A stretch of 64,000 bases of DNA from positions 1,612,001 to 1,676,000 of the forward strand of contig NZ_CP007595.1 of the NCBI RefSeq assembly GCF_000785535.1, written 5' to 3'. The notes beneath the pieces were generated by a model, which was given only the letters and a program-made list of their open reading frames with translations, did no database searches and was not told where the DNA came from. The position numbers and the translations under genes are program-made. Below are positions 1 through 64,000 of this stretch, piece after piece (the first letter of the stretch is position 1; each line of letters starts with the position of its first letter). This stretch comes from Arthrobacter sp. PAMC 25486. Its GTDB lineage: Bacteria; Actinomycetota; Actinomycetes; Actinomycetales; Micrococcaceae.

Positions 1-2
1 CA

Positions 3-143
3 CTGTTGGGTGGCGGACTCGGCTGGGACTATGTGGTTGACGCCGGCCGCTGGGTTCCCGCCAACGACAACCGTAGCTACCCCCACTGGGCGCCGAACAC
101 GCCGGGCACGGCCGGCGCCGCCCCCTGCACCACCAGCGACTGA
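3..143 (+). CDS. 3' end of an unidentified gene (partial)
   Basis: The third forward frame is open from the window edge to a TGA at 141-143 and gives 46 residues rich in Trp, Gly, Pro and Asn, ending CTTSD. A composition of this kind (GLGWDYVVDAGRW, then PANDN) suggests the C-terminus of a secreted or globular protein, but the family cannot be recognised. The other open frame across this stretch runs on into the downstream repeats and looks like a shadow. The start lies outside the window. Confidence 0.5.
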   Translation: MLGGGLGWDYVVDAGRWVPANDNRSYPHWAPNTPGTAGAAPCTTSD

Positions 144-162
144 CCCACCCCCTCCCCTTCAG

Positions 163-369
163 ACGCTCGCTCACATACGGGGCACTTTTCCCCAACGCTC
201 GCTCACCTACGGGGCGTTTCCTCCCGTTTCTTCCCGACGCGGTATCACCAGGTGATACCGCGCTCTCAAGAACCCGAGCAAAGCTGCAGTTGAATGAGCG
301 AGCGTCGGGCGAAAAAGCCCCTTATGTGAGCGAGGGTCCTTGGAAACCGCCCCATATGTGAGCGAGGGT
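163..369. repeat. Nested inverted-repeat cluster (two forward, two to three reverse copies)
   Basis: Two near-identical forward units, ACGCTCGCTCACATACGGGG at 163 and ACGCTCGCTCACCTACGGGG at 195, have a 32-bp period. They are followed by reverse-complement copies at 317-337 and 342-369 (GCCCCWTATGTGAGCGAGGG) and a shorter one at 296-306. A perfect palindrome sits near the centre. The whole 200 bp could fold into a large cruciform or a hairpin RNA. No coding frame explains it. It resembles an intergenic repeat family of the genome, but that is inference. Confidence 0.75.
238..262. promoter_or_regulatory. Perfect 12-bp inverted repeat (possible operator)
   Basis: CGCGGTATCACC and GGTGATACCGCG are exact reverse complements separated by a single A. 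The element is the pivot of the surrounding inverted-repeat cluster. A nearly gapless dyad of this kind is typical of a dimeric repressor site, although no cognate regulator is adjacent. It lies about 170 bp upstream of the methyltransferase start. Confidence 0.45.
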
Positions 370-434
370 TAGGTAGACGGTAAAGTTGAGCGGCAGCAAC
401 CGGCAGCAAGCGGCACAACTTTTCAGGAGCACAC

Positions 435-1217
435 ATGGCGGGCATTGGCGGACCGGTCTTCGACGCGGAACGGCGCAGGCACATGGCTGCCGCATTCCTT
501 GAGGGCGGGGACCACTATCACAAGGTCCGCCCCGGGTATCCCCAAGACTCCCTTGACTGGCTGCTGCAATCTGCCGGCGACAGTCAGGCCCTGCCGGTCC
601 GCGATGCCCTGGACATTGGTGCTGGCACCGGCAAATACACGCAGTTGCTGGCGCGGCACGGCTGGAACATCACCGCAGTCGACCCCTCCGCGGACATGCT
701 CGCCCAACTTTCAGCGGACCTCCCCCAGGCCACCACCCTCGAAGGCACCGCCGAGCACCTCGAGCTGCCTGGTGAATCCGCCGACTTAGCGGTCGTGGCC
801 CAGGCCTGGCATTGGTGCGATCCCATCGCGGCCAGCACCGAGATTGCGCGGGTGCTGCGCCCGCAGGGAACGTTGGGGCTGGTGTGGAATCAGCTCGACG
901 TCGAACTCCCCTGGGTCCACCGCTTGGCCCGGATCATGCATGCCGGCGATGTACACAAGCCGGATTTCCGCCCCACCATCGGGCCGGAGTTCAGCCCAGC
1001 CGAGCCGCACCTCACCGGCTGGGTGCAGGTGCTGACGCCGGAGGACATCATGGAGCTGGCCAAGTCACGCAGTTACTACCTTAAGGCCGCGGAACCCATC
1101 CGAGCCAAGGTCATGGACAACTTGAGGTGGTACCTCTTCGACCATTTGGGTCATGTGCCCGGCGAACAGCTGAAATTGCCATATCTGACACAGACCTGGC
1201 GCACCCGGAAGTTGTAA
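435..1217 (+). CDS. Class I SAM-dependent methyltransferase
   Basis: This 260-aa cytosolic protein has a Rossmann-type methyltransferase core. Motif I is DIGAGTG at residues 60-66, the acidic residue that would bind the SAM ribose is D83 in VDPS, and the post-motif strand reads AQAWHW at about 122-127. This pattern and length match UbiE/Methyltransf_11 small-molecule methyltransferases. The substrate cannot be read from the sequence. The ATG is preceded by AGGAG at a suitable spacing. The gene stands alone between the repeat cluster and the mntH promoter region. Confidence 0.85.
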   Translation: MAGIGGPVFDAERRRHMAAAFLEGGDHYHKVRPGYPQDSLDWLLQSAGDSQALPVRDALDIGAGTGKYTQLLARHGWNITAVDPSADMLAQLSADLPQATTLEGTAEHLELPGESADLAVVAQAWHWCDPIAASTEIARVLRPQGTLGLVWNQLDVELPWVHRLARIMHAGDVHKPDFRPTIGPEFSPAEPHLTGWVQVLTPEDIMELAKSRSYYLKAAEPIRAKVMDNLRWYLFDHLGHVPGEQLKLPYLTQTWRTRKL

Positions 1218-1267
1218 GCAGCACCCCGCAGCACCCGCCTCGACAGCGGAACGTCGTTGCGCCTATG

Positions 1268-1285
1268 ATTTCGGTATACCGAAAT
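1268..1285. promoter_or_regulatory. Perfect 18-bp palindrome, likely MntR operator
   Basis: ATTTCGGTATACCGAAAT reads the same on both strands and lies about 30 bp upstream of the mntH GTG start. DtxR/MntR regulators bind palindromes of this size in promoters of manganese uptake genes, and the regulator gene follows mntH directly. Manganese-dependent repression is therefore the simplest reading. This is inference from position and symmetry. Confidence 0.7.
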
Positions 1286-1315
1286 TATGGTATTAGGCAA
1301 CACGAGGGTGGCATT

Positions 1316-2566
1316 GTGCTCGACACTGTCAAGAAAAAACCGCTGCGGAAGAATCGTGGCGGACTGTTTCTGCTGCTTGGCCCGGCCTTCGTTGCCGCCA
1401 TTGCCTACGTTGACCCGGGCAATGTGGCCGCCAACCTCACCTCCGGAGCAACGTATGGCTACCTGCTGGTCTGGGTGCTGGTTGCCGCCAACGTCATGGC
1501 CATGCTGGTCCAGTACCAGTCAGCCAAGCTCGGAGTCGTGACAGGAAAATCCCTGCCGGAGCACCTGGGCCAACGCTTCAAAACAAGAAGCCGGCGACTG
1601 TACTGGTTGCAGGCCGAAGTGGTCGCCATGGCCACCGACCTGGCCGAAGTGGTGGGCGGCGCCATCGCCCTGCACCTGCTGTTCCAGATCCCACTCCCCG
1701 TGGGTGGCTTGATTGTGGGCATCGCCTCCATGGCCCTGCTGACCGTCCAAAACCGCCACGGGCAGCGGCACTTCGAATCAATCATCATCTTCCTGCTCGT
1801 CATCATCACCATCGGATTCCTCACCGGCTTGGTCCTCAGCCCGCCCGATCCGGCAGGCGTCGCCGGCGGCCTCATCCCCCGCTTCGAAGGCAGCAACTCC
1901 GTCATGCTCGCCGCGGGCATGCTCGGGGCAACGGTCATGCCACACGCCATTTACCTGCATTCCCAGCTGTCCAAGGACCGGCACCCGGACGCCCGCAGCA
2001 CCCCGGCGCGCCTGCGGAAGATTCTGAAGGCGACCAGGCTCGACGTCGTGCTGGCCTTGATCCTGGCCGGCGCCGTCAACATCGGCATGCTGCTGCTGGC
2101 CGCCTCAACACTGGGCGGGGTTTCGGGAACCGACTCCATTGAAGGCGCCCACACGGCCATCGTGGACAGCCTGGGGCCGGTGATCGGCGTTGTCTTTGCC
2201 GTGGGCCTGCTGGCATCGGGGCTCGCGTCAACTTCGGTGGGAGCCTACGCCGGGGCCACCATCATGAACGGCCTCCTGCACGTGCGCATTCCGCTGCAAA
2301 TGAGGCGCATGGTCAGCCTCATCCCGGCCATCATCCTGCTTTCGGTGGGCGTGGACCCCACCTGGGCGCTAATCGTGAGCCAGATCGTGCTCAGCTTCGG
2401 CATCCCCTTCGCCCTGATCCCGCTGCTGCGCCTGACCGCCAGCAAAAAGGTCATGGGTGAACACCACGACGGCCTCCCCCTGCGCCTGGCCGCACTCATC
2501 AGCGTGGTCCTGATCGTGGCACTGAACGCACTGCTGCTGTGGCTGACCTTCACGGGGCAGGCCTAG
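1316..2566 (+). CDS. mntH: Nramp-family Mn2+/H+ symporter
   Basis: A 416-aa, roughly 11-helix inner-membrane transporter importing Mn2+ (and possibly Fe2+) with protons. The DPGN metal-binding motif of TM1 is at residues 33-36 and the TM6 MPH motif at 208-210, both diagnostic of Nramp proteins. The frame is open further upstream, but the GTG at 1316 has GAGGG 7 nt before it and gives a family-typical length, so that start is chosen. It is followed 17 bp later by the DtxR-type regulator in the same direction, forming an mntH-mntR operon under the palindrome at 1268-1285. Confidence 0.93.
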   Translation: MLDTVKKKPLRKNRGGLFLLLGPAFVAAIAYVDPGNVAANLTSGATYGYLLVWVLVAANVMAMLVQYQSAKLGVVTGKSLPEHLGQRFKTRSRRLYWLQAEVVAMATDLAEVVGGAIALHLLFQIPLPVGGLIVGIASMALLTVQNRHGQRHFESIIIFLLVIITIGFLTGLVLSPPDPAGVAGGLIPRFEGSNSVMLAAGMLGATVMPHAIYLHSQLSKDRHPDARSTPARLRKILKATRLDVVLALILAGAVNIGMLLLAASTLGGVSGTDSIEGAHTAIVDSLGPVIGVVFAVGLLASGLASTSVGAYAGATIMNGLLHVRIPLQMRRMVSLIPAIILLSVGVDPTWALIVSQIVLSFGIPFALIPLLRLTASKKVMGEHHDGLPLRLAALISVVLIVALNALLLWLTFTGQA

Positions 2567-2583
2567 CGGGTAGGGTTGGGGAT

Positions 2584-3348
2584 GTGAAACAAACTGCCAC
2601 ATCCTCCAGCATCGAAGACTACGTGAAGGTCATCTACGCCTATACGGAGTGGCAGGACAAGCCGATCACCTCGAGCGTTCTGGCTACCCGGCTCGGCGTC
2701 GCGAATTCCTCGGTCTCCGAGATGGTTCGCAAGCTCAAGGACCAGGGCCTCGTGGACCACCAGCCCTACAGCCCCATCCACCTGACCCCGCAGGGCCTGA
2801 CCCTCGCGCTGGCCATGGTCCGGCGGCACCGGCTCCTCGAGACCTACCTGGTCCGCGAGCTCGGCTACACCTGGGACGAGGTCCACGAAGAGGCGGAACA
2901 GCTGGAACACGCCGTTTCAGAGCACTTTATCGAGCGGATGAGCACCAAGCTCGGCCACCCCACCCGCGACCCTCACGGCGACCCGATCCCGGATGCCACC
3001 GGCCGCATCACCATGGTCCGCTCGCACCGCCTCGACGAGCTCGATGCCGGCCACACCGGCCGCATTTCGCGCATCAGCGACCATGACCCCGAGCTTTTGC
3101 GCCATCTGGAAACACTGGGCATCGGCCTCGACACGCAGCTCACCGTCCTTGACAGGCCCCCTTTCGGTGCCGGCTGCCAGGTCCGCCTGGCTGATGTTCC
3201 GGATTCTAAGCACGACGCCGGACCCCTCACCTTGGGTGATGAGGTTGCCGCCTCGCTGTGGCTGTCTTCCGTGGGAACACACCCGGAGTGCACCGTGCAG
3301 GACGTCACCGGCGGCTCCCTGATGAGCGAACACTACGCAGACAATTAG
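2584..3348 (+). CDS. mntR: DtxR/MntR-type metal-dependent regulator
   Basis: This 254-aa protein has a winged HTH (about 5-65, with TRLGVANSSVSEMVRKL as the recognition region). A dimerisation/metal-binding domain (about 70-140) carries candidate ligands H82, E85/E86, H101 and H109. A C-terminal FeoA/SH3-like domain covers about 165-245. These are the three domains of full-length DtxR-family repressors. The operon position after mntH points to manganese sensing. The GTG at 2584 is taken as the start because the upstream extension would run back into mntH, and G-rich sequence precedes it. Confidence 0.88.
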   Translation: MKQTATSSSIEDYVKVIYAYTEWQDKPITSSVLATRLGVANSSVSEMVRKLKDQGLVDHQPYSPIHLTPQGLTLALAMVRRHRLLETYLVRELGYTWDEVHEEAEQLEHAVSEHFIERMSTKLGHPTRDPHGDPIPDATGRITMVRSHRLDELDAGHTGRISRISDHDPELLRHLETLGIGLDTQLTVLDRPPFGAGCQVRLADVPDSKHDAGPLTLGDEVAASLWLSSVGTHPECTVQDVTGGSLMSEHYADN

Positions 3349-3379
3349 CGACCACCGCAGGCCTGCGCCCCTTGCAGCG

Positions 3380-3441
3380 CTGAGGCTCGGCAGCCCGGCG
3401 GCTCCGGCCGCTCCGGCAGCTCGGGCAGCTCGGGCAGCTCC
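3380..3441. repeat. Short GC-rich tandem repeat (9-bp units)
   Basis: Several degenerate 9-bp units of the type GCTCGGGCA/GCTCCGGCA occur between the mntR stop and the next gene. Read on the minus strand they give an Ala/Gly-rich string in an otherwise meaningless frame. There is no poly-T tail, so a terminator is not supported. It is probably slippage-prone intergenic sequence. Confidence 0.5.
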
Positions 3442-3460
3442 TAAAATATTGGTAGCCTGC

Positions 3461-3805
3461 GTGAATGCCCGCAACGATGCCGTTTTTGCAGCCACCCCGC
3501 TGATCCTGGGTATTGTTTTCCTGACCGTGGGAATCGTCATTCACAAGCCGGGGAGCAGCAAGTGGCCGCTCGTGCAGGGCGTGGCGATTCCGTCCGGCTT
3601 CAGGGCCACCGAGTTTGAGTGGCGCAGCCCTGACGGCGTGTTCTGCCGGGGCCGCTCGTTGGCCCACACGATTCCGCTGCGGCCGGGCAACCCTGTGAGC
3701 GTGGCTTTGGACCCCAATGACTGCACCCGGTTCCGGCTCGATGGCGCGGCTAAGGCGCGGGGCGACTATGGGTTGGGGTTTCTGCGCGTTGGGCACGCAG
3801 GATGA
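3461..3805 (+). CDS. Small membrane protein, DUF3592-like
   Basis: About 114 residues. One hydrophobic segment near the N-terminus (TPLILGIVFLTVGIVI) is followed by a soluble beta-rich part ending in a PLRPGNPVSVALDPND stretch, which resembles DUF3592 proteins of the cell envelope. GTG at 3461 is taken as the start; an in-frame TTG 12 nt upstream is possible. The 3' end overlaps the convergent acyl-CoA synthetase gene by about 56 bp, which lowers confidence. Function unknown. Confidence 0.5.
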   Translation: MNARNDAVFAATPLILGIVFLTVGIVIHKPGSSKWPLVQGVAIPSGFRATEFEWRSPDGVFCRGRSLAHTIPLRPGNPVSVALDPNDCTRFRLDGAAKARGDYGLGFLRVGHAG

Positions 3806-5480
3806 AACGCTGCACCTTGCCGCTGGGCGTTTTAGGCAGTTCCGGGACAAAATGAACCCGGCGCGGGTAGGCGTGGGCAGCAAACTTGTCCTTCACCAGC
3901 CGTTGCAGCTCGGCAACGAGCTCTTCGGAACCCTCCGAGGCATCACGCAGCACAACATACGCTTCAAGGACTTCGCCGCGGATCTCGTCCGGGGTGCCGA
4001 TCACGGCCGCCTCAGCGACGCGTGGATGTGTCACCAAGACAGACTCAACGTCGAAGGGCCCGATGCGGTAACCGGCCATAATGATGACGTCGTCGTCGCG
4101 TGAGGAGAAGTAAATGTAGCCGTCGGCGTCGCGGCGCCCGGAATCGCCGGTGAGGTACCACTCGCCACCTTCGCTGAAGCGCTCGGCCGTTTTCTCCGGC
4201 GCAGCCACATAAGCGTCAAACCACATGAAGGGGCTCTTGAGCACGTTGACGGCGATGCGTCCGGATTCACCGTCGGGAGCGGAAGCGTCGGAGTCCTCAG
4301 AAAGTACGTCCACGCTCCATCCCGGCAACGGCTCCCCCATGGAACCGGGCCGTAGATCCTCTTGGAGTCCGTCCGCCCAGGCGTTTCCGGCGACCATGCC
4401 AAGTTCTGTTTGGCCGTAGTGGTCGTGCACTTCTAGGCCGAAGGCGTCACGGCCCCAGGAAATGACGTCAGGGGTCAGCGGCTCTCCGGCACTTGAGGCC
4501 CGCCGCAATGCATGGCCGGCGCCGGGCGCCGATCCGGCGCGCAGCGAACGGTACACGGTGGGCGCGGCGGCAAAGTTTGTGACGGCGAACTTCTCCATGA
4601 CGGCCCAGGTCAGGTCCGCACTGAACCCGGCGGACAGGAGCAGCGACCGGTCGCCGGCAGCCATGGGTGCCAGCAGCGCGAAGTACAGTCCGTAGGCCCA
4701 GCCGGGATCGGCCATGTTCCAAAAGACGTCGTCAGCGCGAACATCAAGGCCAAATCGGTGATAGCCAACAAAGGAGGCCACGGCGCGCAACGGAATCGGA
4801 ACGCCCTTGGGTGTGCCGGTGGTCCCGGAGGTGAACAACTGCACCAGGGCGCCATCGCCGCCCACGGCGACGGAACCGCCGTCGTTCGACAAACCGGCAA
4901 TGGTGGGCAATCCGCCGTCGGACTCCCCTGAAGAACCGGAGGAATCCGGAGAATCCGAGGAAAACAGAGCGGAGGTCCCTGCCAGCAGCTCGGCAAAGGA
5001 GTGGTCGTAGCCAAAGGCCTCACCACGGGCCACAATGACCGGCAGCGACGCGTCGGTGGGAATCTCGCCGGGAGGGACGAGCTTGCGACGCTGGTCGGCG
5101 TCGCAAATCACCAGCTGCGCACCGCTGGACTGCAGCCGGAAGGCGATGGCGTCGTGGGCGAAGGCCGTAAAAAGGGGAACATCCACGGCGCCCAGGCGCC
5201 AGATGCCGAGCAGCGCGATGACCAGCTCGGCGGACTTGCCCATCAGCGTGGCAACATGATCGCCGCGCCGCACGCCCAGGGCGGTTAAAGCAGCGGCGAA
5301 CTGCGTGGACTTCTCCCGCAGCTCGCCGTAGCTAATATCAACGAAGTTCAGTTCGGCATCAATGACGGTGAACGCCGTGGCCTCGGCGGGATGCCGATCA
5401 CACAACAGTTCAGCCGCATTGGCACCGGGCGCCGCGAAGGTATCCAATAGCTCCTGCACGCGTGCGCCCATGATCCCCAC
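3750..5480 (-). CDS. AMP-dependent acyl-CoA/acetyl-CoA synthetase
   Basis: An adenylate-forming ligase of about 576 aa that activates a carboxylic acid with ATP and transfers it to CoA. Visible motifs are the P-loop-like LFTSGTTGTPKG, the YGQTE adenine motif, the YLTGDSGRRDADG hinge region, GYRIGPFDVE, and the C-terminal PKTPSGKVQR containing the catalytic lysine. A Ser/Asp/Gly-rich insert of about 40 residues precedes the P-loop and is probably a disordered loop. The chain length of the substrate cannot be told. The start is either GTG 5480 or ATG 5471. The DUF4193 gene ends 7 bp upstream on the same strand, so the two may be cotranscribed. Confidence 0.85.
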   Translation of the reverse strand: MGIMGARVQELLDTFAAPGANAAELLCDRHPAEATAFTVIDAELNFVDISYGELREKSTQFAAALTALGVRRGDHVATLMGKSAELVIALLGIWRLGAVDVPLFTAFAHDAIAFRLQSSGAQLVICDADQRRKLVPPGEIPTDASLPVIVARGEAFGYDHSFAELLAGTSALFSSDSPDSSGSSGESDGGLPTIAGLSNDGGSVAVGGDGALVQLFTSGTTGTPKGVPIPLRAVASFVGYHRFGLDVRADDVFWNMADPGWAYGLYFALLAPMAAGDRSLLLSAGFSADLTWAVMEKFAVTNFAAAPTVYRSLRAGSAPGAGHALRRASSAGEPLTPDVISWGRDAFGLEVHDHYGQTELGMVAGNAWADGLQEDLRPGSMGEPLPGWSVDVLSEDSDASAPDGESGRIAVNVLKSPFMWFDAYVAAPEKTAERFSEGGEWYLTGDSGRRDADGYIYFSSRDDDVIIMAGYRIGPFDVESVLVTHPRVAEAAVIGTPDEIRGEVLEAYVVLRDASEGSEELVAELQRLVKDKFAAHAYPRRVHFVPELPKTPSGKVQRFILRAQRAETPTHSRPAP

Positions 5481-5486
5481 TGCTAT

Positions 5487-5786
5487 TTAGCCTTCACAGT
5501 CCTTGCAGTACAGCAAGCCGTTCTTCTCGCGGGCCACCTGGCTGCGGTGGCGGACGAGGAAGCAGGAAGAGCAGGTGAACTCGTCGTCCTGGGCCGGGAT
5601 GACCTGGATGATGAGCTCTTCGTTGGAGAGATCGGCACCGGGAAGGTCCGTGCCTTCGGCCGTGTCCGAGTCTTCGACGTCAATGTGTGCCGTCTGTGCA
5701 CCGCCACGCTGAACCTGGAGCGCCTGCAGCGACTCTGTCTCGTGGTCTTCATCCTTGTTGCGGGGTGCGTCGTAATCCGTTGCCAT
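5487..5786 (-). CDS. DUF4193 family protein
   Basis: A 99-aa acidic protein beginning MATDYDAPR and ending in a small zinc-ribbon-like module with two Cys pairs, FTCSSCF and YCKDC. Length, acidic N-terminal half and terminal cysteine pairs match DUF4193, a family common in Actinobacteria and of unknown role. The ATG at 5786 is preceded by CAGGAG 12 nt away, a slightly long spacing. A longer upstream reading of the frame would begin in non-conserved sequence and is rejected. Confidence 0.85.
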   Translation of the reverse strand: MATDYDAPRNKDEDHETESLQALQVQRGGAQTAHIDVEDSDTAEGTDLPGADLSNEELIIQVIPAQDDEFTCSSCFLVRHRSQVAREKNGLLYCKDCEG

Positions 5787-6077
5787 GCGGTTTTCAAACT
5801 CCTGAACTGCTCGTGATATGGGGTGTGGTCTTTCAGCGCCCCATACTAGCCCCTGAAAGCTGAAAATGCGCCCTGAATTCCCTGTTGTTTTCCCACAGCA
5901 TAGGGTATGACTTTCATTTTTGCTGCAAACTCGGCAAAAATGGCTCAAATCCAAGGAGGAAAGTCTCGGGCTGTGGCCATTCTCACCCCGCCAAACCACC
6001 CGTCCGGTGCCACCCAGCAGCCCTGGAGGCTGCGGCGAATCGCCAGCCATCATGCTGGGATCTATCCTTAGAAGAAC

Positions 6078-6470
6078 ATGGCTAACAACTCTTCCCCCCG
6101 CACATCACTGAATCGCCGCCAGATGGCCCAGGCCCTGAACATTCCCCCGGAAATGGCCGCCCGCAACGGCATCCCCTCCCGCATGAGCGCCGCCGAGGTT
6201 GCCGACCTGGATACCAACCCCCCGGCATGGCTGGCGCAGTCGCGGGCCAATTCCACGGGCAAGCGCCCCGTGTGGGTGGATTTGCGCTGCTACCTGTGCG
6301 ATTTCCTGGAAGTTGCCCGGCCCAAGAAGTGGTGGCCGGAATTCACCTATGTCATCTGCGACTTCCATGACGACAGTGAGCTGCCTGACCCTGAGGCAGG
6401 TCTGCGTCGCAGCCAGTACGACGGCGTGGGGAGCCGATTCATTGGCATCGTCGACTCCCAGGATGGCTAA
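6078..6470 (+). CDS. Conserved hypothetical cytosolic protein
   Basis: A 130-aa soluble protein with an N-terminal helical part (SLNRRQMAQALNIPPEMAARNGIP), which may be a small HTH-like segment, then a Trp-rich region containing CYLCDF and VICDF cysteines. No family is recognised. It is divergent from the DUF4193 gene across a 290-bp intergenic region that should contain both promoters. The region has no obvious coding content and only a weak ribosome site before this ATG. Confidence 0.6.
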   Translation: MANNSSPRTSLNRRQMAQALNIPPEMAARNGIPSRMSAAEVADLDTNPPAWLAQSRANSTGKRPVWVDLRCYLCDFLEVARPKKWWPEFTYVICDFHDDSELPDPEAGLRRSQYDGVGSRFIGIVDSQDG

Positions 6471-6533
6471 GGCCGCAACGCCCCACCCGGTGGCACTTAG
6501 CGTGGGGGCCTTCCATCGAGTAGGCTTCACGGC

Positions 6534-7268
6534 GTGAGCGTTTCAGCAAAAAATTTCCAGCACTGGCTCACTTCCGTGGCCGGCTCCACGAGCCAGGCGG
6601 CTTTGTGCCGCGCGGCCGGCATTAAACGTTCGACGCTGGCCCAACAGCTGGTGCGCGGGCGGGTCTCGTTGGCCACAGTTGCCGCGGTGAGCCGTTCGCT
6701 GGGTCTGCAGGTGGTCACCACCTTAACTGAATTCCCGCAGTTTGAGGACCTTGCCACTGGAATCAAGGCGCCAACCCAAGCGGAAGCACTGAGCCAAATC
6801 GCCGATACCGATTTGCTGCAAGAAATCCTGAACCGCCATGCTGCTGCGGAATCGTCAACCACGTCACCTCAGTTGACACTTTCCCCGTCTCATCACACCT
6901 CCTCGGTACGCACGTGGCTGGATGCCGTTGACACCACAGAGCTGCGCCAGAAGGTCGCCCGGCAGGCTGACATTGCACCGCAGAATTTATCGGCACAAAT
7001 CACGGCCAACAGGCTCACCGCGGAGCTGGCCATAGAAAGCGCCCGAATTGCCGGAGTCGGCCTGACCAACGGGTTGGTAGCCACAGGTTTCCTCTCGCCG
7101 GTTGAAGCCGGTTGGGAACCACAGTCCAGGGAACGAGCTTTGCGGGACACCCCTAACAGTGTGCTGGTCCTGACGGTGTCACACCGACTTGAAATATTGG
7201 GCCGTGCCATGCGCCGGTCAGAAGACGACACCGCTGCTGTGCGGAGTATTTGGGAGAACCTGGGATGA
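6534..7268 (+). CDS. XRE-like HTH regulatory protein
   Basis: A 244-aa soluble protein. Residues about 18-55 (SQAALCRAAGIKRSTLAQQLVRGRVSLATVAAVSRSLGL, read in parts) look like a Cro/C1-type HTH. The rest is helical, with an Ala-rich segment near 160-190. Start is GTG 6534. The stop codon overlaps the ATG of the following membrane-protein gene (ATGA), so the two are translationally coupled and probably work together. Confidence 0.65.
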   Translation: MSVSAKNFQHWLTSVAGSTSQAALCRAAGIKRSTLAQQLVRGRVSLATVAAVSRSLGLQVVTTLTEFPQFEDLATGIKAPTQAEALSQIADTDLLQEILNRHAAAESSTTSPQLTLSPSHHTSSVRTWLDAVDTTELRQKVARQADIAPQNLSAQITANRLTAELAIESARIAGVGLTNGLVATGFLSPVEAGWEPQSRERALRDTPNSVLVLTVSHRLEILGRAMRRSEDDTAAVRSIWENLG

Positions 7269-7972
7269 CATCAACTGTGCAATGGGCAGCACTCATTGCG
7301 TGCCTGGCGTGCACGGCTTGGCGGATTCCAGCCATGCTGAAAGGCCGAAATCGCGGCCTTTTTTGGATTTTCGCCATGACGTCGCTGTGCGTCGGCCTGA
7401 GCATCCCCGCCATTTACCTACCCGTCGATGCGTTGCTGGGCGGCATCAACCTGGCAAATGTCATCTTACGCCTGAGCTTGTTTGCCGCATTCTTCCTTCT
7501 GGCTGCCAAGGTTGCTGCCGCCTACAACTCGCCGTTGGCCCGAAAACTTGTCCGGGGCCCGGTGGGAATAGCCGTTTTGGCATTCTGCTCGCTGGGCATC
7601 TGTATCAGCTTCTTCGTGTCCCAAAAGGCCTCGTCAAGCACCGGGCTGTCAGAGCTGGAGCACGAGCCCGCACTCGCCGCCTACATGTGGTTTGGCATGG
7701 CGTACATGGCCTACGCAGCGGCTTGCGTGGTGATCCCCACAGCCAGGGCCGTCTGCTCGCGGCGCCCGGTCCTTGACAGGGCCTCAGCATTGCTCATGTG
7801 CATTGGCTTCGTTCTGGTCCTGGCCACTGTGCCCCTCCAGCTAGCCCCCAACACCAACTACGCGGTCCTGAAGCTGGTCTCATTCAGCGCAATTCTTTGT
7901 ATCGCCGCTGGCTTGTCCTTGGTGTGGCTCTCGTTCATCCGCAGACCCATGCGCCCCAAAGCCGTACAGTAG
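7265..7972 (+). CDS. Multi-pass (about 7 TM) membrane protein
   Basis: This 235-aa integral membrane protein has about seven hydrophobic helices and no catalytic motif. ATG 7265 overlaps the upstream TGA by 4 nt. Actinobacteria often pair an XRE regulator with a 7-TM protein of the MAB_1171c/DUF6545 type. This protein would correspond to the membrane half of that type without a C-terminal domain, but the assignment is a guess. It might sense a signal for the coupled regulator. Confidence 0.65.
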   Translation: MTSTVQWAALIACLACTAWRIPAMLKGRNRGLFWIFAMTSLCVGLSIPAIYLPVDALLGGINLANVILRLSLFAAFFLLAAKVAAAYNSPLARKLVRGPVGIAVLAFCSLGICISFFVSQKASSSTGLSELEHEPALAAYMWFGMAYMAYAAACVVIPTARAVCSRRPVLDRASALLMCIGFVLVLATVPLQLAPNTNYAVLKLVSFSAILCIAAGLSLVWLSFIRRPMRPKAVQ

Positions 7973-8088
7973 AAAACTGCCCGGCGGGTTCCGCAAAAAT
8001 TGGAATGTGCACTTTTCCATTAGTTCTGTCATAATAATGAATGTGTGAACAACGTTTGCCAAAACGAAAAACGCAATCCTTTGGGGGT

Positions 8089-8124
8089 GAGTGGTGGTTC
8101 GGCGTAAGAGCCGGTCCACCACTC
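8089..8124. terminator. Strong stem-loop in a 540-bp gene-free gap
   Basis: GAGTGGTGG and CCACCACTC pair perfectly around an inner CGGC/GCCG stem and a 6-nt loop. A moderately T-rich stretch follows. It could end transcription from the membrane-protein gene 117 bp upstream or be part of a small RNA. The remainder of 7973-8512 contains only a weak shadow reading frame, and no promoter or gene is convincing. Confidence 0.5.
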
Positions 8125-8512
8125 AGTTTATTTAACAGCCTGCTTGGCAGTCTGACCATGCAAGGCGTGTGTCCGCATTATTTACACTCCGCCCGTCACG
8201 CCGATTCTGCCCGTAGATGTCGGGCCCCGGCGCCAAAAGCGGCATTCCAGTCATTGTCGAGTGACGTCAGAGCGCTCAGTCGGCCTCTCGTCCGCTTACA
8301 GTTAGCCATCTGGCTAACACTGCAATTCCAAGCTAAAGTAGGCTCGATCCAAGGGTGATTCCCGAGCATCCTCACCTTTGTCTGAGCTTCACGAGAAAAT
8401 TCTGCAAGCTTCCGATCACTATGCAGTAAAGCCCTCGGCAATGCAATGAGAGTGCGGCGCGGGACTGGTCGATCGAATTGGTTTTACACTGGGGAAGGAA
8501 ACAAGTCGTCGA

Positions 8513-11116
8513 ATGAACGTGGCGGACCATACTTACGGCAGCACGGCGAGCATCTACACGCCGCGAGGGCTCAACAGCCATTCGACCATGGCGCGGCCAC
8601 GAGTCATGGCACTTCTGAACGCGGCGACGTCAGATCCCCTGTGCATAGTGCGCGCGTCTTACAGGAGCGGCAAGTCCGTGGCGTTGCGGCAATGGGCTGC
8701 CGACACCAACAAGGACCTCCTGTGGCTGCACGTGGCACAGCACATCGCCACAGCCGAACAATTCTGGCTCCAGCTGCATGATGCTTTGAGTAGCCATCTG
8801 GGCCTTCCAAACATGCCACCCGACGATCCGGATTTTTCCGTCTCCCCGATCAGCCACCTGACAGCATTGCTCAAGGATGCCACACCATTCACCTTGATCC
8901 TTGAAGATTTCCACTGGGTCCAGGGCACCGGGGTGGCACACGGATTGCTGAGACTCCTCAAAAGTGCCCCGGAGCTGAGCAATGTCATCACTGCCCGGTC
9001 CGCTCTGGCGATTGAACAGGCACAGATTTCCGGCTACCTGGATCTTCGCGCCGTGGGGCCCACCCAGCTGCAATTCAGCCCGGAAGAGGCTCTGGAATTC
9101 CATGCTGGAACCGTGTTGGAACCCATCAGCAACCAACTGAACGAGCGGTTGCTGGGCAAGCCCACCCTGCACAAGGCCGCCCGCCGGGCATCCGAGGAAC
9201 CCCGGCAGCCCACAGTTGATTTCGCCGACGACGTCATCCACAAGGTCAGCGCCGTCATGCATCGAGAAATCGTCGCATCCCTGGACCAATGGATGGATGA
9301 GGAAGTTGGTGCCTTCATGGCCGCCACCTTGAACCTTATGCACTTTGATCTGGACCTGGTCCGCGTTGTCGCCCCTGACGGCGATGTGGCCGCATACATC
9401 CTGTTAATGGAAGAAATCGGCTTCTTGGAGTCAAGGGACAGTTCGGGCACCACCCTTTATGAATACCCGACCGTATTCAAGGACATTCTCAGTACGCTCC
9501 TGTCCACGGGAATCTCGGCCTGTCGCAGCGCAACGTTGGCAGCGGCAGCTGCCCACGAATTCGACAGGGAATCCTATCTTCCGGCCTTTGTCTACGCCCT
9601 GGACAACAATGACTTCCGGCTGGGCTCAAGCGTGCTGGTCCGGTCCGGGCTGGACCTGCTGTTTGACCCCACCCAAGAATTTTCAGCGGCCCTAAAAAAG
9701 ATTCCCAACACCCAAATCGTGAAGTACCCGCTTTTGGCCCTGACACTCGGTGTGATTTACATCGCGGATAAACGCACCCGCTTCAAGGGCTTGGAGTATT
9801 TCGCCCTTGCGCTCACTTCATCCAAGCTGCAAGGTAAATCACTGCCACCGGAGGAAAAACTCGCGGTGAATCTAGCCCAGGCCGTGTCCTTACGGCTGAC
9901 AGGGCAGTTCAAGCTGGCTGCGGCGTCCGCACGCAGCGGCCTGAAAGATCTGGCAGAACTGCCGCTTACGGATCGTGACCAGCTTGGCATCTTCGAATCA
10001 ATCGCGCTAGGCCACTGGGGCTTGTCATTGCTCTTTGTTGGCGATTTCAGCGCAGCCACCCGGGCGCTGCATCTTGCCGTGTCAACTGGTGAACGCTTCG
10101 GCTCGCGGCAAGCGACGTTCTTTGCCACAGCTCTTCTCGCCTATCGCTACGCCGTGGATGGGGATTTGCAGACAGCGGCAAAATACGCAGAGGTTGCCCA
10201 GGCCACCCAACCGGACATGCCCGCCGTCGAGCTTTACCAACAGACGCCGCTAAACATGGCACTGGCTCTGATCGAGTTGGGCAAGCTGAATCCTGACGCC
10301 GCCGCGACGCACTTGGACAAGGTTATTTCGGAGACCTCCACAAGTGAGTTCTGGGGGCAGCTGCGTGTCATCGAATCGCGCATTGAGCTGTTGCGCGGGC
10401 ATGCTGGGATGGCCGCCGGGCGTCTGGAGCTGGCACTCCTGAACAAGAAGGAGCTACCCGCGCTGAACCCTGTGGATGCGAACGAAGTCGCTGTGGTGCG
10501 CGCGGAGCTGTTGATGGCCGGTGGCAATGCCACAGGGGCCCAGTCCGCCCTGAGCAAGCTGCCCGCCAAGAGTGTGGCCAGGACGGTGGCGCAGGCCCGT
10601 GTGAGGCTCGGCATGGGCCGGCCAGGGGAGGTTGTGGAGCTGCTGGGCGGACCCCTGCGCTTCACTTCCCTGCGGCAGGCGTTGGAGGCGCAGATCCTGC
10701 TCACAGTGGCACGCCTTCACCTGCAGCCGGCAGCATTGGTCCGGGCGGACATTGAGAGGATTTCCAGCAGCATCTCGGTTCTGGAAAACCAGTGGCCCCT
10801 TGTCATGCTGTCGGAGCCGGATTTGCACCTGTTGCTCATGAGCGCCCAGGAACTGGGTGTGCCGTGGCCCCATGCGGACGTGCTGCCGCGGGGGCTGCTG
10901 CCGCATGCCCTCTCGATGATCACCCTGACTCCCCGTGAGCGCTCGATTCTGGGCACCCTCGTCGAGACCGGCGACCGTGCTGAGATTGCCCGCCTGCACT
11001 TTGTCAGTGTCAACACCGTCAAGTCCCAGTTGCGCTCGCTCTACAAGAAGCTGGGGGTCGCCTCGCGGGAGGAAGCTCTCCTGATCGCGCACCAGGAGCA
11101 CCTCCTCAAGCCCTGA
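8513..11116 (+). CDS. LuxR-family (LAL/MalT-like) transcriptional regulator
   Basis: An 867-aa regulator. The N-terminal AAA/NB-ARC-type ATPase has a degenerate Walker A, SYRSGKS at residues 49-55, and Walker B LILEDFH at 128-134. A long helical TPR-like sensor region (about 350-760) follows. The C-terminal LuxR HTH lies at about 804-864, with SVNTVKSQLRSLYKKLGV as the recognition part. Domain order and size fit the large ATP-binding LuxR class. Its targets are unknown; the adjacent convergent adhesin gene is a candidate only by proximity. A GAAGGA ribosome site precedes the ATG at rather long spacing. Confidence 0.88.
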   Translation: MNVADHTYGSTASIYTPRGLNSHSTMARPRVMALLNAATSDPLCIVRASYRSGKSVALRQWAADTNKDLLWLHVAQHIATAEQFWLQLHDALSSHLGLPNMPPDDPDFSVSPISHLTALLKDATPFTLILEDFHWVQGTGVAHGLLRLLKSAPELSNVITARSALAIEQAQISGYLDLRAVGPTQLQFSPEEALEFHAGTVLEPISNQLNERLLGKPTLHKAARRASEEPRQPTVDFADDVIHKVSAVMHREIVASLDQWMDEEVGAFMAATLNLMHFDLDLVRVVAPDGDVAAYILLMEEIGFLESRDSSGTTLYEYPTVFKDILSTLLSTGISACRSATLAAAAAHEFDRESYLPAFVYALDNNDFRLGSSVLVRSGLDLLFDPTQEFSAALKKIPNTQIVKYPLLALTLGVIYIADKRTRFKGLEYFALALTSSKLQGKSLPPEEKLAVNLAQAVSLRLTGQFKLAAASARSGLKDLAELPLTDRDQLGIFESIALGHWGLSLLFVGDFSAATRALHLAVSTGERFGSRQATFFATALLAYRYAVDGDLQTAAKYAEVAQATQPDMPAVELYQQTPLNMALALIELGKLNPDAAATHLDKVISETSTSEFWGQLRVIESRIELLRGHAGMAAGRLELALLNKKELPALNPVDANEVAVVRAELLMAGGNATGAQSALSKLPAKSVARTVAQARVRLGMGRPGEVVELLGGPLRFTSLRQALEAQILLTVARLHLQPAALVRADIERISSSISVLENQWPLVMLSEPDLHLLLMSAQELGVPWPHADVLPRGLLPHALSMITLTPRERSILGTLVETGDRAEIARLHFVSVNTVKSQLRSLYKKLGVASREEALLIAHQEHLLKP

Positions 11117-11142
11117 ATGTTGGCCCCTTCTCTTAACCAGCC

Positions 11143-11180
11143 GTGGCCCTGCTCCCTCCTTTCGGAAGGCGCAGGGCCAC
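11143..11180. terminator. Bidirectional-type terminator between convergent genes
   Basis: GTGGCCCTG and CAGGGCCAC form a 9-bp stem around a 20-nt loop and are followed by AGTTGTTTAG. It lies in the 86-bp gap between the LuxR regulator and the convergent adhesin gene, where terminators for both are expected. Confidence 0.75.
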
Positions 11181-11202
11181 AGTTGTTTAGCGGGCGCTCA
11201 GC

Positions 11203-14200
11203 CTAGTGCTGTGCTGGGGATGTACGACGGCGGCGGGCAGTCAGTGCCACGGCGCCACCTCCCAACAGGGTCAGCAGCAGACCCATTCCCATCAGGAACG
11301 CGCCGTCGAAGCCTGTGTTGGACAGGACATCGGTGGCGGGTGCCGTGGTGGGTGCGGGTGCGCTTGCTACGGGCGTTTCGCTAGGTGCGACAGCACCCGG
11401 TGTCTCGCTCGGGGCAGGCTCGCTCGGCGTGGTTACACCAGGCTCCGTGACCGGTGGCTCCACCGGAGTGGTCGGTTCGGTCGGTTCGGTGGGTTCCGTG
11501 ACCGGGGGAACCACCGGGGTGGTGGGTTCGATCACCGGAGGCTCGACCGGAGTGGTCGGCTCGATCGGGGTGGCCTTCAGCACGAAGCCGAAGTCCAGCG
11601 ACGGATCCCGGTCACCATCGTTGGTCAGCCCCTCAGACTTAGCAGTCCACTCAGAGGAATCACCCTCACGGTCACCCGCACCCGACTTCGTCGGAACATA
11701 GCCCTTCAGAGCTTCAGCCGACTTCTCCTGATCAATGGTCACCGTGTAGGACTCGCCATCCTTCAGAACCGGCAGGTTCTCAAAGGTGTACTTGCCATCC
11801 TTGTCCGTGGTGGTCGTCCCGATCTTGGTCGTGCCATCCGGACCAAAGAGATCCAGAACAACACCCTCAATACCAGGCTCACCCTCATCCTGACGACCGT
11901 CACCATTGGAATCAACCCAGACAAAGTCACCAACAGAAACCTTCGGAGCAGGAATACCCGGCTCGATCGGAGTCCACTTCAGAACCACGCCGGCATCCCA
12001 CGTCGGGTCAATACCCTCAGAGGCCTTGAACTCGTGGTCGTAGTCCTTCGTCAACGCCTTGTTCTCCCCATCAAGGGTGAACTTCGCCGTCAAACCAGTC
12101 GACGGATCAACATCAGAATCCTTGGCGTCATTGGCATTGCCATCAGCATCCAAAGCATCCTGAACCGTGAAGTTATACAACTTCTTCTGATCATCAGTCA
12201 GCTCAAACTTGACCTGGTACTCACCAGCAGGCAACTCATCAAACATGTACCAACCAGCAGCATCAGTATGCGTCGTAGCGACTTCTTCACCGGCACCATT
12301 CAAAAGCGTAACCTTCACACCTTCAAGAACCTCAGAATCACCCTGCAAACCATTCTTGTCCGCATCAACCCACACGTAGTCACCCACAGCATAGGACTTG
12401 TCGACAGGCGTGTTGTAGAAGGTGGCAGCCTGCGAGGACCCGTCCGCTCCAACAACAATCTCAATGGTTTCATCCGACTTGGCATAGCCGGAAGGTGCCT
12501 TGATTTCCTTGACCGTGTAGGTGCCAGGCGTGCGCACGGTTACGTTCTTGACTTCACCATCAACACGAACACGCAGCGCATTGTCCTGAACGAAGACATT
12601 GTCAACGACAATTTCACCCGCGGCATCAATGATCTGGAAATGGGCCTTCTCATCCGAAATGACGGTCGTCTGATCGGTCGAGTTGAGCTTGGCAATTCCC
12701 AACGGGTAACCGTCAGAGGGAGTGATCGTGGCCTTGTTGCTTCCAATGACGTTCACGATGGCCTCATCGGCCTTGAAATCTGTGATCCGAACCAGGATGT
12801 TTACAGAAGCTTCACCTTGCTTAGCATCAAGGACTGTCCCTTCCTTCTGGAACAGAACGACCTTGCCTGAAGGCGCATCAACCGTAGGTGCATCGAAGCG
12901 TGCCTGGACGTTACCGTTCAAGTCTTGAGTGCCAGTCAGCGGATTGGCACCGTCATCGACGTTTGCATCTGCAACGAAGCCAACGAACTCAACACCTGCA
13001 GGCAACACATCGACGACGTCGAAGATTTTGACTCCGTCGTACGTACCGTGGGGAATCAAGGCAACATTGTAGACAAAATTTCTCTGGACCAGATTGCCGT
13101 CGGCATCGATTTCGGCACGCAGGTTCTGCGTCCACTTAGCGTTGGGCGTGTCCCGGACTTCCTTGCGAACTTCTGCCTCGTCACCAAACGAAGTTGCTGT
13201 TGTAGACGTCTCGGACCAGTAGAGGGCCTTGTCATCTTCGCCGAAAAGGGTTGCCTTGTTCTTCACCTGCAACGTCTGCTTGCCCGTCACCGGCTTGGTT
13301 TCCAACTTCAGGATCAGCTCAAAGTGCTTGTCCAGTCCCAAATCGTTGACCAGGGCGATGCCCGCAGCATTCAATGCAATGACGAGATTCCCGTCAGCAT
13401 CCAACGAGACGTCGAAGAGCTCGCCGCCCATCTCATGCCACCAGTCATATTGGGCGGTGATGCCTGCCTTGATAGCAGCCAAGTCGCTCAGGTCAAAGAC
13501 ATTGGAGTCAACATAGTCAACGATCTTGCTCTTGGTCAGATCGACGCCCTTGCCCTCACCCACGCTGAACTTGTATTCAATCGTGGCTGATTCATCCTGT
13601 TTCACCACCACCTGATTGTCGGTGGATTCCTTCTTGAAGTAGGCGTCATCTTTGAAGCCTTCGTCGCTGTCCGTGAAGGACGTGAGCCACGCATTCCGGT
13701 CGTACCCGATGTTGCTGACCTTGTCAGTTCCATTCACGTAGTTCCAATTGGCCCGGTTGGTGAACTTATACTTTGTTTCACCTGGAACATTGGTCCACTC
13801 GGTATTCAGCTTGTCAATCGAGTTGATGATGGCCTTGACCGCAATGGAGGCCTTCAACGAGGCGTCCTTGCCAACGTTGATGTACAACGTCTGACCATCA
13901 ACGAAGTACTTACCTACGTATTTGTCATTGGCAAACTCCTCCGGTGATACCGGCTCAACCTTTTCCAGAACAATGCCAGTTGCCGTCACGAATGCAGCAT
14001 CCGCGGTGTTCCAGCGAGCTTGGGGCGGCAGCGGGTCTGAGATAACCACATTGCTTTTCAGGGTCTTCAGTACGTTGTTGCCGTCCCATTGGGACAGATC
14101 TGTATTCAGCGTGTACGTGATATCCAGTGGCGGAACAAGAGCTCCGTTTTCGTTCGGGCTGACGGCCTTGGTTTCCCAGTCAGCATTCTTCCAAAAGGCT

Positions 14201-15324
14201 TTGCCAGTATTGGGTCCCGCAGCCGCGGGATCCGCGGGGACCTTGCCGCCGAAGGAAACCGCCGCATCGCGGGTGTCCGTGTCACCGAATGTCGCGATGT
14301 TCGTCAATGAAATTGAAAAGTTTCCGCCGGTGGTCTTTTCAACCATGTCTGCTGCGGTCTGCAGTTGCGCTTCAAGGGCCGCCCGGGCTGCCTCATCGGC
14401 AAGGACGGCCTTGTACTCGATGACCGTCTTCGACGTTGCAGGCAGATCCAGCGAACCATTGAAGGTGTTACCCGAGATGGGCGGTACAAAGGTGACCGGT
14501 TTTGTCTCCTTGTTCAGCCCCTTCGGGTCCCAAGAAGTTTGCGTTGCGGTAAATGAATCTGCATCGTAGACCATTCCTTCCGGAAGCTGATCCGCAATCG
14601 AATATCCCGGTTTGGCTTCCCTGGTGTCAACCGCCAGCGAGTACTTGATCGGGGCGCCAATTGCGCCTGCGGCGAGAGTGACTTTTCCGGTCGCTGCATC
14701 GTAGCTAACAAAATGACCAAGATTTCCGTTATTCGATATCCACTTGGAGGAACCGTCATTGACGCTGGCGAAGTCGTCGCCATCGTTCTTGACGATAACG
14801 TCGAGGCTGCTCTCTTCTCCATCAACGTTCCACTTGATGGTTTCGTGAGCGCTGCGCTCAACCTTATTGACTGTGAACTTTAGATCAACGACGCCTTGGT
14901 CTGTGCCGCTTGGCCACGGGTCCTTGAAGGTGAGAATGACACTGTTCGGATCCGTGGGATCAGGTTTGATTGACTCAATCGCATCGTTGGCAGCTGGCAC
15001 CGGCCCCAGCGTGACGTGAGCACCCAGCTTGATCTTGACCGAGGTTCCGGCACCAACAGCCTTGCCGTACTGGACCTTCATGGTGATCTCTTGACCCTCG
15101 GTTACCACCTTGTTGCCGTCGTATATTTCACCGCCCACTGTAACAGTCGTGGTGATGCCATCTGTTGCAGCATCTGCCACACCGGCCCCAACACCTATGA
15201 GGGCCGCGAAAGTCAGCGCGATTGCAATCGCGCTCGCCAGTGCGGCCTGCCACCCCCTAGCAAGCCTGCTTGCGCCATTTCCTTCAAGAGTCAATGGCAC
15301 CGCCTCTGGTCGTCTTCCGTGCAT
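11203..15324 (-). CDS. Sortase-anchored surface adhesin with SdrD-B-like domains
   Basis: 1373 aa. A long signal peptide (about 1-50, cleavage near ADA) is followed by about 850 residues of fibrillar, isopeptide-style adhesin domains. A SpaA/Cna-B-like prealbumin domain (about 905-990) comes next, then two SdrD-B domains starting VGDYVWVDADKNGLQGD and VGDFVWVDSNGDGRQDE, with Ca2+-type Asp clusters. A Pro/Thr/Glu-rich wall-spanning stretch leads to LSNTG (about 1333-1337), a hydrophobic helix and a RRRR tail. The protein should be wall-anchored by a sortase; LSNTG rather than LPXTG suggests a class-E-like enzyme. The ribosome site AGAGGAA precedes the ATG. 15325-15638 upstream holds the promoter region and no other gene. 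Confidence 0.9.
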   Translation of the reverse strand: MHGRRPEAVPLTLEGNGASRLARGWQAALASAIAIALTFAALIGVGAGVADAATDGITTTVTVGGEIYDGNKVVTEGQEITMKVQYGKAVGAGTSVKIKLGAHVTLGPVPAANDAIESIKPDPTDPNSVILTFKDPWPSGTDQGVVDLKFTVNKVERSAHETIKWNVDGEESSLDVIVKNDGDDFASVNDGSSKWISNNGNLGHFVSYDAATGKVTLAAGAIGAPIKYSLAVDTREAKPGYSIADQLPEGMVYDADSFTATQTSWDPKGLNKETKPVTFVPPISGNTFNGSLDLPATSKTVIEYKAVLADEAARAALEAQLQTAADMVEKTTGGNFSISLTNIATFGDTDTRDAAVSFGGKVPADPAAAGPNTGKAFWKNADWETKAVSPNENGALVPPLDITYTLNTDLSQWDGNNVLKTLKSNVVISDPLPPQARWNTADAAFVTATGIVLEKVEPVSPEEFANDKYVGKYFVDGQTLYINVGKDASLKASIAVKAIINSIDKLNTEWTNVPGETKYKFTNRANWNYVNGTDKVSNIGYDRNAWLTSFTDSDEGFKDDAYFKKESTDNQVVVKQDESATIEYKFSVGEGKGVDLTKSKIVDYVDSNVFDLSDLAAIKAGITAQYDWWHEMGGELFDVSLDADGNLVIALNAAGIALVNDLGLDKHFELILKLETKPVTGKQTLQVKNKATLFGEDDKALYWSETSTTATSFGDEAEVRKEVRDTPNAKWTQNLRAEIDADGNLVQRNFVYNVALIPHGTYDGVKIFDVVDVLPAGVEFVGFVADANVDDGANPLTGTQDLNGNVQARFDAPTVDAPSGKVVLFQKEGTVLDAKQGEASVNILVRITDFKADEAIVNVIGSNKATITPSDGYPLGIAKLNSTDQTTVISDEKAHFQIIDAAGEIVVDNVFVQDNALRVRVDGEVKNVTVRTPGTYTVKEIKAPSGYAKSDETIEIVVGADGSSQAATFYNTPVDKSYAVGDYVWVDADKNGLQGDSEVLEGVKVTLLNGAGEEVATTHTDAAGWYMFDELPAGEYQVKFELTDDQKKLYNFTVQDALDADGNANDAKDSDVDPSTGLTAKFTLDGENKALTKDYDHEFKASEGIDPTWDAGVVLKWTPIEPGIPAPKVSVGDFVWVDSNGDGRQDEGEPGIEGVVLDLFGPDGTTKIGTTTTDKDGKYTFENLPVLKDGESYTVTIDQEKSAEALKGYVPTKSGAGDREGDSSEWTAKSEGLTNDGDRDPSLDFGFVLKATPIEPTTPVEPPVIEPTTPVVPPVTEPTEPTEPTTPVEPPVTEPGVTTPSEPAPSETPGAVAPSETPVASAPAPTTAPATDVLSNTGFDGAFLMGMGLLLTLLGGGAVALTARRRRTSPAQH

Positions 15325-15638
15325 TTTCGTTCCTCTGTTGTCGACTTAAAAATGGAAACCGCGGTGAACTCCGTAACTAGAGTTTTGAGACAGACAAGAG
15401 TCCCCCACCGCAACATACAAATATCCAATTCTCATAGTTCCAGCATGCCTTTGACGATTGTCCGAAAGGTCAGGATTTCACCCTTGCACTTAACCCTTTG
15501 GGCAACCCAGAGACGGAAAAACAGCATGAATCCGCAAGAATGCGGCCCGCGTCACATTGCCCATTCGGCTGAGCGGCAACATTGAGATGCAGGAGCTCCC
15601 ACCCCGAGCGCGTGCCCTCCGTCAAGAAAGCCCCAGCC

Positions 15639-17046
15639 ATGAGCGTCGGTGTCTTTGATCTATTAACAGTGGGGACTCGCCCGTCCAGTTCCCACACGTT
15701 TGGCCCCATGCGGGCAGCCGCAGCCTTTGTGCGCGAACTGAACGAGGCCGCCCTTCCGCAGATCGCATCCGTCCGGGTTGACCTATACGGTTCCCTGGCT
15801 GCCACCGGCCGCGGGCACGGCACCATGACGGCCGTACCGCTGGGACTGGAAGGCCGCGAGCCCGAGCTCATCCTCCCGGAGGAAGTCGAAGCCCGCCTGG
15901 CCGCCTCTGCGTCGGACGAATCCCTTAATCTTGCCGGCCGCAGCAAACTGCAGTACGGTCCGGACGGCATCATCCTGCATCCGCTGACCATCTTGGCCAG
16001 GCACAGCAACGGCTTGAAACTCATGGTCAGCGACGCCGCGGGAAGCACCGCCCATGAGGCCACCTACTTCTCCGTGGGTGGCGGCTTCATTATCCGCGAG
16101 GGTGAAATCGAGTCCGCCGCGGAGGAACTGGAAAGCTCCAAGTCCGCCCTCCCCCACCCCTTCAGAACCGCGGCCGCGCTGCTGGCCCACTGCCGCACCT
16201 CCTGAGAAAACTTCAGCGGCGTCATGCTCTCCAACGAACTCGTCACCCGCAGAGAGGACGAGATCCGCAGCGGCCTCCTGCACCTGCGCGACGTCATGGA
16301 CGGCTGCAAAAATTCCAGTCTGGCCCGCGAAGGCTTGTTGCCTGGCGGACTGAAAGTTCGACGCCGGGCACCAGACTGGCTTGCCCGGCTGCGGCAGGAA
16401 GACCCCGACAGGATCCCAAGTTATGGCAGGAATGGGTGAATCCGGTGGCTCTGGCGGTGAACGAAGAGAACGCTTCCGGCGGGCGCGTCGTCACGGCCCC
16501 TACCAACGGTGCTGCCGGCATCATTCCTGCCGTCATGTTTTACGCCACCCACTACATCGATGCGGTCCGCAACGCACCGCAGGAGGCGATTGACGACGTC
16601 GTGGTTTAATTCCGGCTCGCGGCAAGCGCGGTGGAGGTCCTCCACAAGGGGCAGGCCTCCATTTCCGGCGCGGAGGTGGTCTACCAGGGGGAGGTGGGAT
16701 CGGCATCGTCCATGGCGGCATCGTCCATGGCGGCGGCGGGACTGGCCGAGGTCATGGGAGGCACACCTGAACAGGTGGAAAATGCGGCGGAAATCGCCAT
16801 GGAACACAACCTGGGCCTGCCCTGCGATCCCATTGGCGGGCTGGTGCTTATCCCCTGCATCGAACGCAATGCCATCGCCACAGCCAAGGCGATCAATGCG
16901 GCGAAGATGGCGTTGTGGGGCGACGGCCACCACCATGTCACACTCGATGAAGTGATCATCACCATGCGCGAGACCGGGCGCGACATGTCCTCCAAATACA
17001 AGGAATCAGCCATGGGCGGCTCGCCGTGAACGTGGTGGAGTGCTGA
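15639..17046 (+). pseudogene. sdaA: L-serine dehydratase remnant
   Basis: The reading begins normally ([20 protein letters not shown], close to the usual start) but is then broken. A TGA occurs at 16203-16205, the middle continues in another frame with a deletion, and an in-frame TAA follows VVV at about 16608. A 15-bp duplication lies at 16702-16731, and a frameshift near 17025 removes the usual AVNVVEC ending, whose stop is at 17046. Two of the expected iron-sulfur cysteines in the QGEVGSA region are replaced; the LPCDPIGG and IPCIERN ones remain. An active enzyme would deaminate serine to pyruvate; this copy cannot. Confidence 0.9.
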
Positions 17047-17116
17047 GCCGCTGAATCCACCCAAGAGTGGCTTGTCAATGAAAAACGTCCAGCAACCAGC
17101 CACTCAATTCGGTCGG

Positions 17117-17163
17117 GAGATGTGAGATCACGCCCGCTCGGAGAGGGCGTCATCGCACATCTC
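17117..17163. terminator. Long imperfect hairpin after the sdaA remnant
   Basis: GAGATGTG and CACATCTC enclose GAT/ATC and ACGCCC/GGGCGT pairs, giving about 17 bp of stem with two mismatches and a 9-nt loop. It follows the sdaA remnant on the plus strand and precedes an A-rich stretch. A terminator for sdaA is the simplest interpretation. Confidence 0.5.
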
Positions 17164-17187
17164 GGCGGAACCGAACAAAAAGGGCAC

Positions 17188-17230
17188 AAAAAAGGGCCCG
17201 TTCCCTGCCGCAATGGCAAGGAACAGGCCC
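17188..17230 (-). terminator. Intrinsic terminator, probably the original ssrA terminator
   Basis: On the minus strand a 14-pair stem with two mismatches (GGGCC, GTTCC and TGCC blocks; loop near GCAAT) is followed by six T residues. It begins 11 bp beyond the left 21-bp att copy. If the prophage were removed, the ssrA 3' end would abut this hairpin, so it is best explained as the native tmRNA terminator now 39.6 kb away from its gene. Confidence 0.75.
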
Positions 17231-17240
17231 CAATAGGGAT

Positions 17241-17261
17241 GTGGAGATGGGGAGAATTGAA
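17241..17261. repeat. attL: left copy of the 21-bp att core
   Basis: The 21 bp starting GTGGAGATGGGG and ending AATTGAA are identical to 56845-56865, and flanking bases differ on both sides. The right copy is the acceptor/T-arm end of ssrA, so this one is the duplicated half created by integration. Confidence 0.9.
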
Positions 17262-17405
17262 AACCCCTAAGGCCCTAATCTGTATCACCTCATGTGCCAC
17301 TGGGGCGCTAAAACAAGCGGAAGTTGACCCGACCTAAGCGCATCCTCCCCTATGGTTGTTGCGCTCCGCAACACAATTTTACCCCCAAATGACCCCAAAA
17401 ACAGG

Positions 17406-17446
17406 CATACCCCCTCCCCGTATGAGCTATACGGGGAGGGGGTATG
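17406..17446 (-). terminator. Terminator with perfect 18-bp stem
   Basis: CATACCCCCTCCCCGTAT is repeated as its exact reverse complement after a 5-nt loop. On the minus strand the stem is followed by CCTGTTTTTGG. It lies 24 bp beyond the stop of the leftmost prophage gene. Confidence 0.85.
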
Positions 17447-17469
17447 AATTATACGCGGGCGGGGTATTC

Positions 17470-18174
17470 TTACCCGAGGTTCAGCAGCAATGAGTCATGG
17501 CGGTTGGCGACTCCGCGAACCAAGCTGTCGGCCGTCTTGATCTCAACACGGTCCAGAGTCTCGTCGTCAAACCCAACGAGCTGCAAAACAGCCATAGCGC
17601 CCTGCTCCAACTCCGCCTTGGTAACCTCACCCTTGGTAACTTGCGCAGTAAACACAACCGTGCCGGGCGACGGGGATTCAGCGCTAACCAAGTAGCCCTG
17701 GATGTTCTCGGGGTTGGCCATAAGAAGTTCTGTACTACTAGTTACGCCTCGCGATTCCAGCCATGCGTCATAGACCTGCTGTCCATAGTCAACCTCGGCA
17801 GCTTTCTCAGCCGCCGCCGCCTCAGCTTCTTTTGCCTTGGCATCTTCCGCAGCTTTAGCCGACGCCTCATCAGCTGCCGCCTTTTCGGCTACGGCCTTCT
17901 CGGCTTCGGCCTTCACCTTGGCCTCTTCCGCCAACTTGGAGGCCTCATCCGCTCTTGTCTGTTCTGCCTTCTCGGCATCCGCCTTTGCAGTATCCACAGC
18001 TTGGACCGTGGTTTCATCCACTGCTGACACCTTGTCCTTGTTGACTGGCGGCGACACGATGGCGGTAATTATGGCGGCGACAATGAAGATGACGAAAAGC
18101 CCGACGATCACCGAGCCAATCCAGATCGCTACCTTGGCCAGCTTCGGCATTTTCTTCTTGACTGTGGTTTCCAT
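17470..18174 (-). CDS. Prophage membrane-anchored coiled-coil protein
   Basis: A 234-aa protein with a basic N-terminus and one strong TM helix (about 13-40, IWIGSVIVGLFVIFIVAAII). An Ala/Glu/Lys-rich coiled coil follows (about 50-140), then a compact C-terminal domain of about 90 residues (YGQQVYDAWLESRGV onward). No family is recognised. It is the first gene inside attL, on its own minus-strand unit with its own terminator. That is a usual place for genes expressed in the lysogen, so a superinfection-exclusion or host-modifying role is plausible. AGGGGA lies very close to the ATG. Confidence 0.75.
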   Translation of the reverse strand: METTVKKKMPKLAKVAIWIGSVIVGLFVIFIVAAIITAIVSPPVNKDKVSAVDETTVQAVDTAKADAEKAEQTRADEASKLAEEAKVKAEAEKAVAEKAAADEASAKAAEDAKAKEAEAAAAEKAAEVDYGQQVYDAWLESRGVTSSTELLMANPENIQGYLVSAESPSPGTVVFTAQVTKGEVTKAELEQGAMAVLQLVGFDDETLDRVEIKTADSLVRGVANRHDSLLLNLG

Positions 18175-18293
18175 GATTCCCCTAAATGGCGCGGTGATGA
18201 TGCGCTGATTCTAGCCAGCAGTTGAGGCAATGAGTGAATCGTTACCAACCCGCTGCTTGATTGTCTTACCCTCGGTGTATCCTAAAATTTCTA

Positions 18294-18305
18294 GAACACT
18301 TGTTC
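18294..18305. promoter_or_regulatory. SOS/LexA-like box
   Basis: GAACACTTGTTC fits the GAAC-N4-GTTC core of the LexA box used in Gram-positive bacteria, and the symmetry extends to AGAACA-CT-TGTTCT. It lies 20 bp upstream of the TTG start of the small HTH gene, between a TTGATT-like -35 (18257) and the ribosome site. Damage-induced derepression of this gene is inferred. Confidence 0.6.
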
Positions 18306-18325
18306 TAACTTTGGAGGACTGCCTT

Positions 18326-18508
18326 TTGACAAACAACCGTCTCAACGCGCTGGTACGCGAGACCCCCGACTCTGAACTGCGCGCCGCATGGGGAACCAGC
18401 CCTGCCGCAACACGAGCCAGGAAAGCAGGAAAGCGCCCCCTTACCTTGCGAGAGGTGGGGGCGCTTTGTGCATTGCTTGGAATTAGAACCAGCGATCTTC
18501 TGGACTAA
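18326..18508 (+). CDS. Small HTH protein (60 aa)
   Basis: A TTG start with an upstream TTGGAGG ribosome site gives a 60-aa basic protein ending LREVGALCALLGIRTSDLLD, a Cro/C1-like helical pattern. The last 26 bp overlap the convergent XRE gene. With the LexA-like box in front, it could be a Cro-like or antirepressor protein of the induction switch. An upstream in-frame start would include the promoter and is rejected. Confidence 0.65.
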   Translation: MTNNRLNALVRETPDSELRAAWGTSPAATRARKAGKRPLTLREVGALCALLGIRTSDLLD

Positions 18509-18740
18509 TCCTATCTTCGGCCTTGGCTACTATGTCTCGAAGTGACATACCGAACGCCTTGGCTACTTCATATAGCGTCGGAAGCGGCATTGAGCGGTGA
18601 CCTTTCAGGTACCGGTTCAGTGCCGCTTTTGTTATGCCTATCTTCCCGGCCAGGTGGTCTTGACTCCACTCGCGTTCAGCCAGCTCCACGCGGATCTGCT
18701 TGGACAGTGCAACTTCTAAAGGGTTCGCTTCATCTTCCAT
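18483..18740 (-). CDS. XRE-family repressor (candidate immunity repressor)
   Basis: An 85-aa protein consisting almost entirely of a Cro/C1 HTH (about 10-70: LSKQIRVELAEREWSQ, then HLAGKIGITKAALNRYLKG). The ATG at 18740 is chosen because a good minus-strand promoter (TTGCAA, 17 bp, TAAAGT) places the transcript start essentially at the ATG. A longer version would begin inside that promoter. It is transcribed away from the divergent 82-aa regulator, as in a lysogeny switch. Confidence 0.75.
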   Translation of the reverse strand: MEDEANPLEVALSKQIRVELAEREWSQDHLAGKIGITKAALNRYLKGHRSMPLPTLYEVAKAFGMSLRDIVAKAEDRISPEDRWF

Positions 18741-18855
18741 ACTGGTAACTTTAGTATCCAATACGGATATTTGCAACACCGCAGAGCATAAAACATTATC
18801 CAAGTGGGCAACTTGCGTGTTGACAGGTGCTCAAAAGGTGTACTACGGTATCCAT
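18741..18855. promoter_or_regulatory. Divergent leaderless promoters with repeated TATCCA operators
   Basis: The minus-strand promoter is TTGCAA at 18771-18776, a 17-bp spacer and TAAAGT at 18748-18753, 8 nt from ATG 18740. The plus-strand promoter is TTGACA at 18820-18825, an 18-bp spacer and TACGGT at 18844-18849, 7 nt from ATG 18856. TATCCA occurs at 18756, 18797 and 18849, with an inverted GGATAT at 18765, overlapping both -10 regions. CAAGT-N5-ACTTG at 18801-18815 is another dyad. This looks like the prophage genetic switch. Confidence 0.65.
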
Positions 18856-19104
18856 ATGAACAACACAAAGATAGTGCAGGCCGCAGTGGTCCAGAAGATT
18901 GAGAACCACATGGCTGCCAAAGGAATCACTCGCAAGGAACTCAAGGACGGCCTCAATATGGGCTACGAACGGTTCCGCAAGCGCATGAGTAGCGAAATCC
19001 CATTCAGTGTCGAAGAGCTTTGGGCTATCGCCGGGATTCTTCGAACTAGCCCCCTCGCGCTCATGCCAGAGGACGCGGCGGAAGTTCACTCCTTCGCCGC
19101 ATAA
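18856..19104 (+). CDS. Small phage regulatory protein (82 aa), Cro-like position
   Basis: The protein is helical (IENHMAAKGITRKELKDGLNMGYERFRKRMS suggests an HTH at about 15-50) and followed by a short acidic tail. The predicted transcript starts at or next to the ATG, so the mRNA is probably leaderless. Its position opposite the XRE repressor suggests a Cro/early regulator. Confidence 0.7.
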   Translation: MNNTKIVQAAVVQKIENHMAAKGITRKELKDGLNMGYERFRKRMSSEIPFSVEELWAIAGILRTSPLALMPEDAAEVHSFAA

Positions 19105-19177
19105 GAAAAGCCCCCAACTATATCGAGTAGCTGAGGGCCAGTCACAACAACCAAACCAAACAGAAATGAAGGTCATC

Positions 19178-19573
19178 ATGACTACCGCAATCGTACCAAC
19201 CATCGAGAACCACACCAACGGCCTGATCGTCACCAGTGAGACCATCGCACAGGGTGCAGGAGTTGAGCACCGCGCAGTCTTGCAGCTGGTAGACAAGTAC
19301 AGGGATGAAATCGACACGCTTGGCCAGACCGCATTTGAAATGCGCTCTGGTGAGATCCGCAATCAGGGTGGTACCGGGCGTCCAGTTCGCACCGCTCTCC
19401 TGAATGAACCGCAGTCCAGCCTCCTGATGATGTTCATGCGGAACACGGCGCAGGTTGTCGCGTTCAAGCTCGCACTCGTCACAGCGTTCTACCAGATGCG
19501 CAACCTCATTGAATCGCCCATCGTTCAGGAAGCACTCTTCGGAATGGACCACGACGGGTTCATGCTCGGATAG
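19178..19573 (+). CDS. Rha-type phage regulatory protein
   Basis: 131 aa. Residues about 12-105 match the Rha/pRha N-terminal pattern: LIVTSETIAQGAG, VEHRAVLQLV, then an FEMR strand and LNEPQSSLLMMF with a terminal helix. Rha-domain proteins act as phage antirepressors or regulators. The start at 19178 has AAGGT 6 nt upstream; ATG 19166 is less well placed. A longer paralogue lies at 21136. Confidence 0.8.
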   Translation: MTTAIVPTIENHTNGLIVTSETIAQGAGVEHRAVLQLVDKYRDEIDTLGQTAFEMRSGEIRNQGGTGRPVRTALLNEPQSSLLMMFMRNTAQVVAFKLALVTAFYQMRNLIESPIVQEALFGMDHDGFMLG

Positions 19574-19594
19574 CCAGTCCACCAGCTCCCCGCC

Positions 19595-19849
19595 ATGCCC
19601 ACCAAGAATGGCCGTCACTGGGTCAACCCCAGCCAGGAACGCAACGACCGCCTAGCCGCCATCGTGAAAGCGGCGAACGGCGCATGGGTGCCCGTCACCA
19701 TCGACGGGTTCACCGACAAGCAGCACGTACAGCTCGGCTACGGAATCCGCTACGGCAAACGCACCAGTTTCCCCCGAGGCCAGTACGACACCGCCATCCG
19801 AGACAACACCCTCTACATCCGCCACACCGCAAAGGAGATCACATCATGA
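19595..19849 (+). CDS. Hypothetical phage protein (84 aa)
   Basis: A small basic soluble protein with strand-rich segments (AWVPVTIDGFTDKQHVQLGYG). No family is recognised. Its stop overlaps the ATG of the next gene by 4 nt, which supports it being translated. Confidence 0.6.
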   Translation: MPTKNGRHWVNPSQERNDRLAAIVKAANGAWVPVTIDGFTDKQHVQLGYGIRYGKRTSFPRGQYDTAIRDNTLYIRHTAKEITS

Positions 19850-20109
19850 CCATCACGCTCCCCCAGCCCATGAAGCTGTCGGACCTTGATCCCGATGCGC
19901 TGTACACGCCCGCACAAGTCGCGCCACTCACCGGATTCAAGGAAAAAGAACTGCGCCGCTACTGCATCGAATCCGGATTCCACACCCGCATCACACGCCA
20001 AAAGATCATGCTCGACCAAGGCAACGCGAGAGACATCATCGCCTGGGTCAAAGCCAAGAACGCTGAGCCCGTCATGAACGACGCCGGCGAAATCGACTAC
20101 TTCAAGTAA
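19846..20109 (+). CDS. Small DNA-binding-like protein (possible excisionase/HTH)
   Basis: An 87-aa protein. The segment LYTPAQVAPLTGFKEKELRRYC resembles the MerR/excisionase-type HTH_17 motif, in which a helix-turn-helix follows an LYTPxEVA start, and a basic second half follows. AAGGAG is well placed. A directionality factor or early regulator is possible, but excisionase is unproven. Confidence 0.6.
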   Translation: MTITLPQPMKLSDLDPDALYTPAQVAPLTGFKEKELRRYCIESGFHTRITRQKIMLDQGNARDIIAWVKAKNAEPVMNDAGEIDYFK

Positions 20110-20227
20110 CACTCGCACCACCCGCCGCAGCTACCAGCCGGCCACCTTCGCCCACCTCGGGCACCACACCCCCGCATCACATCCGTTCGTGGACCTCGGT
20201 CCCGACGCAGAAACGAAGGATATTGTC

Positions 20228-20449
20228 ATGCCCGAAAACGACACGGCAACTGGATTCAAGAACCGCATCATCGAAGCTGTACCCGGAGTCAACCACAACT
20301 TCGCTGCACGTTGCGCCAACCGCATCAAGCGGCGCGCTGATCGTATGCAGGAAGAGTTCGACTTCTACGAGTCACTACGCATTCTAGGGCTTGTCAGTGA
20401 CACAACAGCCCGTGATGCTGTCCGCAACTTGGAGACGGTGACGGCGTGA
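20228..20449 (+). CDS. Hypothetical phage protein (73 aa)
   Basis: A small helical protein (FKNRIIEAV, then RIKRRADRMQEEFDFYESLRILG), basic in the centre. GAAGGA lies upstream of ATG 20228. The stop overlaps the next GTG (GTGA). The 118-bp gap before it shows no gene. Confidence 0.6.
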   Translation: MPENDTATGFKNRIIEAVPGVNHNFAARCANRIKRRADRMQEEFDFYESLRILGLVSDTTARDAVRNLETVTA

Positions 20450-20664
20450 CTCCGGATGAGGCGTTTACCAGTCTCTGCTTGGTGGCGTCATTCGTGTTCA
20501 TGGTTGTTGCGGCGAACTCTGCACTCAACTCGCGTACGGAATCGGAACGTGCACGCGACGCTCTACGCCGGATTCGCGAATCAGAAGGTGAAGATTCTGA
20601 CCGGCTACCATCCCGCCCGCGTAGTAAACGTGAATCCTTGCCTGAGCGTGATCATGAATCATGA
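20446..20664 (+). CDS. Small single-pass membrane protein
   Basis: 72 aa with one TM helix (LCLVASFVFMVVAANSAL) and a highly charged cytosolic tail of Arg/Glu/Ser. The GTG start overlaps the upstream TGA. Its 3' two thirds are antisense to the end of the minus-strand gene 20525-21079, so one of the two ends may be wrong. The coupled start favours expression. Confidence 0.45.
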   Translation: MTPDEAFTSLCLVASFVFMVVAANSALNSRTESERARDALRRIRESEGEDSDRLPSRPRSKRESLPERDHES

Positions 20665-21079
20665 ACGGCATGTCCTGGTCAACTCTTATTTGGTAGAACT
20701 GTTCGTTGTTCAGGATCTCCAGCAGCTCGATAGGTTCACTTGTCGTGTTTTGAAGCATGATGACTCTGCCGCTATTGATCTTGTTTGATGTGGCTACTAG
20801 TGGCGGTAGTTTGAGGTTCTCCACTAGTTTTCGTAGCTCGCTGGCACTTGTCTCTGCCGCTTCAACTCGGCGGTCTGCGTTCCGCTCGGCCTTCTCAGCT
20901 GCGACCCTTGCCGTTTTTGATCGGTTCGATGACCACCAGGACCAGATAGCAAAGATCAGTGCGGCTGCTGTGAATGCGAGATTGATCCATGTTTCAGTGC
21001 TGAGCCCTTGATTCACTGCCCCTTCTACAGGTGCCGTCGTGGCATCTACCAACTCAAAGAACACAACAAACCCCCACAT
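20525..21079 (-). CDS. Antisense membrane protein inside the early region
   Basis: About 184 aa. An N-terminal TM helix (INLAFTAAALIFAIWSWW) is followed by a coiled coil rich in Arg/Glu/Ala (about 50-80) and a beta-rich C-terminal domain of about 100 residues. The start may be ATG 21079 or an internal GTG about 8 codons later; no strong ribosome site is seen. It is the only minus-strand gene between the two Rha paralogues. Membrane location, antisense placement and a separate unit suggest expression from the lysogen, for example superinfection exclusion. That is inference. Confidence 0.6.
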   Translation of the reverse strand: MWGFVVFFELVDATTAPVEGAVNQGLSTETWINLAFTAAALIFAIWSWWSSNRSKTARVAAEKAERNADRRVEAAETSASELRKLVENLKLPPLVATSNKINSGRVIMLQNTTSEPIELLEILNNEQFYQIRVDQDMPFMIHDHAQARIHVYYAGGMVAGQNLHLLIRESGVERRVHVPIPYAS

Positions 21080-21087
21080 AAAAGTAA

Positions 21088-21113
21088 GGCACCCACTGCC
21101 ATGGGTGCCTTTT
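21088..21113 (+). terminator. Stem-loop with T-run upstream of the antirepressor gene
   Basis: GGCACCC and GGGTGCC pair across an 8-nt loop and are followed by TTTT. It sits between the antisense membrane gene and the TTG start at 21136, where it would end or attenuate rightward transcription. Confidence 0.65.
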
Positions 21114-21135
21114 CTGTTCCCTGAAAGGAAACAAG

Positions 21136-21933
21136 TTGAATACCCAGATTGTACCAATTGAACGCGCCGAGGATGGCGCACTGATCGTTTCCTCACTGAC
21201 CATCGCGGAGGGCGCGGGTGTTGAGCACCGCGCCGTCTTGCAGCTTGTGAACAACAACATCGATGACCTCGAAGAGTTCGGAGGGGTCGCATTTGAAATG
21301 CGACCCTTTGAAACTGCGGGCGGCACACAAACTCGCCGAGTGGCCCTGTTGAACGAGCAGCAGTCCACCCTGGTCATGACTTACCAGCAGAACACCGCAC
21401 AGGTTCGCCTCTTCAAGATGGCCTTGGTCCGCACGTTCTTCCAGATGGCGAAGGAACTGCAGGCCGCGCCGGCTGAGTTGTCGCGCATGCAGATCCTGCA
21501 GATGGCGTTGGATGCTGAGCAGCTGTCCATGGAGATGGAGCGCAAGAACAACGAGCTGACTGCCAGGATCTCTGAGGATGCGCCGAAGGTTGCGTACGTG
21601 CAGACGTTTGTCGCCGCTGATGACCGGATTACGATTCGTACGCTGGCGGGGAATCTTGGCACGCCGGAGCAGGAGTTGCGGGCGTTGCTGGTGCGCAAGG
21701 GCTGGATCTACGCCGAGCAGGAAGAACGCTGGTCTGAGAAGCGGCAGGAACTTGTGCGCCGTACACGCTACTCCGCGTACTCCGATAAGAAGGCCTACTT
21801 CCAGAACGTGCTTGTCCATGACGCTCCCCGGTTCCGTGGCGGCGATGTGATGCACACGTTGAAGGTAACCCCGGCCGGTGCAGAAGCTATTGCACGGCTT
21901 GTTGCCCGCACGGACATGGACGGCGCGGCATGA
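21136..21933 (+). CDS. Phage antirepressor: Rha-like N-domain plus KilA-C/ANT-type C-domain
   Basis: 265 aa. The N-terminal half (about 10-110) parallels the 19178 protein: LIVSSLTIAEGAG, VEHRAVLQLV, FEMRPF, LNEQQSTLVMT. A helical linker (MQILQMALDAEQLSMEMERK) leads to a C-terminal winged-helix-like domain (about 155-250: RTLAGNLGTPEQELRALLV, RKGWIY) typical of phage antirepressors. The TTG start has AAAGGAAA in front. The hairpin just upstream may control it. Confidence 0.85.
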   Translation: MNTQIVPIERAEDGALIVSSLTIAEGAGVEHRAVLQLVNNNIDDLEEFGGVAFEMRPFETAGGTQTRRVALLNEQQSTLVMTYQQNTAQVRLFKMALVRTFFQMAKELQAAPAELSRMQILQMALDAEQLSMEMERKNNELTARISEDAPKVAYVQTFVAADDRITIRTLAGNLGTPEQELRALLVRKGWIYAEQEERWSEKRQELVRRTRYSAYSDKKAYFQNVLVHDAPRFRGGDVMHTLKVTPAGAEAIARLVARTDMDGAA

Positions 21934-22124
21934 GCGCCACAGTGTTTTTCGCATCCTTGACTGGTGGTGTGCTGGAGCGTCGGTTGACGTCTACCCCGTC
22001 GGATAAGGCCCAGTTCACGGTGCGGTCGGTGGGTTCGTCGTTTGAGCCGTTGACAGTGTTCCTGTCACCGGCTGAGGCGGCTCAGTGGGCGGCGGAACTC
22101 ACCAAGTACGCGGTGTCCAAGTGA
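21930..22124 (+). CDS. Hypothetical phage protein (64 aa)
   Basis: A small soluble protein with alternating strand residues (VFFASLTGG, LERRLTSTPSDKAQFTVRSVG) and an Ala-rich C-terminal helix. ATGA and GTGA overlaps join it to its neighbours. No family is recognised. Confidence 0.6.
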   Translation: MSATVFFASLTGGVLERRLTSTPSDKAQFTVRSVGSSFEPLTVFLSPAEAAQWAAELTKYAVSK

Positions 22125-22234
22125 CCGCGTTGGGTGGGCCGCTGATCCTGCTCGCAATCGTGGCTGTCGGCTGGGCGTTCGTGGACGTGTTGCGCGGCAT
22201 GGATGCCTGGCTGTTCGGCGGTGAAGACTCATGA
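22121..22234 (+). CDS. Tiny membrane protein (37 aa)
   Basis: It starts at GTG 22121, overlapping the previous stop, and ends at TGA 22232-22234, overlapping the methylase ATG. It encodes a single hydrophobic helix (PLILLAIVAVGWAFVDVL) with a short acidic end. The two coupled junctions are the main support. Confidence 0.5.
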   Translation: MTALGGPLILLAIVAVGWAFVDVLRGMDAWLFGGEDS

Positions 22235-22881
22235 GCCTCTACTACCAAGATGATCACGTGACGCTGTACCACGGCGACTGCTTGAAGGATAGTCGCGAAT
22301 GGTTAGCTGCTGACGTGATGGTGTCAGACGTTCCGTATGGCGTCGATTACAACAGCGGCGCACGGAGGGACACGCTGGCCCGGTCCATCGCAGGCGACAA
22401 GGACACTGGCGCTCGCGACGATGCCCTGTCTGCGTTTGCCGGAAAGCCTGCGCTGATCTTTGGGACTTGGCGCATCCCTCGACCATTGGGCACTCGACAG
22501 GTCCTCGTTTGGGACACCAAGGGGGCGCTTGGAATGGGGGCCATGGATCTGCCGTGGAAGCCCGCGCACCAAGAGGTTTACGTGATCGGCTCCGGATTCA
22601 CCGGTAAGCGGACCACGGACGTCCTGACCTATGCGCCGGTTCAGTCCATGAGTCGGAATGGCCGCGAGCACCCGCATCAAAAGCCTATTCCGCTCATGCG
22701 TGACCTGATAGCCAAGTGCCCGCCCGGTGTGATTGCCGACCCTTTCGCGGGCAGTGGCTCGACTTTGGTAGCCGCAAAGAACTTGGGCCGCAAGGTGATT
22801 GGCGTGGAACTGGAAGAACACTACTGCGAGATCATCGCCAAACGATGCGCCCAAGACGTGTTCGACTTCGGGGCGATCTGA
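22231..22881 (+). CDS. DNA (N6-A or N4-C) methyltransferase
   Basis: 216 aa. Motif IV appears as DVPY at residues 33-36, a variant of the DPPY/SPPY catalytic motif. The SAM-binding motif FAGSGST is near 167, followed by the GVELEEHYCEII helix. Motif IV before motif I indicates a beta-class N4/N6 methylase. It has no restriction partner nearby, so it probably protects phage DNA or regulates expression. It sits in the early operon with 4-nt and 1-nt overlaps to its neighbours. Confidence 0.88.
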   Translation: MSLYYQDDHVTLYHGDCLKDSREWLAADVMVSDVPYGVDYNSGARRDTLARSIAGDKDTGARDDALSAFAGKPALIFGTWRIPRPLGTRQVLVWDTKGALGMGAMDLPWKPAHQEVYVIGSGFTGKRTTDVLTYAPVQSMSRNGREHPHQKPIPLMRDLIAKCPPGVIADPFAGSGSTLVAAKNLGRKVIGVELEEHYCEIIAKRCAQDVFDFGAI

Positions 22882-23261
22882 TGGCGTACGTCTATCGGGG
22901 TGACCGGCCGCTGGTGGTTGGGAAGGAGCCTGAGAAACCAGCCCCGCCACACGCACCTATCCAGGCGCCGAGGCCCAAGGAGACGCGCACTGTTCAGCCT
23001 TACGTGTGCGGCACGTTGCGAGCGTACCGGCATCACCTCCGCCAAGGTGACCCCACCTGCCAAGAGTGCCGTGACGCAGCAGCGGCCACGAAACGTGCCA
23101 GCTACAAGCCGCGTCAAAAACAGACGCCACTGAAACCATGCGGCACGAAAGCCGCCTATGCGCGCCACCTCTACCACAACGAGGAACCCTGCGCCCCATG
23201 CAAGAAAGCTAACCGCGACGAAGCCCGCGAATGGGAAGCCGCGAAGAAAGAGAAGCCATGA
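22881..23261 (+). CDS. Tandem zinc-finger-like phage protein
   Basis: 126 aa. Two similar modules occur at about 43-66 and 88-112: CGT-x3-Y-x-HH, then C-x2-C, and CGT-x3-Y-x2-H, then C-x2-C. Each would bind one zinc. Modules of this style are frequent in actinophage small proteins of unknown role. The start overlaps the methylase stop by one base and the end overlaps the next ATG. Confidence 0.65.
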   Translation: MAYVYRGDRPLVVGKEPEKPAPPHAPIQAPRPKETRTVQPYVCGTLRAYRHHLRQGDPTCQECRDAAAATKRASYKPRQKQTPLKPCGTKAAYARHLYHNEEPCAPCKKANRDEAREWEAAKKEKP

Positions 23262-23398
23262 ACACGTTTATCAGCGCGAGGTCCCAACGCCTCATGGGGC
23301 CAATACCAACCAACGATGAGGACCGGGAAGTAGTTGCCCGCCGCGTTGAACAGGAACCCGACGCCGAACTACTTAAGGCGACTCTGGGGCTGTCATGA
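23258..23398 (+). CDS. Small hypothetical phage protein (46 aa)
   Basis: The frame from ATG 23258 to TGA 23396-23398 gives a charged, helical peptide (DEDREVVARRVEQEPDAELLK). Four-nucleotide overlaps at both ends place it firmly in the operon. No family is recognised. Confidence 0.5.
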   Translation: MNTFISARSQRLMGPIPTNDEDREVVARRVEQEPDAELLKATLGLS

Positions 23399-23535
23399 GC
23401 CGCCGACATTCCGCAGCGTTCGAACAACTCGTAGACCGCGCTTTCGATGATGAGCGCGACTACGACACCATCGCGGCCGAGGCAGAGGACCGCCTCATAG
23501 ACCGCGCAGACCAAGAAAGAAAGGGCGAATCATGA
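23395..23535 (+). CDS. Small acidic hypothetical phage protein (46 aa)
   Basis: The frame from ATG 23395 to TGA 23533-23535 gives an Asp/Glu/Arg-rich helix (AFDDERDYDTIAAEAEDRL). It is coupled by 4-nt overlaps on both sides. Its length and charge suggest a partner-binding or DNA-mimic peptide, but there is no direct evidence. Confidence 0.5.
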   Translation: MSRRHSAAFEQLVDRAFDDERDYDTIAAEAEDRLIDRADQERKGES

Positions 23536-23957
23536 CCGTAGAAGAAGAAGCTGCGAAGGCTGAGCACGAAGCGAAGTTCACGGCATACAACCGGGCCCCA
23601 AAGTTTCGGCACATCACCCGCGAACTTGAAGGCGTCGTTGAGCGCGAGTCCTACATCTACTCCACACCAGACGGCGCTGTTGAACTTTGGCGACGACCTG
23701 AGACTGGCGGACTCTCGTGGAGCAGCACCGGCCACATGGGTGGCGTTGAGATCCATTCACCCAAGCCGCTATATGCAAATCAGAAGCAGAACCCCGGATA
23801 CTGCGCGCACGTCTGGGGTGGCAAATGCTGGACGAGCGGATCATCCATGGCATTTGACCAGTACGAAGAAGAGTTTGGCCAGCCTGACTACATCAAGGCA
23901 GAACTGGCGCGCTGGCACTCCAACGAATTCGATAGCCCAGAAGAGGACGAATCATGA
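23532..23957 (+). CDS. Hypothetical phage protein (141 aa)
   Basis: A soluble protein with an acidic N-terminus, aromatic-rich centre (WRRPETGGLSWSSTG) and acidic C-terminus. It has two cysteines (YCAHVW, KCW) and no known motif. It is coupled to the YqaJ nuclease gene by an ATGA overlap, so a link to recombination is possible. Confidence 0.6.
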   Translation: MTVEEEAAKAEHEAKFTAYNRAPKFRHITRELEGVVERESYIYSTPDGAVELWRRPETGGLSWSSTGHMGGVEIHSPKPLYANQKQNPGYCAHVWGGKCWTSGSSMAFDQYEEEFGQPDYIKAELARWHSNEFDSPEEDES

Positions 23958-24775
23958 GCCTGCACGTTTACGAAGGCATCGACCAGGGCACGCCGGAGTG
24001 GTTCGCGGCTCGTGCCGGCATCGTTACGGCATCAGTCATGCACCACTTGATTACGGCGGGCTCACCTGATGCGATGACGATCGATTGCCCTAACTGTGGC
24101 TCGCTTGCTGGTGATCCGTGCATGAGTCTGGCGCGGAAGGTTCCAGCACCGATCAAGACCATTCATGGTGAGCGCTCGGCCACTGCTGCTGACCTGCCGC
24201 CCGTGTACCGAGTGGCTGACAACCTCGGCTCACAAGGCCTCACCATGTCCCTTTCGGCTGAGCGGATCACGAGCTTTGTGGAGCCGATGCCCATGTCCCG
24301 CGATATGGAGCGCGGCACGTTGGATGAGCCGTACGCCCGTGATGAGTACAGCAGGCGTCACGCGTCCGCTACTGAGCTTGGGTTCATGGTGCGTGACTTT
24401 GGCGCGTACAAGATCGGCTACTCACCGGACGGGCTAGTTGGTGATGCTGGCCTGATCGAGATCAAGTCACGGAAACAGCGCATCCAGCTCAACACGTTCC
24501 TGGATGGCGTGGTTCCTGCTGAGAACATGGCGCAGATCCAAACAGGACTGTTGGTGTCTGGGCGTGAGTGGCTGGATTACGTCAGCTACACGGGTGGCAT
24601 GCCACTGTACGTCGATCGCGTCTACCCGGACCCGGAATGGTTCGACGTGATCCAAGATGCCGCAGCCACCCTCGAAACCAATGCCACGAACATTCTTGAC
24701 CGCTACCTGGCCGCGACCGAGGGCAACCCGCCAACGGAACGCATAGATCACTGGGAAGAGCAGGACATTTTCTGA
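23954..24775 (+). CDS. YqaJ-type phage recombination exonuclease
   Basis: A 273-aa PD-(D/E)XK nuclease that would resect double-stranded ends for phage recombination. Visible motifs are the N-terminal GTPEWFAARAGIVTAS, the catalytic YSPDGLVG aspartate and the IEIKSRK Glu-x-Lys, with the helix MAQIQTGLLVSG after it. An unusual zinc-ribbon-like insert with CPNC and a further GDPC lies near residues 45-60. It is followed by a 174-aa partner gene and ssb, a typical recombination cluster. Confidence 0.85.
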   Translation: MSLHVYEGIDQGTPEWFAARAGIVTASVMHHLITAGSPDAMTIDCPNCGSLAGDPCMSLARKVPAPIKTIHGERSATAADLPPVYRVADNLGSQGLTMSLSAERITSFVEPMPMSRDMERGTLDEPYARDEYSRRHASATELGFMVRDFGAYKIGYSPDGLVGDAGLIEIKSRKQRIQLNTFLDGVVPAENMAQIQTGLLVSGREWLDYVSYTGGMPLYVDRVYPDPEWFDVIQDAAATLETNATNILDRYLAATEGNPPTERIDHWEEQDIF

Positions 24776-25299
24776 TGGACATTTCAGAGACGTTGGCCGC
24801 TAAGTCGGACCAGCAGAACTACGACGATTACCTGCTCGGCCCGCGCACCGTGACAATCACGGCGGTGCACGTTCCTGGCGGTGACCAGCCGGTGCATATC
24901 GAGCTGGCCGAGTACCCGGGCCGACCATACAAGCCCAACAAGAGCATGCGCCGCGTACTTGCGAAAGCATGGGGCCCGGAGTCTGGCGTATGGGTTGGCC
25001 GCGGACTCACCTTGTTTGGCAACTCGAAGGTCAGCTATGGCGGGAAAGCTGTTGGCGGTATTGAGATCGCGGCCATGTCCCACATTGACAAGCCGCTGAG
25101 CCTGCCCCTGACGTCCAAGCGTGGACAAAAGGCAGTGTTCACCGTCCAGCCCCTCGCAATGCCCACACAGCGCGACTGGCAGCAGGAGATCAGCATGGCC
25201 CCTGACACGGACACGCTGAACCGGTTGTGGACCGAAGCGCCCGCGCAGTATCAAGACGCAATGAAAGCCCGAGCAGCACAACTGAAAGAGGCGCAGTAA
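24775..25299 (+). CDS. Conserved phage protein next to YqaJ (putative recombination partner)
   Basis: 174 aa. The first two thirds are beta-rich (VTITAVHVPG, QPVHIELAEYPGRPYKP, GRGLTLFGNSKVSYGG) and the last part helical. Position between an exonuclease and SSB is where an annealing or accessory factor often lies, but the sequence matches no annealing family I recognise. The ATG overlaps the upstream stop by one base. Confidence 0.6.
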   Translation: MDISETLAAKSDQQNYDDYLLGPRTVTITAVHVPGGDQPVHIELAEYPGRPYKPNKSMRRVLAKAWGPESGVWVGRGLTLFGNSKVSYGGKAVGGIEIAAMSHIDKPLSLPLTSKRGQKAVFTVQPLAMPTQRDWQQEISMAPDTDTLNRLWTEAPAQYQDAMKARAAQLKEAQ

Positions 25300-25839
25300 A
25301 TGGCTGGCGAAACTACCATCACGGTAATTGGCAATCTGACTGGGGATCCAGAATTGCGATTCACCCCGTCTGGTTCGGCGGTTGCGAACTTCACCATCGC
25401 GAGTACTCCGCGGACGTTCGACAAGAACAGCAACGAATGGAAGGACGGGACAACGCTTTTCATGCGCTGCTCAGCTTGGCGCGACATGGCAGAGAACATT
25501 GCCGAAACGATGGACCAGAAGGGAATGCGCGTCATCGTCACCGGGCGACTGACTCAGCGGTCCTATGAAAAGGACGGGCAGACTCGCACCGTCATGGAAT
25601 TGGAAGTGGACGAGATCGGTCCCTCGCTCCGGTACGCAAACGCCAAGGTCAACCGCACCCAACGCAGCGGCCAGGGCGGGCCGCAGTCGGGCCAGCACGA
25701 GCAGGGTACGTACAGCAACCAGCAAGGCCAGCAACACGCCCAGCAGCCCGCACCACAGGGCAACGGCGGCAACTGGGACAACCAGCCGCCCGCGAATAAC
25801 GGCGGCTGGGGCAATGGGCCGTCTGACCCGCCCTTCTAG
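25300..25839 (+). CDS. ssb: Single-stranded DNA-binding protein
   Basis: 179 aa. The OB-fold (about 5-110) contains [25 protein letters not shown] and the [12 protein letters not shown] helix. A long Gln/Gly/Asn-rich linker follows, with an acidic tip ending SDPPF, the usual docking peptide for recombination and replication enzymes. It is adjacent to the YqaJ nuclease and followed by a strong terminator, so this ends one early transcript block. Confidence 0.95.
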
Positions 25840-25863
25840 CCAGCACCACCACCCATCCACCTA

Positions 25864-25888
25864 GGCCCGTCACCCGCGGGCCTTTTTT
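25864..25888 (+). terminator. Intrinsic terminator after ssb
   Basis: GGCCCG and CGGGCC pair across a short loop and are followed by TTTTTT. It is 25 bp after the ssb stop. Confidence 0.9.
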
Positions 25889-25910
25889 GTACCCAAAAAC
25901 AGGAGCAAGC

Positions 25911-26120
25911 ATGAGCGACACCACTGCCCCCAAGTATCCAGAGGTTCACGTCCGGTTGACCGGCAATGACGGAAACGCATTCGCGATCATGGGCCGAGTT
26001 TCCCGCGCACTCAGGGAGGCGGGACACGGCGCTGACGTGGCTGAGTACCGAATCGAATCAATGGACGGCGACTACAACAACCTGCTGCGAGTCGCAACCA
26101 AGTACGTCACCGTCAGCTAG
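25911..26120 (+). CDS. Small conserved actinophage-type protein (69 aa)
   Basis: A soluble protein with a VHVRLTGNDGNAFAIMGRVSRALREAGHG segment, read as a strand followed by an amphipathic helix, and VAEYRIESMDGDYNNLLRVA. Proteins of this pattern recur in actinophage early regions without known role. AGGAG is well placed before ATG 25911. Confidence 0.65.
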   Translation: MSDTTAPKYPEVHVRLTGNDGNAFAIMGRVSRALREAGHGADVAEYRIESMDGDYNNLLRVATKYVTVS

Positions 26121-26143
26121 CCCCCAAGTGACACCAACCCCAG

Positions 26144-26171
26144 CCCTGCGCAGCCGACCAGCTGCGCAGGG
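26144..26171. terminator. Perfect 11-bp stem-loop
   Basis: CCCTGCGCAGC and GCTGCGCAGGG flank a 6-nt loop, with no T-run after it. It lies between two early genes and would act as a transcript-processing or pausing element rather than a clean terminator. Confidence 0.55.
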
Positions 26172-26195
26172 CCCACCACTTCTAAGGAGACTTAC

Positions 26196-26621
26196 ATGAG
26201 CGACAACGACGCAGCGATTGAGCAGATCGCGAAGGACGTTTTTATCAGTGACAACAGCAACGCCGCGGACCCGGAGAAGGAATGGGACAACGCACTTGCC
26301 GCAGACCGAGGTTACGCCCGCTACATCGCCCGTGGCCTGCACTCGCTCGGATACACGAACAGCATCGTCCATCAATGCTGCGTTGACGCCGAAGCAACCA
26401 AGCCTCGCACCATCACCACCGTGTACGAGCTTGACGTGCTGCCGGTGCGATCCGTTGTCCTGGCGCATTGGGTGGACGGGTCGCAACCGGACTACACGAT
26501 GATGAGGTGCGCTGAGGGCGGGGCAAGTTCCCGTGGCTACGGCCTCGCTGACAAGCGGCATTGGCTCGGCATGGCCAACTGGGGCGCGGTCCTCACCGTC
26601 CTGTACGAGCCTGCCCAGTGA
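26196..26621 (+). CDS. Hypothetical phage protein (141 aa)
   Basis: A soluble mixed alpha/beta protein. The N-terminal helical part (IEQIAKDVFISDN) is followed by strand-rich TITTVYELDVLPVRSVVLAHW and a Gly-rich end. No family is recognised. TAAGGAG precedes the ATG. Confidence 0.6.
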   Translation: MSDNDAAIEQIAKDVFISDNSNAADPEKEWDNALAADRGYARYIARGLHSLGYTNSIVHQCCVDAEATKPRTITTVYELDVLPVRSVVLAHWVDGSQPDYTMMRCAEGGASSRGYGLADKRHWLGMANWGAVLTVLYEPAQ

Positions 26622-26815
26622 CCCGCGATTTGTGTTGCCACTCCTGCCGCGGTCCGCTCGGCCTGTGTGTCAAGCGTGACTGTGCCCATCACATCAAGAA
26701 GCAGGCCACAGAAGACCGTGATGACCGCAGCCTGCGCCTCTACCATGACCCGACCAGCCGCCAAGCCATCAACAACGTGACCCGCCGCCGTAGGACTCGT
26801 GGGAGGCGGCGGTGA
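26618..26815 (+). CDS. Small zinc-binding-like protein (65 aa)
   Basis: GTG 26618 overlaps the previous stop. The N-terminus has a CCHSC, C, DCAHH pattern that could hold zinc, and the C-terminus is very basic (RRRRTRGRRR), as in nucleic-acid binders. The next gene's GTG overlaps its TGA. Confidence 0.5.
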   Translation: MTRDLCCHSCRGPLGLCVKRDCAHHIKKQATEDRDDRSLRLYHDPTSRQAINNVTRRRRTRGRRR

Positions 26816-27078
26816 GCGGGTACGCGCATGGCGAGTCGCGTGCCCGTGCTGCCGAAGTGATCGTGTCGAACTCCCGAGTCGAAGCGGCAGGCATCATCAC
26901 CCAATCCGAACACCAAGCAGCCGCAATCATCCGACGTGCACATAACCACGCCAACCGCATCGAAAACAGTGCACGGGAGTATGCAGCCTCACTTGCGCCT
27001 GATCGGGCTAAGGCTGACCCAAGCCTGTACCAAACACTCATGCAAGAACGATACGGAAAACCCAAGAAAGGAGGCTGA
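26812..27078 (+). CDS. Helical hypothetical protein (88 aa)
   Basis: An almost entirely helical, Ala/His/Arg-rich protein (ARAAEVIVSNSRVEAAGIITQ, heptad-like) ending in a basic tail. The GTG start overlaps the upstream stop. It precedes the replication gene by 3 bp, and its end carries that gene's AAAGGAGG ribosome site. Confidence 0.55.
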   Translation: MSGYAHGESRARAAEVIVSNSRVEAAGIITQSEHQAAAIIRRAHNHANRIENSAREYAASLAPDRAKADPSLYQTLMQERYGKPKKGG

Positions 27079-27081
27079 CTC

Positions 27082-28041
27082 TTGGCACGCGACAGAGCGA
27101 ACATCAACACGAATATCTGGACGGACACGCACTGGCGACAACTAACACGTGATCAGCAGTGGCTGTACAAGCTGATCCTGACTCACCCGGAGCTGTCCTA
27201 TGCCGGAGTGTCCGATTGGCGCCCTGGTCGTCTCATGCAGTTCTCTGCTGGCACGTCACGGCAGGAGATCGAGCGAATCGGCGCTGAGCTACAGGCTGAG
27301 CGGTTCATCCTCATTGATGAGGACACGGAAGAAGTTCTGATCCGGTCCTTCCTGCGCCATGACGGGATCTTGAAGCAGCCGAAATTGACCGTATCAATGG
27401 TGAACGCTTACGCCGCGGTGGCTTCAAATAATATCCGCGAAGTGATTGTTTATGAGCTCGCCCGGTTGCATAAAGAGGCGCCGGAAACTAAAGCTTTTGA
27501 GAATCCTAAGGTGCTTGCTCTATTGAAGCATCCGGCCCGCCCGATGGAGGACTTTACCCAAGGGTTTACCCCTAGCTTTACCCTTGACGTTACCCCTGCC
27601 TTTACCCCAAAGCTGAGTCAAGCCCAGGCCCTGCCTACTACTACAGCTACTACTACAGCTACATACCCCCTTACGGGGGTATCCGCTTCTGGCGAGGTTG
27701 AGCGTGAAGCTGGCAGGACCGGGACACGCATCCCCAAAGGATTCGCAGCGACCGCGCAGATGATCGCCTGGGCTTTGGAAAATACCCCCAATATCAATTG
27801 GCAATCTTCTACCAAGAAATTCAAAGCCCACTACAACAGTGCTGCCGGTCCAGCCCAATTCAAAACTGATTGGGAATCTGCATGGCAGTCATGGCTGCTC
27901 GGTGATCAAGAGCGCGCCGAAACCCGCCCGCAGCAATTCAAGACCGCAGCGGAACGGAAGCTTGACGCGGGCGCCGCCATGCATGCCAAGTACTCGGCCA
28001 TCGAAGAACAAAACCAACTCGCCCTCGAAGGAGGACCATGA
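27082..28041 (+). CDS. Phage replication initiator (winged-helix, lambda-O-like)
   Basis: 319 aa. The N-terminal winged-helix-like domain (about 10-100: NIWTDTHWRQLTRDQQWLYKLIL onward, in parts, and IRSFLRHDGILKQPK) resembles phage replication proteins. A Thr/Pro-rich linker (about 155-200) encoded by the iteron array follows, then a DnaD/C-terminal-like helical domain (about 215-285) with NWQSSTKKFKAHY. The TTG start has a very strong AAAGGAGG. The downstream overlapping gene would be the helicase-loader partner. Expected role: recognises the embedded origin and recruits host helicase. Confidence 0.75.
   Translation: MARDRANINTNIWTDTHWRQLTRDQQWLYKLILTHPELSYAGVSDWRPGRLMQFSAGTSRQEIERIGAELQAERFILIDEDTEEVLIRSFLRHDGILKQPKLTVSMVNAYAAVASNNIREVIVYELARLHKEAPETKAFENPKVLALLKHPARPMEDFTQGFTPSFTLDVTPAFTPKLSQAQALPTTTATTTATYPLTGVSASGEVEREAGRTGTRIPKGFAATAQMIAWALENTPNINWQSSTKKFKAHYNSAAGPAQFKTDWESAWQSWLLGDQERAETRPQQFKTAAERKLDAGAAMHAKYSAIEEQNQLALEGGP
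27553..27682. other. Candidate phage replication origin: iterons and dyad inside the initiator gene
   Basis: Five copies of TTTACCC (the fourth GTTACCC) start at 27553, 27565, 27577, 27589 and 27601, exactly 12 bp apart. They are followed by two 12-bp copies of TACTACTACAGC (27636, 27648) and a dyad, ATACCCCC-TTAC-GGGGGTAT, at 27663-27682. The sequence just upstream (about 27424-27535) is richer in A/T. This layout resembles the lambda origin inside gene O. Confidence 0.65.
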
Positions 28042-28472
28042 ACCTGCCCGACACTGTCGCGTTTCTGACCTGGCTTTCCCAGCATGACGCACGCATCCAA
28101 GTCACGGATGCTGAGGTGGAGATCTGGCAATACACGCTATCCGTCATCCCGACGCAGAACGTCAAGGATGCTGCGTTGGAGTTTTACCGGATCAGTGATG
28201 ACAAGAAGCCCTCACCAAACGCGATTCGGAAGATTGCTTATGAGATCCGGGACCGGGCCGCTGCGAAACAGTCCGCACTCACGGCCGGTCCCACGGTGGT
28301 GAACCCGAATGGTTTCAAGCAGTCGGACCCGGACCGGTGGGAAATGCTCGTCAGTCAAGGCGCCGAGGAACACCGGCAGAAACTCCGGGCACGCGGCATC
28401 ACGCCCCACAACGAAACTTGCCCCAGCCATCGGGCCGACCCGCAACGGTCGGCCTTTTCCATGCCCAACTAG
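28038..28472 (+). CDS. Putative helicase loader / replication partner (144 aa)
   Basis: The helical N-terminal domain (VAFLTWLSQHDARIQVTDAEVEIWQ) with AALEFYRISDDKKPSPNAIRKIAYEI resembles the small replisome loaders of actinophages and Gram-positive phages. The C-terminus is basic. Four-nt coupling to the initiator gene supports joint function. The 3' end contains the terminator at 28433. Confidence 0.55.
   Translation: MNLPDTVAFLTWLSQHDARIQVTDAEVEIWQYTLSVIPTQNVKDAALEFYRISDDKKPSPNAIRKIAYEIRDRAAAKQSALTAGPTVVNPNGFKQSDPDRWEMLVSQGAEEHRQKLRARGITPHNETCPSHRADPQRSAFSMPN
28433..28458 (+). terminator. Intrinsic terminator inside the 3' end of the loader gene
   Basis: GGCCGACC, CGCAAC loop, GGTCGGCC, then TTTT. 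It lies before the stop codon at 28470-28472, so the last codons also form the hairpin. It separates the replication block from the small-gene operon. Confidence 0.8.
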
Positions 28473-28536
28473 ACCCAACCGAACCACCCGAGGCCCTAGC
28501 ACTTGCTGGGGCCTCCACTATTTCCACGGAGGAAAC

Positions 28537-28860
28537 ATGAGCCAATTACGCGCAGGCCTACAAGCCGCCATCGACAGGCCCGGAGCAATTACCAAAAAGG
28601 AGATCCGGGCGATCTTGTTTGAAAATCCAGACACCAGCCCAAGCCCGTCACCCGTCGATGCGGCGGCCAAAGTTCTGGACTTCATCAACGAGCGATCTGG
28701 ATATGTGCACGCAGCCCGACAGGGAGGCGTGGGCAGCTACGACTACGCCCGCTGGCAGGGGCACATGGAGGCTCGCCGCCAACTCGCCCATTCACTTGGC
28801 CACACCGTCCCGTACGAACCAAACGACCGCACCCAACCCATCGAAGGAGCCGCCAAGTGA
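28537..28860 (+). CDS. Hypothetical phage protein (107 aa)
   Basis: A helical soluble protein (LRAGLQAAIDRPGAITKKEIRAILF; VDAAAKVLDFINE). GGAGGAAAC precedes ATG 28537, a strong site that opens the following run of coupled genes. No family is recognised. Confidence 0.6.
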   Translation: MSQLRAGLQAAIDRPGAITKKEIRAILFENPDTSPSPSPVDAAAKVLDFINERSGYVHAARQGGVGSYDYARWQGHMEARRQLAHSLGHTVPYEPNDRTQPIEGAAK

Positions 28861-29123
28861 CCGCCCCGACTCAGCCCACGATGTTCAGCAAGCCCAACGC
28901 CAAACCTGCCTGTGTGCAGTGCAATGCGACTGACCGGTGGCTTGGCAAGCGCGGCGTGAGCCTGCCAGTCGTGGACATGGAAGCCGATCCTGCCGCGTTG
29001 GAGTTCGCGCTCAGCCTCGGCTACCAACAAGCGCCCGTGATGTGGATCGACGCAGACACGCACTGGTCAGGATTCAACCCGATCGAACTGGACAAACACT
29101 TCCCCAAGGAGATCCCAGCATGA
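28857..29123 (+). CDS. NrdH-like redoxin / glutaredoxin-like protein
   Basis: 88 aa of thioredoxin-fold type. The active-site pair is CVQC, with VVDMEADPAALEFALSLGYQQAPVMW giving the strand and the cis-Pro region (QAPV), and SGFNP at the end as in NrdH. Phages carry such redoxins to reduce ribonucleotide reductase or protect proteins. No reductase gene is present here, so it would serve the host enzyme. The GTG start overlaps the upstream stop. Confidence 0.75.
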   Translation: MTAPTQPTMFSKPNAKPACVQCNATDRWLGKRGVSLPVVDMEADPAALEFALSLGYQQAPVMWIDADTHWSGFNPIELDKHFPKEIPA

Positions 29124-29752
29124 GCAAGTTCAAAGTAGGCGACCACGTACGGGTGACTGATCCCAAGTCCTACGTGTCCGATCAGGTTGGTGTGATCTGC
29201 CGCCTGCACAGTGGGGATCATTCCCGGTGGATCGTAGATTTCAATGGCGCGTTGTGGGGATGCGTTGAGTCGACGCTCACCCTCGCTGATCCTGATGTGC
29301 ACACGGTCCTGGACCAGATGGACGCGGAAAGTGCGCCCGCTGCGTTCAAGGTTGGCGAGCGAGTCATGGTTCGCGGTCACGTTGGAAGTTACGGCGGACG
29401 GTTCGGCATGATTCATGGACGAGAGGTTGACAGCACGACCCAATGGCTCGTTCGGCTTGATGGAAATCCGGTCACGATGCCATTCTCGGGGGAAGAGCTG
29501 ACCAGCCCTCACATGCCCTCCGCTCCGTTCGACAACGATCTGGAACCTGACCCGGTGAGCGCGCCGAGCCATTACCGAAGCCACCCGTCCGGCATCGAGA
29601 CAATCACCATCACGAAGCATGAGTCATTCTTGCGCGGCAACGTGTTGAAGTACGTGTTGCGCGCACCGTACAAGGGCAGCGAGATCGAGGACCTGAAAAA
29701 GGCGGCCCAATACCTGCAATGGGAAATTGACCGAGCCGAGGCCGCACAGTGA
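29120..29752 (+). CDS. DUF3310 protein with N-terminal KOW/SH3-like repeats
   Basis: 210 aa. Two KOW-like segments (FKVGDHVRVTDPKSYVSDQVG and FKVGERVMVRGHVGSYGGRFG, about 4-24 and 74-94) precede a DUF3310 module (about 148-205) with SHYRSHPSGIETI and KYVLRAPYKG, followed by LKKAAQYLQWEI. DUF3310 occurs in many phage nucleotide-metabolism proteins and its activity is unclear. The fusion with SH3-like repeats is somewhat unusual. Confidence 0.75.
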   Translation: MSKFKVGDHVRVTDPKSYVSDQVGVICRLHSGDHSRWIVDFNGALWGCVESTLTLADPDVHTVLDQMDAESAPAAFKVGERVMVRGHVGSYGGRFGMIHGREVDSTTQWLVRLDGNPVTMPFSGEELTSPHMPSAPFDNDLEPDPVSAPSHYRSHPSGIETITITKHESFLRGNVLKYVLRAPYKGSEIEDLKKAAQYLQWEIDRAEAAQ

Positions 29753-30240
29753 CCCCGCCATTAAAGCCCGGTGACGTCACCAGCGCGTCCGGAGAGGCTG
29801 AGTGGGGAGATGTTAGCCCCGATACAAACCAGCCCGTTAAATCGCCTCCTGTGGACTTCACCTTCCACGTCAACGGAACCGCAGCACCCCAAGGTTCCAA
29901 GAAACATGTTGGCAAAGGCGTCCTAGTCGAGATGTCAAAGAACCTCCCAGCCTGGCGCAAAGCAGTCAAAGACGCGGCAATGCGCACATGGAACCGTCCA
30001 GCACTTGACGCCCCCGTGAGCGTGCAAGTCACCTTCCGCATCAACAAGCCGCCCACCACCAAATTCCGGGACTACCCAGCAGGACCAGCGGACCTCGACA
30101 AGCTCCTGAGATCCACCGGTGATGCGCTAGAGCAAGCCGGATTACTCACCAATGACAGCCGCATAGTCCACTGGGACGCCGCCAAAGTATGGGGCCCAGC
30201 AGGCGCAACCATCACCATCACAGAAATGAGAGCGACATGA
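29749..30240 (+). CDS. RusA-type Holliday-junction resolvase
   Basis: 163 aa. After a variable N-terminus the RusA core shows FTFHVNGTAAPQGSKK, the central acidic cluster GPADLDKLLRSTGDAL with its conserved Asp residues, and NDSRIVHWDAAKVWG. It would cut four-way junctions during phage recombination before packaging. GTG start with GTGA overlap. Confidence 0.85.
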   Translation: MTPPLKPGDVTSASGEAEWGDVSPDTNQPVKSPPVDFTFHVNGTAAPQGSKKHVGKGVLVEMSKNLPAWRKAVKDAAMRTWNRPALDAPVSVQVTFRINKPPTTKFRDYPAGPADLDKLLRSTGDALEQAGLLTNDSRIVHWDAAKVWGPAGATITITEMRAT

Positions 30241-30599
30241 CCCACACCCCAACCCCCGAAGCAATCGGAGCTATCCAAGCCGCAGCGCGAGTGAACGCCT
30301 ATCTCGCTGACTTTGCTGCGAAGTATGGTTGCGCTGCCGGATTTGTTGACTCAGTGAACGTGAACCAGTCGAACGGCCTCTACGCCGACGATCTGGCGCG
30401 ACTCACGGCATTCGTAACAGCCATCCCGCTCATCGCCGCACAAGCATTGCGTGACGCTGCGGACGCATTCGACTACGCCGCATGGGACTTCACCGCCGAC
30501 GGAATGGACAAAGAAGTGGGCAACAACATTGATTGCGTAGGTGTGCCCATCGAATGGCTCCGTGCCCGTGCCGCAACCATCGAATGGAAAAGCGAATGA
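30237..30599 (+). CDS. Hypothetical phage protein (120 aa)
   Basis: A helical protein with Ala-rich segments (IGAIQAAARVNAYLADFAAKYG; AAQALRDAADAFDYAAWDF). No motif is recognised. It is coupled by ATGA on both sides. Confidence 0.55.
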   Translation: MTHTPTPEAIGAIQAAARVNAYLADFAAKYGCAAGFVDSVNVNQSNGLYADDLARLTAFVTAIPLIAAQALRDAADAFDYAAWDFTADGMDKEVGNNIDCVGVPIEWLRARAATIEWKSE

Positions 30600-30796
30600 G
30601 CAAGTGGCTGCACTCACGCAAGGGCTTGATCGAAGGCGAGATCGTCGCCGAGGACGCGATCTGGACACAGATCCAACTCAAGGGCGATCAGAACCTACTC
30701 TCAGCCAAACCGGGAGCAAGGTTGCCATTCCAAGACGGCGAGATCCTGACCGTTCGGACGGACTTCCTCAAGCTGATACCCGAGGTGACCCCGTGA
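30596..30796 (+). CDS. Small beta-rich protein (66 aa)
   Basis: It alternates strand segments (GLIEGEIVAEDAIWTQIQL, GEILTVRTDFLKLI), like a small barrel. Function unknown. ATGA overlap with the preceding gene. Confidence 0.5.
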   Translation: MSKWLHSRKGLIEGEIVAEDAIWTQIQLKGDQNLLSAKPGARLPFQDGEILTVRTDFLKLIPEVTP

Positions 30797-31089
30797 CGGC
30801 CCCGGACATGGTGAGCATCATCGCGGCGGCGATTGCTGACAACAGTGTCGTGATCCACGAGCATCCCGAGTACGGCGAACTGACAGCATCCACACTTACG
30901 CCCGACGAGATGGCCCGTGCTGTGCTGGCCGCGCTGGGTGAAGCCGGGGCGGTCGAATGGGGCGTGCAGCTCAGTGACAGCTTCATGGAAAACCATCACG
31001 GCTCTCGGCGTGGGGCTGAGGAAGAGGCCCAGGAAACATGCTCGCATGTCATAACGCGTGTAACCCTCCCGTGGGAGCGTGTCGAATGA
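30793..31089 (+). CDS. Hypothetical phage protein (98 aa)
   Basis: GTG 30793 start overlaps the upstream stop. The N-terminal helical half (MVSIIAAAIADNSVVI; LTPDEMARAVLAALGEAG) is followed by a short strand region. No family is recognised. Confidence 0.5.
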   Translation: MTAPDMVSIIAAAIADNSVVIHEHPEYGELTASTLTPDEMARAVLAALGEAGAVEWGVQLSDSFMENHHGSRRGAEEEAQETCSHVITRVTLPWERVE

Positions 31090-31280
31090 GCGCGGAGTAT
31101 GTGCGCCGCTGCTACGGCGTATCAGCCAAGCGAGGGATGCGCGTAACCGTTGAAGGGCGCCCCGGGGTGATCGTCTCATTCCCCGGCCAGTACATCGGCG
31201 TCCGCTTCGACGGCGAAAAGATCACCTCACGATGCCACCCCACATGGGAAGTCGAATACGAACCGAAAGAGAAGCCATGA
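31086..31280 (+). CDS. Small KOW/SH3-like protein (64 aa)
   Basis: MRVTVEGRPGVIVSFPGQYI and GVRFDGEKI form a typical SH3/KOW-like barrel pattern. The gene ends KEKP, and the DNA of this end is the same 16-bp junction found at 23246-23261. Confidence 0.55.
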   Translation: MSAEYVRRCYGVSAKRGMRVTVEGRPGVIVSFPGQYIGVRFDGEKITSRCHPTWEVEYEPKEKP

Positions 31281-31537
31281 CCACGAACCCGCTTGACGAG
31301 ATCCAGGCACGGCATCGGCAGGAGGATGCGTGGCTTTCTGGGGACGCTTGCCGCAGACCATCCGAAATGCACAAAGACCGCGCCAAACTACTGGCCGCAG
31401 TGAAGGCTGTGGAGGCGGTGCATGTGCCGAACAGTGACGGTGACTGCTCAGGGTGCCGCGACAACTGCCTGTACTGCGAAGGTGACCACGACTGGCCCTG
31501 CCCGACGATCACTACGATCCGGGAGGCGCTGGGATGA
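31277..31537 (+). CDS. Cysteine-rich small protein (86 aa)
   Basis: The N-terminal part is helical. The C-terminal part has a CSGCRDNCLYCEGDHDWPC cluster, enough ligands for zinc. Similar Cys/Asp clusters occur in actinophage small ORFs. Function unknown. Confidence 0.55.
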   Translation: MTTNPLDEIQARHRQEDAWLSGDACRRPSEMHKDRAKLLAAVKAVEAVHVPNSDGDCSGCRDNCLYCEGDHDWPCPTITTIREALG

Positions 31538-31746
31538 GCCGCGATAAAGCGCCCGACAACATGCCGACGGAAACCATCCGTCGGTACATCGACACAGCAA
31601 GGCGCGAGCGGGACGAATGGGCCGCACAGGCCTCCCGGCTTCGTGAGCGGACTGCCGTAGCCGATAGCGCACATGCCAACTACTCAGCAGACGTGGCCGA
31701 GTACCGAGAGTGGTTGGTCAACAGAGAATTGGAGGCGCTGGGATGA
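31534..31746 (+). CDS. Helical coiled-coil-like protein (70 aa)
   Basis: A charged helix throughout (TIRRYIDTARRERDEWAAQA; YSADVAEYREWLVNREL). No family is recognised. ATGA overlaps at both ends. Confidence 0.5.
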   Translation: MSRDKAPDNMPTETIRRYIDTARRERDEWAAQASRLRERTAVADSAHANYSADVAEYREWLVNRELEALG

Positions 31747-31880
31747 CCGCGACTGTGATGGTGACGAACCCGCCCCCACCAGCCCAACTCCCGCCACTAC
31801 CCGGGCCCGGTGACGTGCAGCTTGGATGGGTGCCCGTCACGCCACGCAGAAAACGAACCAGGAGAAGGAAACGAACATGA
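31743..31880 (+). CDS. Proline-rich basic peptide (45 aa)
   Basis: The frame from ATG 31743 to TGA 31878-31880 has a Pro-rich centre and an Arg/Lys-rich end (PRRKRTRRRKRT). The end also encodes the AGGAGAAGGAA ribosome site of the next gene, so part of its sequence may be set by that need. It is supported mainly by coupling. Confidence 0.4.
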   Translation: MTATVMVTNPPPPAQLPPLPGPGDVQLGWVPVTPRRKRTRRRKRT

Positions 31881-32089
31881 GCCGAGAATCAGACAACGAC
31901 CACGCGCACGCCTACCGATTGGTAGTGACCGGGAAATTCCGGCCCACCTACCACGGCCCCTACGCCACAATCGGGGCAGCCAAAGCCAAGAGGACGAGGC
32001 TGCGCAACGAGGCCGAGCGATACAACCAACTGCCGAATGAATACCGGATCGAGTGCACATCCGGCACGTGGGAACCGGCAGCAGAATGA
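31877..32089 (+). CDS. Hypothetical phage protein (70 aa)
   Basis: The YRLVVTGKFRPTYHGPYATIGAAKAKRTRL pattern suggests a small alpha/beta fold. ATGA overlaps join it to its neighbours. Function unknown. Confidence 0.55.
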   Translation: MSRESDNDHAHAYRLVVTGKFRPTYHGPYATIGAAKAKRTRLRNEAERYNQLPNEYRIECTSGTWEPAAE

Positions 32090-32307
32090 GCGACCAACAT
32101 TTTCCGTTGTGCCCCTGCGGTCGCTGTCAGCAGATCCGTGCCGCACGACCAGACCCACCCGTGCCACTCGCCTACCTGCCATGTTGCGGCGCCACCGTGA
32201 AGCTCACCCGCGGCAGACCCGGCCAATACGGCGGATTCGAAAAACACTCAGCTCACTGCGAACACGCAGGGGCTTTTCTTTTGCCCGAAACCAAGGAGAC
32301 GACATGA
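32086..32307 (+). CDS. Small zinc-ribbon-like protein (73 aa)
   Basis: CPCGRC, then CC, then CEH spaced along the protein could bind zinc. ATG 32086 overlaps the upstream TGA, and its end overlaps the lipoprotein ATG. Function unknown. Confidence 0.5.
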   Translation: MSDQHFPLCPCGRCQQIRAARPDPPVPLAYLPCCGATVKLTRGRPGQYGGFEKHSAHCEHAGAFLLPETKETT

Positions 32308-32510
32308 AGAAGACCCTCGCCACACTCGCCATCATCGCTGTGCTTGCGCTCACCGGATGCGACGTCGGAAAGCCAGACGAGACAACCGGCGCCAAAACAA
32401 ACATCGAAGAACGCCACGTCACGCTCAATGACGGACGGGAAATCACCTGCCTCCGCTACAAATCCGGATATGCGGGCGGACTCTCCTGCGACTGGGCCGG
32501 CGCCAAATGA
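32304..32510 (+). CDS. Small prophage lipoprotein (68 aa)
   Basis: A signal peptide MKKTLATLAIIAVLALTGC ends in the lipobox LTGC, so the mature 50-residue domain (two further cysteines) would be anchored to the outer face of the membrane. Phage-encoded lipoproteins of this size often block DNA injection by related phages. That role is inferred here. AAGGAG precedes the ATG. Confidence 0.7.
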   Translation: MKKTLATLAIIAVLALTGCDVGKPDETTGAKTNIEERHVTLNDGREITCLRYKSGYAGGLSCDWAGAK

Positions 32511-32863
32511 CGAACCAGCTATTCCGGGACCTGCTGGAGGGGCGGATACCGATGCCAGCCAAGCCCAAGGATGCCCTAATTCCGTTTGACCATCACGCAT
32601 TCAATAGGGCCGTAACCGACGTTGCCAAGGTTTCCGGCTGGCCCTACCAGTACGCGGCAGATCTGCTTATGCGCTTCGTCAAAGACTGCCCGGACGTTGG
32701 CCACGTGCACATGTCCATCGGCGGCGACTGGGATACCAAACCCAACCCGCCCACCGACCCACGCGCCCGTGCACTCTGGGCCAAGGAACAGCGCGGCAAC
32801 GGACCCGCCGTGGAGTCGCTGCGGGTGCGTGGACGGAACAACCGATACAAGGAGAAGTTTTGA
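32507..32863 (+). CDS. Hypothetical phage protein (118 aa)
   Basis: A mixed alpha/beta soluble protein (HHAFNRAVTDVAKVSGWPYQ; DPRARALWAKEQRG). It ends YKEKF inside the 19-bp direct repeat 32846-32864, which also carries the next gene's ribosome site and TTG start. Confidence 0.55.
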   Translation: MTNQLFRDLLEGRIPMPAKPKDALIPFDHHAFNRAVTDVAKVSGWPYQYAADLLMRFVKDCPDVGHVHMSIGGDWDTKPNPPTDPRARALWAKEQRGNGPAVESLRVRGRNNRYKEKF

Positions 32864-33006
32864 GTACTGTGCCAGCAGGAACCGAATGGACCGGCAAAGG
32901 ATGCCCACTACCCACCGACAAATACGACATCCTCACCAGCGAACACATGAACAGCTGCCCCATCTGCGGCCCGCGAATAGGCGCAAAGTACAAGGAGAAG
33001 TTTTGA
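32860..33006 (+). CDS. Small CPIC zinc-type protein (48 aa) in a repeat-bounded cassette
   Basis: TTG 32860 to TGA 33004-33006. It carries CPL, then CPIC near the end and finishes YKEKF, the same five residues as the gene before it. The whole gene lies between two copies of a 19-bp direct repeat, as if inserted by recombination at that junction. Confidence 0.5.
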   Translation: MSTVPAGTEWTGKGCPLPTDKYDILTSEHMNSCPICGPRIGAKYKEKF

Positions 33007-33383
33007 GAGCCCTCCAAATCATCGCGCTAATCGCTGCAACCTTGGCGCTGCCCGCCGTCATTATGGCCGGGCTCGCCGGAAGACATGACGCCTACCCCGC
33101 CGCATATGGATTCATGAGCATGGCATTCGTCCTGTCCGGAATCTCCGGAGCCTGCCAAACAATCCGAAACATGCGGGCCAACAAAAGCGGGCAGCGGACC
33201 GCCAAGACCACCCGCAAAAGCCCCGAACCCATCGGCCACATCGAATGCTACTGCGGCGACAAAATGCCCATCTACGGCGACGTGGAAATCACGGGCGAAC
33301 CCGGCGCGCAAATAGCCACCGTCAGCGTAGACACATCAGCGCTATGGCTCCACTCATTCCAAAAACACCCTGACGCACACTAG
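33003..33383 (+). CDS. Two-TM membrane protein (126 aa)
   Basis: TTG 33003 overlaps the previous stop. Two hydrophobic helices (IIALIAATLALPAVIMAGLAG and YGFMSMAFVLSGISGACQTI, read in parts) are followed by a basic linker and a C-terminal domain with CYCGD. It may be an accessory membrane protein of unknown role. Confidence 0.6.
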   Translation: MRALQIIALIAATLALPAVIMAGLAGRHDAYPAAYGFMSMAFVLSGISGACQTIRNMRANKSGQRTAKTTRKSPEPIGHIECYCGDKMPIYGDVEITGEPGAQIATVSVDTSALWLHSFQKHPDAH

Positions 33384-33391
33384 GAGGAAGC

Positions 33392-33979
33392 TTGACCTGC
33401 ACCACGAGCGACTGCAACCAGCCCACGGACCTCTACCTGTGCAACCAATGCGTGTCCGACCTGCAAGCATCCATTGAGTACGCGCACCGGCTCCTGCCTG
33501 ACCTTGACGTGACCATTGCCAGGCTCGATGTCACACGGCCCGGGAACCCAGAAACACGGACCACCAACGTCGCCGGATCCGCGGCACCGGCGAACATGGA
33601 CGCACTGCAGTTGAAACTCAACATGGAAGCCGTCACCCAAACCGCAGCTGAGTACGCCCACGACCCCCGAGTCGCAGGCATGGCATGGCTCTTAGGTGAA
33701 TGGTGCAAGAAAGCCGAGGTGCTGATTAGTGGACCCGAAGCAGAAACACCACGGGACACGGCCGAGATCAGACAACGAATGATCCGGGAAGTACCCGACA
33801 GCCTCACCGTGCCAAAGCTGCTCCACTGGCTCACCGTCACCCACGGAATCAAACTCCACCCAGCACGCATCTGGAAATGGGCAGAACGCGGACACATCAC
33901 CCGCACCAACGAGAAAGGCCACGCAACCTACTCACCTGCCGCCGTACTCGCACACCTCCGGCACGGGGCAAGTAATTAA
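33392..33979 (+). CDS. Zinc-knuckle and HTH protein ending the early operon
   Basis: 195 aa. The N-terminal C-x4-C and CNQC pairs (CTTSDCNQ; LYLCNQCV) form a small zinc module. A helical middle follows, and a C-terminal winged-helix-like segment (TVPKLLHWLTVTHGIKLHPARIW, KWAERGHITR) of the kind that reads DNA. Its place directly before the late promoter suggests control of the late genes, which is inference. AGGAGG precedes the TTG start. Confidence 0.65.
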   Translation: MTCTTSDCNQPTDLYLCNQCVSDLQASIEYAHRLLPDLDVTIARLDVTRPGNPETRTTNVAGSAAPANMDALQLKLNMEAVTQTAAEYAHDPRVAGMAWLLGEWCKKAEVLISGPEAETPRDTAEIRQRMIREVPDSLTVPKLLHWLTVTHGIKLHPARIWKWAERGHITRTNEKGHATYSPAAVLAHLRHGASN

Positions 33980-33980
33980 C

Positions 33981-34009
33981 TTGCACGTGCTTCCAAAATA
34001 GAATATCCT
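33981..34009 (+). promoter_or_regulatory. Promoter at the start of the packaging region
   Basis: TTGCAC (33981-33986), a 17-bp spacer and TATCCT (34004-34009) make a good sigma-A-type promoter. A dyad GCAAGT-AATTA-ACTTGC (33968-33984) overlaps the -35 and could bind a regulator. Transcription would start near 34016. Confidence 0.6.
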
Positions 34010-34039
34010 GACACTTGTGCGGCAGAAGTCTCACAACCC

Positions 34040-34072
34040 AAGGATCGGCTCACAAAGCTGGTCCTTATTTTT
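34040..34072 (+). terminator. Terminator 25 bp after the late-region promoter
   Basis: AAGGATCGGCT and AGCTGGTCCTT pair along 11 bp (two G-U pairs) around CACAA and are followed by ATTTTTAT. Its closeness to the promoter means that the default transcript would be only about 55 nt unless antitermination occurs. Confidence 0.7.
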
Positions 34073-34273
34073 ATGCCCAAAACTCCACAGACTGGGCAGG
34101 CAGGGGTGCCGAGTATGTCTCCACCGGATCACGACCGGAGCATCCCACGAGTGGCGCAACCCCCAGTGCGCAATGCCGCTCATCATCCGGCACTCACAGA
34201 TGATGCACACTTCCCGCGCCGCCGACACACTATTGCGCAGCAATGCAGCGGCCGAGCGCGGGGCTTAGCTACC

Positions 34274-34313
34274 CAGCGTGACGGCTGGTCAAGACCGTCA
34301 CAACGCTGACCAG
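34274..34313. terminator. Two overlapping, mutually exclusive hairpins
   Basis: CTGGTCA/TGACCAG (34285-34291 and 34307-34313) competes with CAGCGTGACGG paired to CCGTCAC and CGCTG (34274-34308). They lie just beyond the stop of the minus-strand gene at 34321 and probably terminate it. The stretch 34073-34273 holds no gene I can support; several short frames there look like chance. Confidence 0.45.
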
Positions 34314-34320
34314 GCTGGCA

Positions 34321-34674
34321 CTAACTTGCTATGCGGGCCTGAGTGTTGACCTTCATCGCGAAGTCACGCGCCTTAGCCTGGCCTCCACGATCAACCTCAA
34401 CCTGCCAAGCGAAGTCCGGCCCCTCAATCAGCAAGAACGACCCGCCGCCAGACTTCTTCGGAATGGCGAACGCGAAGATGCCGACCGCAACAAGGCGAGT
34501 CAAAGTCACACGCTGAGACAAAGCCTCCCCCGAATCCACAACGGCAGTCACCCCAGCAAGACCCCGAGCGTCCTTCCTGAGCCCACCCCCTACCTTCTCA
34601 ATGCCCCCCTTCCTCAAAATGAAGTCCCCATACATTGCCACAGGGGCCTTAGCGGCCCACTCCTTTAGTCCCAT
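34321..34674 (-). CDS. PH-like domain protein, minus strand (117 aa)
   Basis: It starts MGLKEWAAKAPVAMYGDFIL and continues with strand-rich LAGVTAVVDSGEALSQRVTL and FLLIEGPDFAWQVEVDR, ending in a helix. This is similar in layout to bacterial PH-like/DUF4429-style proteins found in actinophages. It is transcribed against its neighbours at the early/late boundary, so it may be expressed in the lysogen. Function unknown. Confidence 0.55.
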   Translation of the reverse strand: MGLKEWAAKAPVAMYGDFILRKGGIEKVGGGLRKDARGLAGVTAVVDSGEALSQRVTLTRLVAVGIFAFAIPKKSGGGSFLLIEGPDFAWQVEVDRGGQAKARDFAMKVNTQARIAS

Positions 34675-34718
34675 GGAGGCGACTCTACTTGAACGGCAAG
34701 ACAACCGGGCGGTGAACA

Positions 34719-35012
34719 ATGGCATCCTCCCGCACAGGAACAACAGCATGGAAGAAAGTTCGCGCACAAGCACTAAGACGCGACGAGCACAACGGCGTAA
34801 CACAATGCCGATACTGCTGGTGTCAGCTCGACTACAAGGTAGGGCTCAGACCCAACAGTGCCGAACCTGACCACATCCTCGCGCACTCACTCGGCGGACA
34901 AGACGTACTCGAAAACCTGATCACAATTTGCCGTCGCTGCAATCAATCAAAAGGCGACAATCAAGCCCCAAAGACGGCATACAAGCCCGTAAAAACCTCG
35001 CGACGATGGTAA
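34719..35012 (+). CDS. HNH endonuclease next to the terminase genes
   Basis: A 97-aa protein with the full HNH/zinc pattern: CRYC, EPDHILAHSLGG (the DH pair with the metal-binding His), ENLITICRRCNQSKGD. Small HNH enzymes beside the terminase are required for DNA cutting or packaging in many HK97-like phages. The ATG follows the minus-strand gene start region, so the two are divergent. Confidence 0.85.
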   Translation: MASSRTGTTAWKKVRAQALRRDEHNGVTQCRYCWCQLDYKVGLRPNSAEPDHILAHSLGGQDVLENLITICRRCNQSKGDNQAPKTAYKPVKTSRRW

Positions 35013-35127
35013 CCACCCCGGCGCTGGATGAAGCGCGCAGAGGATAGGCCGGGACACCCCCTTGCCCCACGTACGGGAGCACCCCTGGCTTAGCGAAAAA
35101 TATCCCCCCGAGCAGTCAGGAGCCCAC

Positions 35128-35469
35128 GTGAGCATTAAAGAGCACTCAATTACCGCCATGGCGGCAGCGCTTGAAGGGTCTCATGTGGCGTTCTTTGGCG
35201 CCACACATGACGATGCCCGCGCAGCGTTCAAGGCTGCTGATGCGTTAGCTCCGGATGGTTGCGAGATCCGGAGAACGAATGGCAATGAGTCAATCAGGAC
35301 TCGCGCTGGTGGTTCGATACATTTCCTGAGTATCAGATCCAAAGGAGGCCGCGGGATGGCATTAGACCGCGTGTATGTTCCGGCGGCGTTGGCAGACGAG
35401 GATGTGGCGCTTGAAATTGAGGCGTGCCTTGCGACGTCGCAGAATCCAATGTTCATCGGTTACCTATAG
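35128..35469 (+). CDS. Small protein resembling part of a terminase ATPase
   Basis: 113 aa with GTG 35128 after AGGAG. The middle (GATHDDARAAFKAADALAPDGC; TRAGGSIHFLSIRSKGGRGM; LDRVYVPAAL) follows the strand order of a terminase ATPase core around Walker B, but it has no Walker A and no DE pair. It is placed just before the small subunit. It could be a degenerate ATPase domain or a packaging accessory; the family is unknown. Confidence 0.55.
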   Translation: MSIKEHSITAMAAALEGSHVAFFGATHDDARAAFKAADALAPDGCEIRRTNGNESIRTRAGGSIHFLSIRSKGGRGMALDRVYVPAALADEDVALEIEACLATSQNPMFIGYL

Positions 35470-35480
35470 GAGGCCACCTA

Positions 35481-35873
35481 ATGGATGTCCCCGCTGGTCT
35501 TGGTGTGCGCGGATCGGCTCTTTGGTCCTCGATGGCTACTGCTGATGTGCCGCGGAATGCCTTGGTTCTTGAGGCTTCGCGGCTGGCTGATCGACTGGAC
35601 GAATTGGACAGCATCATTCAGGGCAAGGGCGTTTTGAATCTGATGCAGTTCCGTCTGGATGACATTGACTATGACTCACAAGAGATGTCAGTAACCGTAT
35701 CGTTTGCCTCCCCGCTTGCTGAGGCTCGTCAGCAGGCTACGGCGTTGGCTGGGATCTTGACGAAGCTCGCACCGGCTGAGGCATCGGCCAAGCCAGTCCG
35801 GCAATCGGTGCCGGCTGATCTTCCTTCGAATGTTTCCCCTCTGCAGAAGTTGCAAAGCAAGCTGAACGGGTAG
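35481..35873 (+). CDS. Terminase small subunit
   Basis: 130 aa: an N-terminal helix-rich part (NALVLEASRLADRLDELDSII), a beta segment (FRLDDIDYDSQEMSVTVSF) and a helical C-terminus. Identity is inferred mostly from size and position immediately upstream of the large subunit. AGGAGG precedes ATG 35481. Confidence 0.65.
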   Translation: MDVPAGLGVRGSALWSSMATADVPRNALVLEASRLADRLDELDSIIQGKGVLNLMQFRLDDIDYDSQEMSVTVSFASPLAEARQQATALAGILTKLAPAEASAKPVRQSVPADLPSNVSPLQKLQSKLNG

Positions 35874-35883
35874 GTGATGTGGC

Positions 35884-37389
35884 GTGCTGGTCGGTTCTCA
35901 GATTGCACGCTTCAACACGGCACCTTCCCCTCGCGGCTACAGCTTGGCTCATGCTGAGCAGGCACTTGAGTTCGCGGCTGGTTACAACTTCAACGCGGAT
36001 CCTTGGCAGGCTGCGGTTGTTCAGGCGTGGATGCGTCAGAGCCGCGATGGTTCGTGGTGCGCTTCTACGTGGGGCGTGTCTGTTGCTCGTCAGAATGGCA
36101 AGAATGGTGCGCTTGAGATTGTCGAGCTGTATTGCATGGTGGCGTTGGGCCTAAAGATCCTGCACACCTCGCACTTGCTTGGTTCGGCGCGCAAGGCGTT
36201 CAAGCGTCTGATGCATTTCTTTGGCACGAAGGTTGATGACCCGCACGCAAAGTTTCCGGAGCTCAATGCTCTGGTGATTGAGATCCGCAAGACGAACGGG
36301 CAGGAGGCTATCGAGCTGCGTAATGGCGGCTTGATTGAGCTTGGCGCTCGAACGTCTGGCGCTGGCCGTGGTTCCTCGTTCGACATCCTTGTGGTGGACG
36401 AGGCGCAGGAGTTTGAGGAAGACGAGCAGGAAGCGCTCGAGCCAACAACTTCTGCGGCGCCTGGTGGTGACCCGGTGGTAATTTACATGGGCACCCCGCC
36501 TGCTGACATTTCGGAGCGTGGCGAACCGTTTGTGCGTGTCCGCAATGCTGCGATCACGGGTGCTGATAAGCGTTCGGCATGGGTTGAGCATTCGGCCTCT
36601 GGTGACGTGGACAAGATGGATGATGCGGCGCTTCGGGTGTTCACTGCTGATCGTCAGAATTGGGCGGCTGGTAATCCGGCGCTCGGTGGGCGTATCAAGG
36701 TGCGCACGGTCGAGGGTGAACAGTTCAGGTATTCGCCGCGGTCCTTTGCCCGTGAGCGCTTGAACATGTGGCCAACACCTTCCGCTGCCGGCAAGTCTGC
36801 GATTGACTCCGCGACGTGGTCGGATCTTGCAATCGAGAATCCACCTGAGGATTGGCCGCTCGCTGCTATCGGCCTCGACATGAATCACGAGCGTACGCGG
36901 GTGACGATTGGTGTTGCTGCGTTTGCGCCGGATGGTATTCACCTTGAGCTTGCGGAGGACGCGCCTTTCACAGAGAACGGAACTGACGCGCTTGTGGAGT
37001 GGATTGTGAAGCGCGCCGGCCGACGTATCCCGGTGGTGCTGGATGCGTTTAGCCCGATCCGCTCGATTGAGCCCGAGCTGCGCAAGCGGAAGTGCCTTGT
37101 GCGTGTCCTGTCTGCCTCTGAGCTGTCTCAGGCGTGCGGCGGTCTCCATGACGCTGCGATGCGTGACGGTTCGGTTACTCACTTTGCCCAAGAGGCGCTA
37201 GATAAGTCATTGGATGGTGCCGTGAAGCAGAAGTTTGGCGACGGCGGCGCATGGAAGTGGAACCGCAAGAACTTGGAAGTTGATCTGACGCCGACAATGG
37301 CGGCTACGTGTGCCCACTTTGGTGCCGTGAAGTTTGGCAAGAGGCGTGAGCCTGGGGAACGCAGGAAAGCGAAGGTGTCGATTTGTTGA
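35884..37389 (+). CDS. Terminase large subunit
   Basis: A 501-aa packaging motor. The ATPase domain has Walker A-like ARQNGKN (68-74) and Walker B ILVVDEAQE (168-176), with TSAA/MGTPPA as the coupling motif. The C-terminal RNase-H-like nuclease contains GLDMNHERTRVTIG and VVLDAFSPI, each with an acidic residue. It would cut and translocate phage DNA into proheads through the portal encoded next. GTG start. Confidence 0.93.
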   Translation: MLVGSQIARFNTAPSPRGYSLAHAEQALEFAAGYNFNADPWQAAVVQAWMRQSRDGSWCASTWGVSVARQNGKNGALEIVELYCMVALGLKILHTSHLLGSARKAFKRLMHFFGTKVDDPHAKFPELNALVIEIRKTNGQEAIELRNGGLIELGARTSGAGRGSSFDILVVDEAQEFEEDEQEALEPTTSAAPGGDPVVIYMGTPPADISERGEPFVRVRNAAITGADKRSAWVEHSASGDVDKMDDAALRVFTADRQNWAAGNPALGGRIKVRTVEGEQFRYSPRSFARERLNMWPTPSAAGKSAIDSATWSDLAIENPPEDWPLAAIGLDMNHERTRVTIGVAAFAPDGIHLELAEDAPFTENGTDALVEWIVKRAGRRIPVVLDAFSPIRSIEPELRKRKCLVRVLSASELSQACGGLHDAAMRDGSVTHFAQEALDKSLDGAVKQKFGDGGAWKWNRKNLEVDLTPTMAATCAHFGAVKFGKRREPGERRKAKVSIC

Positions 37390-38786
37390 TTCAGTCCAGC
37401 ACGGCACTGACCGCTGAGGAACTGTTTGTTCTGACGAAGTTAATGAACGTGTGGCGGGCGAAGGTTCCCCGCAATGTCATGCGGGATATCTACTTCGAGG
37501 GCAAGCAAGCATTCAAGGACTTCGGTGTTGCGATCCCGCCCCAGATCTTGAACAAGATTGACCCGGTCCTCGGATGGGTCGAAACGGGCGTTCGGGCATT
37601 GACTGACCGGTCGAAGCTTGAGGGGTTCGTTTCTGCTGATTCAAAGGACGATGATCCGTTCGGCGTGAATGATCTGATTTATCAGAATTCATTCATGCGC
37701 ATTTTCCCTCAGGCCACATTGTCGTCTGCAATTCATTCGTGCGCGTTCCTGACGGTGGATGATTCCATTGGGGAGCTGCGCGTCCGGGCCCGTTCTGCTG
37801 ATATGTCGGCGGCGATTTGGGACTTTGAACGGCACGAGGTGGGCGCCTACTTGGCGATCACGAAGCTGCGCGATGGCATCCCGGTTGAGATGATGATGCA
37901 CCTGCACGAGGCCGTTGTGCGCATTGAGGTTTCGGCGACGACTGGCAAGATCACGATCGACCGGTTCCGCAATCCATTGGGCCGCGTGTCTGTTGCCCCG
38001 TTGCCGCTCAAGCCGTCGTTGAAGCGTCCATTTGGGCACTCTAGGATCTCGCGTGCGGCGATCTCATTCACTGACTCGGGCCTGCGTACCATTGTGCGCT
38101 CTGAGGTGCAGGGCGAGGCGTTCGCTGGCCCGCAGTACTGGTTGCTTGGCTCGGATGCGGAAGCGTTCGCGGGTAACAACCGGTTCAAGGCTGTCATGGG
38201 TCGTGTGTTCGGCTTGGAGCAGGGCGAGGATGACGACAGGCTTCCGGATGTGAAGCGGTTCGAGGGTGCGTCTCCCGAGGCGCATATCTCCCACTTGCGC
38301 ATGTGGGCAACATTGTTTGCTGGCGATCAGGGCCTGTCCGTTTCGAGCCTTGGCGTTGTGCAGGATAATCCGTCGTCGGCCGAGGCTATTTATGCGGCCA
38401 AGGAAGATCTGATCACGAACACGAAGAACGCCAATGACTCGTGGGGTGCTGGAGCTGAGACCGCCATGCGCATGGCGGTTGAGTGGCGTGACGGTGTTTT
38501 GCCGGATGCCATGAAAACGTTGTCTGCGAACTTCACGAGTCCCGAGACGGTTTCGCCTGGTTCGCGTGCCGATGCGTTTAGCAAGTTGTCGGCTTCGGTT
38601 CCTGGTTTTGCCGAGTCTGAGGTTGGGCTTGAGTATGGCGGGTTGTCTCGTGAGCAGATTGTGCGGTTCCAGGCTGAGCGGCGCCGGTCGAGCGTGTCTG
38701 ATTTGGTTGCTGGTATTGCTGGCAGGTTGGATGCTCAGGCGTTGGCTGACACGCAGGCGGCTCGGGGCGCTGGGAATGTCCAGTGA
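37386..38786 (+). CDS. Portal protein
   Basis: About 466 aa, overlapping the terminase stop (TTGA). The chain runs LTAEELFVLTKLMNVWR, a beta-rich clip/wing part and the helical C-terminal crown, with AIYAAKEDLITNTKN and MRMAVEW typical of SPP1-like portal proteins. It forms the 12-mer head vertex. An alternative TTG at 37383 is possible. Confidence 0.88.
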   Translation: MIQSSTALTAEELFVLTKLMNVWRAKVPRNVMRDIYFEGKQAFKDFGVAIPPQILNKIDPVLGWVETGVRALTDRSKLEGFVSADSKDDDPFGVNDLIYQNSFMRIFPQATLSSAIHSCAFLTVDDSIGELRVRARSADMSAAIWDFERHEVGAYLAITKLRDGIPVEMMMHLHEAVVRIEVSATTGKITIDRFRNPLGRVSVAPLPLKPSLKRPFGHSRISRAAISFTDSGLRTIVRSEVQGEAFAGPQYWLLGSDAEAFAGNNRFKAVMGRVFGLEQGEDDDRLPDVKRFEGASPEAHISHLRMWATLFAGDQGLSVSSLGVVQDNPSSAEAIYAAKEDLITNTKNANDSWGAGAETAMRMAVEWRDGVLPDAMKTLSANFTSPETVSPGSRADAFSKLSASVPGFAESEVGLEYGGLSREQIVRFQAERRRSSVSDLVAGIAGRLDAQALADTQAARGAGNVQ

Positions 38787-39679
38787 TCCCGCTGGCTACG
38801 GTGCAGGGCTTGTCAACGACGCTGGGCGCGTTGTCTGGTGCGGCGTTGGCTGACCTGCAGGCGCTTGTTGCTGCTGTTGAGGGGATGGAGCCGGAGAAGT
38901 CCAAGAGGATCCTGTTCGAGGCGTTCCCGGACATCTTCGACCCCTACGCCGCAACGGTGTCGGATGTGTCCGCGACGTTCTACGAAGAGATCCGGGCGCT
39001 GTCGGGCGTTAAGGCAACGTTCGACGCGCAGACGATCAAGACCGTTCCGCCGAAGCGCTGGAATGCTCTTGTTGGTTTCGGCACGGCGCCGGCATCGTTT
39101 GAGCAGTCCGCGGGTGCGCTCATGTTTCAAGTCCTCTCTGGTGGTCTAACGAAGATCCTCACTGAGATGTCGGCGGACACGATTGTTGGCAACGCGCAGC
39201 AGGAGGACGTGCTTGTTGGTTATCAGCGGGTACCTTCGCCTGGCTGCTGTGCGTTCTGTGGCCTTCTGGCGTCCCGCGGAGTATCCGGCGGCGGCGGGCT
39301 GCAGGTCATGGGCCGCGGCGTTCCTGTGGAGCAGACGCGGGGCAAGCGTGGCGGGCAAGGCAAGGGTATTCGCCCCCGTGGCACTCGCGCTATCGGCCAA
39401 GACTTTCATGACTTCTGCAAGTGCTCATCGGTGCCTGTATTTGAGAGCAATTACGTGCAGATGCAAGAGGACGCTGACAAGTACTACGACTCGTACCGCG
39501 ACTCTGCCGACAAGGTCAATGATGGGCTCGTTCTGGAATCGACCACGACGACGCTCAAAGATGGCACGCAGAAGAACCAGTATGCGTGGGTTGATTCGGC
39601 GTCTGGTGCGCCGAAGTCATCCAAGCAGCAAACGAAGATGATCCTCGCTGCTATGCGGCAGGATCTCGGCGTCAAATAA
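38783..39679 (+). CDS. MuF-like minor head protein
   Basis: 298 aa, coupled to the portal by GTGA. The N-terminal helical domain (about 1-110) is followed by a cysteine module characteristic of MuF/capsid-associated proteins: PGCCAFCGLLASRG and, after a Gly/Arg-rich insert, FHDFCKCSSVP. The C-terminal tail is helical. MuF proteins sit inside the head and may be ejected. Confidence 0.8.
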   Translation: MIPLATVQGLSTTLGALSGAALADLQALVAAVEGMEPEKSKRILFEAFPDIFDPYAATVSDVSATFYEEIRALSGVKATFDAQTIKTVPPKRWNALVGFGTAPASFEQSAGALMFQVLSGGLTKILTEMSADTIVGNAQQEDVLVGYQRVPSPGCCAFCGLLASRGVSGGGGLQVMGRGVPVEQTRGKRGGQGKGIRPRGTRAIGQDFHDFCKCSSVPVFESNYVQMQEDADKYYDSYRDSADKVNDGLVLESTTTTLKDGTQKNQYAWVDSASGAPKSSKQQTKMILAAMRQDLGVK

Positions 39680-39695
39680 CGTCCGAATGCGCCAA

Positions 39696-39770
39696 ATTCT
39701 GGTAGAATGGGAGTACTCCGCAAGGTGGGTTTCACGTCGGTAATCTAGTCCGAGACGACACGGGCATTCT
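39696..39770 (+). ncRNA. Candidate structured RNA / leader ahead of the HNH insertion
   Basis: AGAATG (39704-39709) pairs with CATTCT (39765-39770) and alternatively with ATTCT at 39696-39700. Inside are a self-complementary GGAGTACTCC and CGTCGG/CCGAGACG pairing. No coding frame covers it. It lies between the MuF gene and the HNH gene and may be a cis-acting or mobile-element RNA. No known RNA class is claimed. Confidence 0.45.
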
Positions 39771-39781
39771 AATTATTTAGG
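39771..39781. repeat. Left 11-bp inverted repeat of the HNH insertion
   Basis: AATTATTTAGG is the exact reverse complement of CCTAAATAATT at 40326-40336. The pair brackets the HNH gene, and the right copy contains its stop codon. Confidence 0.6.
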
Positions 39782-39787
39782 GTTGCC

Positions 39788-40330
39788 TTGTCGTCCTGTG
39801 AAGTTACTAATTGCCACCGAAAAATTGAGAAGAAAACTCTTTGCGGAGCCCATTACCAGAGGCTGATAAAGCACGGTGATGTTCGTGCGGATGTTCCAAT
39901 CGTCAACGTCCTTCCTCCCGGCGCCTGTACCGCGGATGGTTGCCCGAAACCAAGGCTTGCCAAAGGCGTGTGCGCATCCCACTATTGGCGGCTTCGAAAA
40001 TACGGCACTCTTGACCTGCCAGAAAAAGAGCCGTCAGAGCCTACTACGTGGGTAACCCAATACGGTTACCGAGTCGTGTATCTTCCGGACAATCCGATGG
40101 CCAATAGTGCTGGCGCCGTAATGGAGCACCGGCTGGTCATGTCAGGGCACATCGGGCGACCGCTCCTTGACCATGAGAATGTCCATCATGTGAATGGTGA
40201 CCGGCTTGATAATCAGATCGGCAACCTTGAGCTCTGGTCGAAGTCGCAACCTGCCGGGCAGCGCGTAGAGGACAAAGTCAAATGGGCCCTCGAGATTCTA
40301 GGCACATATAGCCCCGAGATGCTCGCCTAA
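39788..40330 (+). CDS. HNH homing endonuclease with two zinc knuckles
   Basis: 180 aa. Two C-x4-C-x8-9-C-x2-H modules (CEVTNC and CGAHY; CTADGC and CASHY) are followed by a YGYRVVY strand and an HNH core: MEHRLVMSGHIGRPLLDHENVHHVNGDRLDN (in parts) and NLELWS. Such proteins are freestanding or intron homing nucleases. It interrupts the head operon and is less GC-rich than its neighbours. TTG start; the 11-bp inverted repeats bracket it. Confidence 0.85.
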   Translation: MSSCEVTNCHRKIEKKTLCGAHYQRLIKHGDVRADVPIVNVLPPGACTADGCPKPRLAKGVCASHYWRLRKYGTLDLPEKEPSEPTTWVTQYGYRVVYLPDNPMANSAGAVMEHRLVMSGHIGRPLLDHENVHHVNGDRLDNQIGNLELWSKSQPAGQRVEDKVKWALEILGTYSPEMLA

Positions 40331-40336
40331 ATAATT
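40326..40336. repeat. Right 11-bp inverted repeat of the HNH insertion
   Basis: CCTAAATAATT mirrors 39771-39781 exactly. It includes the TAA stop of the HNH gene. Confidence 0.6.
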
Positions 40337-40339
40337 CTT

Positions 40340-40380
40340 CCCGCCACTAGATGGCGGGGTATGCCCGCATGGGCTCTTTT
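40340..40380 (+). terminator. Paired hairpins before the scaffold gene
   Basis: CCCGCCA-CTAGA-TGGCGGG (40340-40358) is followed by GCCC-GCAT-GGGC and TCTTTT (40363-40380). The second has the form of a weak terminator. They sit between the HNH gene and the scaffold gene. Confidence 0.55.
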
Positions 40381-40429
40381 ATCAAAATACCGATGCCGCA
40401 TGGCTAGGGCAACCCGCATGGGAGAACCA

Positions 40430-40909
40430 ATGAGTGACGAAACTGCCGCAATCGAAGTTGCCGCGAACGAGACTGACGTTGACTGGAAGGCTCAGGCGCG
40501 GAAGTGGGAAACGCGAGCGAAGGACAACCTTGTATCCGCCAAGTCCAACGAGGAAGCCGCACGGCGACTGAATGAGTTGGAAGCGGAGAAGCTGACGGAA
40601 ACGCAGCGACTGCAGTCCCAGCTTGACGCAGCTACAGCAACATCGACCGAGACGCAGCGTGAGAATGCGCGGCTCAAGGTGATCGCGGACGAGGGTATCC
40701 CGAAGAAGTACCACGGGCTCGTTCATGGCAGCACTCCCGAGGCGCTGGCAGAGTCCGCGGCGGCAGTGAAGGAGCTCATCGGTTCCGCACAGGAGCGACC
40801 GGGCAACAAGGTGTCATACGTGAACCTTGACGGCGACGGTTCGGAAACCCTGGCCCTGAACGGTGACGGCATCGAGCTGGCACTGAAAAACGCTTTGGGT
40901 ATCAGCTAA
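40430..40909 (+). CDS. Capsid scaffolding protein
   Basis: A 159-aa acidic protein with a long coiled coil (about 15-90: WKAQARKWETRAKDNLVSAK, LNELEAEKLTETQRLQSQLD) and a short C-terminal region. This is the standard composition of HK97-like scaffolding proteins, and it lies directly before the capsid gene. GGAG precedes the ATG. Confidence 0.85.
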   Translation: MSDETAAIEVAANETDVDWKAQARKWETRAKDNLVSAKSNEEAARRLNELEAEKLTETQRLQSQLDAATATSTETQRENARLKVIADEGIPKKYHGLVHGSTPEALAESAAAVKELIGSAQERPGNKVSYVNLDGDGSETLALNGDGIELALKNALGIS

Positions 40910-40944
40910 CTAGCTGGTCCTACCTACTCTTTTAGGAGCATCAC

Positions 40945-41847
40945 ATGGCGCAGACCGCCGCAACAAAGACCAGTGAGTTTGCTGGCTTTCTCAAGCCCGA
41001 ACTGGCTGAGGACTACTTCAAGCAGGCTGCACGTCAGTCTGTTGTCCAGTCCCTGACTCGCCGCATCCCGCTGGGCATCAATGGCCAGGAGATCCCTTAC
41101 GTTACCTCCAAGCCCACCGCGGGCTGGGTTGCTGAGGCTGGCCAGAAGCCGTCCACGTCCGGAGGCATCGCGCTCAAGACCATCTCGCCGAAGAAGATCG
41201 CGGCTATCACCGTGGTTTCGGCCGAAGTGGTTCGAGCCAATCCGGGCAACTACGTGAATATGTTTCGTGACCAGATCGCGGAGGCATTCGCCATCGCGTT
41301 CGACGCCGCGACCTTGCACGGCACGAACACCCCGTTCGGCGCCGGCAACTTCATTGACGCCACGACCAAGGCAATCGAGCTGGGCACCGCACTGCCCGCC
41401 GCTGGCGGAACGTACGCCGACCTGAACGGCGCCCTCAAGCTGCTTGTCGATGACAAGAAGAAGCTGACCGGCTGGGCGTTCGATGACGTGGCTGAGCCGA
41501 CCTTGAACGCCGCGGTTGACTTGCAGGGGCGCCCGTTGTTCGTGGACGCCGTCTATGAGGACTCCGCACTGTCCGGTGGTCGCTTGCTGCGCCGCCCGTC
41601 GTTCTACGCTCAGGACGTCGGCACCGCGGCTGGCATCGTCGGCTATGGCGGCGACTGGTCCAAGGCCGTCTGGGGTGCTGTCGGCGGCATCTCCTACGAC
41701 GTTTCGACGCAGGCAACGGTCACTCTCAACGGTGAGCTGGTGTCGCTGTGGGAGAACAACCTGGTCGCGGTCCGCGCCGAGGCTGAATACGGCTGGATGG
41801 TTGACGACGTCGAAAGCTTCGTGAAGCTGACGGACGCCGTCGCCTAA
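40945..41847 (+). CDS. Major capsid protein (HK97 fold)
   Basis: 300 aa. The N-arm helix (LAEDYFKQAARQSVVQSLTRRI) is followed by the E-loop/P-domain pattern IPYVTSKPTAGWVAEAGQKP and SPKKIAAITVVSAEVVRANPG. The A-domain part contains LHGTNTPFGAGNFI and WGAVGGISYDVS. Size, order after scaffold and motif pattern match HK97-type capsid proteins of actinophages. A strong TTAGGAG lies upstream. Confidence 0.92.
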   Translation: MAQTAATKTSEFAGFLKPELAEDYFKQAARQSVVQSLTRRIPLGINGQEIPYVTSKPTAGWVAEAGQKPSTSGGIALKTISPKKIAAITVVSAEVVRANPGNYVNMFRDQIAEAFAIAFDAATLHGTNTPFGAGNFIDATTKAIELGTALPAAGGTYADLNGALKLLVDDKKKLTGWAFDDVAEPTLNAAVDLQGRPLFVDAVYEDSALSGGRLLRRPSFYAQDVGTAAGIVGYGGDWSKAVWGAVGGISYDVSTQATVTLNGELVSLWENNLVAVRAEAEYGWMVDDVESFVKLTDAVA

Positions 41848-41848
41848 G

Positions 41849-42019
41849 GTGCCTCGCTTGAAGCATCCGGCATCGGGACTGGTGGTGCACTGCGGGGACG
41901 ACCTCGCGGCGCGCTACCAGTCCCAGGGCTGGGTTGATGCTGACGCTGATACCCAGCATGTCGAGGCGGCACCGGAAAAGCCTCAGCCCGTTAAGCGCGG
42001 ACGAACCAAGAAGTCCTAA
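41849..42019 (+). CDS. Small protein after the capsid gene (56 aa)
   Basis: The GTG 41849 to TAA 42017-42019 frame encodes MPRLKHPASGLVVHC with a basic C-terminus (PVKRGRTKKS). Many actinophages have a short ORF of this kind between capsid and connector genes. Its role is unknown. Confidence 0.6.
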   Translation: MPRLKHPASGLVVHCGDDLAARYQSQGWVDADADTQHVEAAPEKPQPVKRGRTKKS

Positions 42020-42028
42020 GGGGGATCT

Positions 42029-42412
42029 GTGGAACCGTTCGCAACCCTGCAGGACCTTGAAGTGTCTTGGCCAGCGATCAATGAATCTCAGCGTGAGGAT
42101 GCCCCGCAGAAGCTTGTTGAAGCATCGCTGATCATTAGGGCCCTGAAACCTGATATTGATGCGCTGATCCTCGTTGAGCTCATGGACCCGGACCTGCCGA
42201 AAATGGTTGTCTGCGGGATGGTGAAGCGTGCACTGAAAACACCTGATGCTGGTGAGGGTATTGGCACTCAGCAGCAGACGGCGGGCCCGTTCAGCCAGTC
42301 ATTCACCTACACCAACCCGGACGGCAATCTGTACCTGTCGAAGCTCGACAAGCGGATTCTGGGCATTGGTGCGGCGCAGGCTTTCACGGTTGATCTTATG
42401 GGAGACTCGTGA
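42029..42412 (+). CDS. Head-tail connector (Gp19/Gp15/Gp42-like)
   Basis: A 127-aa helical adaptor protein (FATLQDLEVSWPAINESQRED and VELMDPDLPKMVVCGMVKRAL, in parts, then GPFSQSFTYTNPDG), a pattern seen in Gp19/Gp15/Gp42 head-tail connectors that sit under the portal. GTG start after AGGGGG. Confidence 0.8.
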   Translation: MEPFATLQDLEVSWPAINESQREDAPQKLVEASLIIRALKPDIDALILVELMDPDLPKMVVCGMVKRALKTPDAGEGIGTQQQTAGPFSQSFTYTNPDGNLYLSKLDKRILGIGAAQAFTVDLMGDS

Positions 42413-42747
42413 GTTTCCCGAACGCTGAGGTCATCCCGGTTAGCCGTTATGCGGAGACTGGCGAGGTTGACCGTTATGGCGATCCTGTCAGTTCGTGGAT
42501 CGACGCAGCACCGATCCGCGCCGGCGTTTCGGATAAGGCTACCGAGATCCAGTTTTCGCCCGGTCGGATGGAAATGGATTTCGACTATGCCCTGTATTTG
42601 GAGCCTGACCAAACGGTCCTACCCGCGGATCTCCTGACCGTTCGCGGGCAGTCCTGCAAAGTCGTGAAGCCGCATTTTGAGTGGCAAGGGCTGTTCACTA
42701 ACTGGCAGCCGGGCGCAACCGTCTACGTGAAGGCTGAGGTGGGTTGA
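42409..42747 (+). CDS. Head-tail joining / stopper protein
   Basis: A 112-aa beta-rich protein (AAPIRAGVSDKATEIQFSPGR; DQTVLPADLLTVRGQSCKVV) of the size and place of a head-completion stopper. GTGA overlap with the connector gene. Confidence 0.7.
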   Translation: MSFPNAEVIPVSRYAETGEVDRYGDPVSSWIDAAPIRAGVSDKATEIQFSPGRMEMDFDYALYLEPDQTVLPADLLTVRGQSCKVVKPHFEWQGLFTNWQPGATVYVKAEVG

Positions 42748-43025
42748 TGGCAAGGGCTCGTTTTGAGTTGAATCGTGCGGGGTTGGGCGAGTTTTTGACG
42801 TCTGCCCCGGTGGCTGCGGCATTGCAGTCGAAGGCTGACCGTGTGGTTGCTGCGGGCGGTGGAAAGTTGGTGGCTGAGGCTGGGGTCAGTTCTGGCGGCG
42901 GTGCTGTTCCGGCGCGTGCTCGTGTGCGTGTTGGTTATCCGGAGAGTGTGCCATCGCCTAAGGCTTTGCGTGATGAGGCTAAGCGTGGGACGTTGGCGCG
43001 GGCTCTTGCGGCTGGTGGTGACTGA
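42747..43025 (+). CDS. HK97 gp10-like tail-completion protein
   Basis: 92 aa. A helical start (FELNRAGLGEFLTSAPVAAAL) and a positively charged end match small tail-completion proteins in this position. ATG 42747 overlaps the preceding TGA by one base. Confidence 0.65.
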   Translation: MARARFELNRAGLGEFLTSAPVAAALQSKADRVVAAGGGKLVAEAGVSSGGGAVPARARVRVGYPESVPSPKALRDEAKRGTLARALAAGGD

Positions 43026-43432
43026 TGGCGGTTGTGTGGCCTGATATTGAGGCTTTGCTTATCTCTGCTGCTAAGCCACTGTTTGCGGCCCGGACTGAGC
43101 CTTATGCGGCTGGTGTTCACGTCTCCAACAAGATGCCGACACTGCCGAATGGTACGCCGATTCGCAAGGATCGCATGGTGATTATCCGTGATGATTCAGG
43201 CAACCAGCTCGATGTTGTGCGTGACCTTGTCCGGGTGGGTGTCCAGTTTTGGGGGCCGACTCGTGAGGACGCGAAGGACCTTGCCGAGCTTGGGCGAGCG
43301 TTATTCAATTCCATGGCTGGCACGGGGCCTATCAAGAAGATCAAATGCACTCTGCGGCCCGTGTTTGTCGAGGATGCGCAACCGTTCTTCTACGCGACTT
43401 TTGAGCTGATCGTCAAGGGTCGAAACCTGTAA
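43025..43432 (+). CDS. Tail terminator protein
   Basis: 135 aa, helix then beta sheet (WPDIEALLISAAKPLF; LVRVGVQFWGPTREDA; FYATFELIVKG). Position before the tail-tube gene and length fit the tail terminator ring. ATG overlaps the previous stop. Confidence 0.75.
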   Translation: MAVVWPDIEALLISAAKPLFAARTEPYAAGVHVSNKMPTLPNGTPIRKDRMVIIRDDSGNQLDVVRDLVRVGVQFWGPTREDAKDLAELGRALFNSMAGTGPIKKIKCTLRPVFVEDAQPFFYATFELIVKGRNL

Positions 43433-43453
43433 CCCCTGCGCACTAAACCTTCC

Positions 43454-43473
43454 GAGCCTATGGGCTCTTTTTT
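43454..43473 (+). terminator. Intrinsic terminator before the tail-tube gene
   Basis: GAGCC-TATG-GGCTC followed by TTTTTT. Partial termination here could adjust head and tail gene expression. Confidence 0.75.
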
Positions 43474-43502
43474 ATTGCCTGCGGGCAGATAGGAATCACA
43501 TC

Positions 43503-44039
43503 ATGGCTGACCCCATTGCGCCCGAACTGGACGCGCAGAACACTCGTGTTGGCGTTACCGGCGCCGTCTATGTTGGCGAGTCCGGAGCAACCGCCCCCAC
43601 ATCCGCAACAGCCGCTGTCACCGGGCATAAGGGCCTTGGGTACATCAACGAGGACGGTGTTGAGGAAACCCTTGACCGTTCCGTTGACAAGCTCAAGGCG
43701 TGGCAGAACGCGGCTGTTGTCCGCACTGTTGTGACCGAGGCCGCCCTGTCGTACAAGTTCATCATGATCGAGGAAACGGCTGACACGGTTGGCCTGTTCT
43801 ACTCGACCACTGTTGACACTGCGACGGGCAAGGTTGTTATCGACCCCGGCGCCACGTCCGGCCCGCTCCCGTTTGTTATCGACGTCATTGACGGCACGGA
43901 CGTTATCCGTGCCGTGTTCACTGGCGAGGTTGGCGAGACCGAGGCGATCACCTACGCATCCGGTGAGCTGATCGGCTACGGCGTGACCGTGAACGTTATC
44001 GGCAAGGTCACGAAGTACTACACCTCGCTGATCGAGTAA
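43503..44039 (+). CDS. Major tail (tube) protein
   Basis: A 178-aa beta-rich protein (NTRVGVTGAVYVGESGATAP; FIMIEETADTVGLFYSTTV; ITYASGELIGYGVTVNVIG), typical of siphovirus tail-tube subunits. It is flanked by terminator-like hairpins, consistent with separately tuned, high expression. Confidence 0.85.
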   Translation: MADPIAPELDAQNTRVGVTGAVYVGESGATAPTSATAAVTGHKGLGYINEDGVEETLDRSVDKLKAWQNAAVVRTVVTEAALSYKFIMIEETADTVGLFYSTTVDTATGKVVIDPGATSGPLPFVIDVIDGTDVIRAVFTGEVGETEAITYASGELIGYGVTVNVIGKVTKYYTSLIE

Positions 44040-44047
44040 TCAAGAAT

Positions 44048-44083
44048 CCCTTGCCCGGTGGCGCGCAGGCTACCGGGCAAGGG
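44048..44083 (+). terminator. Perfect 12-bp stem-loop after the tail-tube gene
   Basis: CCCTTGCCCGGT and ACCGGGCAAGGG flank a 12-nt loop, without a T-run. It is probably a stabilising or attenuating 3' structure of the tube-gene mRNA. Confidence 0.65.
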
Positions 44084-44130
44084 GCACCACCAACTGCGCA
44101 TAACACCCAAAAACTTTTTAGGAGATTGAC

Positions 44131-44442
44131 ATGGCTGCGCCCAAGCAACCCCAAGACCGCAAACTCAAAGCCGCTGAGGCAGACGCGCTCAAGGCCCCGT
44201 TCGAATATGTTGGAGCAGATGGTGAGACTAAGACTCTCCCGTTCTTCTCACCTACCGCTGCAGGCCTGACCTCTGGCGACTTGCGGAAGAACCGCAACAA
44301 CGAGCTTGAGCTTCTATACATCATCATTGAGGCTTTGGCTGATGATGCCCAACTGGAGTCGTTGGATGCTCTTAGCGTGGAGCGCTTTGGCGAAGTCACG
44401 CGGGACTGGCAGGAAGCGACCGGTGCTGAACTCCCCAAATAA
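44131..44442 (+). CDS. Tail assembly chaperone G
   Basis: A 103-aa acidic protein (KAAEADALKAPFEYVGADGE; NNELELLYIIIEALADDAQ) in the standard place between tube and tape-measure genes. It ends at TAA 44440-44442 just after CTCCCCAAA, where a -1 shift would continue into the next frame. Confidence 0.8.
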   Translation: MAAPKQPQDRKLKAAEADALKAPFEYVGADGETKTLPFFSPTAAGLTSGDLRKNRNNELELLYIIIEALADDAQLESLDALSVERFGEVTRDWQEATGAELPK

Positions 44443-44870
44443 TCGCGCTTCTCGACGCGGCTAATGAGCACTTGGAGGCGTTCGAGTATGACTGGCGGGT
44501 TCGTTTCCATCGGTCATTCTCGGACGTTCTCACGGGGCTCATGTCGTTTCGGGAAGCGTGGAATTTGGTGGGGATCCTGGCCAGTGATCCGTCGTCGCAG
44601 ATTGGTGCGGCAATGGCGGGCTGGGATGGGCCAAAGTCCGCTGAGTGGTTGATCCTCGCGGACTTGTACGACCTGCAGCACATGTCGAAGGCGAAGCGTA
44701 ATCCGAAGCCTTACCCGCGCCCGAAGTCGAAGAAGGCGCCAACTAAACGGGTTGGCAAGACGCAGCTGGCAACGGCGGACGCTATAAAACTTCTGCAGTC
44801 GATTAGCCCACTGCGTAAGGCGGGCCCATATCGCGGGCCCGATGGGCGGTTCGCTAAGCGCCCTGCCTAA
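44131..44870 (+). CDS. Tail assembly chaperone G-T fusion by -1 frameshift
   Basis: The T frame is open only from 44430 (a TGA at 44427-44429 precedes it), so slippage must occur within 44430-44442. CTC CCC AAA TAA offers CCC slipping onto CCC. The T part (LDAANEHLEAFEYDWRVRF onward, to FAKRPA at 44870) has the helical and basic-tail features of lambda gpT-like domains. A separate start for T is not required. Confidence 0.75.
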
Positions 44871-44872
44871 AT

Positions 44873-44901
44873 GCTGCACCCACCCATGCGGTGGGTGCAG
44901 C
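44873..44901 (+). terminator. Perfect 12-bp stem-loop after the chaperone genes
   Basis: GCTGCACCCACC and GGTGGGTGCAGC flank CATGC. There is no strong T-run. It lies between the frameshift product and the tape measure, like other hairpins in this operon. Confidence 0.7.
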
Positions 44902-44956
44902 ACACAAATTTCATAGCGACCTCTGCGCGGCGCACTACACACCTTAGGGGGTCCGA

Positions 44957-47752
44957 ATGGCGGAAGTCGGGACACTGTACGCGACCTTGAGCGTTTCCGC
45001 TCGTGGCATCTCGCAGCAGATCAGTAACCAGATGGGCCAAGCAGGTTCCGCTGGTGGGGCTGCGGCACAGCGCGGGTTCCTGTCCAATACGGTCGGCCTT
45101 GTAGGCAAAACAGTTGGTATCGCTGCTGGGGCTGTTGGCGTCATTGGCGGGATCATTGGTGGGCTCGCGGTCAAGGGCGGCATCTCTAAGGCCTTGGCTA
45201 TCGAGGATGCACAAGCGAAGCTAACGGGCTTGGGGCACTCTACTGAGAACGTGCAAACCATCATGGACAATGCACTTGCCTCCGTGAAGGGTACTGCCTT
45301 TGGGCTTGGCGAGGCTGCTGGCGTGTCTGCTGGTGCTGTTGCTGCTGGCATTGCGCCCGGCAAGGAACTTACCCGCGTCCTGAAGCTGACGGCTGACGCA
45401 GCGACCATTGCGGGAACTGACATGGGCTCCATGGGATCCATCTTCAACAAGGTCGCCGCATCGGGCAAGTTGCAGGGCGATGTGATCGCGCAGCTGCAGG
45501 ATGCTGGCGTGCCGGTGCTTCAGTTCGTCGCCAAGGAGATGGGTGTAACGGCTGGCGAGGCATCAAAGATGGCCTCCGCTGGCAAGGTTGATTTTGAGAC
45601 GTTCGCAAATGCAATGGAGAAGGGTCTTGGCGGGGCGGCGCTCAAGTCTGGCGACACCACACGCGGTGCATTTGCCAACATGAAGGCAAGCTTCTCTAAC
45701 TTCGGCATGGTCTTGACTGGCTGGTTTATGCCGCTCATGAAGAACGTGTTTGGCGCTGTCAACAAGGGGATGGATGCGCTGACTAGCATCCTGAAACCAT
45801 TCTCCACGGCGTTCGGTGAAGCGTTCCAAGCTAAGGCCGGCCCGATCATTGACGGATTCGCGGGCAAGCTCGCATCCGGATCGAAGGAGGCTGCTAGTTC
45901 AATCAGCGCCCTGGTGTTCGGGTTCGAGTCTGGCGCCGATGGGATTACCTCATCTGGCTTCAATGGCGTCCTTGAGGGCGTCGGCTGGAAGTTGCGGGGT
46001 GCCGCTGACGAGGTGAAGGGCGGTTTAACAGCATTCGGCGCAGCATTCAAGGATGGTGGCACCGACATCACTTCGAGTGGCTTTGCTGGGGTGCTGGAAA
46101 CTTTGGGCCTTGTCTTCGGTAACCTCTGGGACGCAATCGGACCCACTGTGACCAACCTTGGGCCCAAGCTACTTACTCTTGCCACGTCGTTCTCACCGTT
46201 GCTGATCATCCTCGACGCGCTATTGCCGGTCCTGCCTGGGCTGTCCCTTGCTTTGGGCTCCCTGGCTGTCGTGGTCGGTGACATGCTGGCTGGCGCCATG
46301 GAGTTCTTGGCCCCCATTATCGAAACTGTCCTTGGCGGCTTGGCCGTGTTCCTGTCAAACCTGACTAGCACGGAGGCTGGGGCCACTGCATTGGCAACGG
46401 GTATTGGTGTGCTTGTGGGCGGCATCGTCGCCTACAAACTGGTCATGGGGACCATTGCTGCCGTGACCAAGGGATGGGCTATTGCTCAGGGCATCTTGAA
46501 CGCTGTCATGGCGATCAACCCTATATTCCTGATCATCGCCGCCATTGCTTTACTCGTGGCTGGAATCGTTCTGCTGGTCATGAACTGGGACACGGTCATC
46601 GGCTTCTTCAAGGGTGCTTGGGATGGTTTCGTGGGCTGGTTCACCGGCATCATGGACGGTTTCCTTGGCTGGTGGGGCGGCGTCTGGGATGGGTTCCTAG
46701 GATTCGTTACCCCGATCTGGGATCGCATCGTGAGTATCTTTCAGGTGGCATGGGCTGTGATCGTGACCGTCGTGACGACGTACATCAACATCGTCCTGAC
46801 AGTCATTCAGGCAGTGTGGGAAACGATAAAGGTCGTTTTCTCCACCGCGTGGGAAGTAATCAAGACGATCATCGCTACGGCCCTGTCGATCATCATCGCC
46901 GTTTTTACTGGCAACTTTGATCAGATCGTTGTTCTGCTCGCGTCTGCGTGGCTGAAAATCACGGGGCTGTTTTCTGGCGCGTTCACTGCCATTGGCGTGA
47001 TCGTGGCAGGCGCTTGGGAGAGCATCAAGGGCCTTTTCTTTGGCGCTGTAACAGGCATCGTGGATCTCTTGTCAGGCGCTTGGACGTCGATCACAACGAC
47101 GGCAACCACCGTATGGGAGTCCATCATCGGATTCTTCCAGTCCATCCCGGGCCGGATCGTCAACGCCATCATCAGTTTGGCTACTCTCTACGTCCAGTTC
47201 GGGCAGTGGATTGGTGAGATGAAGGACGCGGCGATCGGCAAGTTCACTGAACTCGTCGTTTGGGTTATCACCTTGCCGGGCCAGATCGTGTCCGCCCTCG
47301 GCAACACTGGGGCGCTTCTTGTCGATGCTGGTAAAAACATCCTGACCGGCTTCCTTTCCGGCCTCACGGCTGGGTTCGAAAAGGTCAAGGGTTTCGTTGG
47401 TGGCATCGGTAAATGGATCGCTGACAACAAGGGTCCGAAGCCGTATGACCTCGCGCTCCTTGTGCCTGCTGGTGGTTGGATCATGACCGGTTTGGATAAG
47501 GGTTTGCAGGCGGGTATTCCGTCGATCAAGTCCACGTTGGGTGATGTGTCGGCAACAATCCAGTCCGGCGTGAATGTGCCAGCAGCGCCCGAGTTTGCCG
47601 GGTCTGCTGCCGGTTCAAGTTCTGGTGCTGGTGCGGGTGGTGGCCTCAATTTCTCTGGGGCTACGTTCTCTGCGCTCGATCCGGAAGGGCTTGCGCGGAA
47701 GGTTGAGGACAGGGTGCTGCACAGGCTACGGAATGCGGGGGTGACGGCTTGA
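44957..47752 (+). CDS. Tape measure protein
   Basis: 931 aa, the longest phage gene. The N-terminal region resembles tape-measure domains ([60 protein letters not shown]). The centre has hydrophobic and Trp-rich repeats (about 400-620, [17 protein letters not shown]), and the end is Gly/Ser-rich. It sets tail length and probably forms the DNA channel. Given its length, a tail of about 130-140 nm would be expected by the usual ratio. Confidence 0.92.
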
Positions 47753-48549
47753 GTCATGGAAGCGTGATGCTTGACGGCCTTGAGCTGAACGGCATGAACC
47801 GGTACGGCGAGTGCATTGTCACGGATCTTGTTGGGTGGCGGGGGCGTCCTGGTGTGAAAAGCCAGGACGTGTCCGCACCCAACAGTGACGGTGACGTTGA
47901 TCTGCCGGCGCATAACGCGGCACGGAACGTCACTATTTCTGGGACTCTTATTCCATCGCAACCGGCGCAGTTGCAGGAGTTCTTGGATCGTCTTGGCGGG
48001 CTGCTGCAGGGCGATGGGACGGTGGCGGGTGACCAGTTGGCGGGTGGTCGGTTGCAGGTTGGCTGGCATCATTCCACGCGCTGGGCCCCGGTGAAATGGG
48101 ACGGCGAGTTGCAGGATGACTATGCGGGCCAGGGCGACGATATGCGGCTGAACTTCACGATCCCGTTGAAGTCTCCGCGTCCTCAGAAGTTTGGGGATGT
48201 GCAGAAAGTTGTCATCCCGGCATCGACGTCGTACACGGATATTTTCCATCGTGGGAACACGGTGGCGTATCCGGTGGTGGTTGTCTCTGGCAGTGCGCCC
48301 GGTGGTTACACGATGCGTACTCCTGGGGGGACGACGTACCAAGTGACGCGCCCGCTGGTGTCTGGTACGCCGCACACCATTGATATGCGCACTGGCCGGC
48401 TGATGGTTGGGAATCAGTTTGTGGCCGGGCAGGTGACCTATTCCGGGATTTTCAGGGTGTGGCAGGGTCGGTCAATTTCCGTGCGCATCCAGCCGCTCAC
48501 GACGGGTTCACCGGTCATGACTGTCTCCACTTTTGACACCTACATTTAG
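47749..48549 (+). CDS. Distal tail protein
   Basis: 266 aa, beta-rich, with [20 protein letters not shown] and [20 protein letters not shown] in the N-terminal ring domain and a galectin-like C-terminal half, matching Dit-type proteins. TTGA overlap with the tape measure gene. Confidence 0.8.
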
Positions 48550-48557
48550 GAGGCGCT

Positions 48558-49673
48558 TTGCTTCAAAATGAGCGCGTCTATGTGGTGGATACGATCACGG
48601 GGCAGAAGATGGCTGAGCTTGCGGTCACGGACTTCTCGTACAAGCGGGTCATCAACGGCATGGGCCCTGGGTCCGCAACGGTGCGTAGGGGTGACTCGCG
48701 GAACCATGGCTTGAACGTCCGCTTCTACACGAAGCCGTTGCGGTACATGCTCGTGTATGAGGCGAACTTCAAGCCGGTGTATGCGGGGATTATCACGCGC
48801 CGAAAGTACGTGAAGGCTACGGGTGAACTTGCTCTTGAGCTGAAAGATGTGTGGTGGATTCTTGGTAAGCGTATGGCCGTTGAGCATGGGACGAACGCTG
48901 CTGCGGAAACGATCCTCACATGGTCCGGCCTGTCGCTGGGGACGATCATCAAGAAGCTGATTCAGGAGGCTGTGTGGCCGGCGCGTCCTTGGTATGCGCT
49001 GCCCATTGTTTTCCCTGCCGATGTTTCTGGTGTTCATTCGCGGAAGTATTACGGGTACAACTTCGCGACTATTGCGGACGCTATCAGTGATCTTATGGCG
49101 ACGAGTGGTGGTCCGAACGTTGATTTTGTGCCGTCGTGGTCTGGTGAGTTTCTACGCCTGACACTGCGCACGGGATCCTTGGGCGGGAACGTGTGGGAGT
49201 ACAACCTAGACGCCCCGGACCCTGGCATTTACGACGTCGCTGCGACTGAGGATGCGGAGTCGATCACGACCAACGCTTACAGCTTGGGTGAGGGTAGCGA
49301 GAAGAACATGCTGGTCCGGTCCCACCCTGACTTGTCCGGCTCGTTGCCTGCCATTGAGAAGACCGAATCGCATAAGGACATCTCCGTTGCCACCCAATTG
49401 GATGCTTTGGCGCAGGAGCGTATCCGCACCCAGGCTGTTCCTACCGAGCAGTTTGAGGCGTCAATCCGCAAGGACGGCGAACCGGGCCCGAATGGGGAGC
49501 AGGTCATCGGGTTGCCGACGGTGGACCAGCTGCGGCTTGGCGACACCATTTTGACGCTCAACGACACGGACGAATTCCTGCCGACCGGCGCAACAAGCCA
49601 CCAGATCATCGAGTTCTCAGGTTCCATGGGTGACCCGATGGTGACTCTTCAATTCCAGCCGACAGGGGCGTGA
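48558..49673 (+). CDS. Tail tip / minor tail protein (Tal-like)
   Basis: 371 aa beginning MLQNERVYVVDTITGQKMAEL, followed by beta domains seen in phage baseplate hub proteins (DFSYKRVINGMGPGSATVR; YAGIITRRKYVKATGELALEL). It likely forms the tail-tip hub. AGGAGG precedes the TTG start. Confidence 0.8.
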   Translation: MLQNERVYVVDTITGQKMAELAVTDFSYKRVINGMGPGSATVRRGDSRNHGLNVRFYTKPLRYMLVYEANFKPVYAGIITRRKYVKATGELALELKDVWWILGKRMAVEHGTNAAAETILTWSGLSLGTIIKKLIQEAVWPARPWYALPIVFPADVSGVHSRKYYGYNFATIADAISDLMATSGGPNVDFVPSWSGEFLRLTLRTGSLGGNVWEYNLDAPDPGIYDVAATEDAESITTNAYSLGEGSEKNMLVRSHPDLSGSLPAIEKTESHKDISVATQLDALAQERIRTQAVPTEQFEASIRKDGEPGPNGEQVIGLPTVDQLRLGDTILTLNDTDEFLPTGATSHQIIEFSGSMGDPMVTLQFQPTGA

Positions 49674-49674
49674 G

Positions 49675-50511
49675 ATGGCGAATATCAACAACCTGAACAC
49701 ACCGAGTGTTCCGAAGCTGGAGCGGCGGGTGAGCCAAGTTGAGTCCGGCGCCCCAATGAACAACGCTGGCGTCGGCCGGTCAGGGTTCGAGGTGTATGAC
49801 CAGGGCACGATCAACGTGAGTAACGGCAACATCATTGGCGCTGGTACGTTCAGCTGGCAGGGATCATTTAGCCAAGCCGGAAACACCACGTTCAGTGGCT
49901 CAACAACCCTGGCCGGGCCTACAGGCGTCACGGGCTCGCTCACGGTGCAAGGCTCTACGGACGTTACTGGACCGTTCACAGTCACTGGGCCGACCCAGCT
50001 CAACGGTGTGACTGATGTTGGCGGCGCGTTCACCGTCACGGGGGTAACGAAGCTCGGCGGCGACACGGATATCACGGGCAAGCTGAACGTCACCAATGAC
50101 ACCAAGCTTGGCGGCAACACCACAGTGTCCGGAAAGCTGGACGTCACCGGCGCCATGGCCACCAAAGGCACGCTGTCCGTGGAAGGCGTAACCACGCTCA
50201 AAGCCGACCTCAACGTGACCACGGGCGGAAAGATCACCGCGGGTGCCGTGTCAATTGACCCTAGCTACCTGTCGGGTTCTGTTCGTTTCACCAACGGCAC
50301 GTCCCTGTCGGCAACTCCGAACGGGATCCAGATAGCCACATCTGGCGGCGGCGCTGTCGTTGCCGGTAGCTCATCAGCAAGTGTTGGCATAGCGGGCGGC
50401 GGCGAAGTGATAGCGACCGGCTCGGGGGTATTCATGAACGGCATTCCGACAACTACTCAAGCCGCGAATCTCTACATGGACGCGAGCGGGCGAATTTACG
50501 TCAAGTCTTAG
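49675..50511 (+). CDS. Tail fibre with beta-helical repeats
   Basis: 278 aa. From about 50 to 185 it consists of short repeats of the kind GSLTVQGSTDVTGPFTVTGP and GGDTDITGKLNVTNDTKLGG, which form a triple beta-helix shaft. A Gly/Ser-rich tip ends in YMDASGRIYVKS. It should contact the host surface. Confidence 0.8.
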   Translation: MANINNLNTPSVPKLERRVSQVESGAPMNNAGVGRSGFEVYDQGTINVSNGNIIGAGTFSWQGSFSQAGNTTFSGSTTLAGPTGVTGSLTVQGSTDVTGPFTVTGPTQLNGVTDVGGAFTVTGVTKLGGDTDITGKLNVTNDTKLGGNTTVSGKLDVTGAMATKGTLSVEGVTTLKADLNVTTGGKITAGAVSIDPSYLSGSVRFTNGTSLSATPNGIQIATSGGGAVVAGSSSASVGIAGGGEVIATGSGVFMNGIPTTTQAANLYMDASGRIYVKS

Positions 50512-50512
50512 G

Positions 50513-50785
50513 CTAAGGCGTTTTGCAGACCGTGGACAATGCCGCTTCCCCGGCCACCGCAAGCCGCTCACCGTTGGCGTCACGCAGGTCTTGGGTGGTG
50601 AACCCGTCCGCGTAGTGTTCACAGATCTGCTTTGCCATCTCATCAAGGTCTGCGTCAGGCATGTTCGCATATGTCGTTGCGGACTGCTTGATGGCCTCCC
50701 TGAACTGGGCTTGCTCATCTGCGGGAGACCCGCATGCCGTGAGTGCCAGCAACCCAATGGCGAGTATTCCCCCAAGTTTTCTCAT
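50513..50785 (-). CDS. Prophage lipoprotein on the opposite strand (DUF732-like)
   Basis: A 90-aa protein with signal peptide MRKLGGILAIGLLALTACG (lipobox LTAC). The mature domain ATTYANMPDADLDEMAKQIC and VAGEAALSTVC is rich in helices with two cysteines, a layout of DUF732 proteins. It lies antisense between tail-fibre genes, so it is likely an independently expressed moron gene. Confidence 0.75.
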   Translation of the reverse strand: MRKLGGILAIGLLALTACGSPADEQAQFREAIKQSATTYANMPDADLDEMAKQICEHYADGFTTQDLRDANGERLAVAGEAALSTVCKTP

Positions 50786-50828
50786 GCCCGGAGTCTACCG
50801 GACACCACCCACACGATAGGAGCCCGCC

Positions 50829-50999
50829 TTGGACGCTGACGAACAGATTTTCCACGAGCACATCCACGCCGCCAACCGCAGTGACGTTGACTCGCTGCGG
50901 TGGGAGCTACTGCAGGAGCAGGCACGCGGCACGGTCAAGGACGCCCGGATTTCCGAGCTGACCGCACTGCTCGAAACCGCGACTGACCCGGGCGAATAG
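50829..50999 (+). CDS. Small coiled-coil protein in the tail operon (56 aa)
   Basis: TTG 50829 with AGGAG upstream to TAG 50997-50999. It is a charged amphipathic helix (SLRWELLQEQARGTVKDARI). Function unknown. Confidence 0.5.
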   Translation: MDADEQIFHEHIHAANRSDVDSLRWELLQEQARGTVKDARISELTALLETATDPGE

Positions 51000-51017
51000 T
51001 CCACCCCATTTCTTTCT

Positions 51018-51042
51018 AGCCATCACGGTTCACGTGGTGGCT
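51018..51042 (+). terminator. Stem-loop before a tail-fibre gene
   Basis: AGCCATCACG and CGTGGTGGCT pair with one T-G wobble around GTTCA, followed by TTCTACTCC. It is another boundary hairpin in the late operon. Confidence 0.55.
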
Positions 51043-51067
51043 TTCTACTCCCTGAAAGGGGGCAGGC

Positions 51068-51559
51068 ATGGCGCTTGTAACTGGCAACCTCAAAGACCTG
51101 CTAGGACGCAACTACGCATCCCGCCAAGGAGAGATTCACTTCATCCCTAGCGGGCCGGGCATCCGATACACAGGGAATCCGGGGCAGATCATGCCGACTT
51201 CCGAGGGTGCGGCGACGATTGAGCCCAATGGTGATTTCAGTGCGGACTTGGCGGACACCTCAACGTTCCTAAATGACATGTGGTACACGATTCGGATTCG
51301 CTGGCAGGACGTTGGTGCGGGTGCGGCGCTGGCCGATTTCCCGGACTGGCAGGTGCGTGTCACCGGGCCTGGCTCCATCGTGGACATGATCTCCTTCGGC
51401 CCAGCCTACGGCGGCGGCGGCGGTGGCAGTATCCCGAATCGAAAGGTTTGGTGGGTCGGTTTGAGCGCACCACCCAACCGCTCCTTCCTCTGGCTCCACA
51501 CCAACCCTGACAACACCGACGACCCGGCGAACACGGGCGACGTCCGAGAATGGAGGTAA
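51068..51559 (+). CDS. Minor tail / fibre-base protein (163 aa)
   Basis: A beta-rich protein (GEIHFIPSGPGIRYTGNPGQI; WYTIRIRWQDVGAGAA) with a Gly-rich loop (YGGGGGGS). The first domain resembles the prealbumin-type domains common in actinophage fibre bases. It is followed 4 bp later by the spike gene. Confidence 0.65.
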   Translation: MALVTGNLKDLLGRNYASRQGEIHFIPSGPGIRYTGNPGQIMPTSEGAATIEPNGDFSADLADTSTFLNDMWYTIRIRWQDVGAGAALADFPDWQVRVTGPGSIVDMISFGPAYGGGGGGSIPNRKVWWVGLSAPPNRSFLWLHTNPDNTDDPANTGDVREWR

Positions 51560-51563
51560 CCCG

Positions 51564-52856
51564 ATGCCTTGGGTAACTATTGGTAACGTGCGCGGCCCTC
51601 GCGGACACCAAGGTGTTCCTGGCGACCCGCTGAATCAGGCCGGCGCGGACTTCATGGTGAAAAACTTTGATTTCCTGACGGGCTGGGATAAGCGCGCACC
51701 CATCATCGGGGGCAAGGGTCCCATCTTTGTTGCCACTGACCGGAACTCGAAAGAGACGTGGCTTGGTGCTCGTGGCGAGGATGGCGGGCCTACTGACACT
51801 GCGCTATGGCACATGCAGAACCGGCTTGGCGTCCATCAGCACCCGGACGCGTCCGTTAGCTGGGCTGTCACGGATGCTGCATGGCGGTACACGGAGATGC
51901 GCCTGGACAATGAGGGAAACGTGCCCGATGCGGTCCTTCAGCGCTGGGCTTCCCGCATGGGTGCTGCGACGGGTAGCGGGCTGGCGACTGGGGACCGGTA
52001 CATTACTTCTGACGGCTCACTGTCCCCGGTATTCCCTGACGTGAAGAACATTACTATCTGGGGTTCGTCGAGTGCTGAGAGGATCGGCGCTGCACTGTCA
52101 TCAGCACTAGCAAGCACGGGCGCAACGTTCCACAACGAAGGCAAGGGCGCCGAAACGTCCCAGCACATTAGTGCACGGTTAGGGTCTGTTCCGGCCTTGC
52201 TCACTGTTGCTGGCGGGTCAATCCCCGCTAGCGGCCCGGTCACCGTCACCGCATCAAACATGGGCAACAGTGCTGAAATGAAGCCTTTTGTTGGGGCACT
52301 GAACGGCGTCAAGGGGCAGCTGACCAGCACTTCTACGGTGTTCACATTCACCCGGTCCACCCCTGGCGAGACTACCTCGGTTGTTGCAGGAACCGCGTTC
52401 ATCCCTACCATTGGGACCGCGTCACGCCAGCATGTGACGTTCCTGTGGATGGGCAAAAACAACCTTTCCGGTTCAGGCTCTGCACCATTAGTCATCGAGC
52501 AGACCAACAAGGCTTTCGACTATCTTTCGCCCATGGTCAAACGGGTGCTCGTTCTAGGCCATTTCGTGGACACCGCCCAATCGTCAGGTTCAACACAATG
52601 GACAAACGTTCGCACGGTCAACGCCGCACTCGCTGCACGCTACGGCGATCTGTTCCTTGACGTTGACGCCTACCTTTCGTCCCCGCAACTCTGGACAGAC
52701 ACCGGAATCACACCGACCAGTAACGACCTGGTCCAGCAGGGCAACGGCATCAAGCCGGACAGTATCTCCCACGACAGTGGGCACCTGAACGCTGCCGGTT
52801 ACACAGCAGTTTCGGCACTCATCCGCAAAAAGCTTTCAGCCCTCGGCTGGTACTAA
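51564..52856 (+). CDS. Tail spike with SGNH/GDSL esterase domain
   Basis: 430 aa. A short collagen-like stretch (GNVRGPRGHQGVPGDP) leads to an intrachain-trimer region. An SGNH hydrolase from about 162 has a nucleophile region ITIWGSSSAER (164-173), block III WMGKNN (295-300) and the Asp/His pair in HDSGHLNAAGY (403-413). A beta-rich insert lies at about 215-285. Expected function: deacetylation or ester cleavage of a surface glycan at adsorption. The usual GDS is replaced by GSS, so activity needs checking. Confidence 0.8.
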   Translation: MPWVTIGNVRGPRGHQGVPGDPLNQAGADFMVKNFDFLTGWDKRAPIIGGKGPIFVATDRNSKETWLGARGEDGGPTDTALWHMQNRLGVHQHPDASVSWAVTDAAWRYTEMRLDNEGNVPDAVLQRWASRMGAATGSGLATGDRYITSDGSLSPVFPDVKNITIWGSSSAERIGAALSSALASTGATFHNEGKGAETSQHISARLGSVPALLTVAGGSIPASGPVTVTASNMGNSAEMKPFVGALNGVKGQLTSTSTVFTFTRSTPGETTSVVAGTAFIPTIGTASRQHVTFLWMGKNNLSGSGSAPLVIEQTNKAFDYLSPMVKRVLVLGHFVDTAQSSGSTQWTNVRTVNAALAARYGDLFLDVDAYLSSPQLWTDTGITPTSNDLVQQGNGIKPDSISHDSGHLNAAGYTAVSALIRKKLSALGWY

Positions 52857-52866
52857 GGAGCCCCGC

Positions 52867-53490
52867 ATGTCAACAATTATCCGATCTGACCAGCTCATGA
52901 CGATCCCGCCCATGGTGGCTAAGTACGCGCCTGGCCGGCAGCTGTACCGGGCAAACTTCAACGACGGAAACAAGGCCAGCCTCGCGGGCGAGTTGACCGC
53001 AACTGATGTTGGCCTCGTTACTGGAACGTGGCAGGGCGACACAAACCATTTCTCGGTTCAAAACTCAACCGTAGTCCGCGGCAGTGTGTCCGGGGCTATC
53101 AGTGTTGGCCTGCCCTTGCTTGGTGCTGGCGCGATGATGTCTTGGGACGTTGTGTCGCTTCCGCAAGCCGCACCATTGTACTTGGACCTTTTCGCTTCAA
53201 CAGTTAACGGCTCTCCTGACGTTTACCGAATCGCTCTTGGCACTGGGTCCGCAAGTTTGAACCAGCGAGTATCCGGCGTTGGCACACCTCTTAGTGGGAA
53301 CTTTGCGTTTTCTGCGGGAGATCGCGTCGGTGTTCGCTGGGTTGGAGGGTTGCTTAGCGCTTTTGTGAACGGTGTTGCGGTGGCAGAAGCAGTCACCAGC
53401 GCGGTTACTCCGAACGGGTTCGCTCGCATAGCCGCTGGCAGCGCTACCGCAGGGTTCGCACTGGACACCATGGCCATCGAAATCTACTAA
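52867..53490 (+). CDS. Lectin-like tail-fibre tip (207 aa)
   Basis: An all-beta protein (VGLVTGTWQGDTNHFSV; VYRIALGTGSASLNQRV; RVGVRWVGGLLSAFVNGVAV) with a concanavalin-like jelly-roll pattern. It probably binds host glycan next to the esterase spike. Confidence 0.65.
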   Translation: MSTIIRSDQLMTIPPMVAKYAPGRQLYRANFNDGNKASLAGELTATDVGLVTGTWQGDTNHFSVQNSTVVRGSVSGAISVGLPLLGAGAMMSWDVVSLPQAAPLYLDLFASTVNGSPDVYRIALGTGSASLNQRVSGVGTPLSGNFAFSAGDRVGVRWVGGLLSAFVNGVAVAEAVTSAVTPNGFARIAAGSATAGFALDTMAIEIY

Positions 53491-53500
53491 GGACGCGGCC

Positions 53501-53923
53501 ATGACTAAAAATCACTGGACCATCGCGGTCTGGCTCCGCATCCAGGAGCCGCGTTTCATCACGATCATGCAGACCCTCATCTACGGGTTGTGCGCCTGGG
53601 CGGGGATTGCCACGGTCCTCGCCCCACCGTCTTCCATTGAGGGGCAATTCGGTCTGACGGTCACGCTCGTGTGGGGCTGGTTTGCGATCCTTGGCGGGGT
53701 GGCCGGGGCCATCGCGTGCCCGTTCGGTAAATGGCTGATCGAGAAACCCGCGATCATCCTGTGCGCCACCGCCACCCTGATCTACGCCGGGATCATCCTG
53801 ACCCTGCACATCCAAGAAACAGGGAACCGTATCCCTCAACTCTGCTTCGTCGTCATGACACTGCTCTACCTCACGTCCCGGTACGCCCGCATCAGGCCGT
53901 TCTCTTACCAGCCCGGAAAGTAG
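53501..53923 (+). CDS. Four-TM membrane protein in the lysis region
   Basis: 140 aa with about four hydrophobic helices (TLIYGLCAWAGIATVLA; LVWGWFAILGGVAGAIAC; AIILCATATLIYAGIILTL). It is upstream of the endolysin and probably helps lysis or membrane targeting; the r1t-type holin lies after the endolysin. Confidence 0.65.
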   Translation: MTKNHWTIAVWLRIQEPRFITIMQTLIYGLCAWAGIATVLAPPSSIEGQFGLTVTLVWGWFAILGGVAGAIACPFGKWLIEKPAIILCATATLIYAGIILTLHIQETGNRIPQLCFVVMTLLYLTSRYARIRPFSYQPGK

Positions 53924-53929
53924 GCGACC

Positions 53930-54223
53930 TTGGATTGGTCTCAAATCTGGCCTGTTATCGGCATCGTCTGTGGTGCTGGCGGATTCCTCACCGTAAGCGT
54001 GCAGGAGTTCCGCAAGTGGCGCACCGGTGCCGCTGAAGAAGAACGCCTCGAAAACAACGACCTCAAAACCATTGCCGACCGGGCCGTGGCCCTGCGGGAC
54101 TGGTCCGACGAATACCGGCGCCTGGTCATGGAGAAAGCAGCGAAATGGCGACGCATCGCCATCGAGCATGGCGTACCCGAGGAAACCCTCGGCCCCTGGC
54201 CAACCGCCCCACCCAAACCCTAA
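53930..54223 (+). CDS. Single-TM, coiled-coil protein (lysis accessory)
   Basis: 97 aa with an N-terminal TM (WPVIGIVCGAGGFLTV) and a charged helical stem ending in a Pro-rich tail. TTG start. The topology resembles a small holin-like or spanin-related protein, but a spanin function is not expected in this host group. Confidence 0.55.
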   Translation: MDWSQIWPVIGIVCGAGGFLTVSVQEFRKWRTGAAEEERLENNDLKTIADRAVALRDWSDEYRRLVMEKAAKWRRIAIEHGVPEETLGPWPTAPPKP

Positions 54224-54242
54224 GCCACCCCACCGGGTGGCT
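54223..54242 (+). terminator. Stem-loop before the endolysin gene
   Basis: AGCCACCC-CACC-GGGTGGCT followed by CTCTACTTT. It is the last in the series of hairpins between late genes. Confidence 0.6.
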
Positions 54243-54262
54243 CTCTACTTTAAGGAGGCCGC

Positions 54263-54994
54263 ATGGCTTACAACCCAAGTGTTGCCTACGTTGGTCCGGA
54301 CGGCGCTACTCGCAGCGTGACGAATGAACTCACGGCCCGGTTCGGTTATCCTGCCCGGCCGTATGAGTTTGTGACGGGCTGGAAAGATGCTGGCAATGTG
54401 TCCGGCCACAACCCGGATTCCGATGGCATCACGCACGGCGTGGACATCTTCATGACCCAAGCGCAGAACCGTTGGGCAGCCGACCATTTGGCGGCACGAG
54501 GCCGGGCGGGAGACCCCCGCGTCGCCTACGTGATCTACGCCGGGCAGATCGCCTCACCATCCACCGGATACGAGTTCGCTGGGTCTGGCTGGGAGCACTG
54601 GGACCACCCACACCTGAGCGTGTGGGACGGCTACTGGGGCGGCTACTGCTCACTCCCGGCCCACATCTACAACGACACGTCCAGCTGGGGCATCGCAGGC
54701 GCCACGCCACAAGCCAACACCATCACACCCATCCCTTCATTCACAGAAATGGATATCGACATGGCAACACCATCCGAAGTAGTAACCGCGCTCATGGGGC
54801 ACCCGCTTACCCTGCGCGACGGCACGAAGGCCAGCTTGGAAACGCATCTGGTCAACCTGTTTGGCGACACGATCAAGCGCACCGAGGTGTTGACCTCGTT
54901 CGACGGCAAGACCAAAGCACGCGTCGTGGACATCCTGGCGAACCTTGGCCCGGACGTTCGCGCCATCAAGACCAAGACGGACAAGCTCAAGTGA
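54263..54994 (+). CDS. Endolysin, M15-like metallopeptidase
   Basis: 243 aa. The N-terminal catalytic part has SGHNPDSDGITHGVDIF (about 47-63) and EHWDHPHLSV (about 111-120), giving the His/Asp/His zinc set of M15/D-Ala-D-Ala-type peptidases. The C-terminal 90 residues (TEMDIDMATPSEVVTALMG onward) look like a wall-binding or multimerisation domain. It would cut peptidoglycan stem peptides. AAGGAGG precedes the ATG. Confidence 0.8.
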   Translation: MAYNPSVAYVGPDGATRSVTNELTARFGYPARPYEFVTGWKDAGNVSGHNPDSDGITHGVDIFMTQAQNRWAADHLAARGRAGDPRVAYVIYAGQIASPSTGYEFAGSGWEHWDHPHLSVWDGYWGGYCSLPAHIYNDTSSWGIAGATPQANTITPIPSFTEMDIDMATPSEVVTALMGHPLTLRDGTKASLETHLVNLFGDTIKRTEVLTSFDGKTKARVVDILANLGPDVRAIKTKTDKLK

Positions 54995-55305
54995 CGGGGC
55001 AGCGTGTGGCGACCGTTGACAAGGCTGACGCGGTTCAGCGGGCCCTGCGCACGCTCTGGCAGGGGTTCGGCTTCGATGCTGTGGCGGCTATCGGTGCTGG
55101 CCTGTTGCTGCTGCTCGACGGCGGCGACGTGCTGAGCCCCGTGTTCTGGGGCGCGTTCGGCGTGCTCATCATCAAGTCCGTGCTGGTCGCGTTTGCCAGC
55201 TACCTGCAACGCCTCCGCAAAGCACCCAAGCCACTGCCGGAACCCGCGGACCCTGCCCTCACTGATGAATACCACGAGGCAACCCGCAACCACGCAACAC
55301 CCTAA
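54991..55305 (+). CDS. r1t-type holin
   Basis: 104 aa with two TM helices (FDAVAAIGAGLLLLLDGG and PVFWGAFGVLIIKSVLVAF) and a charged C-terminal tail, the layout of r1t/Phage_r1t_holin proteins. GTGA overlap with the endolysin gene makes a lysis cassette. Confidence 0.85.
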   Translation: MTGQRVATVDKADAVQRALRTLWQGFGFDAVAAIGAGLLLLLDGGDVLSPVFWGAFGVLIIKSVLVAFASYLQRLRKAPKPLPEPADPALTDEYHEATRNHATP

Positions 55306-55312
55306 GCACGAC

Positions 55313-55346
55313 GGCGGCACCCCTAACCGGGTGCCGCCCCTTTTTT
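55313..55346 (+). terminator. Terminator of the late operon
   Basis: GGCGGCACCC and GGGTGCCGCC pair around a 5-nt loop and are followed by CCTTTTTT. It ends the lysis cassette. Confidence 0.92.
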
Positions 55347-55462
55347 GTGCCCAAAACTCGTTGCGCTCACACCCGGCCTGCGAGCGCCGGAAACACGGGG
55401 ATGTTACAAAATGTCGTGCGCCGTGAACGGTGGCCAAACCCGTGCGAGAGGAAGTATAAGGC

Positions 55463-55555
55463 TTGACACGCATGGTAGACCTAGTAAAAGTCAGAATGTT
55501 ACGCCGCAGAAAAGTTCACGGCACAAACGATCCGCGACAAAACGCTGAGTCCTGA
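55463..55555 (+). CDS. Possible 30-aa basic peptide near the integrase
   Basis: A TTG or ATG start after AGAGGAAG opens a short Arg/Lys-rich frame (MVDLVKVRMLRRRKVHG). The same TTGACA could instead be a promoter -35. It is listed because no clear excisionase exists elsewhere; support is weak. The rest of 55347-55580 shows nothing else coding. Confidence 0.25.
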   Translation: MTRMVDLVKVRMLRRRKVHGTNDPRQNAES

Positions 55556-55580
55556 ACCAACTCGCTACGGGCAGCACAAA

Positions 55581-55606
55581 GCCCCGCCCGCTTGTGCGGA
55601 CGGGGC
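55581..55606 (-). terminator. Terminator after the integrase gene
   Basis: GCCCCG(C)CCGC and GCGG(A)CGGGGC pair around TTGT; on the minus strand this follows the integrase stop by 14 bp and is followed by TTTGTG. Confidence 0.8.
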
Positions 55607-55620
55607 GATGGGGGAGCTAC

Positions 55621-56751
55621 TTAGTCGAGCAAGTCAGCCGCCTTCAAGTCGTCGCCGTTGGTCAGCGTGGCGTAAATCTTGAGCGTAGTTTGCGGGTCCT
55701 CGTGACCAAGCCTCGCCTGCACCACGTTGACCGGCACACCCTTCTGAAGCAGGTGGGTGGTGTGCGCCTTCCGAATCTCGTGAATCCACGGATGGTCATC
55801 CAAGTGGCCTTCCTTGACGAGCTCCTTCACGACAGGCTGCCATGCCACCTTGTGGAAGTAGGCGTTCCTCAGGTAGAGGCCGTTGGGGCGGGTGAACAGT
55901 AAGTCCCCCGGCTTCAAGTCCTTCATGCGATCAATCAGCTTGGCGGACAGCTCCAAGTTGCATGTGACGTTGCGCTTGGCCATGGGCGTCTTGGGCGGGC
56001 CGATCTCTTCGCCGTCACCTGTGTCCTTCCATGCCCTCGTGACCCTGATGATGCACCGCTCCCCCTCTACGCGCACATCACGCTTACGCAGCGCTGTGGC
56101 CTCGTTGTAGCGCAGCCCCGTCTTACTCAGCGTCCGGATGAAAAGCTTGTACCGCTCCGGCATGCTCTCTTCCAGCAATTCCAAGTCCTCCGGGCTCAAG
56201 TAGACCGGCTCGCGGGATTCACCCAAGTCTGGGTCACCAATACCTTTGGCTGGGTTCCTTGACATGAGATCCATATCTATGGCCGTCGCGAACGCTGACG
56301 ATAGCAACGCTTGGATGTTCTTCTTGGTGCGCGGGTTCAGCTCGGAGCCTGGCGCAACATTGGACCCCGGCGCGCTCACAAGGTTATCCATCCACTTGAT
56401 GACGTGCTTCTTCTCCACCATGTCGATGCCCATATTCCCGAGTGGGCTGCTGGCGATGTGGTCCCGCGCCAGATTGCGGTAGCGCCTGATGGTCCCCGGC
56501 TGCGGCTTGGTCAGCTGAGCAATGTGGGTCTCCAAAACCTCGTGGACCTTCTTCACCTTCTGGTCATGGATGCGCTTGGCTTCGTTGGCCAGCTTGAAGG
56601 TGTTGCCATTGGCGTCCAGGAACTTCTTGGTCATTTCGGCTTTTTCTTCATCATCGAAGGTTCGGCCGTCGATCTTCCCGCCTGGCTCCCGCCAGACTAC
56701 GCGCCAAGACTCAACGCCTTTCGCGCTGACGTTATGCTGAATCGATGCCAT
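55621..56751 (-). CDS. int: Tyrosine recombinase (phage integrase)
   Basis: 376 aa. An N-terminal arm-binding domain (1-60) and core-binding SAM-like domain (62-170) are followed by the catalytic domain, with R214 (TGLRYNEA), K254, H324 and R327 (HEIRKAH), H350 (LGHED) and the nucleophile Y360 (LKIYA). All catalytic residues are present. It is next to attR at the ssrA 3' end and would perform integration and, with a directionality factor, excision. Confidence 0.95.
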   Translation of the reverse strand: MASIQHNVSAKGVESWRVVWREPGGKIDGRTFDDEEKAEMTKKFLDANGNTFKLANEAKRIHDQKVKKVHEVLETHIAQLTKPQPGTIRRYRNLARDHIASSPLGNMGIDMVEKKHVIKWMDNLVSAPGSNVAPGSELNPRTKKNIQALLSSAFATAIDMDLMSRNPAKGIGDPDLGESREPVYLSPEDLELLEESMPERYKLFIRTLSKTGLRYNEATALRKRDVRVEGERCIIRVTRAWKDTGDGEEIGPPKTPMAKRNVTCNLELSAKLIDRMKDLKPGDLLFTRPNGLYLRNAYFHKVAWQPVVKELVKEGHLDDHPWIHEIRKAHTTHLLQKGVPVNVVQARLGHEDPQTTLKIYATLTNGDDLKAADLLD

Positions 56752-56844
56752 GTTCGCTAACCCGTCCTTATCTGTTCTAAAGCAACAAAATGGGGGTCTA
56801 GCGCAACTTAACTAGAACTGGCCCCGTCAATAGGGGCCAGTCTA
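56752..56844. promoter_or_regulatory. Phage attachment-arm region and integrase promoter
   Basis: This 93-bp stretch holds the integrase leader and phage-side attachment sequence. TCTAG-N10-CTAGA occurs at about 56797-56816 and could be an arm-type binding dyad. The hairpin at 56818-56840 is listed separately. Confidence 0.4.
56818..56840 (-). terminator. Phage-supplied hairpin downstream of ssrA
   Basis: CTGGCCCC-GTCAATA-GGGGCCAG is a perfect 8-bp stem lying 5 bp beyond the ssrA 3' end; on the minus strand TTCTAGTT follows. It probably replaces the host terminator displaced to 17188-17230. Confidence 0.65.
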
Positions 56845-56865
56845 GTGGAGATGGGGAGAATTGAA
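56845..56865. repeat. attR: right copy of the 21-bp att core inside ssrA
   Basis: Identical to 17241-17261. It forms the T-arm/acceptor 3' strand of tmRNA, which therefore stays intact after integration. Confidence 0.9.
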
Positions 56866-57208
56866 CTCCCGTCCGATGTTGTGTTGTCAGGGCTTCTACG
56901 GGTGTAGTTTGCGGCGGTTTTTCTCGGCCCCAGCTGTCTCGCAAACAAGCAGCTGCCAGGCCCAGTTGTATAAGAGTCCCCTAAGTGCCTACAACAAGAA
57001 CTTAGAGCAGTGGCCCTCTAAATGACGCCAGGATCCGGGACGAGAGCATTCCCGGGCTGACGGACTGTCTTACTGCTTAGGCAGCAAGAGCGAAGTCAGT
57101 GCGATTTGAGTCAGCACTTGTGTTTTACAGAGATCGTTTACGAGATAACCCTGTATCCTCGACCCGCTTCACCTGTCTCGACTAACACCGTCGAAACCGA
57201 TCATCCCC
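56846..57208 (-). ncRNA. ssrA: tmRNA (transfer-messenger RNA)
   Basis: 363 nt on the minus strand. The 5' end GGGGATGATCGG pairs with the 3' CATCTCC plus discriminator A; CCA is not encoded and must be added. The tag frame (57115 down to 57077) reads ADSNRTDFALAA followed by TAA. GGTTTCGACGGTG near the 5' end and TTCAATTC near the 3' end are standard. tmRNA with SmpB rescues stalled ribosomes and tags the nascent protein for proteolysis. The prophage occupies its 3' end without damaging it. Confidence 0.97.
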
Positions 57209-57349
57209 TATTGTTTTTTCAAAACCACGCAGGGTCCGCAAGGAACCGTTGTGGTCTATCCATGCTAGCGCATTCAGCGGGGAAAATATTCCGCGCACGT
57301 CCCGCCACCTGCCCAACCGGTACCGCCGCCGGACCGAAGACCGCGCACG

Positions 57350-58666
57350 CTACCCAATCAGTCCTCTGTCGGCCTTCGCCTGCAGCACCAGCAGCGCCGC
57401 CGCATCCACCTGGGTTGCAAACGCCGGATCGGACTGCGCCGTGGCCAGCATGCCTTCGTACATGGCGGGCAGCAGCGATTGGTTCGTGCACAGGGCCAGG
57501 GTGCCGCCGGCCCGGATGAACTCAACCCCGCGCTGCCCCACCGGCACGGCCGAGACCTGGACGGCGTCGCAAATGTCATCGCTGACAATGATGCCCGTAA
57601 AGCCCAGGTCCCCGCGCACCATGTCGTGCACCAGCACCCTGGAAAAAGGCGCCATGGCCGTCGGGTCAATCTTCGGGTACGACGCGTTGGACATCATCAG
57701 CCACGGCACACCTGCCGCCACAGCATCCTTGAACGGCTGCACATACGGGTCGTTGCGCACCGTAATGTCGTCCACCACATTCGCGCTGACGTCGGTGTTC
57801 GCGGTGACGCGGCCCAGTCCTGGGAAATGCTTCACGGTCGCGTCAATGGCCGCCGCGCGCATGCCTTGGGCGAAGGCAATGCCATGGCTGGACACCGTCT
57901 CCGGTGTGTAACCGTATTCGCGGCCAAAGGCGCCGATCGGGGCATTCTGCGGCGCAAATTCGGCGCTCGGCACGGTGTCCATGACGGGCGCCAGATTCAC
58001 ATTGACGCCCACCGCGGCCAGCTGTTCGCCCCAGGCCGTAGCCTCGGCGAGCAGCTCTCCCACCGAAAGCTCCCCTTGCACGATCGCCTGCGGCATCACA
58101 GCGAAGCCGGGCCCCTGCATGATCTGCACAAACCCGCCTTCCTGGTCGGTGGCGACAAACGCCCGCACCCCCTGCGTCCGGTCGCCGGAAACGTGCGCCG
58201 TGATGGCGGAAACCTCATCCGCTATCCCGGCCTGCCCCGCAGTGCTGCGCCCCTTCATGAAAACATTGCCCACGAAGAGGGTGTCCAGCGCGTACAGTGA
58301 GTCCGCATCGGCACCTGTCACCGGCGAGGACACCATGAGGATTTGCCCCACCTTTTGCTCCAGCGTCATGGCGGCCAATGCCGTGGCGGCCTTGCTCGAT
58401 GCCGGCGCGGACGACGGCGGAGCCTGGCTTGCGCTGGGAGGCGGTGCCGCCGTCGTGCTTGGCGAAGGGGACGGGGCACTTGGGGATGGTTTCGCGCTTG
58501 AGGACGGTGCCGCCGTCGCACTTGGCGATGGTGGCGGCGTTGAGCTTGCCGGGCCGGGCGATGGTGCATTGCCGCTTGCATAGAGCATGCCAAAGACCAC
58601 TACCAGGGCCACAACAACGATGCCGGCGCCGAGCATCAACCAGCGTTTGGAGCCACTCACCACCAC
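57350..58666 (-). CDS. Membrane-anchored GH3 beta-N-acetylhexosaminidase-like enzyme
   Basis: About 438 aa. An N-terminal TM/signal anchor (WLMLGAGIVVVALVVVFGML) and a Pro/Ser/Ala-rich spacer of about 60 residues precede the GH3 domain. That domain has ATDQEGG, KHFPGLGRV (about 255-263) and the nucleophile region IIVSDDICDAV. GH3 NagZ-type enzymes remove GlcNAc from wall fragments; outside the membrane it may act on peptidoglycan or glycans. GTG 58666 has GAGAGG upstream; an earlier GTG at 58684 does not. Confidence 0.85.
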   Translation of the reverse strand: MVVSGSKRWLMLGAGIVVVALVVVFGMLYASGNAPSPGPASSTPPPSPSATAAPSSSAKPSPSAPSPSPSTTAAPPPSASQAPPSSAPASSKAATALAAMTLEQKVGQILMVSSPVTGADADSLYALDTLFVGNVFMKGRSTAGQAGIADEVSAITAHVSGDRTQGVRAFVATDQEGGFVQIMQGPGFAVMPQAIVQGELSVGELLAEATAWGEQLAAVGVNVNLAPVMDTVPSAEFAPQNAPIGAFGREYGYTPETVSSHGIAFAQGMRAAAIDATVKHFPGLGRVTANTDVSANVVDDITVRNDPYVQPFKDAVAAGVPWLMMSNASYPKIDPTAMAPFSRVLVHDMVRGDLGFTGIIVSDDICDAVQVSAVPVGQRGVEFIRAGGTLALCTNQSLLPAMYEGMLATAQSDPAFATQVDAAALLVLQAKADRGLIG

Positions 58667-58763
58667 AGCCTGCCTCTCAATCACAGATGCCGTACCAGCC
58701 AGCCTAGATCACGGGGCCGCACAAAGCGCCGTCAGTTCGAAAGGGACCCCTGCCGTGCGGGAG

Positions 58764-59240
58764 TTACGCGCTGCCGCGGTTCTTCTCACGCATGGCACGC
58801 AATGCCTCGCGGTTGTCCTGCTGCTCGCGCAGCGCGTGGCGTTTATCGTAGTCCTTCTTGCCGCGTGCAATGGCGATCTCAACCTTGGCGCGGCTGTCCT
58901 TGAAATACAGCTGCAGCGGCACAATGGTGAAGCCGGATTCGCGGGTCTTGCGGTCGATCTTCTCGAGCTCTTCGCGGTGCAGCAGGAGCTTGCGGCGGCG
59001 GCGGGCCGTGTGGTTGGTCCAGCTGCCGTTGAGGTATTCGGGGATGTAGACGCCCTCAAGCCACAGCTCGTCGTTGTAGAACGTGGCAAAACCGTCCACC
59101 AGGGAGGCCCGGCCTTCACGCAGCGACTTGACCTCGGTCCCCATCAAGACCAGGCCGGCCTCGAAGGTGTCCATGATGAGGTAATCATGCCGGGCCTTGC
59201 GATTGGTGGCCACTACCTTCAGGCCACTTTCCTTAGGCAC
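58764..59240 (-). CDS. smpB: SsrA-binding protein SmpB
   Basis: A 158-aa OB-fold partner of tmRNA, beginning with [13 protein letters not shown] and including [19 protein letters not shown] and [13 protein letters not shown], with the basic C-terminal tail that enters the decoding centre. It lies 1.6 kb from ssrA on the same strand, as in many Actinobacteria. Confidence 0.97.
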
Positions 59241-59369
59241 AGCTGACTCCTTTTATGTTCATCATGACTTCCGGTGCGCCAATGCGGCCGGAACCTTAGT
59301 TTAGCAACTCACGCCATGCCGCGCGGCCAACGGCCTGGGACCGCGGGCTCATCAGCGGACCTGTCGATC

Positions 59370-60950
59370 CTAGAGCAGGCCCATCGGATCAACCGGGCTG
59401 CCGTTGAGCCACGTTTCAAAGTGCGCGTGGCAGCCCGTGGAGTTGCCGGTGTTGCCCGAATAGGCCACGAGCTGGCCCTGCGTGACGGACTGTCCGGCCG
59501 AGACGATGACGGAGGAGTTATGGTAGAAAACGGTCATCAACGCGTTGCCCTGCACCACGCCGTGGCTGATGTACAGGACGTTGCCGCCACCATAGACCAC
59601 GTTTGTCTGGCCGGCGATCTGCACGACACCATCTGCCGGAGCATAGACGGGCGTACCGCACGTGGCACCAAAGTCAATGCCGGAGTGCAGGTAGGAACCA
59701 GTGCCGTTAAAGTCGATGGTCCCGGCCGGGGTCTGGCGCCAGCCGAATCCCGAGGTGATCGGGATGTTGCCGGCAAACGGGTGCTGCAGCCCAAAGGCCG
59801 AAGGGTTGCCGGGTGCGGGCGGAACGTAGGCCGGCGGGACGTAGACGGGCGGGACGAACGGTTCCGGTTCATAGGGGGTGCTGGCGCCTCCGCCAAGGTT
59901 TGCCTGAGCATCGGCGGCGGCCTTCTCACGGGCAAGGCGCTGCTGTTCCTGATCGTAGGCAACGCGGGCTGCCTCTACGCGGCGATCTTCCTCAATCTTA
60001 GCTAGCCGTGCGGCCTCGGCGCGTGCGGCAGCCTCGGCAGCTTCACGTTCCTTGCGCTGGATCTCGGAGATCTGGAACGCCACCGCGTCTTTCTCGCCCT
60101 GCACTTCCTTGAGCTTGGTCTGGATCCGCGGCTTCTCGGCTTCCAGCTGGGCGTTCAAGACTGCGGAGTCGCTGATCAGCTTGTCCACCTTGGCTTTTTG
60201 TGTGGCGGCGGCATCGCGGGCGCTCTGCTCCGCGGCAAGCGCGACTTCGGCCTGCAGCTTCAGGTCCTTGATCTCCGCCTCCACGGCGGCAAGGCGGACC
60301 TGGGCATTCTCATTCGTGGCCTTTTGCGCAGTCAATGCTTCAAGTGCTGCTGTTTGGCTGCGCATTGCCTGCTCGGCCAGGTCGATGGAATTTGCCAGGT
60401 CGTTCGGGGAATCTGCACCCAGGATTAAGGTCAGGTTCACGGGCAGTCCCCCGGCCTTGTACGACTGGGCGGCGATCTGGCCAATCATGGCCTTCGTCTC
60501 CGTTGTCTTCGTTGCATCGGTGGCAATCTGGGCCGTGATCTTGTCCTTGCTCTGCTGGGCAAGGTCAATCCGGGCAGTCAGAGAATTGACCTCGCCGGTG
60601 GCTACACTGACCCGCCCTTCAGCCTGCGACAGTGCGGTCTGGGCTCCGGGAAGCTGTCCCTGGAAGGTGACGAGGTCGGCAGCGGACTTGGCAATGCCGG
60701 CGTCGACGAACTCCAGGGACGACTGCACTTCGTTGGCCTGCTGTTCAAGTGCAGCCTGCTGTTGAAGCGCGGCGGCTTTGTCGCTCGCGTTGTCGGCCTG
60801 GGCCACAGGCACCAGTCCCAGCATTCCCAGGGCAAGAAGCGCAGTCACGCCAACCATGGCACGGCGCATTGCCGGCCGAGCGCTGGGCATGGTTCGCCCA
60901 AGTCGGGGGGATTTCACGCGCCCTATTCCCCCGCTTGATTCAAAATTCAT
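59370..60950 (-). CDS. M23 peptidoglycan endopeptidase with coiled coil (FtsEX partner type)
   Basis: About 526 aa. A signal peptide (cleaved near AQA) is followed by two long coiled-coil regions (about 35-220 and 225-330). A Pro/Tyr-rich linker leads to a LytM/M23 domain with HSGIDF and CHAHFE zinc ligands, complete for activity. Coiled-coil M23 enzymes next to ftsEX are activated by FtsX during division. ATG 60950 has GGAG upstream; 27 nt of in-frame extension precede it. Confidence 0.9.
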   Translation of the reverse strand: MNFESSGGIGRVKSPRLGRTMPSARPAMRRAMVGVTALLALGMLGLVPVAQADNASDKAAALQQQAALEQQANEVQSSLEFVDAGIAKSAADLVTFQGQLPGAQTALSQAEGRVSVATGEVNSLTARIDLAQQSKDKITAQIATDATKTTETKAMIGQIAAQSYKAGGLPVNLTLILGADSPNDLANSIDLAEQAMRSQTAALEALTAQKATNENAQVRLAAVEAEIKDLKLQAEVALAAEQSARDAAATQKAKVDKLISDSAVLNAQLEAEKPRIQTKLKEVQGEKDAVAFQISEIQRKEREAAEAAARAEAARLAKIEEDRRVEAARVAYDQEQQRLAREKAAADAQANLGGGASTPYEPEPFVPPVYVPPAYVPPAPGNPSAFGLQHPFAGNIPITSGFGWRQTPAGTIDFNGTGSYLHSGIDFGATCGTPVYAPADGVVQIAGQTNVVYGGGNVLYISHGVVQGNALMTVFYHNSSVIVSAGQSVTQGQLVAYSGNTGNSTGCHAHFETWLNGSPVDPMGLL

Positions 60951-61037
60951 GCCTGCTGGCTCCTTCATAAGTTGCAATTAAACACTCGCATAACTTCAGT
61001 CACACTAGTACCTTCAGTAACACTACCCCCACTAACC

Positions 61038-61952
61038 TTACACTTTCAGGTTTTTCCGCAAGGAAACAGCCGAGGCAACACCGGCCAACACCACTCCTAG
61101 CAGGATCAGCACGGGGTAGATCACGAAGGCATCCGTAGCGGAAATGAACGGCGTTCCCGAGTTTGACTCAGCCAGGTAGCCGCCCATGAAGAAGTGCACG
61201 ATCGCCCAAACAGCGCCGGAAGCCAGCAGCGCCCCGATAGTTGCCGCGATCACCCCTTCCAACACAAAGGGCAACTGGATGACGGTTCGGGAGGCGCCCA
61301 CCAAGCGCATGATCTCAATCTCCCTGGTGCGCGACTGCGCGGAAAGTCTGATGGTGGTGGCGATCAGAAGGGCCGCGCACACAATCATGAGCACCGCCAC
61401 GCCAATGGCCACGTACGTGGCGATGTTCATCCACGAGAACAGTTTTTCAAGGACCTTGCGCTGGTCCACCACCGAATCCACGCCGGGGGTGGCGGAGAAC
61501 GTCTCGTTGATGATCTGGTACTTTTCCGGGTCGGTCAGCTTGATGCGGAACGACGATGGCAGGTTGGCGGCCTCCACCGAATCGACCATGGGAGAGTTGG
61601 CGAACTGTTCCTGGAAGTGGAGCAGTGCCTCGTCTTGGGATTCAAAGCTCCACGTCTCGATGTAGGGCTTCACGGCAGCCGATTCCAGCATGCCCTCGAT
61701 GGTCTTCTTTTGTTCGTCGGAGACCGGACCGGCAAGGCAGTTGGTGTTGGCAGGCACGTCGTTGCACAGGTAGATGGTCACCTGAACCTTGTCATACCAG
61801 AACCCCTTGAGTTGGCCGATCTGCATCTGCAGCACCCCTGCCGCACCAACAAAGGTCAGCGACACAAAGGTCACCAGGATCACCGAGATGACCATTGTCA
61901 GGTTGCGGCGCAGGCCGCTGCCCAACTCGCTCATGATGAAAGCAAGTCTCAC
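61038..61952 (-). CDS. ftsX: Cell-division protein FtsX
   Basis: 304 aa with four TM helices: one near 18-40 and three in the C-terminal half. A large extracellular loop (about 45-170), including LCNDVPANTNC, contacts the wall hydrolase. The GTG start overlaps the ftsE stop (GTGA). Confidence 0.95.
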   Translation of the reverse strand: MRLAFIMSELGSGLRRNLTMVISVILVTFVSLTFVGAAGVLQMQIGQLKGFWYDKVQVTIYLCNDVPANTNCLAGPVSDEQKKTIEGMLESAAVKPYIETWSFESQDEALLHFQEQFANSPMVDSVEAANLPSSFRIKLTDPEKYQIINETFSATPGVDSVVDQRKVLEKLFSWMNIATYVAIGVAVLMIVCAALLIATTIRLSAQSRTREIEIMRLVGASRTVIQLPFVLEGVIAATIGALLASGAVWAIVHFFMGGYLAESNSGTPFISATDAFVIYPVLILLGVVLAGVASAVSLRKNLKV

Positions 61953-62887
61953 TTTTGGTCCTCATTCGTGTTCTTCGCGCCGGCAGTCTTCTCGCCGGCG
62001 GTGTTCCCATCAGCGGGCCCCTCAGCCGCGTTCCCCTCGGCGGCGTCAGGTCCTCGCCTGCGCTCCAGCCGTGGTGGCAGGGAGTCGTCGGCGGCGTCCC
62101 GTACTGCTGCGGCACTCACTATCCGCTGACGGCGGGTCTGGGGTTCGGCGTCGTGCTTCATGGCGGGATCGGAGCCAAGCCCGGCCGCCGGCACAATGGG
62201 AATCATGGACGTGTATTGGGCGGCGTTCTCGTCGCGGACCACCTTGCCGTGCTTGAGCTCGATGACGCGCTTACGCATGGAGTTGACGATGTCGTCGTCG
62301 TGCGTGGCCATGACCACTGTGGTGCCGTTCTGGTTGATCTTGTCCAGGACTTCCATGATGCCCGCGCTCGTGGTGGGGTCAAGGTTTCCGGTGGGCTCAT
62401 CGGCCAAGAGGATGCCGGGCTGGTTCACGATGGCACGGGCGATGGCCACGCGCTGCTGCTCACCGCCGGAAAGTTCGGTGGGCAAGCGGCGCCCCTTGTC
62501 CTCCAGGCCAACGAGTTCCAGCACGCGCGGAACTTCGGCACGGATGGCGGCGCGGGATTTGCCCAGCACCTGCATGGCGTAGGCAACGTTGGCGAAAACC
62601 GTCTTCGTCTGGATGAGGCGGAAGTCCTGGAACACCACGCCAATGCCGCGGCGGAACTTGGGCACGCGCCAGCTGGGCACGTTGGCCACATTCTGGCCGG
62701 CCACATAGATCTGCCCGTGCGGAGTCCTGTGCTCGCGCAGCACCAGGCGCAGCAGCGTCGACTTGCCGGAACCTGAGGAGCCGACAAGGAACACAAACTC
62801 GCCGCGCTGGATATCAAGTGAAACATCATCGAGCGCCGGCTTGGATTTGCGGTCGTAAGCAATGCTCACATTTTCAAAACGAATCAT
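61949..62887 (-). CDS. ftsE: Cell-division ATPase FtsE with extended C-terminus
   Basis: 312 aa. Walker A GSSGSGKST (36-44), the signature LSGGEQQRVAIAR and Walker B ILLADEPTGNLD are complete, and the THDDDIV switch follows. About 85 residues beyond the usual end are Ala/Glu/Asp/Lys-rich and probably disordered. ATG 62887 is preferred to the upstream start because it matches the family N-terminus MIRFENVS. Confidence 0.95.
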   Translation of the reverse strand: MIRFENVSIAYDRKSKPALDDVSLDIQRGEFVFLVGSSGSGKSTLLRLVLREHRTPHGQIYVAGQNVANVPSWRVPKFRRGIGVVFQDFRLIQTKTVFANVAYAMQVLGKSRAAIRAEVPRVLELVGLEDKGRRLPTELSGGEQQRVAIARAIVNQPGILLADEPTGNLDPTTSAGIMEVLDKINQNGTTVVMATHDDDIVNSMRKRVIELKHGKVVRDENAAQYTSMIPIVPAAGLGSDPAMKHDAEPQTRRQRIVSAAAVRDAADDSLPPRLERRRGPDAAEGNAAEGPADGNTAGEKTAGAKNTNEDQK

Positions 62888-63045
62888 GACTTTTTCATTG
62901 CCCGTCCAGCCGGATGTGCTGGCATGCTGACGGCCGGGCATGGTTTGGGGGAAGAAACCGCCAGCCTTACTACTGTAGGCGGGCGTCTACGTGTTTACCG
63001 GTTCCACGGCGGTGTGTCGAGGCGTGGCGTTGCTGTGAATGCGGG

Positions 63046-63132
63046 GCGGGCTGGCGCGGGCGGTGGGCCACTGCGGGCGGGCTGGCGCGGGCGGTGGGCG
63101 TTGCCACGGGCGGGCTGGCGCGGGCGGTGGGC
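63046..63132. repeat. Three imperfect GC-rich tandem repeats
   Basis: Copies of GCGGGCTGGCGCGGGCGGTG begin at 63046, 63077 and 63110, spaced 31 and 33 bp, with part of a fourth. They lie between ftsE and prfB in 62888-63560, a 670-bp stretch with no gene I can support. That stretch also has TTCGCGA/TCGCGAA (63383-63409) and CATTCTCG/CGAGAATG (63447-63475) hairpins. Confidence 0.75.
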
Positions 63133-63560
63133 CAATGCGGGGCGGGCATCGTTTCAGTGAGGTGGGGCGGTCCATGTTTCCGGCTGAGCGCTGCTGCGGC
63201 CCAGAAAACTGCCCCCTCCTAATTCAGGACGTCTTGTGACGCTAGCCTTGGAAGGGCGCTATTCATTCATTTGCAGACCGCGCTGCTGATTACCAACGCG
63301 GCCAGGCGGCGAGGCGAAACTTGCGTGCCAACGCCCCACCAGCTGCGAAAATGGGCCAAAACGGCTGGTTTCCAAGCAGTCTTTCGCGAAAATGACTCCG
63401 CCTCGCGAAGAGGGCGCAACCTTGGCGGCATGTCGCGGGCCCTGTTCATTCTCGAGGAACGAATCCCCGAGAATGGGCCAAACCCACCAGGAATCACCCA
63501 GCACCGCAGAGAAAGTTCCGACCGATTCCGATCACGGCCCAGACACCGCGGGGAAAGCCT

Positions 63561-64000
63561 TTAGTCCTTCGCAGCGTTCCTCTGGTCCGCACGCCACCGG
63601 ATTCCGGCGTCGATGAAGTCGTCAATCTCCCCGTCCAGCACGGAGGCGGCGTTGCCCACTTCGTGTTCGGTGCGCAGGTCCTTGACCATTTGGTACGGGT
63701 TCAGCACGTAGGAGCGCATTTGGTCGCCCCACGAAGCCTTGACATCACCGGCCATGGCCTTCTTTGTGGCGTCCTCTTCGGCCTTCTTCAGCAGCAGCAG
63801 GCGCGACTGCAGCACGCGCAGGGCAGCCGCACGGTTCTGGATCTGCGACTTCTCATTCTGCATCGACACCACGGTGCCGGTAGGAATGTGCGTCATGCGC
63901 ACGGCTGAGTCGGTGGTATTCACGGACTGTCCGCCGGGGCCCGAGGAACGGAACACGTCAACACGGATTTCGTTCTCCGGGATCTCGATGCTGTCCGTGG
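63561..64000 (-). CDS. prfB: Peptide chain release factor 2, C-terminal part (partial)
   Basis: About 146 residues are present; the start is outside the window. [17 protein letters not shown] contains the catalytic GGQ loop that triggers peptide release at UGA/UAA. The following helices and [19 protein letters not shown] match RF2. Gene order prfB then ftsE, both on the minus strand, is usual in Actinobacteria. Confidence 0.96.

What the first reader, a model, noticed from the sequence alone, without database searches (positions are those of the whole stretch)
27553..27682. Iteron array and dyad inside the replication initiator gene
Five TTTACCC-type iterons repeat at exactly 12 bp, followed by two 12-bp TACTACTACAGC copies and an 8-bp stem dyad. 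The protein there is a low-complexity Thr/Pro linker (FTPS, FTLD, VTPA units) and Phe is written TTT rather than TTC, which suggests selection at the DNA level. It is analogous to the lambda origin in O but with different repeats.
Basis: partly seen in the sequence, partly recalled or inferred. Interest (0 to 1): 0.7.

Follow-up and report, generated by a model that had tools for sequence, protein, structure and literature searches.

The report
Phage replication origin inside initiator gene
In the middle of its replication-starter gene this bacterial prophage carries what is very probably its own DNA replication origin, built from three DNA signals that recur in many related phages even where the protein code over them changes or ends.

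Summary
At 27550-27682, inside gene 27082-28041 (phrog_3171, "replication initiation protein"), lie five [T/G]TTACCC units at exactly 12 bp, a CTACNN hexamer tract, and an 8-bp dyad. The peptide does not explain them: synonymous recodings reach five cores in 0.005% and the 8-bp stem in 0.025% of 20,000 trials. In 86 non-redundant relatives 12 or 24 bp is the best repeat period in 68.5, ties shared. The ACCC core is read in all three codon phases, and in five relatives it lies past the initiator's stop. The dyad is a recurring hairpin: 21 of 32 relatives with a CTAC tract have a perfect stem of 6 bp or more there, against 15 of 649 control windows, with 13 different stems. The DNA encodes a predicted disordered linker between two domains. 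Best reading: a theta-type origin (iterons, strand-biased opening tract, hairpin) used by its own winged-helix initiator. It works like lambda ori in O and pSK41 ori in rep, but the initiator has no Pfam match and the tract is not AT-rich. No binding or replication was measured. A new variant of a known kind.

The parts
27082..28041 (+). initiator gene (TTG start, 319 aa); phrog_3171 replication initiation protein
   Evidence: phrog_3171 E 7.5e-59, residues 1-293; no Pfam match at E 0.01
27082..27561 (+). N-terminal domain, winged helix about residues 10-94; putative iteron binder
   Evidence: AlphaFold2 model; VIA-align rows over residues 10-94 are mostly winged-helix proteins
27550..27609 (+). 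five 12-bp iterons, core [T/G]TTACCC
   Evidence: sequence; repeat search; synonymous-codon test; period kept in relatives
27610..27634 (+). spacer between iterons and tract, GC 0.64
27635..27662 (+). CTACNN hexamer tract (5 CTAC in phase), top strand G-poor; proposed opening / single-strand recognition element
   Evidence: 32 of 86 relatives have 3 or more phased CTAC, 0 of 1720 shuffled regions; 6-bp period in 63 of 86
27663..27682 (.). hairpin element ATACCCCC-TTAC-GGGGGTAT (bottom-strand loop GTAA)
   Evidence: DNA fold -7.5 (top) / -8.1 (bottom) kcal/mol, z -3.45 / -3.50; recurring place with different stems
27562..27714 (+). predicted disordered linker (residues 161-211), largely encoded by the origin DNA
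   Evidence: pLDDT below 50 for residues 161-211
27715..28038 (+). C-terminal domain; differs as a module behind the origin in some relatives
   Evidence: L002: N-part about 84% identical, then an unrelated C-part; L005 and L023 align only in the C-part
28038..28472 (+). next gene, 144 aa, overlaps the initiator's end; function unknown (helicase loader is only a guess)
   Evidence: weak PHROG matches of unknown function; no NCBIfam match above its cut-off

Best explanation
27550-27682 is the prophage's theta-type replication origin, carried inside its own initiator gene. SHOWN: five 12-bp direct repeats, a G-poor CTACNN hexamer tract and a hairpin-forming dyad, in that order; the repeats recur at DNA level across related phages independent of reading frame and of whether the initiator gene still covers them; the stretch encodes a predicted disordered linker between two domains. 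INFERRED: the winged-helix N-domain binds the iterons side by side, 12 bp (about 1.1 turns) apart; the complex opens the adjacent tract; one strand of the tract is held in a sequence-specific way by the initiator (or by host DnaA in lineages with a DnaA box); the hairpin folds on the freed strand and marks the place for helicase or primase loading; the exchangeable C-domain recruits the host replisome. Putting the origin in the linker keeps cis site and trans factor on one exchangeable module.
For: Initiator family. Best period 12 in 46.0 and 24 in 22.5 of 86 relatives; in 72 of 86 none of 100 dinucleotide shuffles reaches the period-12 score. DNA identity beyond the peptide: 77 of 86 relatives testable, mean z 2.06, 43 of 77 at 0.05 or less, 2 of 77 below zero. 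ACCC in the 12-bp consensus of 39 of the 69 arrays (of 86) that score 36 or more: coding, codon position 1 / 2 / 3 in 12 / 17 / 5; past the initiator's stop in 5. In King2 the array lies where no gene is annotated, in Microbacterium phage MoxS-R1 the tract and hairpin do. Hairpin at the tract's end in 21 of 32, control windows 15 of 649, 13 stems. CTACNNx4 only at two initiator genes of the 4.59-Mb genome. Disordered linker. Precedents: lambda ori in the middle of O, pSK41 ori inside rep with a dispensable linker, TrfA and RepE binding one strand of the opening region.
Against: No binding or replication data. No clear AT-rich unwinding stretch: tract GC 0.43, and the lowest-GC 40-nt windows of the gene lie elsewhere. 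No perfect stem of 6 or more in 11 of 32 CTAC-type relatives (one has 5), nor by eye in the close relative L002, nor in the 10 true CTCC-type tracts. In 9 of 20 coding hairpins synonymous recoding reaches the stem in over 5% of trials, so part of the pairing can come with the peptide. 34 of 77 relatives do not reach 0.05 in the synonymous array test. No DnaA box near the window's site. Relatives share descent, so the counts are not independent events. Repeats in an initiator gene could also be an operator.
Confidence: 0.86

Rival explanations
1. Protein-level repeat: a low-complexity Thr/Pro linker whose tandem codons only look like iterons.
For: The stretch encodes a predicted disordered linker with 4-residue units; a multiple of 3 is natural in coding repeats; 34 of 77 relatives do not reach 0.05 in the synonymous test.
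Against: Same ACCC core in all three codon phases and, in 5 relatives, past the stop codon; peptides differ (FTP, LPQ, DPSV, NPSV, EPFP) while period and core recur; synonymous tests of the window.
Confidence: 0.04
2. Operator / autoregulation array: the initiator or a repressor binds the repeats to control transcription through the gene, and the origin lies elsewhere.
For: Direct-repeat arrays often serve control; the array lies within the early operon; binding and replication are untested here.
Against: It lies in the middle of the gene or after its stop, not at its start; it is followed by a tract and often a hairpin, an origin-like layout; comparable layouts in lambda O and pSK41 rep are origins.
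Confidence: 0.06
3. The tract is a host-DnaA element (DnaA-trio type): host DnaA, not the phage initiator, opens it.
For: The bottom strand of the tract reads 3'-GATGATGATGTCGATGATGATGTC-5', close to the repeated 3'-(G/A)AT-5' motif quoted in PMC10797057. A DnaA box follows the tract in five relatives: TTATCCACA exact in L021, L070, L104, L106, one mismatch in L024.
Against: No DnaA box near the window's site and one just behind the tract in only 5 of 86 relatives. The recurring unit is a hexamer (CTACNN, CAACNN, CTCCNN), not a triplet; CTCC tracts do not fit GAT.
Confidence: 0.12
4. The tract and hairpin act as a primase / primosome site: phased CTAC are primer start sites and the hairpin a landmark, as in single-strand origins.
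For: Hairpin directly after the tract; bottom-strand loops in 13 of 21 cases are GAA, GTTA, GTAA, GTA or GATA, which fit stable DNA minihairpin loops (recalled); both strands of the five tested hairpins fold.
Against: Primase preference for CTA is recalled for Firmicutes and not shown for these hosts; no stem of 6 or more in 11 of 32.
Confidence: 0.15

Closest known systems
Phage lambda (and other lambdoid) ori inside gene O
   Same: Origin in the middle of the initiator gene; initiator-binding iterons next to an opening region (passages of PMC7466680)
   Different: Lambda has 4 iterons next to an AT-rich region; here a 12-bp period, a CTACNN tract of GC 0.43 and a hairpin; initiator without Pfam match
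Staphylococcal RepA_N plasmid pSK41, ori within rep
Mycobacteriophage RepA origins (Miko, Rachaly, Jeeves)
   Same: RepA-like initiator gene with flanks sufficient for replication, cis site presumed in or next to the gene (passages of PMC7157519)
   Different: Authors report no repeated motifs in the regions between tail genes and parS-L; whether those RepA proteins are of this family was not tested
DnaA-trio element of bacterial oriC
   Same: Short phased repeats of GAT type (definition in PMC10797057)
   Different: No DnaA box at the window's site; hexamer rather than triplet unit
Iteron plasmids RK2 and F (TrfA, RepE)
   Same: Initiators bind duplex iterons and one strand of the opening region (passages of PMC4081077)
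   Different: There AT-rich 13-mers and DnaA boxes; here CTACNN hexamers and a hairpin

Membership tests
phrog_3171 replication initiation proteins | profile match over most of the protein | tested here: met
   E 7.5e-59, residues 1-293, profile 1-279 of 331
Lambdoid ori / O | origin-like iterons inside the initiator gene | tested here: met
   (layout only; that it is an origin is inferred)
Lambdoid ori / O | adjacent AT-rich unwinding region | tested here: not met
   tract GC 0.43; the lowest-GC 40-nt windows of the gene are elsewhere
Lambdoid ori / O | initiator matches a Pfam replication protein O family | tested here: not met
   no Pfam match at E 0.01
RepA_N plasmid replicons (pSK41) | RepA_N domain by sequence | tested here: not met
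   no Pfam match at E 0.01
RepA_N plasmid replicons (pSK41) | N-terminal fold like the plasmid initiators | tested here: inconclusive
RepA_N plasmid replicons (pSK41) | origin-encoded linker dispensable for protein function | not testable with these tools
   linker predicted disordered only
DnaA-trio origins | repeated 3'-(G/A)AT-5' triplets | tested here: inconclusive
   window tract fits in most triplets; CTCC and CAAC tracts of relatives do not
DnaA-trio origins | DnaA box next to the trio | tested here: not met
   none near the window's site; 5 of 86 relatives have one just behind the tract
Iteron-controlled replicons | initiator binds the direct repeats | not testable with these tools
   sequence evidence only

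The most novel reading that the evidence does not exclude
A previously undescribed three-part origin (12-bp, often ACCC-type iterons; strand-biased CTACNN-like tract; hairpin whose stem sequence drifts while its place and C-G closing pair stay) that serves a widespread family of actinobacterial phages, can sit inside or behind the initiator gene, and in which a DNA hairpin formed on the opened strand is a working part of a double-stranded phage's origin, for example as the loading mark for primase or helicase.
Probability: 0.35. Interest if true: 0.75.

Novelty: new variant of a known kind. Interest (0 to 1): 0.62.

Why it matters
The initiator family is found by tblastn in 307 phage records (duplicates of one phage included), 130 named Mycobacterium, 121 Gordonia and 47 Arthrobacter; in the rows listed many carry only the label hypothetical or helix-turn-helix protein. 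The one paper found on RepA-type mycobacteriophage origins saw no repeat motifs in the regions it examined. A recognisable three-part signature would make these origins predictable from sequence and testable by a plasmid assay, and it is natural evidence of a cis site conserved while the reading frame over it changes.

Tried and rejected
Protein-only explanation of the repeats: rejected. First idea that iterons are wholly lineage-specific: corrected, 39 of the 69 arrays scoring 36 or more share ACCC in the consensus; others differ, e.g. TATGCC-type units in L044. First hairpin count (16 of 30 CTAC-type, 0 of 12 CTCC-type, control 9 of 403) mis-set tract ends in L003, L014, L017, L007 and L041, the last two wrongly filed as CTCC, so the true CTCC count there is 0 of 10; redone with a tract definition that does not use the hairpin (21 of 32, control 15 of 649). 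12 of 86 relatives carry GGTTACGTAAG behind the tract.

Six have a stem of 6 or more together with a period-12 score of 24 or more: the window and three relatives already known (L171, L301, L310, L228) and two long low-complexity repeats (L176, L274). So the tract alone is not diagnostic, and no unrelated initiator with this origin was found.

Dropped rows: of 164 sequences with a domain hit, those with a region under 300 nt or redundant in the domain were dropped, leaving 86. The synonymous test used 77 of 86, including a few (L065, L066, L068, L070) whose array or tract lies past the stop, so that only their coding part was scored. Hairpin test: 32 of 86 with three or more phased CTAC.

Full report
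Setting. The window lies in a 4.59-Mb single-contig genome of an unnamed host. A 21-bp repeat at 17241-17261 and 56845-56865, the second at the 3' edge of the tmRNA gene 56845-57208 (minus strand), suggests that the prophage spans about 17.2-56.9 kb and sits in ssrA. Around the finding lie genes for a YqaJ-type exonuclease, a single-strand binding protein, the initiator and a RusA resolvase.

Observation. All the features are there at the stated places. Five 12-bp units carry [T/G]TTACCC; no other stretch of the window has as strong a 12-bp period (34 of 48; next 31 of 48). The two TACTACTACAGC copies are part of a CTACNN tract 27635-27662. The dyad 27663-27682 folds as DNA at -7.5 (top) and -8.1 (bottom) kcal/mol, z about -3.5.

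Is it the protein or the DNA? Recoding the same peptide at random with local codon usage reaches the observed period-12 identity in 0.13%, five cores in 0.005% and the 8-bp stem in 0.025% of 20,000 trials. The 4 Phe codons in the array are all TTT against 9 TTT and 27 TTC in the comparison genes.

Relatives. Loci came from the same genus, family and order and the family, viral contigs, a class-wide sample, genome contigs (3 loci) and 22 fetched phage records of the 307 that match. A profile of the N-domain (alignment A1) found it in 164 sequences; 86 were kept as non-redundant. In the 300 nt from model position 140 of the domain on, the best repeat period between 7 and 30 is 12 in 46.0 and 24 in 22.5 of 86 (ties shared), and in 72 of 86 none of 100 shuffles reached the period-12 score. 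The hexamer tract contributes to this lag, so one search left out strongly hexamer-periodic windows. There 69 of 86 arrays score 36 or more of 48, and 39 of these carry ACCC in the 12-bp consensus. Among coding ones ACCC starts at codon position 1, 2 or 3 in 12, 17 and 5 cases, so that one DNA word is read as FTP, DPSV/NPSV or LPQ/EPFP. In 5 (L058 Mufasa8, L065 Hirko, L066 EastWest, L068 King2, L108) the array lies past the initiator's stop. In King2 no gene is annotated there; in Hirko, EastWest and Mufasa8 small or hypothetical genes overlap part or all of it; L108 is an unannotated contig. Because the 12-bp period persists past the stop, it is not imposed by the code and more likely reflects the spacing of bound initiator (inference).

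Synonymous test over relatives: 77 of 86 testable, mean z 2.06, 43 of 77 at or below 0.05, 2 of 77 below zero. The 34 that do not reach 0.05 are a caution.

Tract. Three or more CTAC in hexamer phase occur in 32 of 86 regions and in 0 of 1720 shuffled ones. Others use CTCCNN or CAACNN; 6-bp periodicity at 0.01 or less is found somewhere in the 330-nt region in 63 of 86, 45 of these with at most 3 G in 30 nt. A 30-nt window with 0-1 G on the initiator's coding strand exists in 48 of 86, with 0-1 C in 9 of 86, so the tract is strand-biased. In the host genome CTACNNx4 occurs only in the two initiator genes of this family. It is not specific by itself: 17 of 197 family genomes have it, and scanned viral contigs hold many unrelated cases.

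Hairpin. In the 32 CTAC-type relatives a perfect stem of 6 bp or more lies at the tract's end in 21, against 15 of 649 control windows of the same regions. There are 13 different stems, among them ATACCCCC (window), CAGATATTCC, CTAGACCTTC, AGAGAGCAC and ACTACTTC; the closing pair is C-G in 20 of 21. Bottom-strand loops are GAA 6, TTTA 5, GTTA 3, GTAA 2, and one each of TTTAT, GTA, GATA, TTCA and TAG. That GNA and GNNA loops closed by C-G are unusually stable in DNA is recalled, not from a call. In MoxS-R1 tract and hairpin lie where no gene is annotated. Two relatives with CAAC tracts, L021 and L024, also have a 7-bp stem there. Against: 11 of 32 have no stem of 6 or more, and L002, a close relative, has none by eye; 9 of 20 coding hairpins are reached by synonymous recoding in over 5% of trials; the six GAATGC and several ATCTTC cases are near relatives, so these are fewer than 21 events. 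12 of 86 relatives carry GGTTACGTAAG in that area, always in the same frame; named ones are Gordonia phages William and Ruthy and Rhodococcus phage Whack, and in a redundant row Mycobacterium phage WillSterrel. Since frame and peptide are constant, its DNA-level role is open.

Mechanism. Shown: layout, DNA-level conservation, predicted linker disorder. Inferred: binding by the N-domain, opening at the tract, one-strand recognition as reported for TrfA and RepE, hairpin as loading mark, recruitment by the C-domain. Host DnaA may help in five relatives, where a DnaA box follows the tract (TTATCCACA exact in L021, L070, L104, L106; one mismatch in L024); the window has none near the site.

Compared with the known. 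Origins inside initiator genes are established for lambdoid phages and pSK41, so the principle is not new. New here, as far as the searches show, is this origin type for the phrog_3171 family; the closest paper found reports no repeat motifs for cluster A RepA phages in the regions it examined, and whether those RepA proteins belong to this family was not tested. Verdict: real, very probably an origin, a new variant of a known kind.

Noticed in passing
17241-17261 and 56845-56865: 21-bp repeat GTGGAGATGGGGAGAATTGAA at the edge of the tmRNA gene and 39.6 kb away: likely attachment sites of a prophage in ssrA.
   Followed up: partly
G000:C1:196321-197220 (L013): A second initiator gene of the same family in this genome, presumably in another prophage, with a CTACTG tract and hairpin but another repeat unit upstream.
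   Followed up: partly
L021, L024, L070, L104, L106: A DnaA box (TTATCCACA; one mismatch in L024) lies shortly behind the tract, pointing to host DnaA help there.
   Followed up: partly
L055, L056, L060, L078, L116, L120, L124, L127, L130, L134, L147, L151: GGTTACGTAAG behind the tract in 12 of 86 relatives, always in the same frame (peptide GYVS); unexplained.
   Followed up: no
27715-28038; L002, L005, L023: The C-terminal part of the initiator changes right behind the origin, which looks like a recombination joint of replication modules.
   Followed up: partly
26812-27078: 88-aa protein with a weak, below-cut-off DivIVA match directly before the initiator gene.
   Followed up: no
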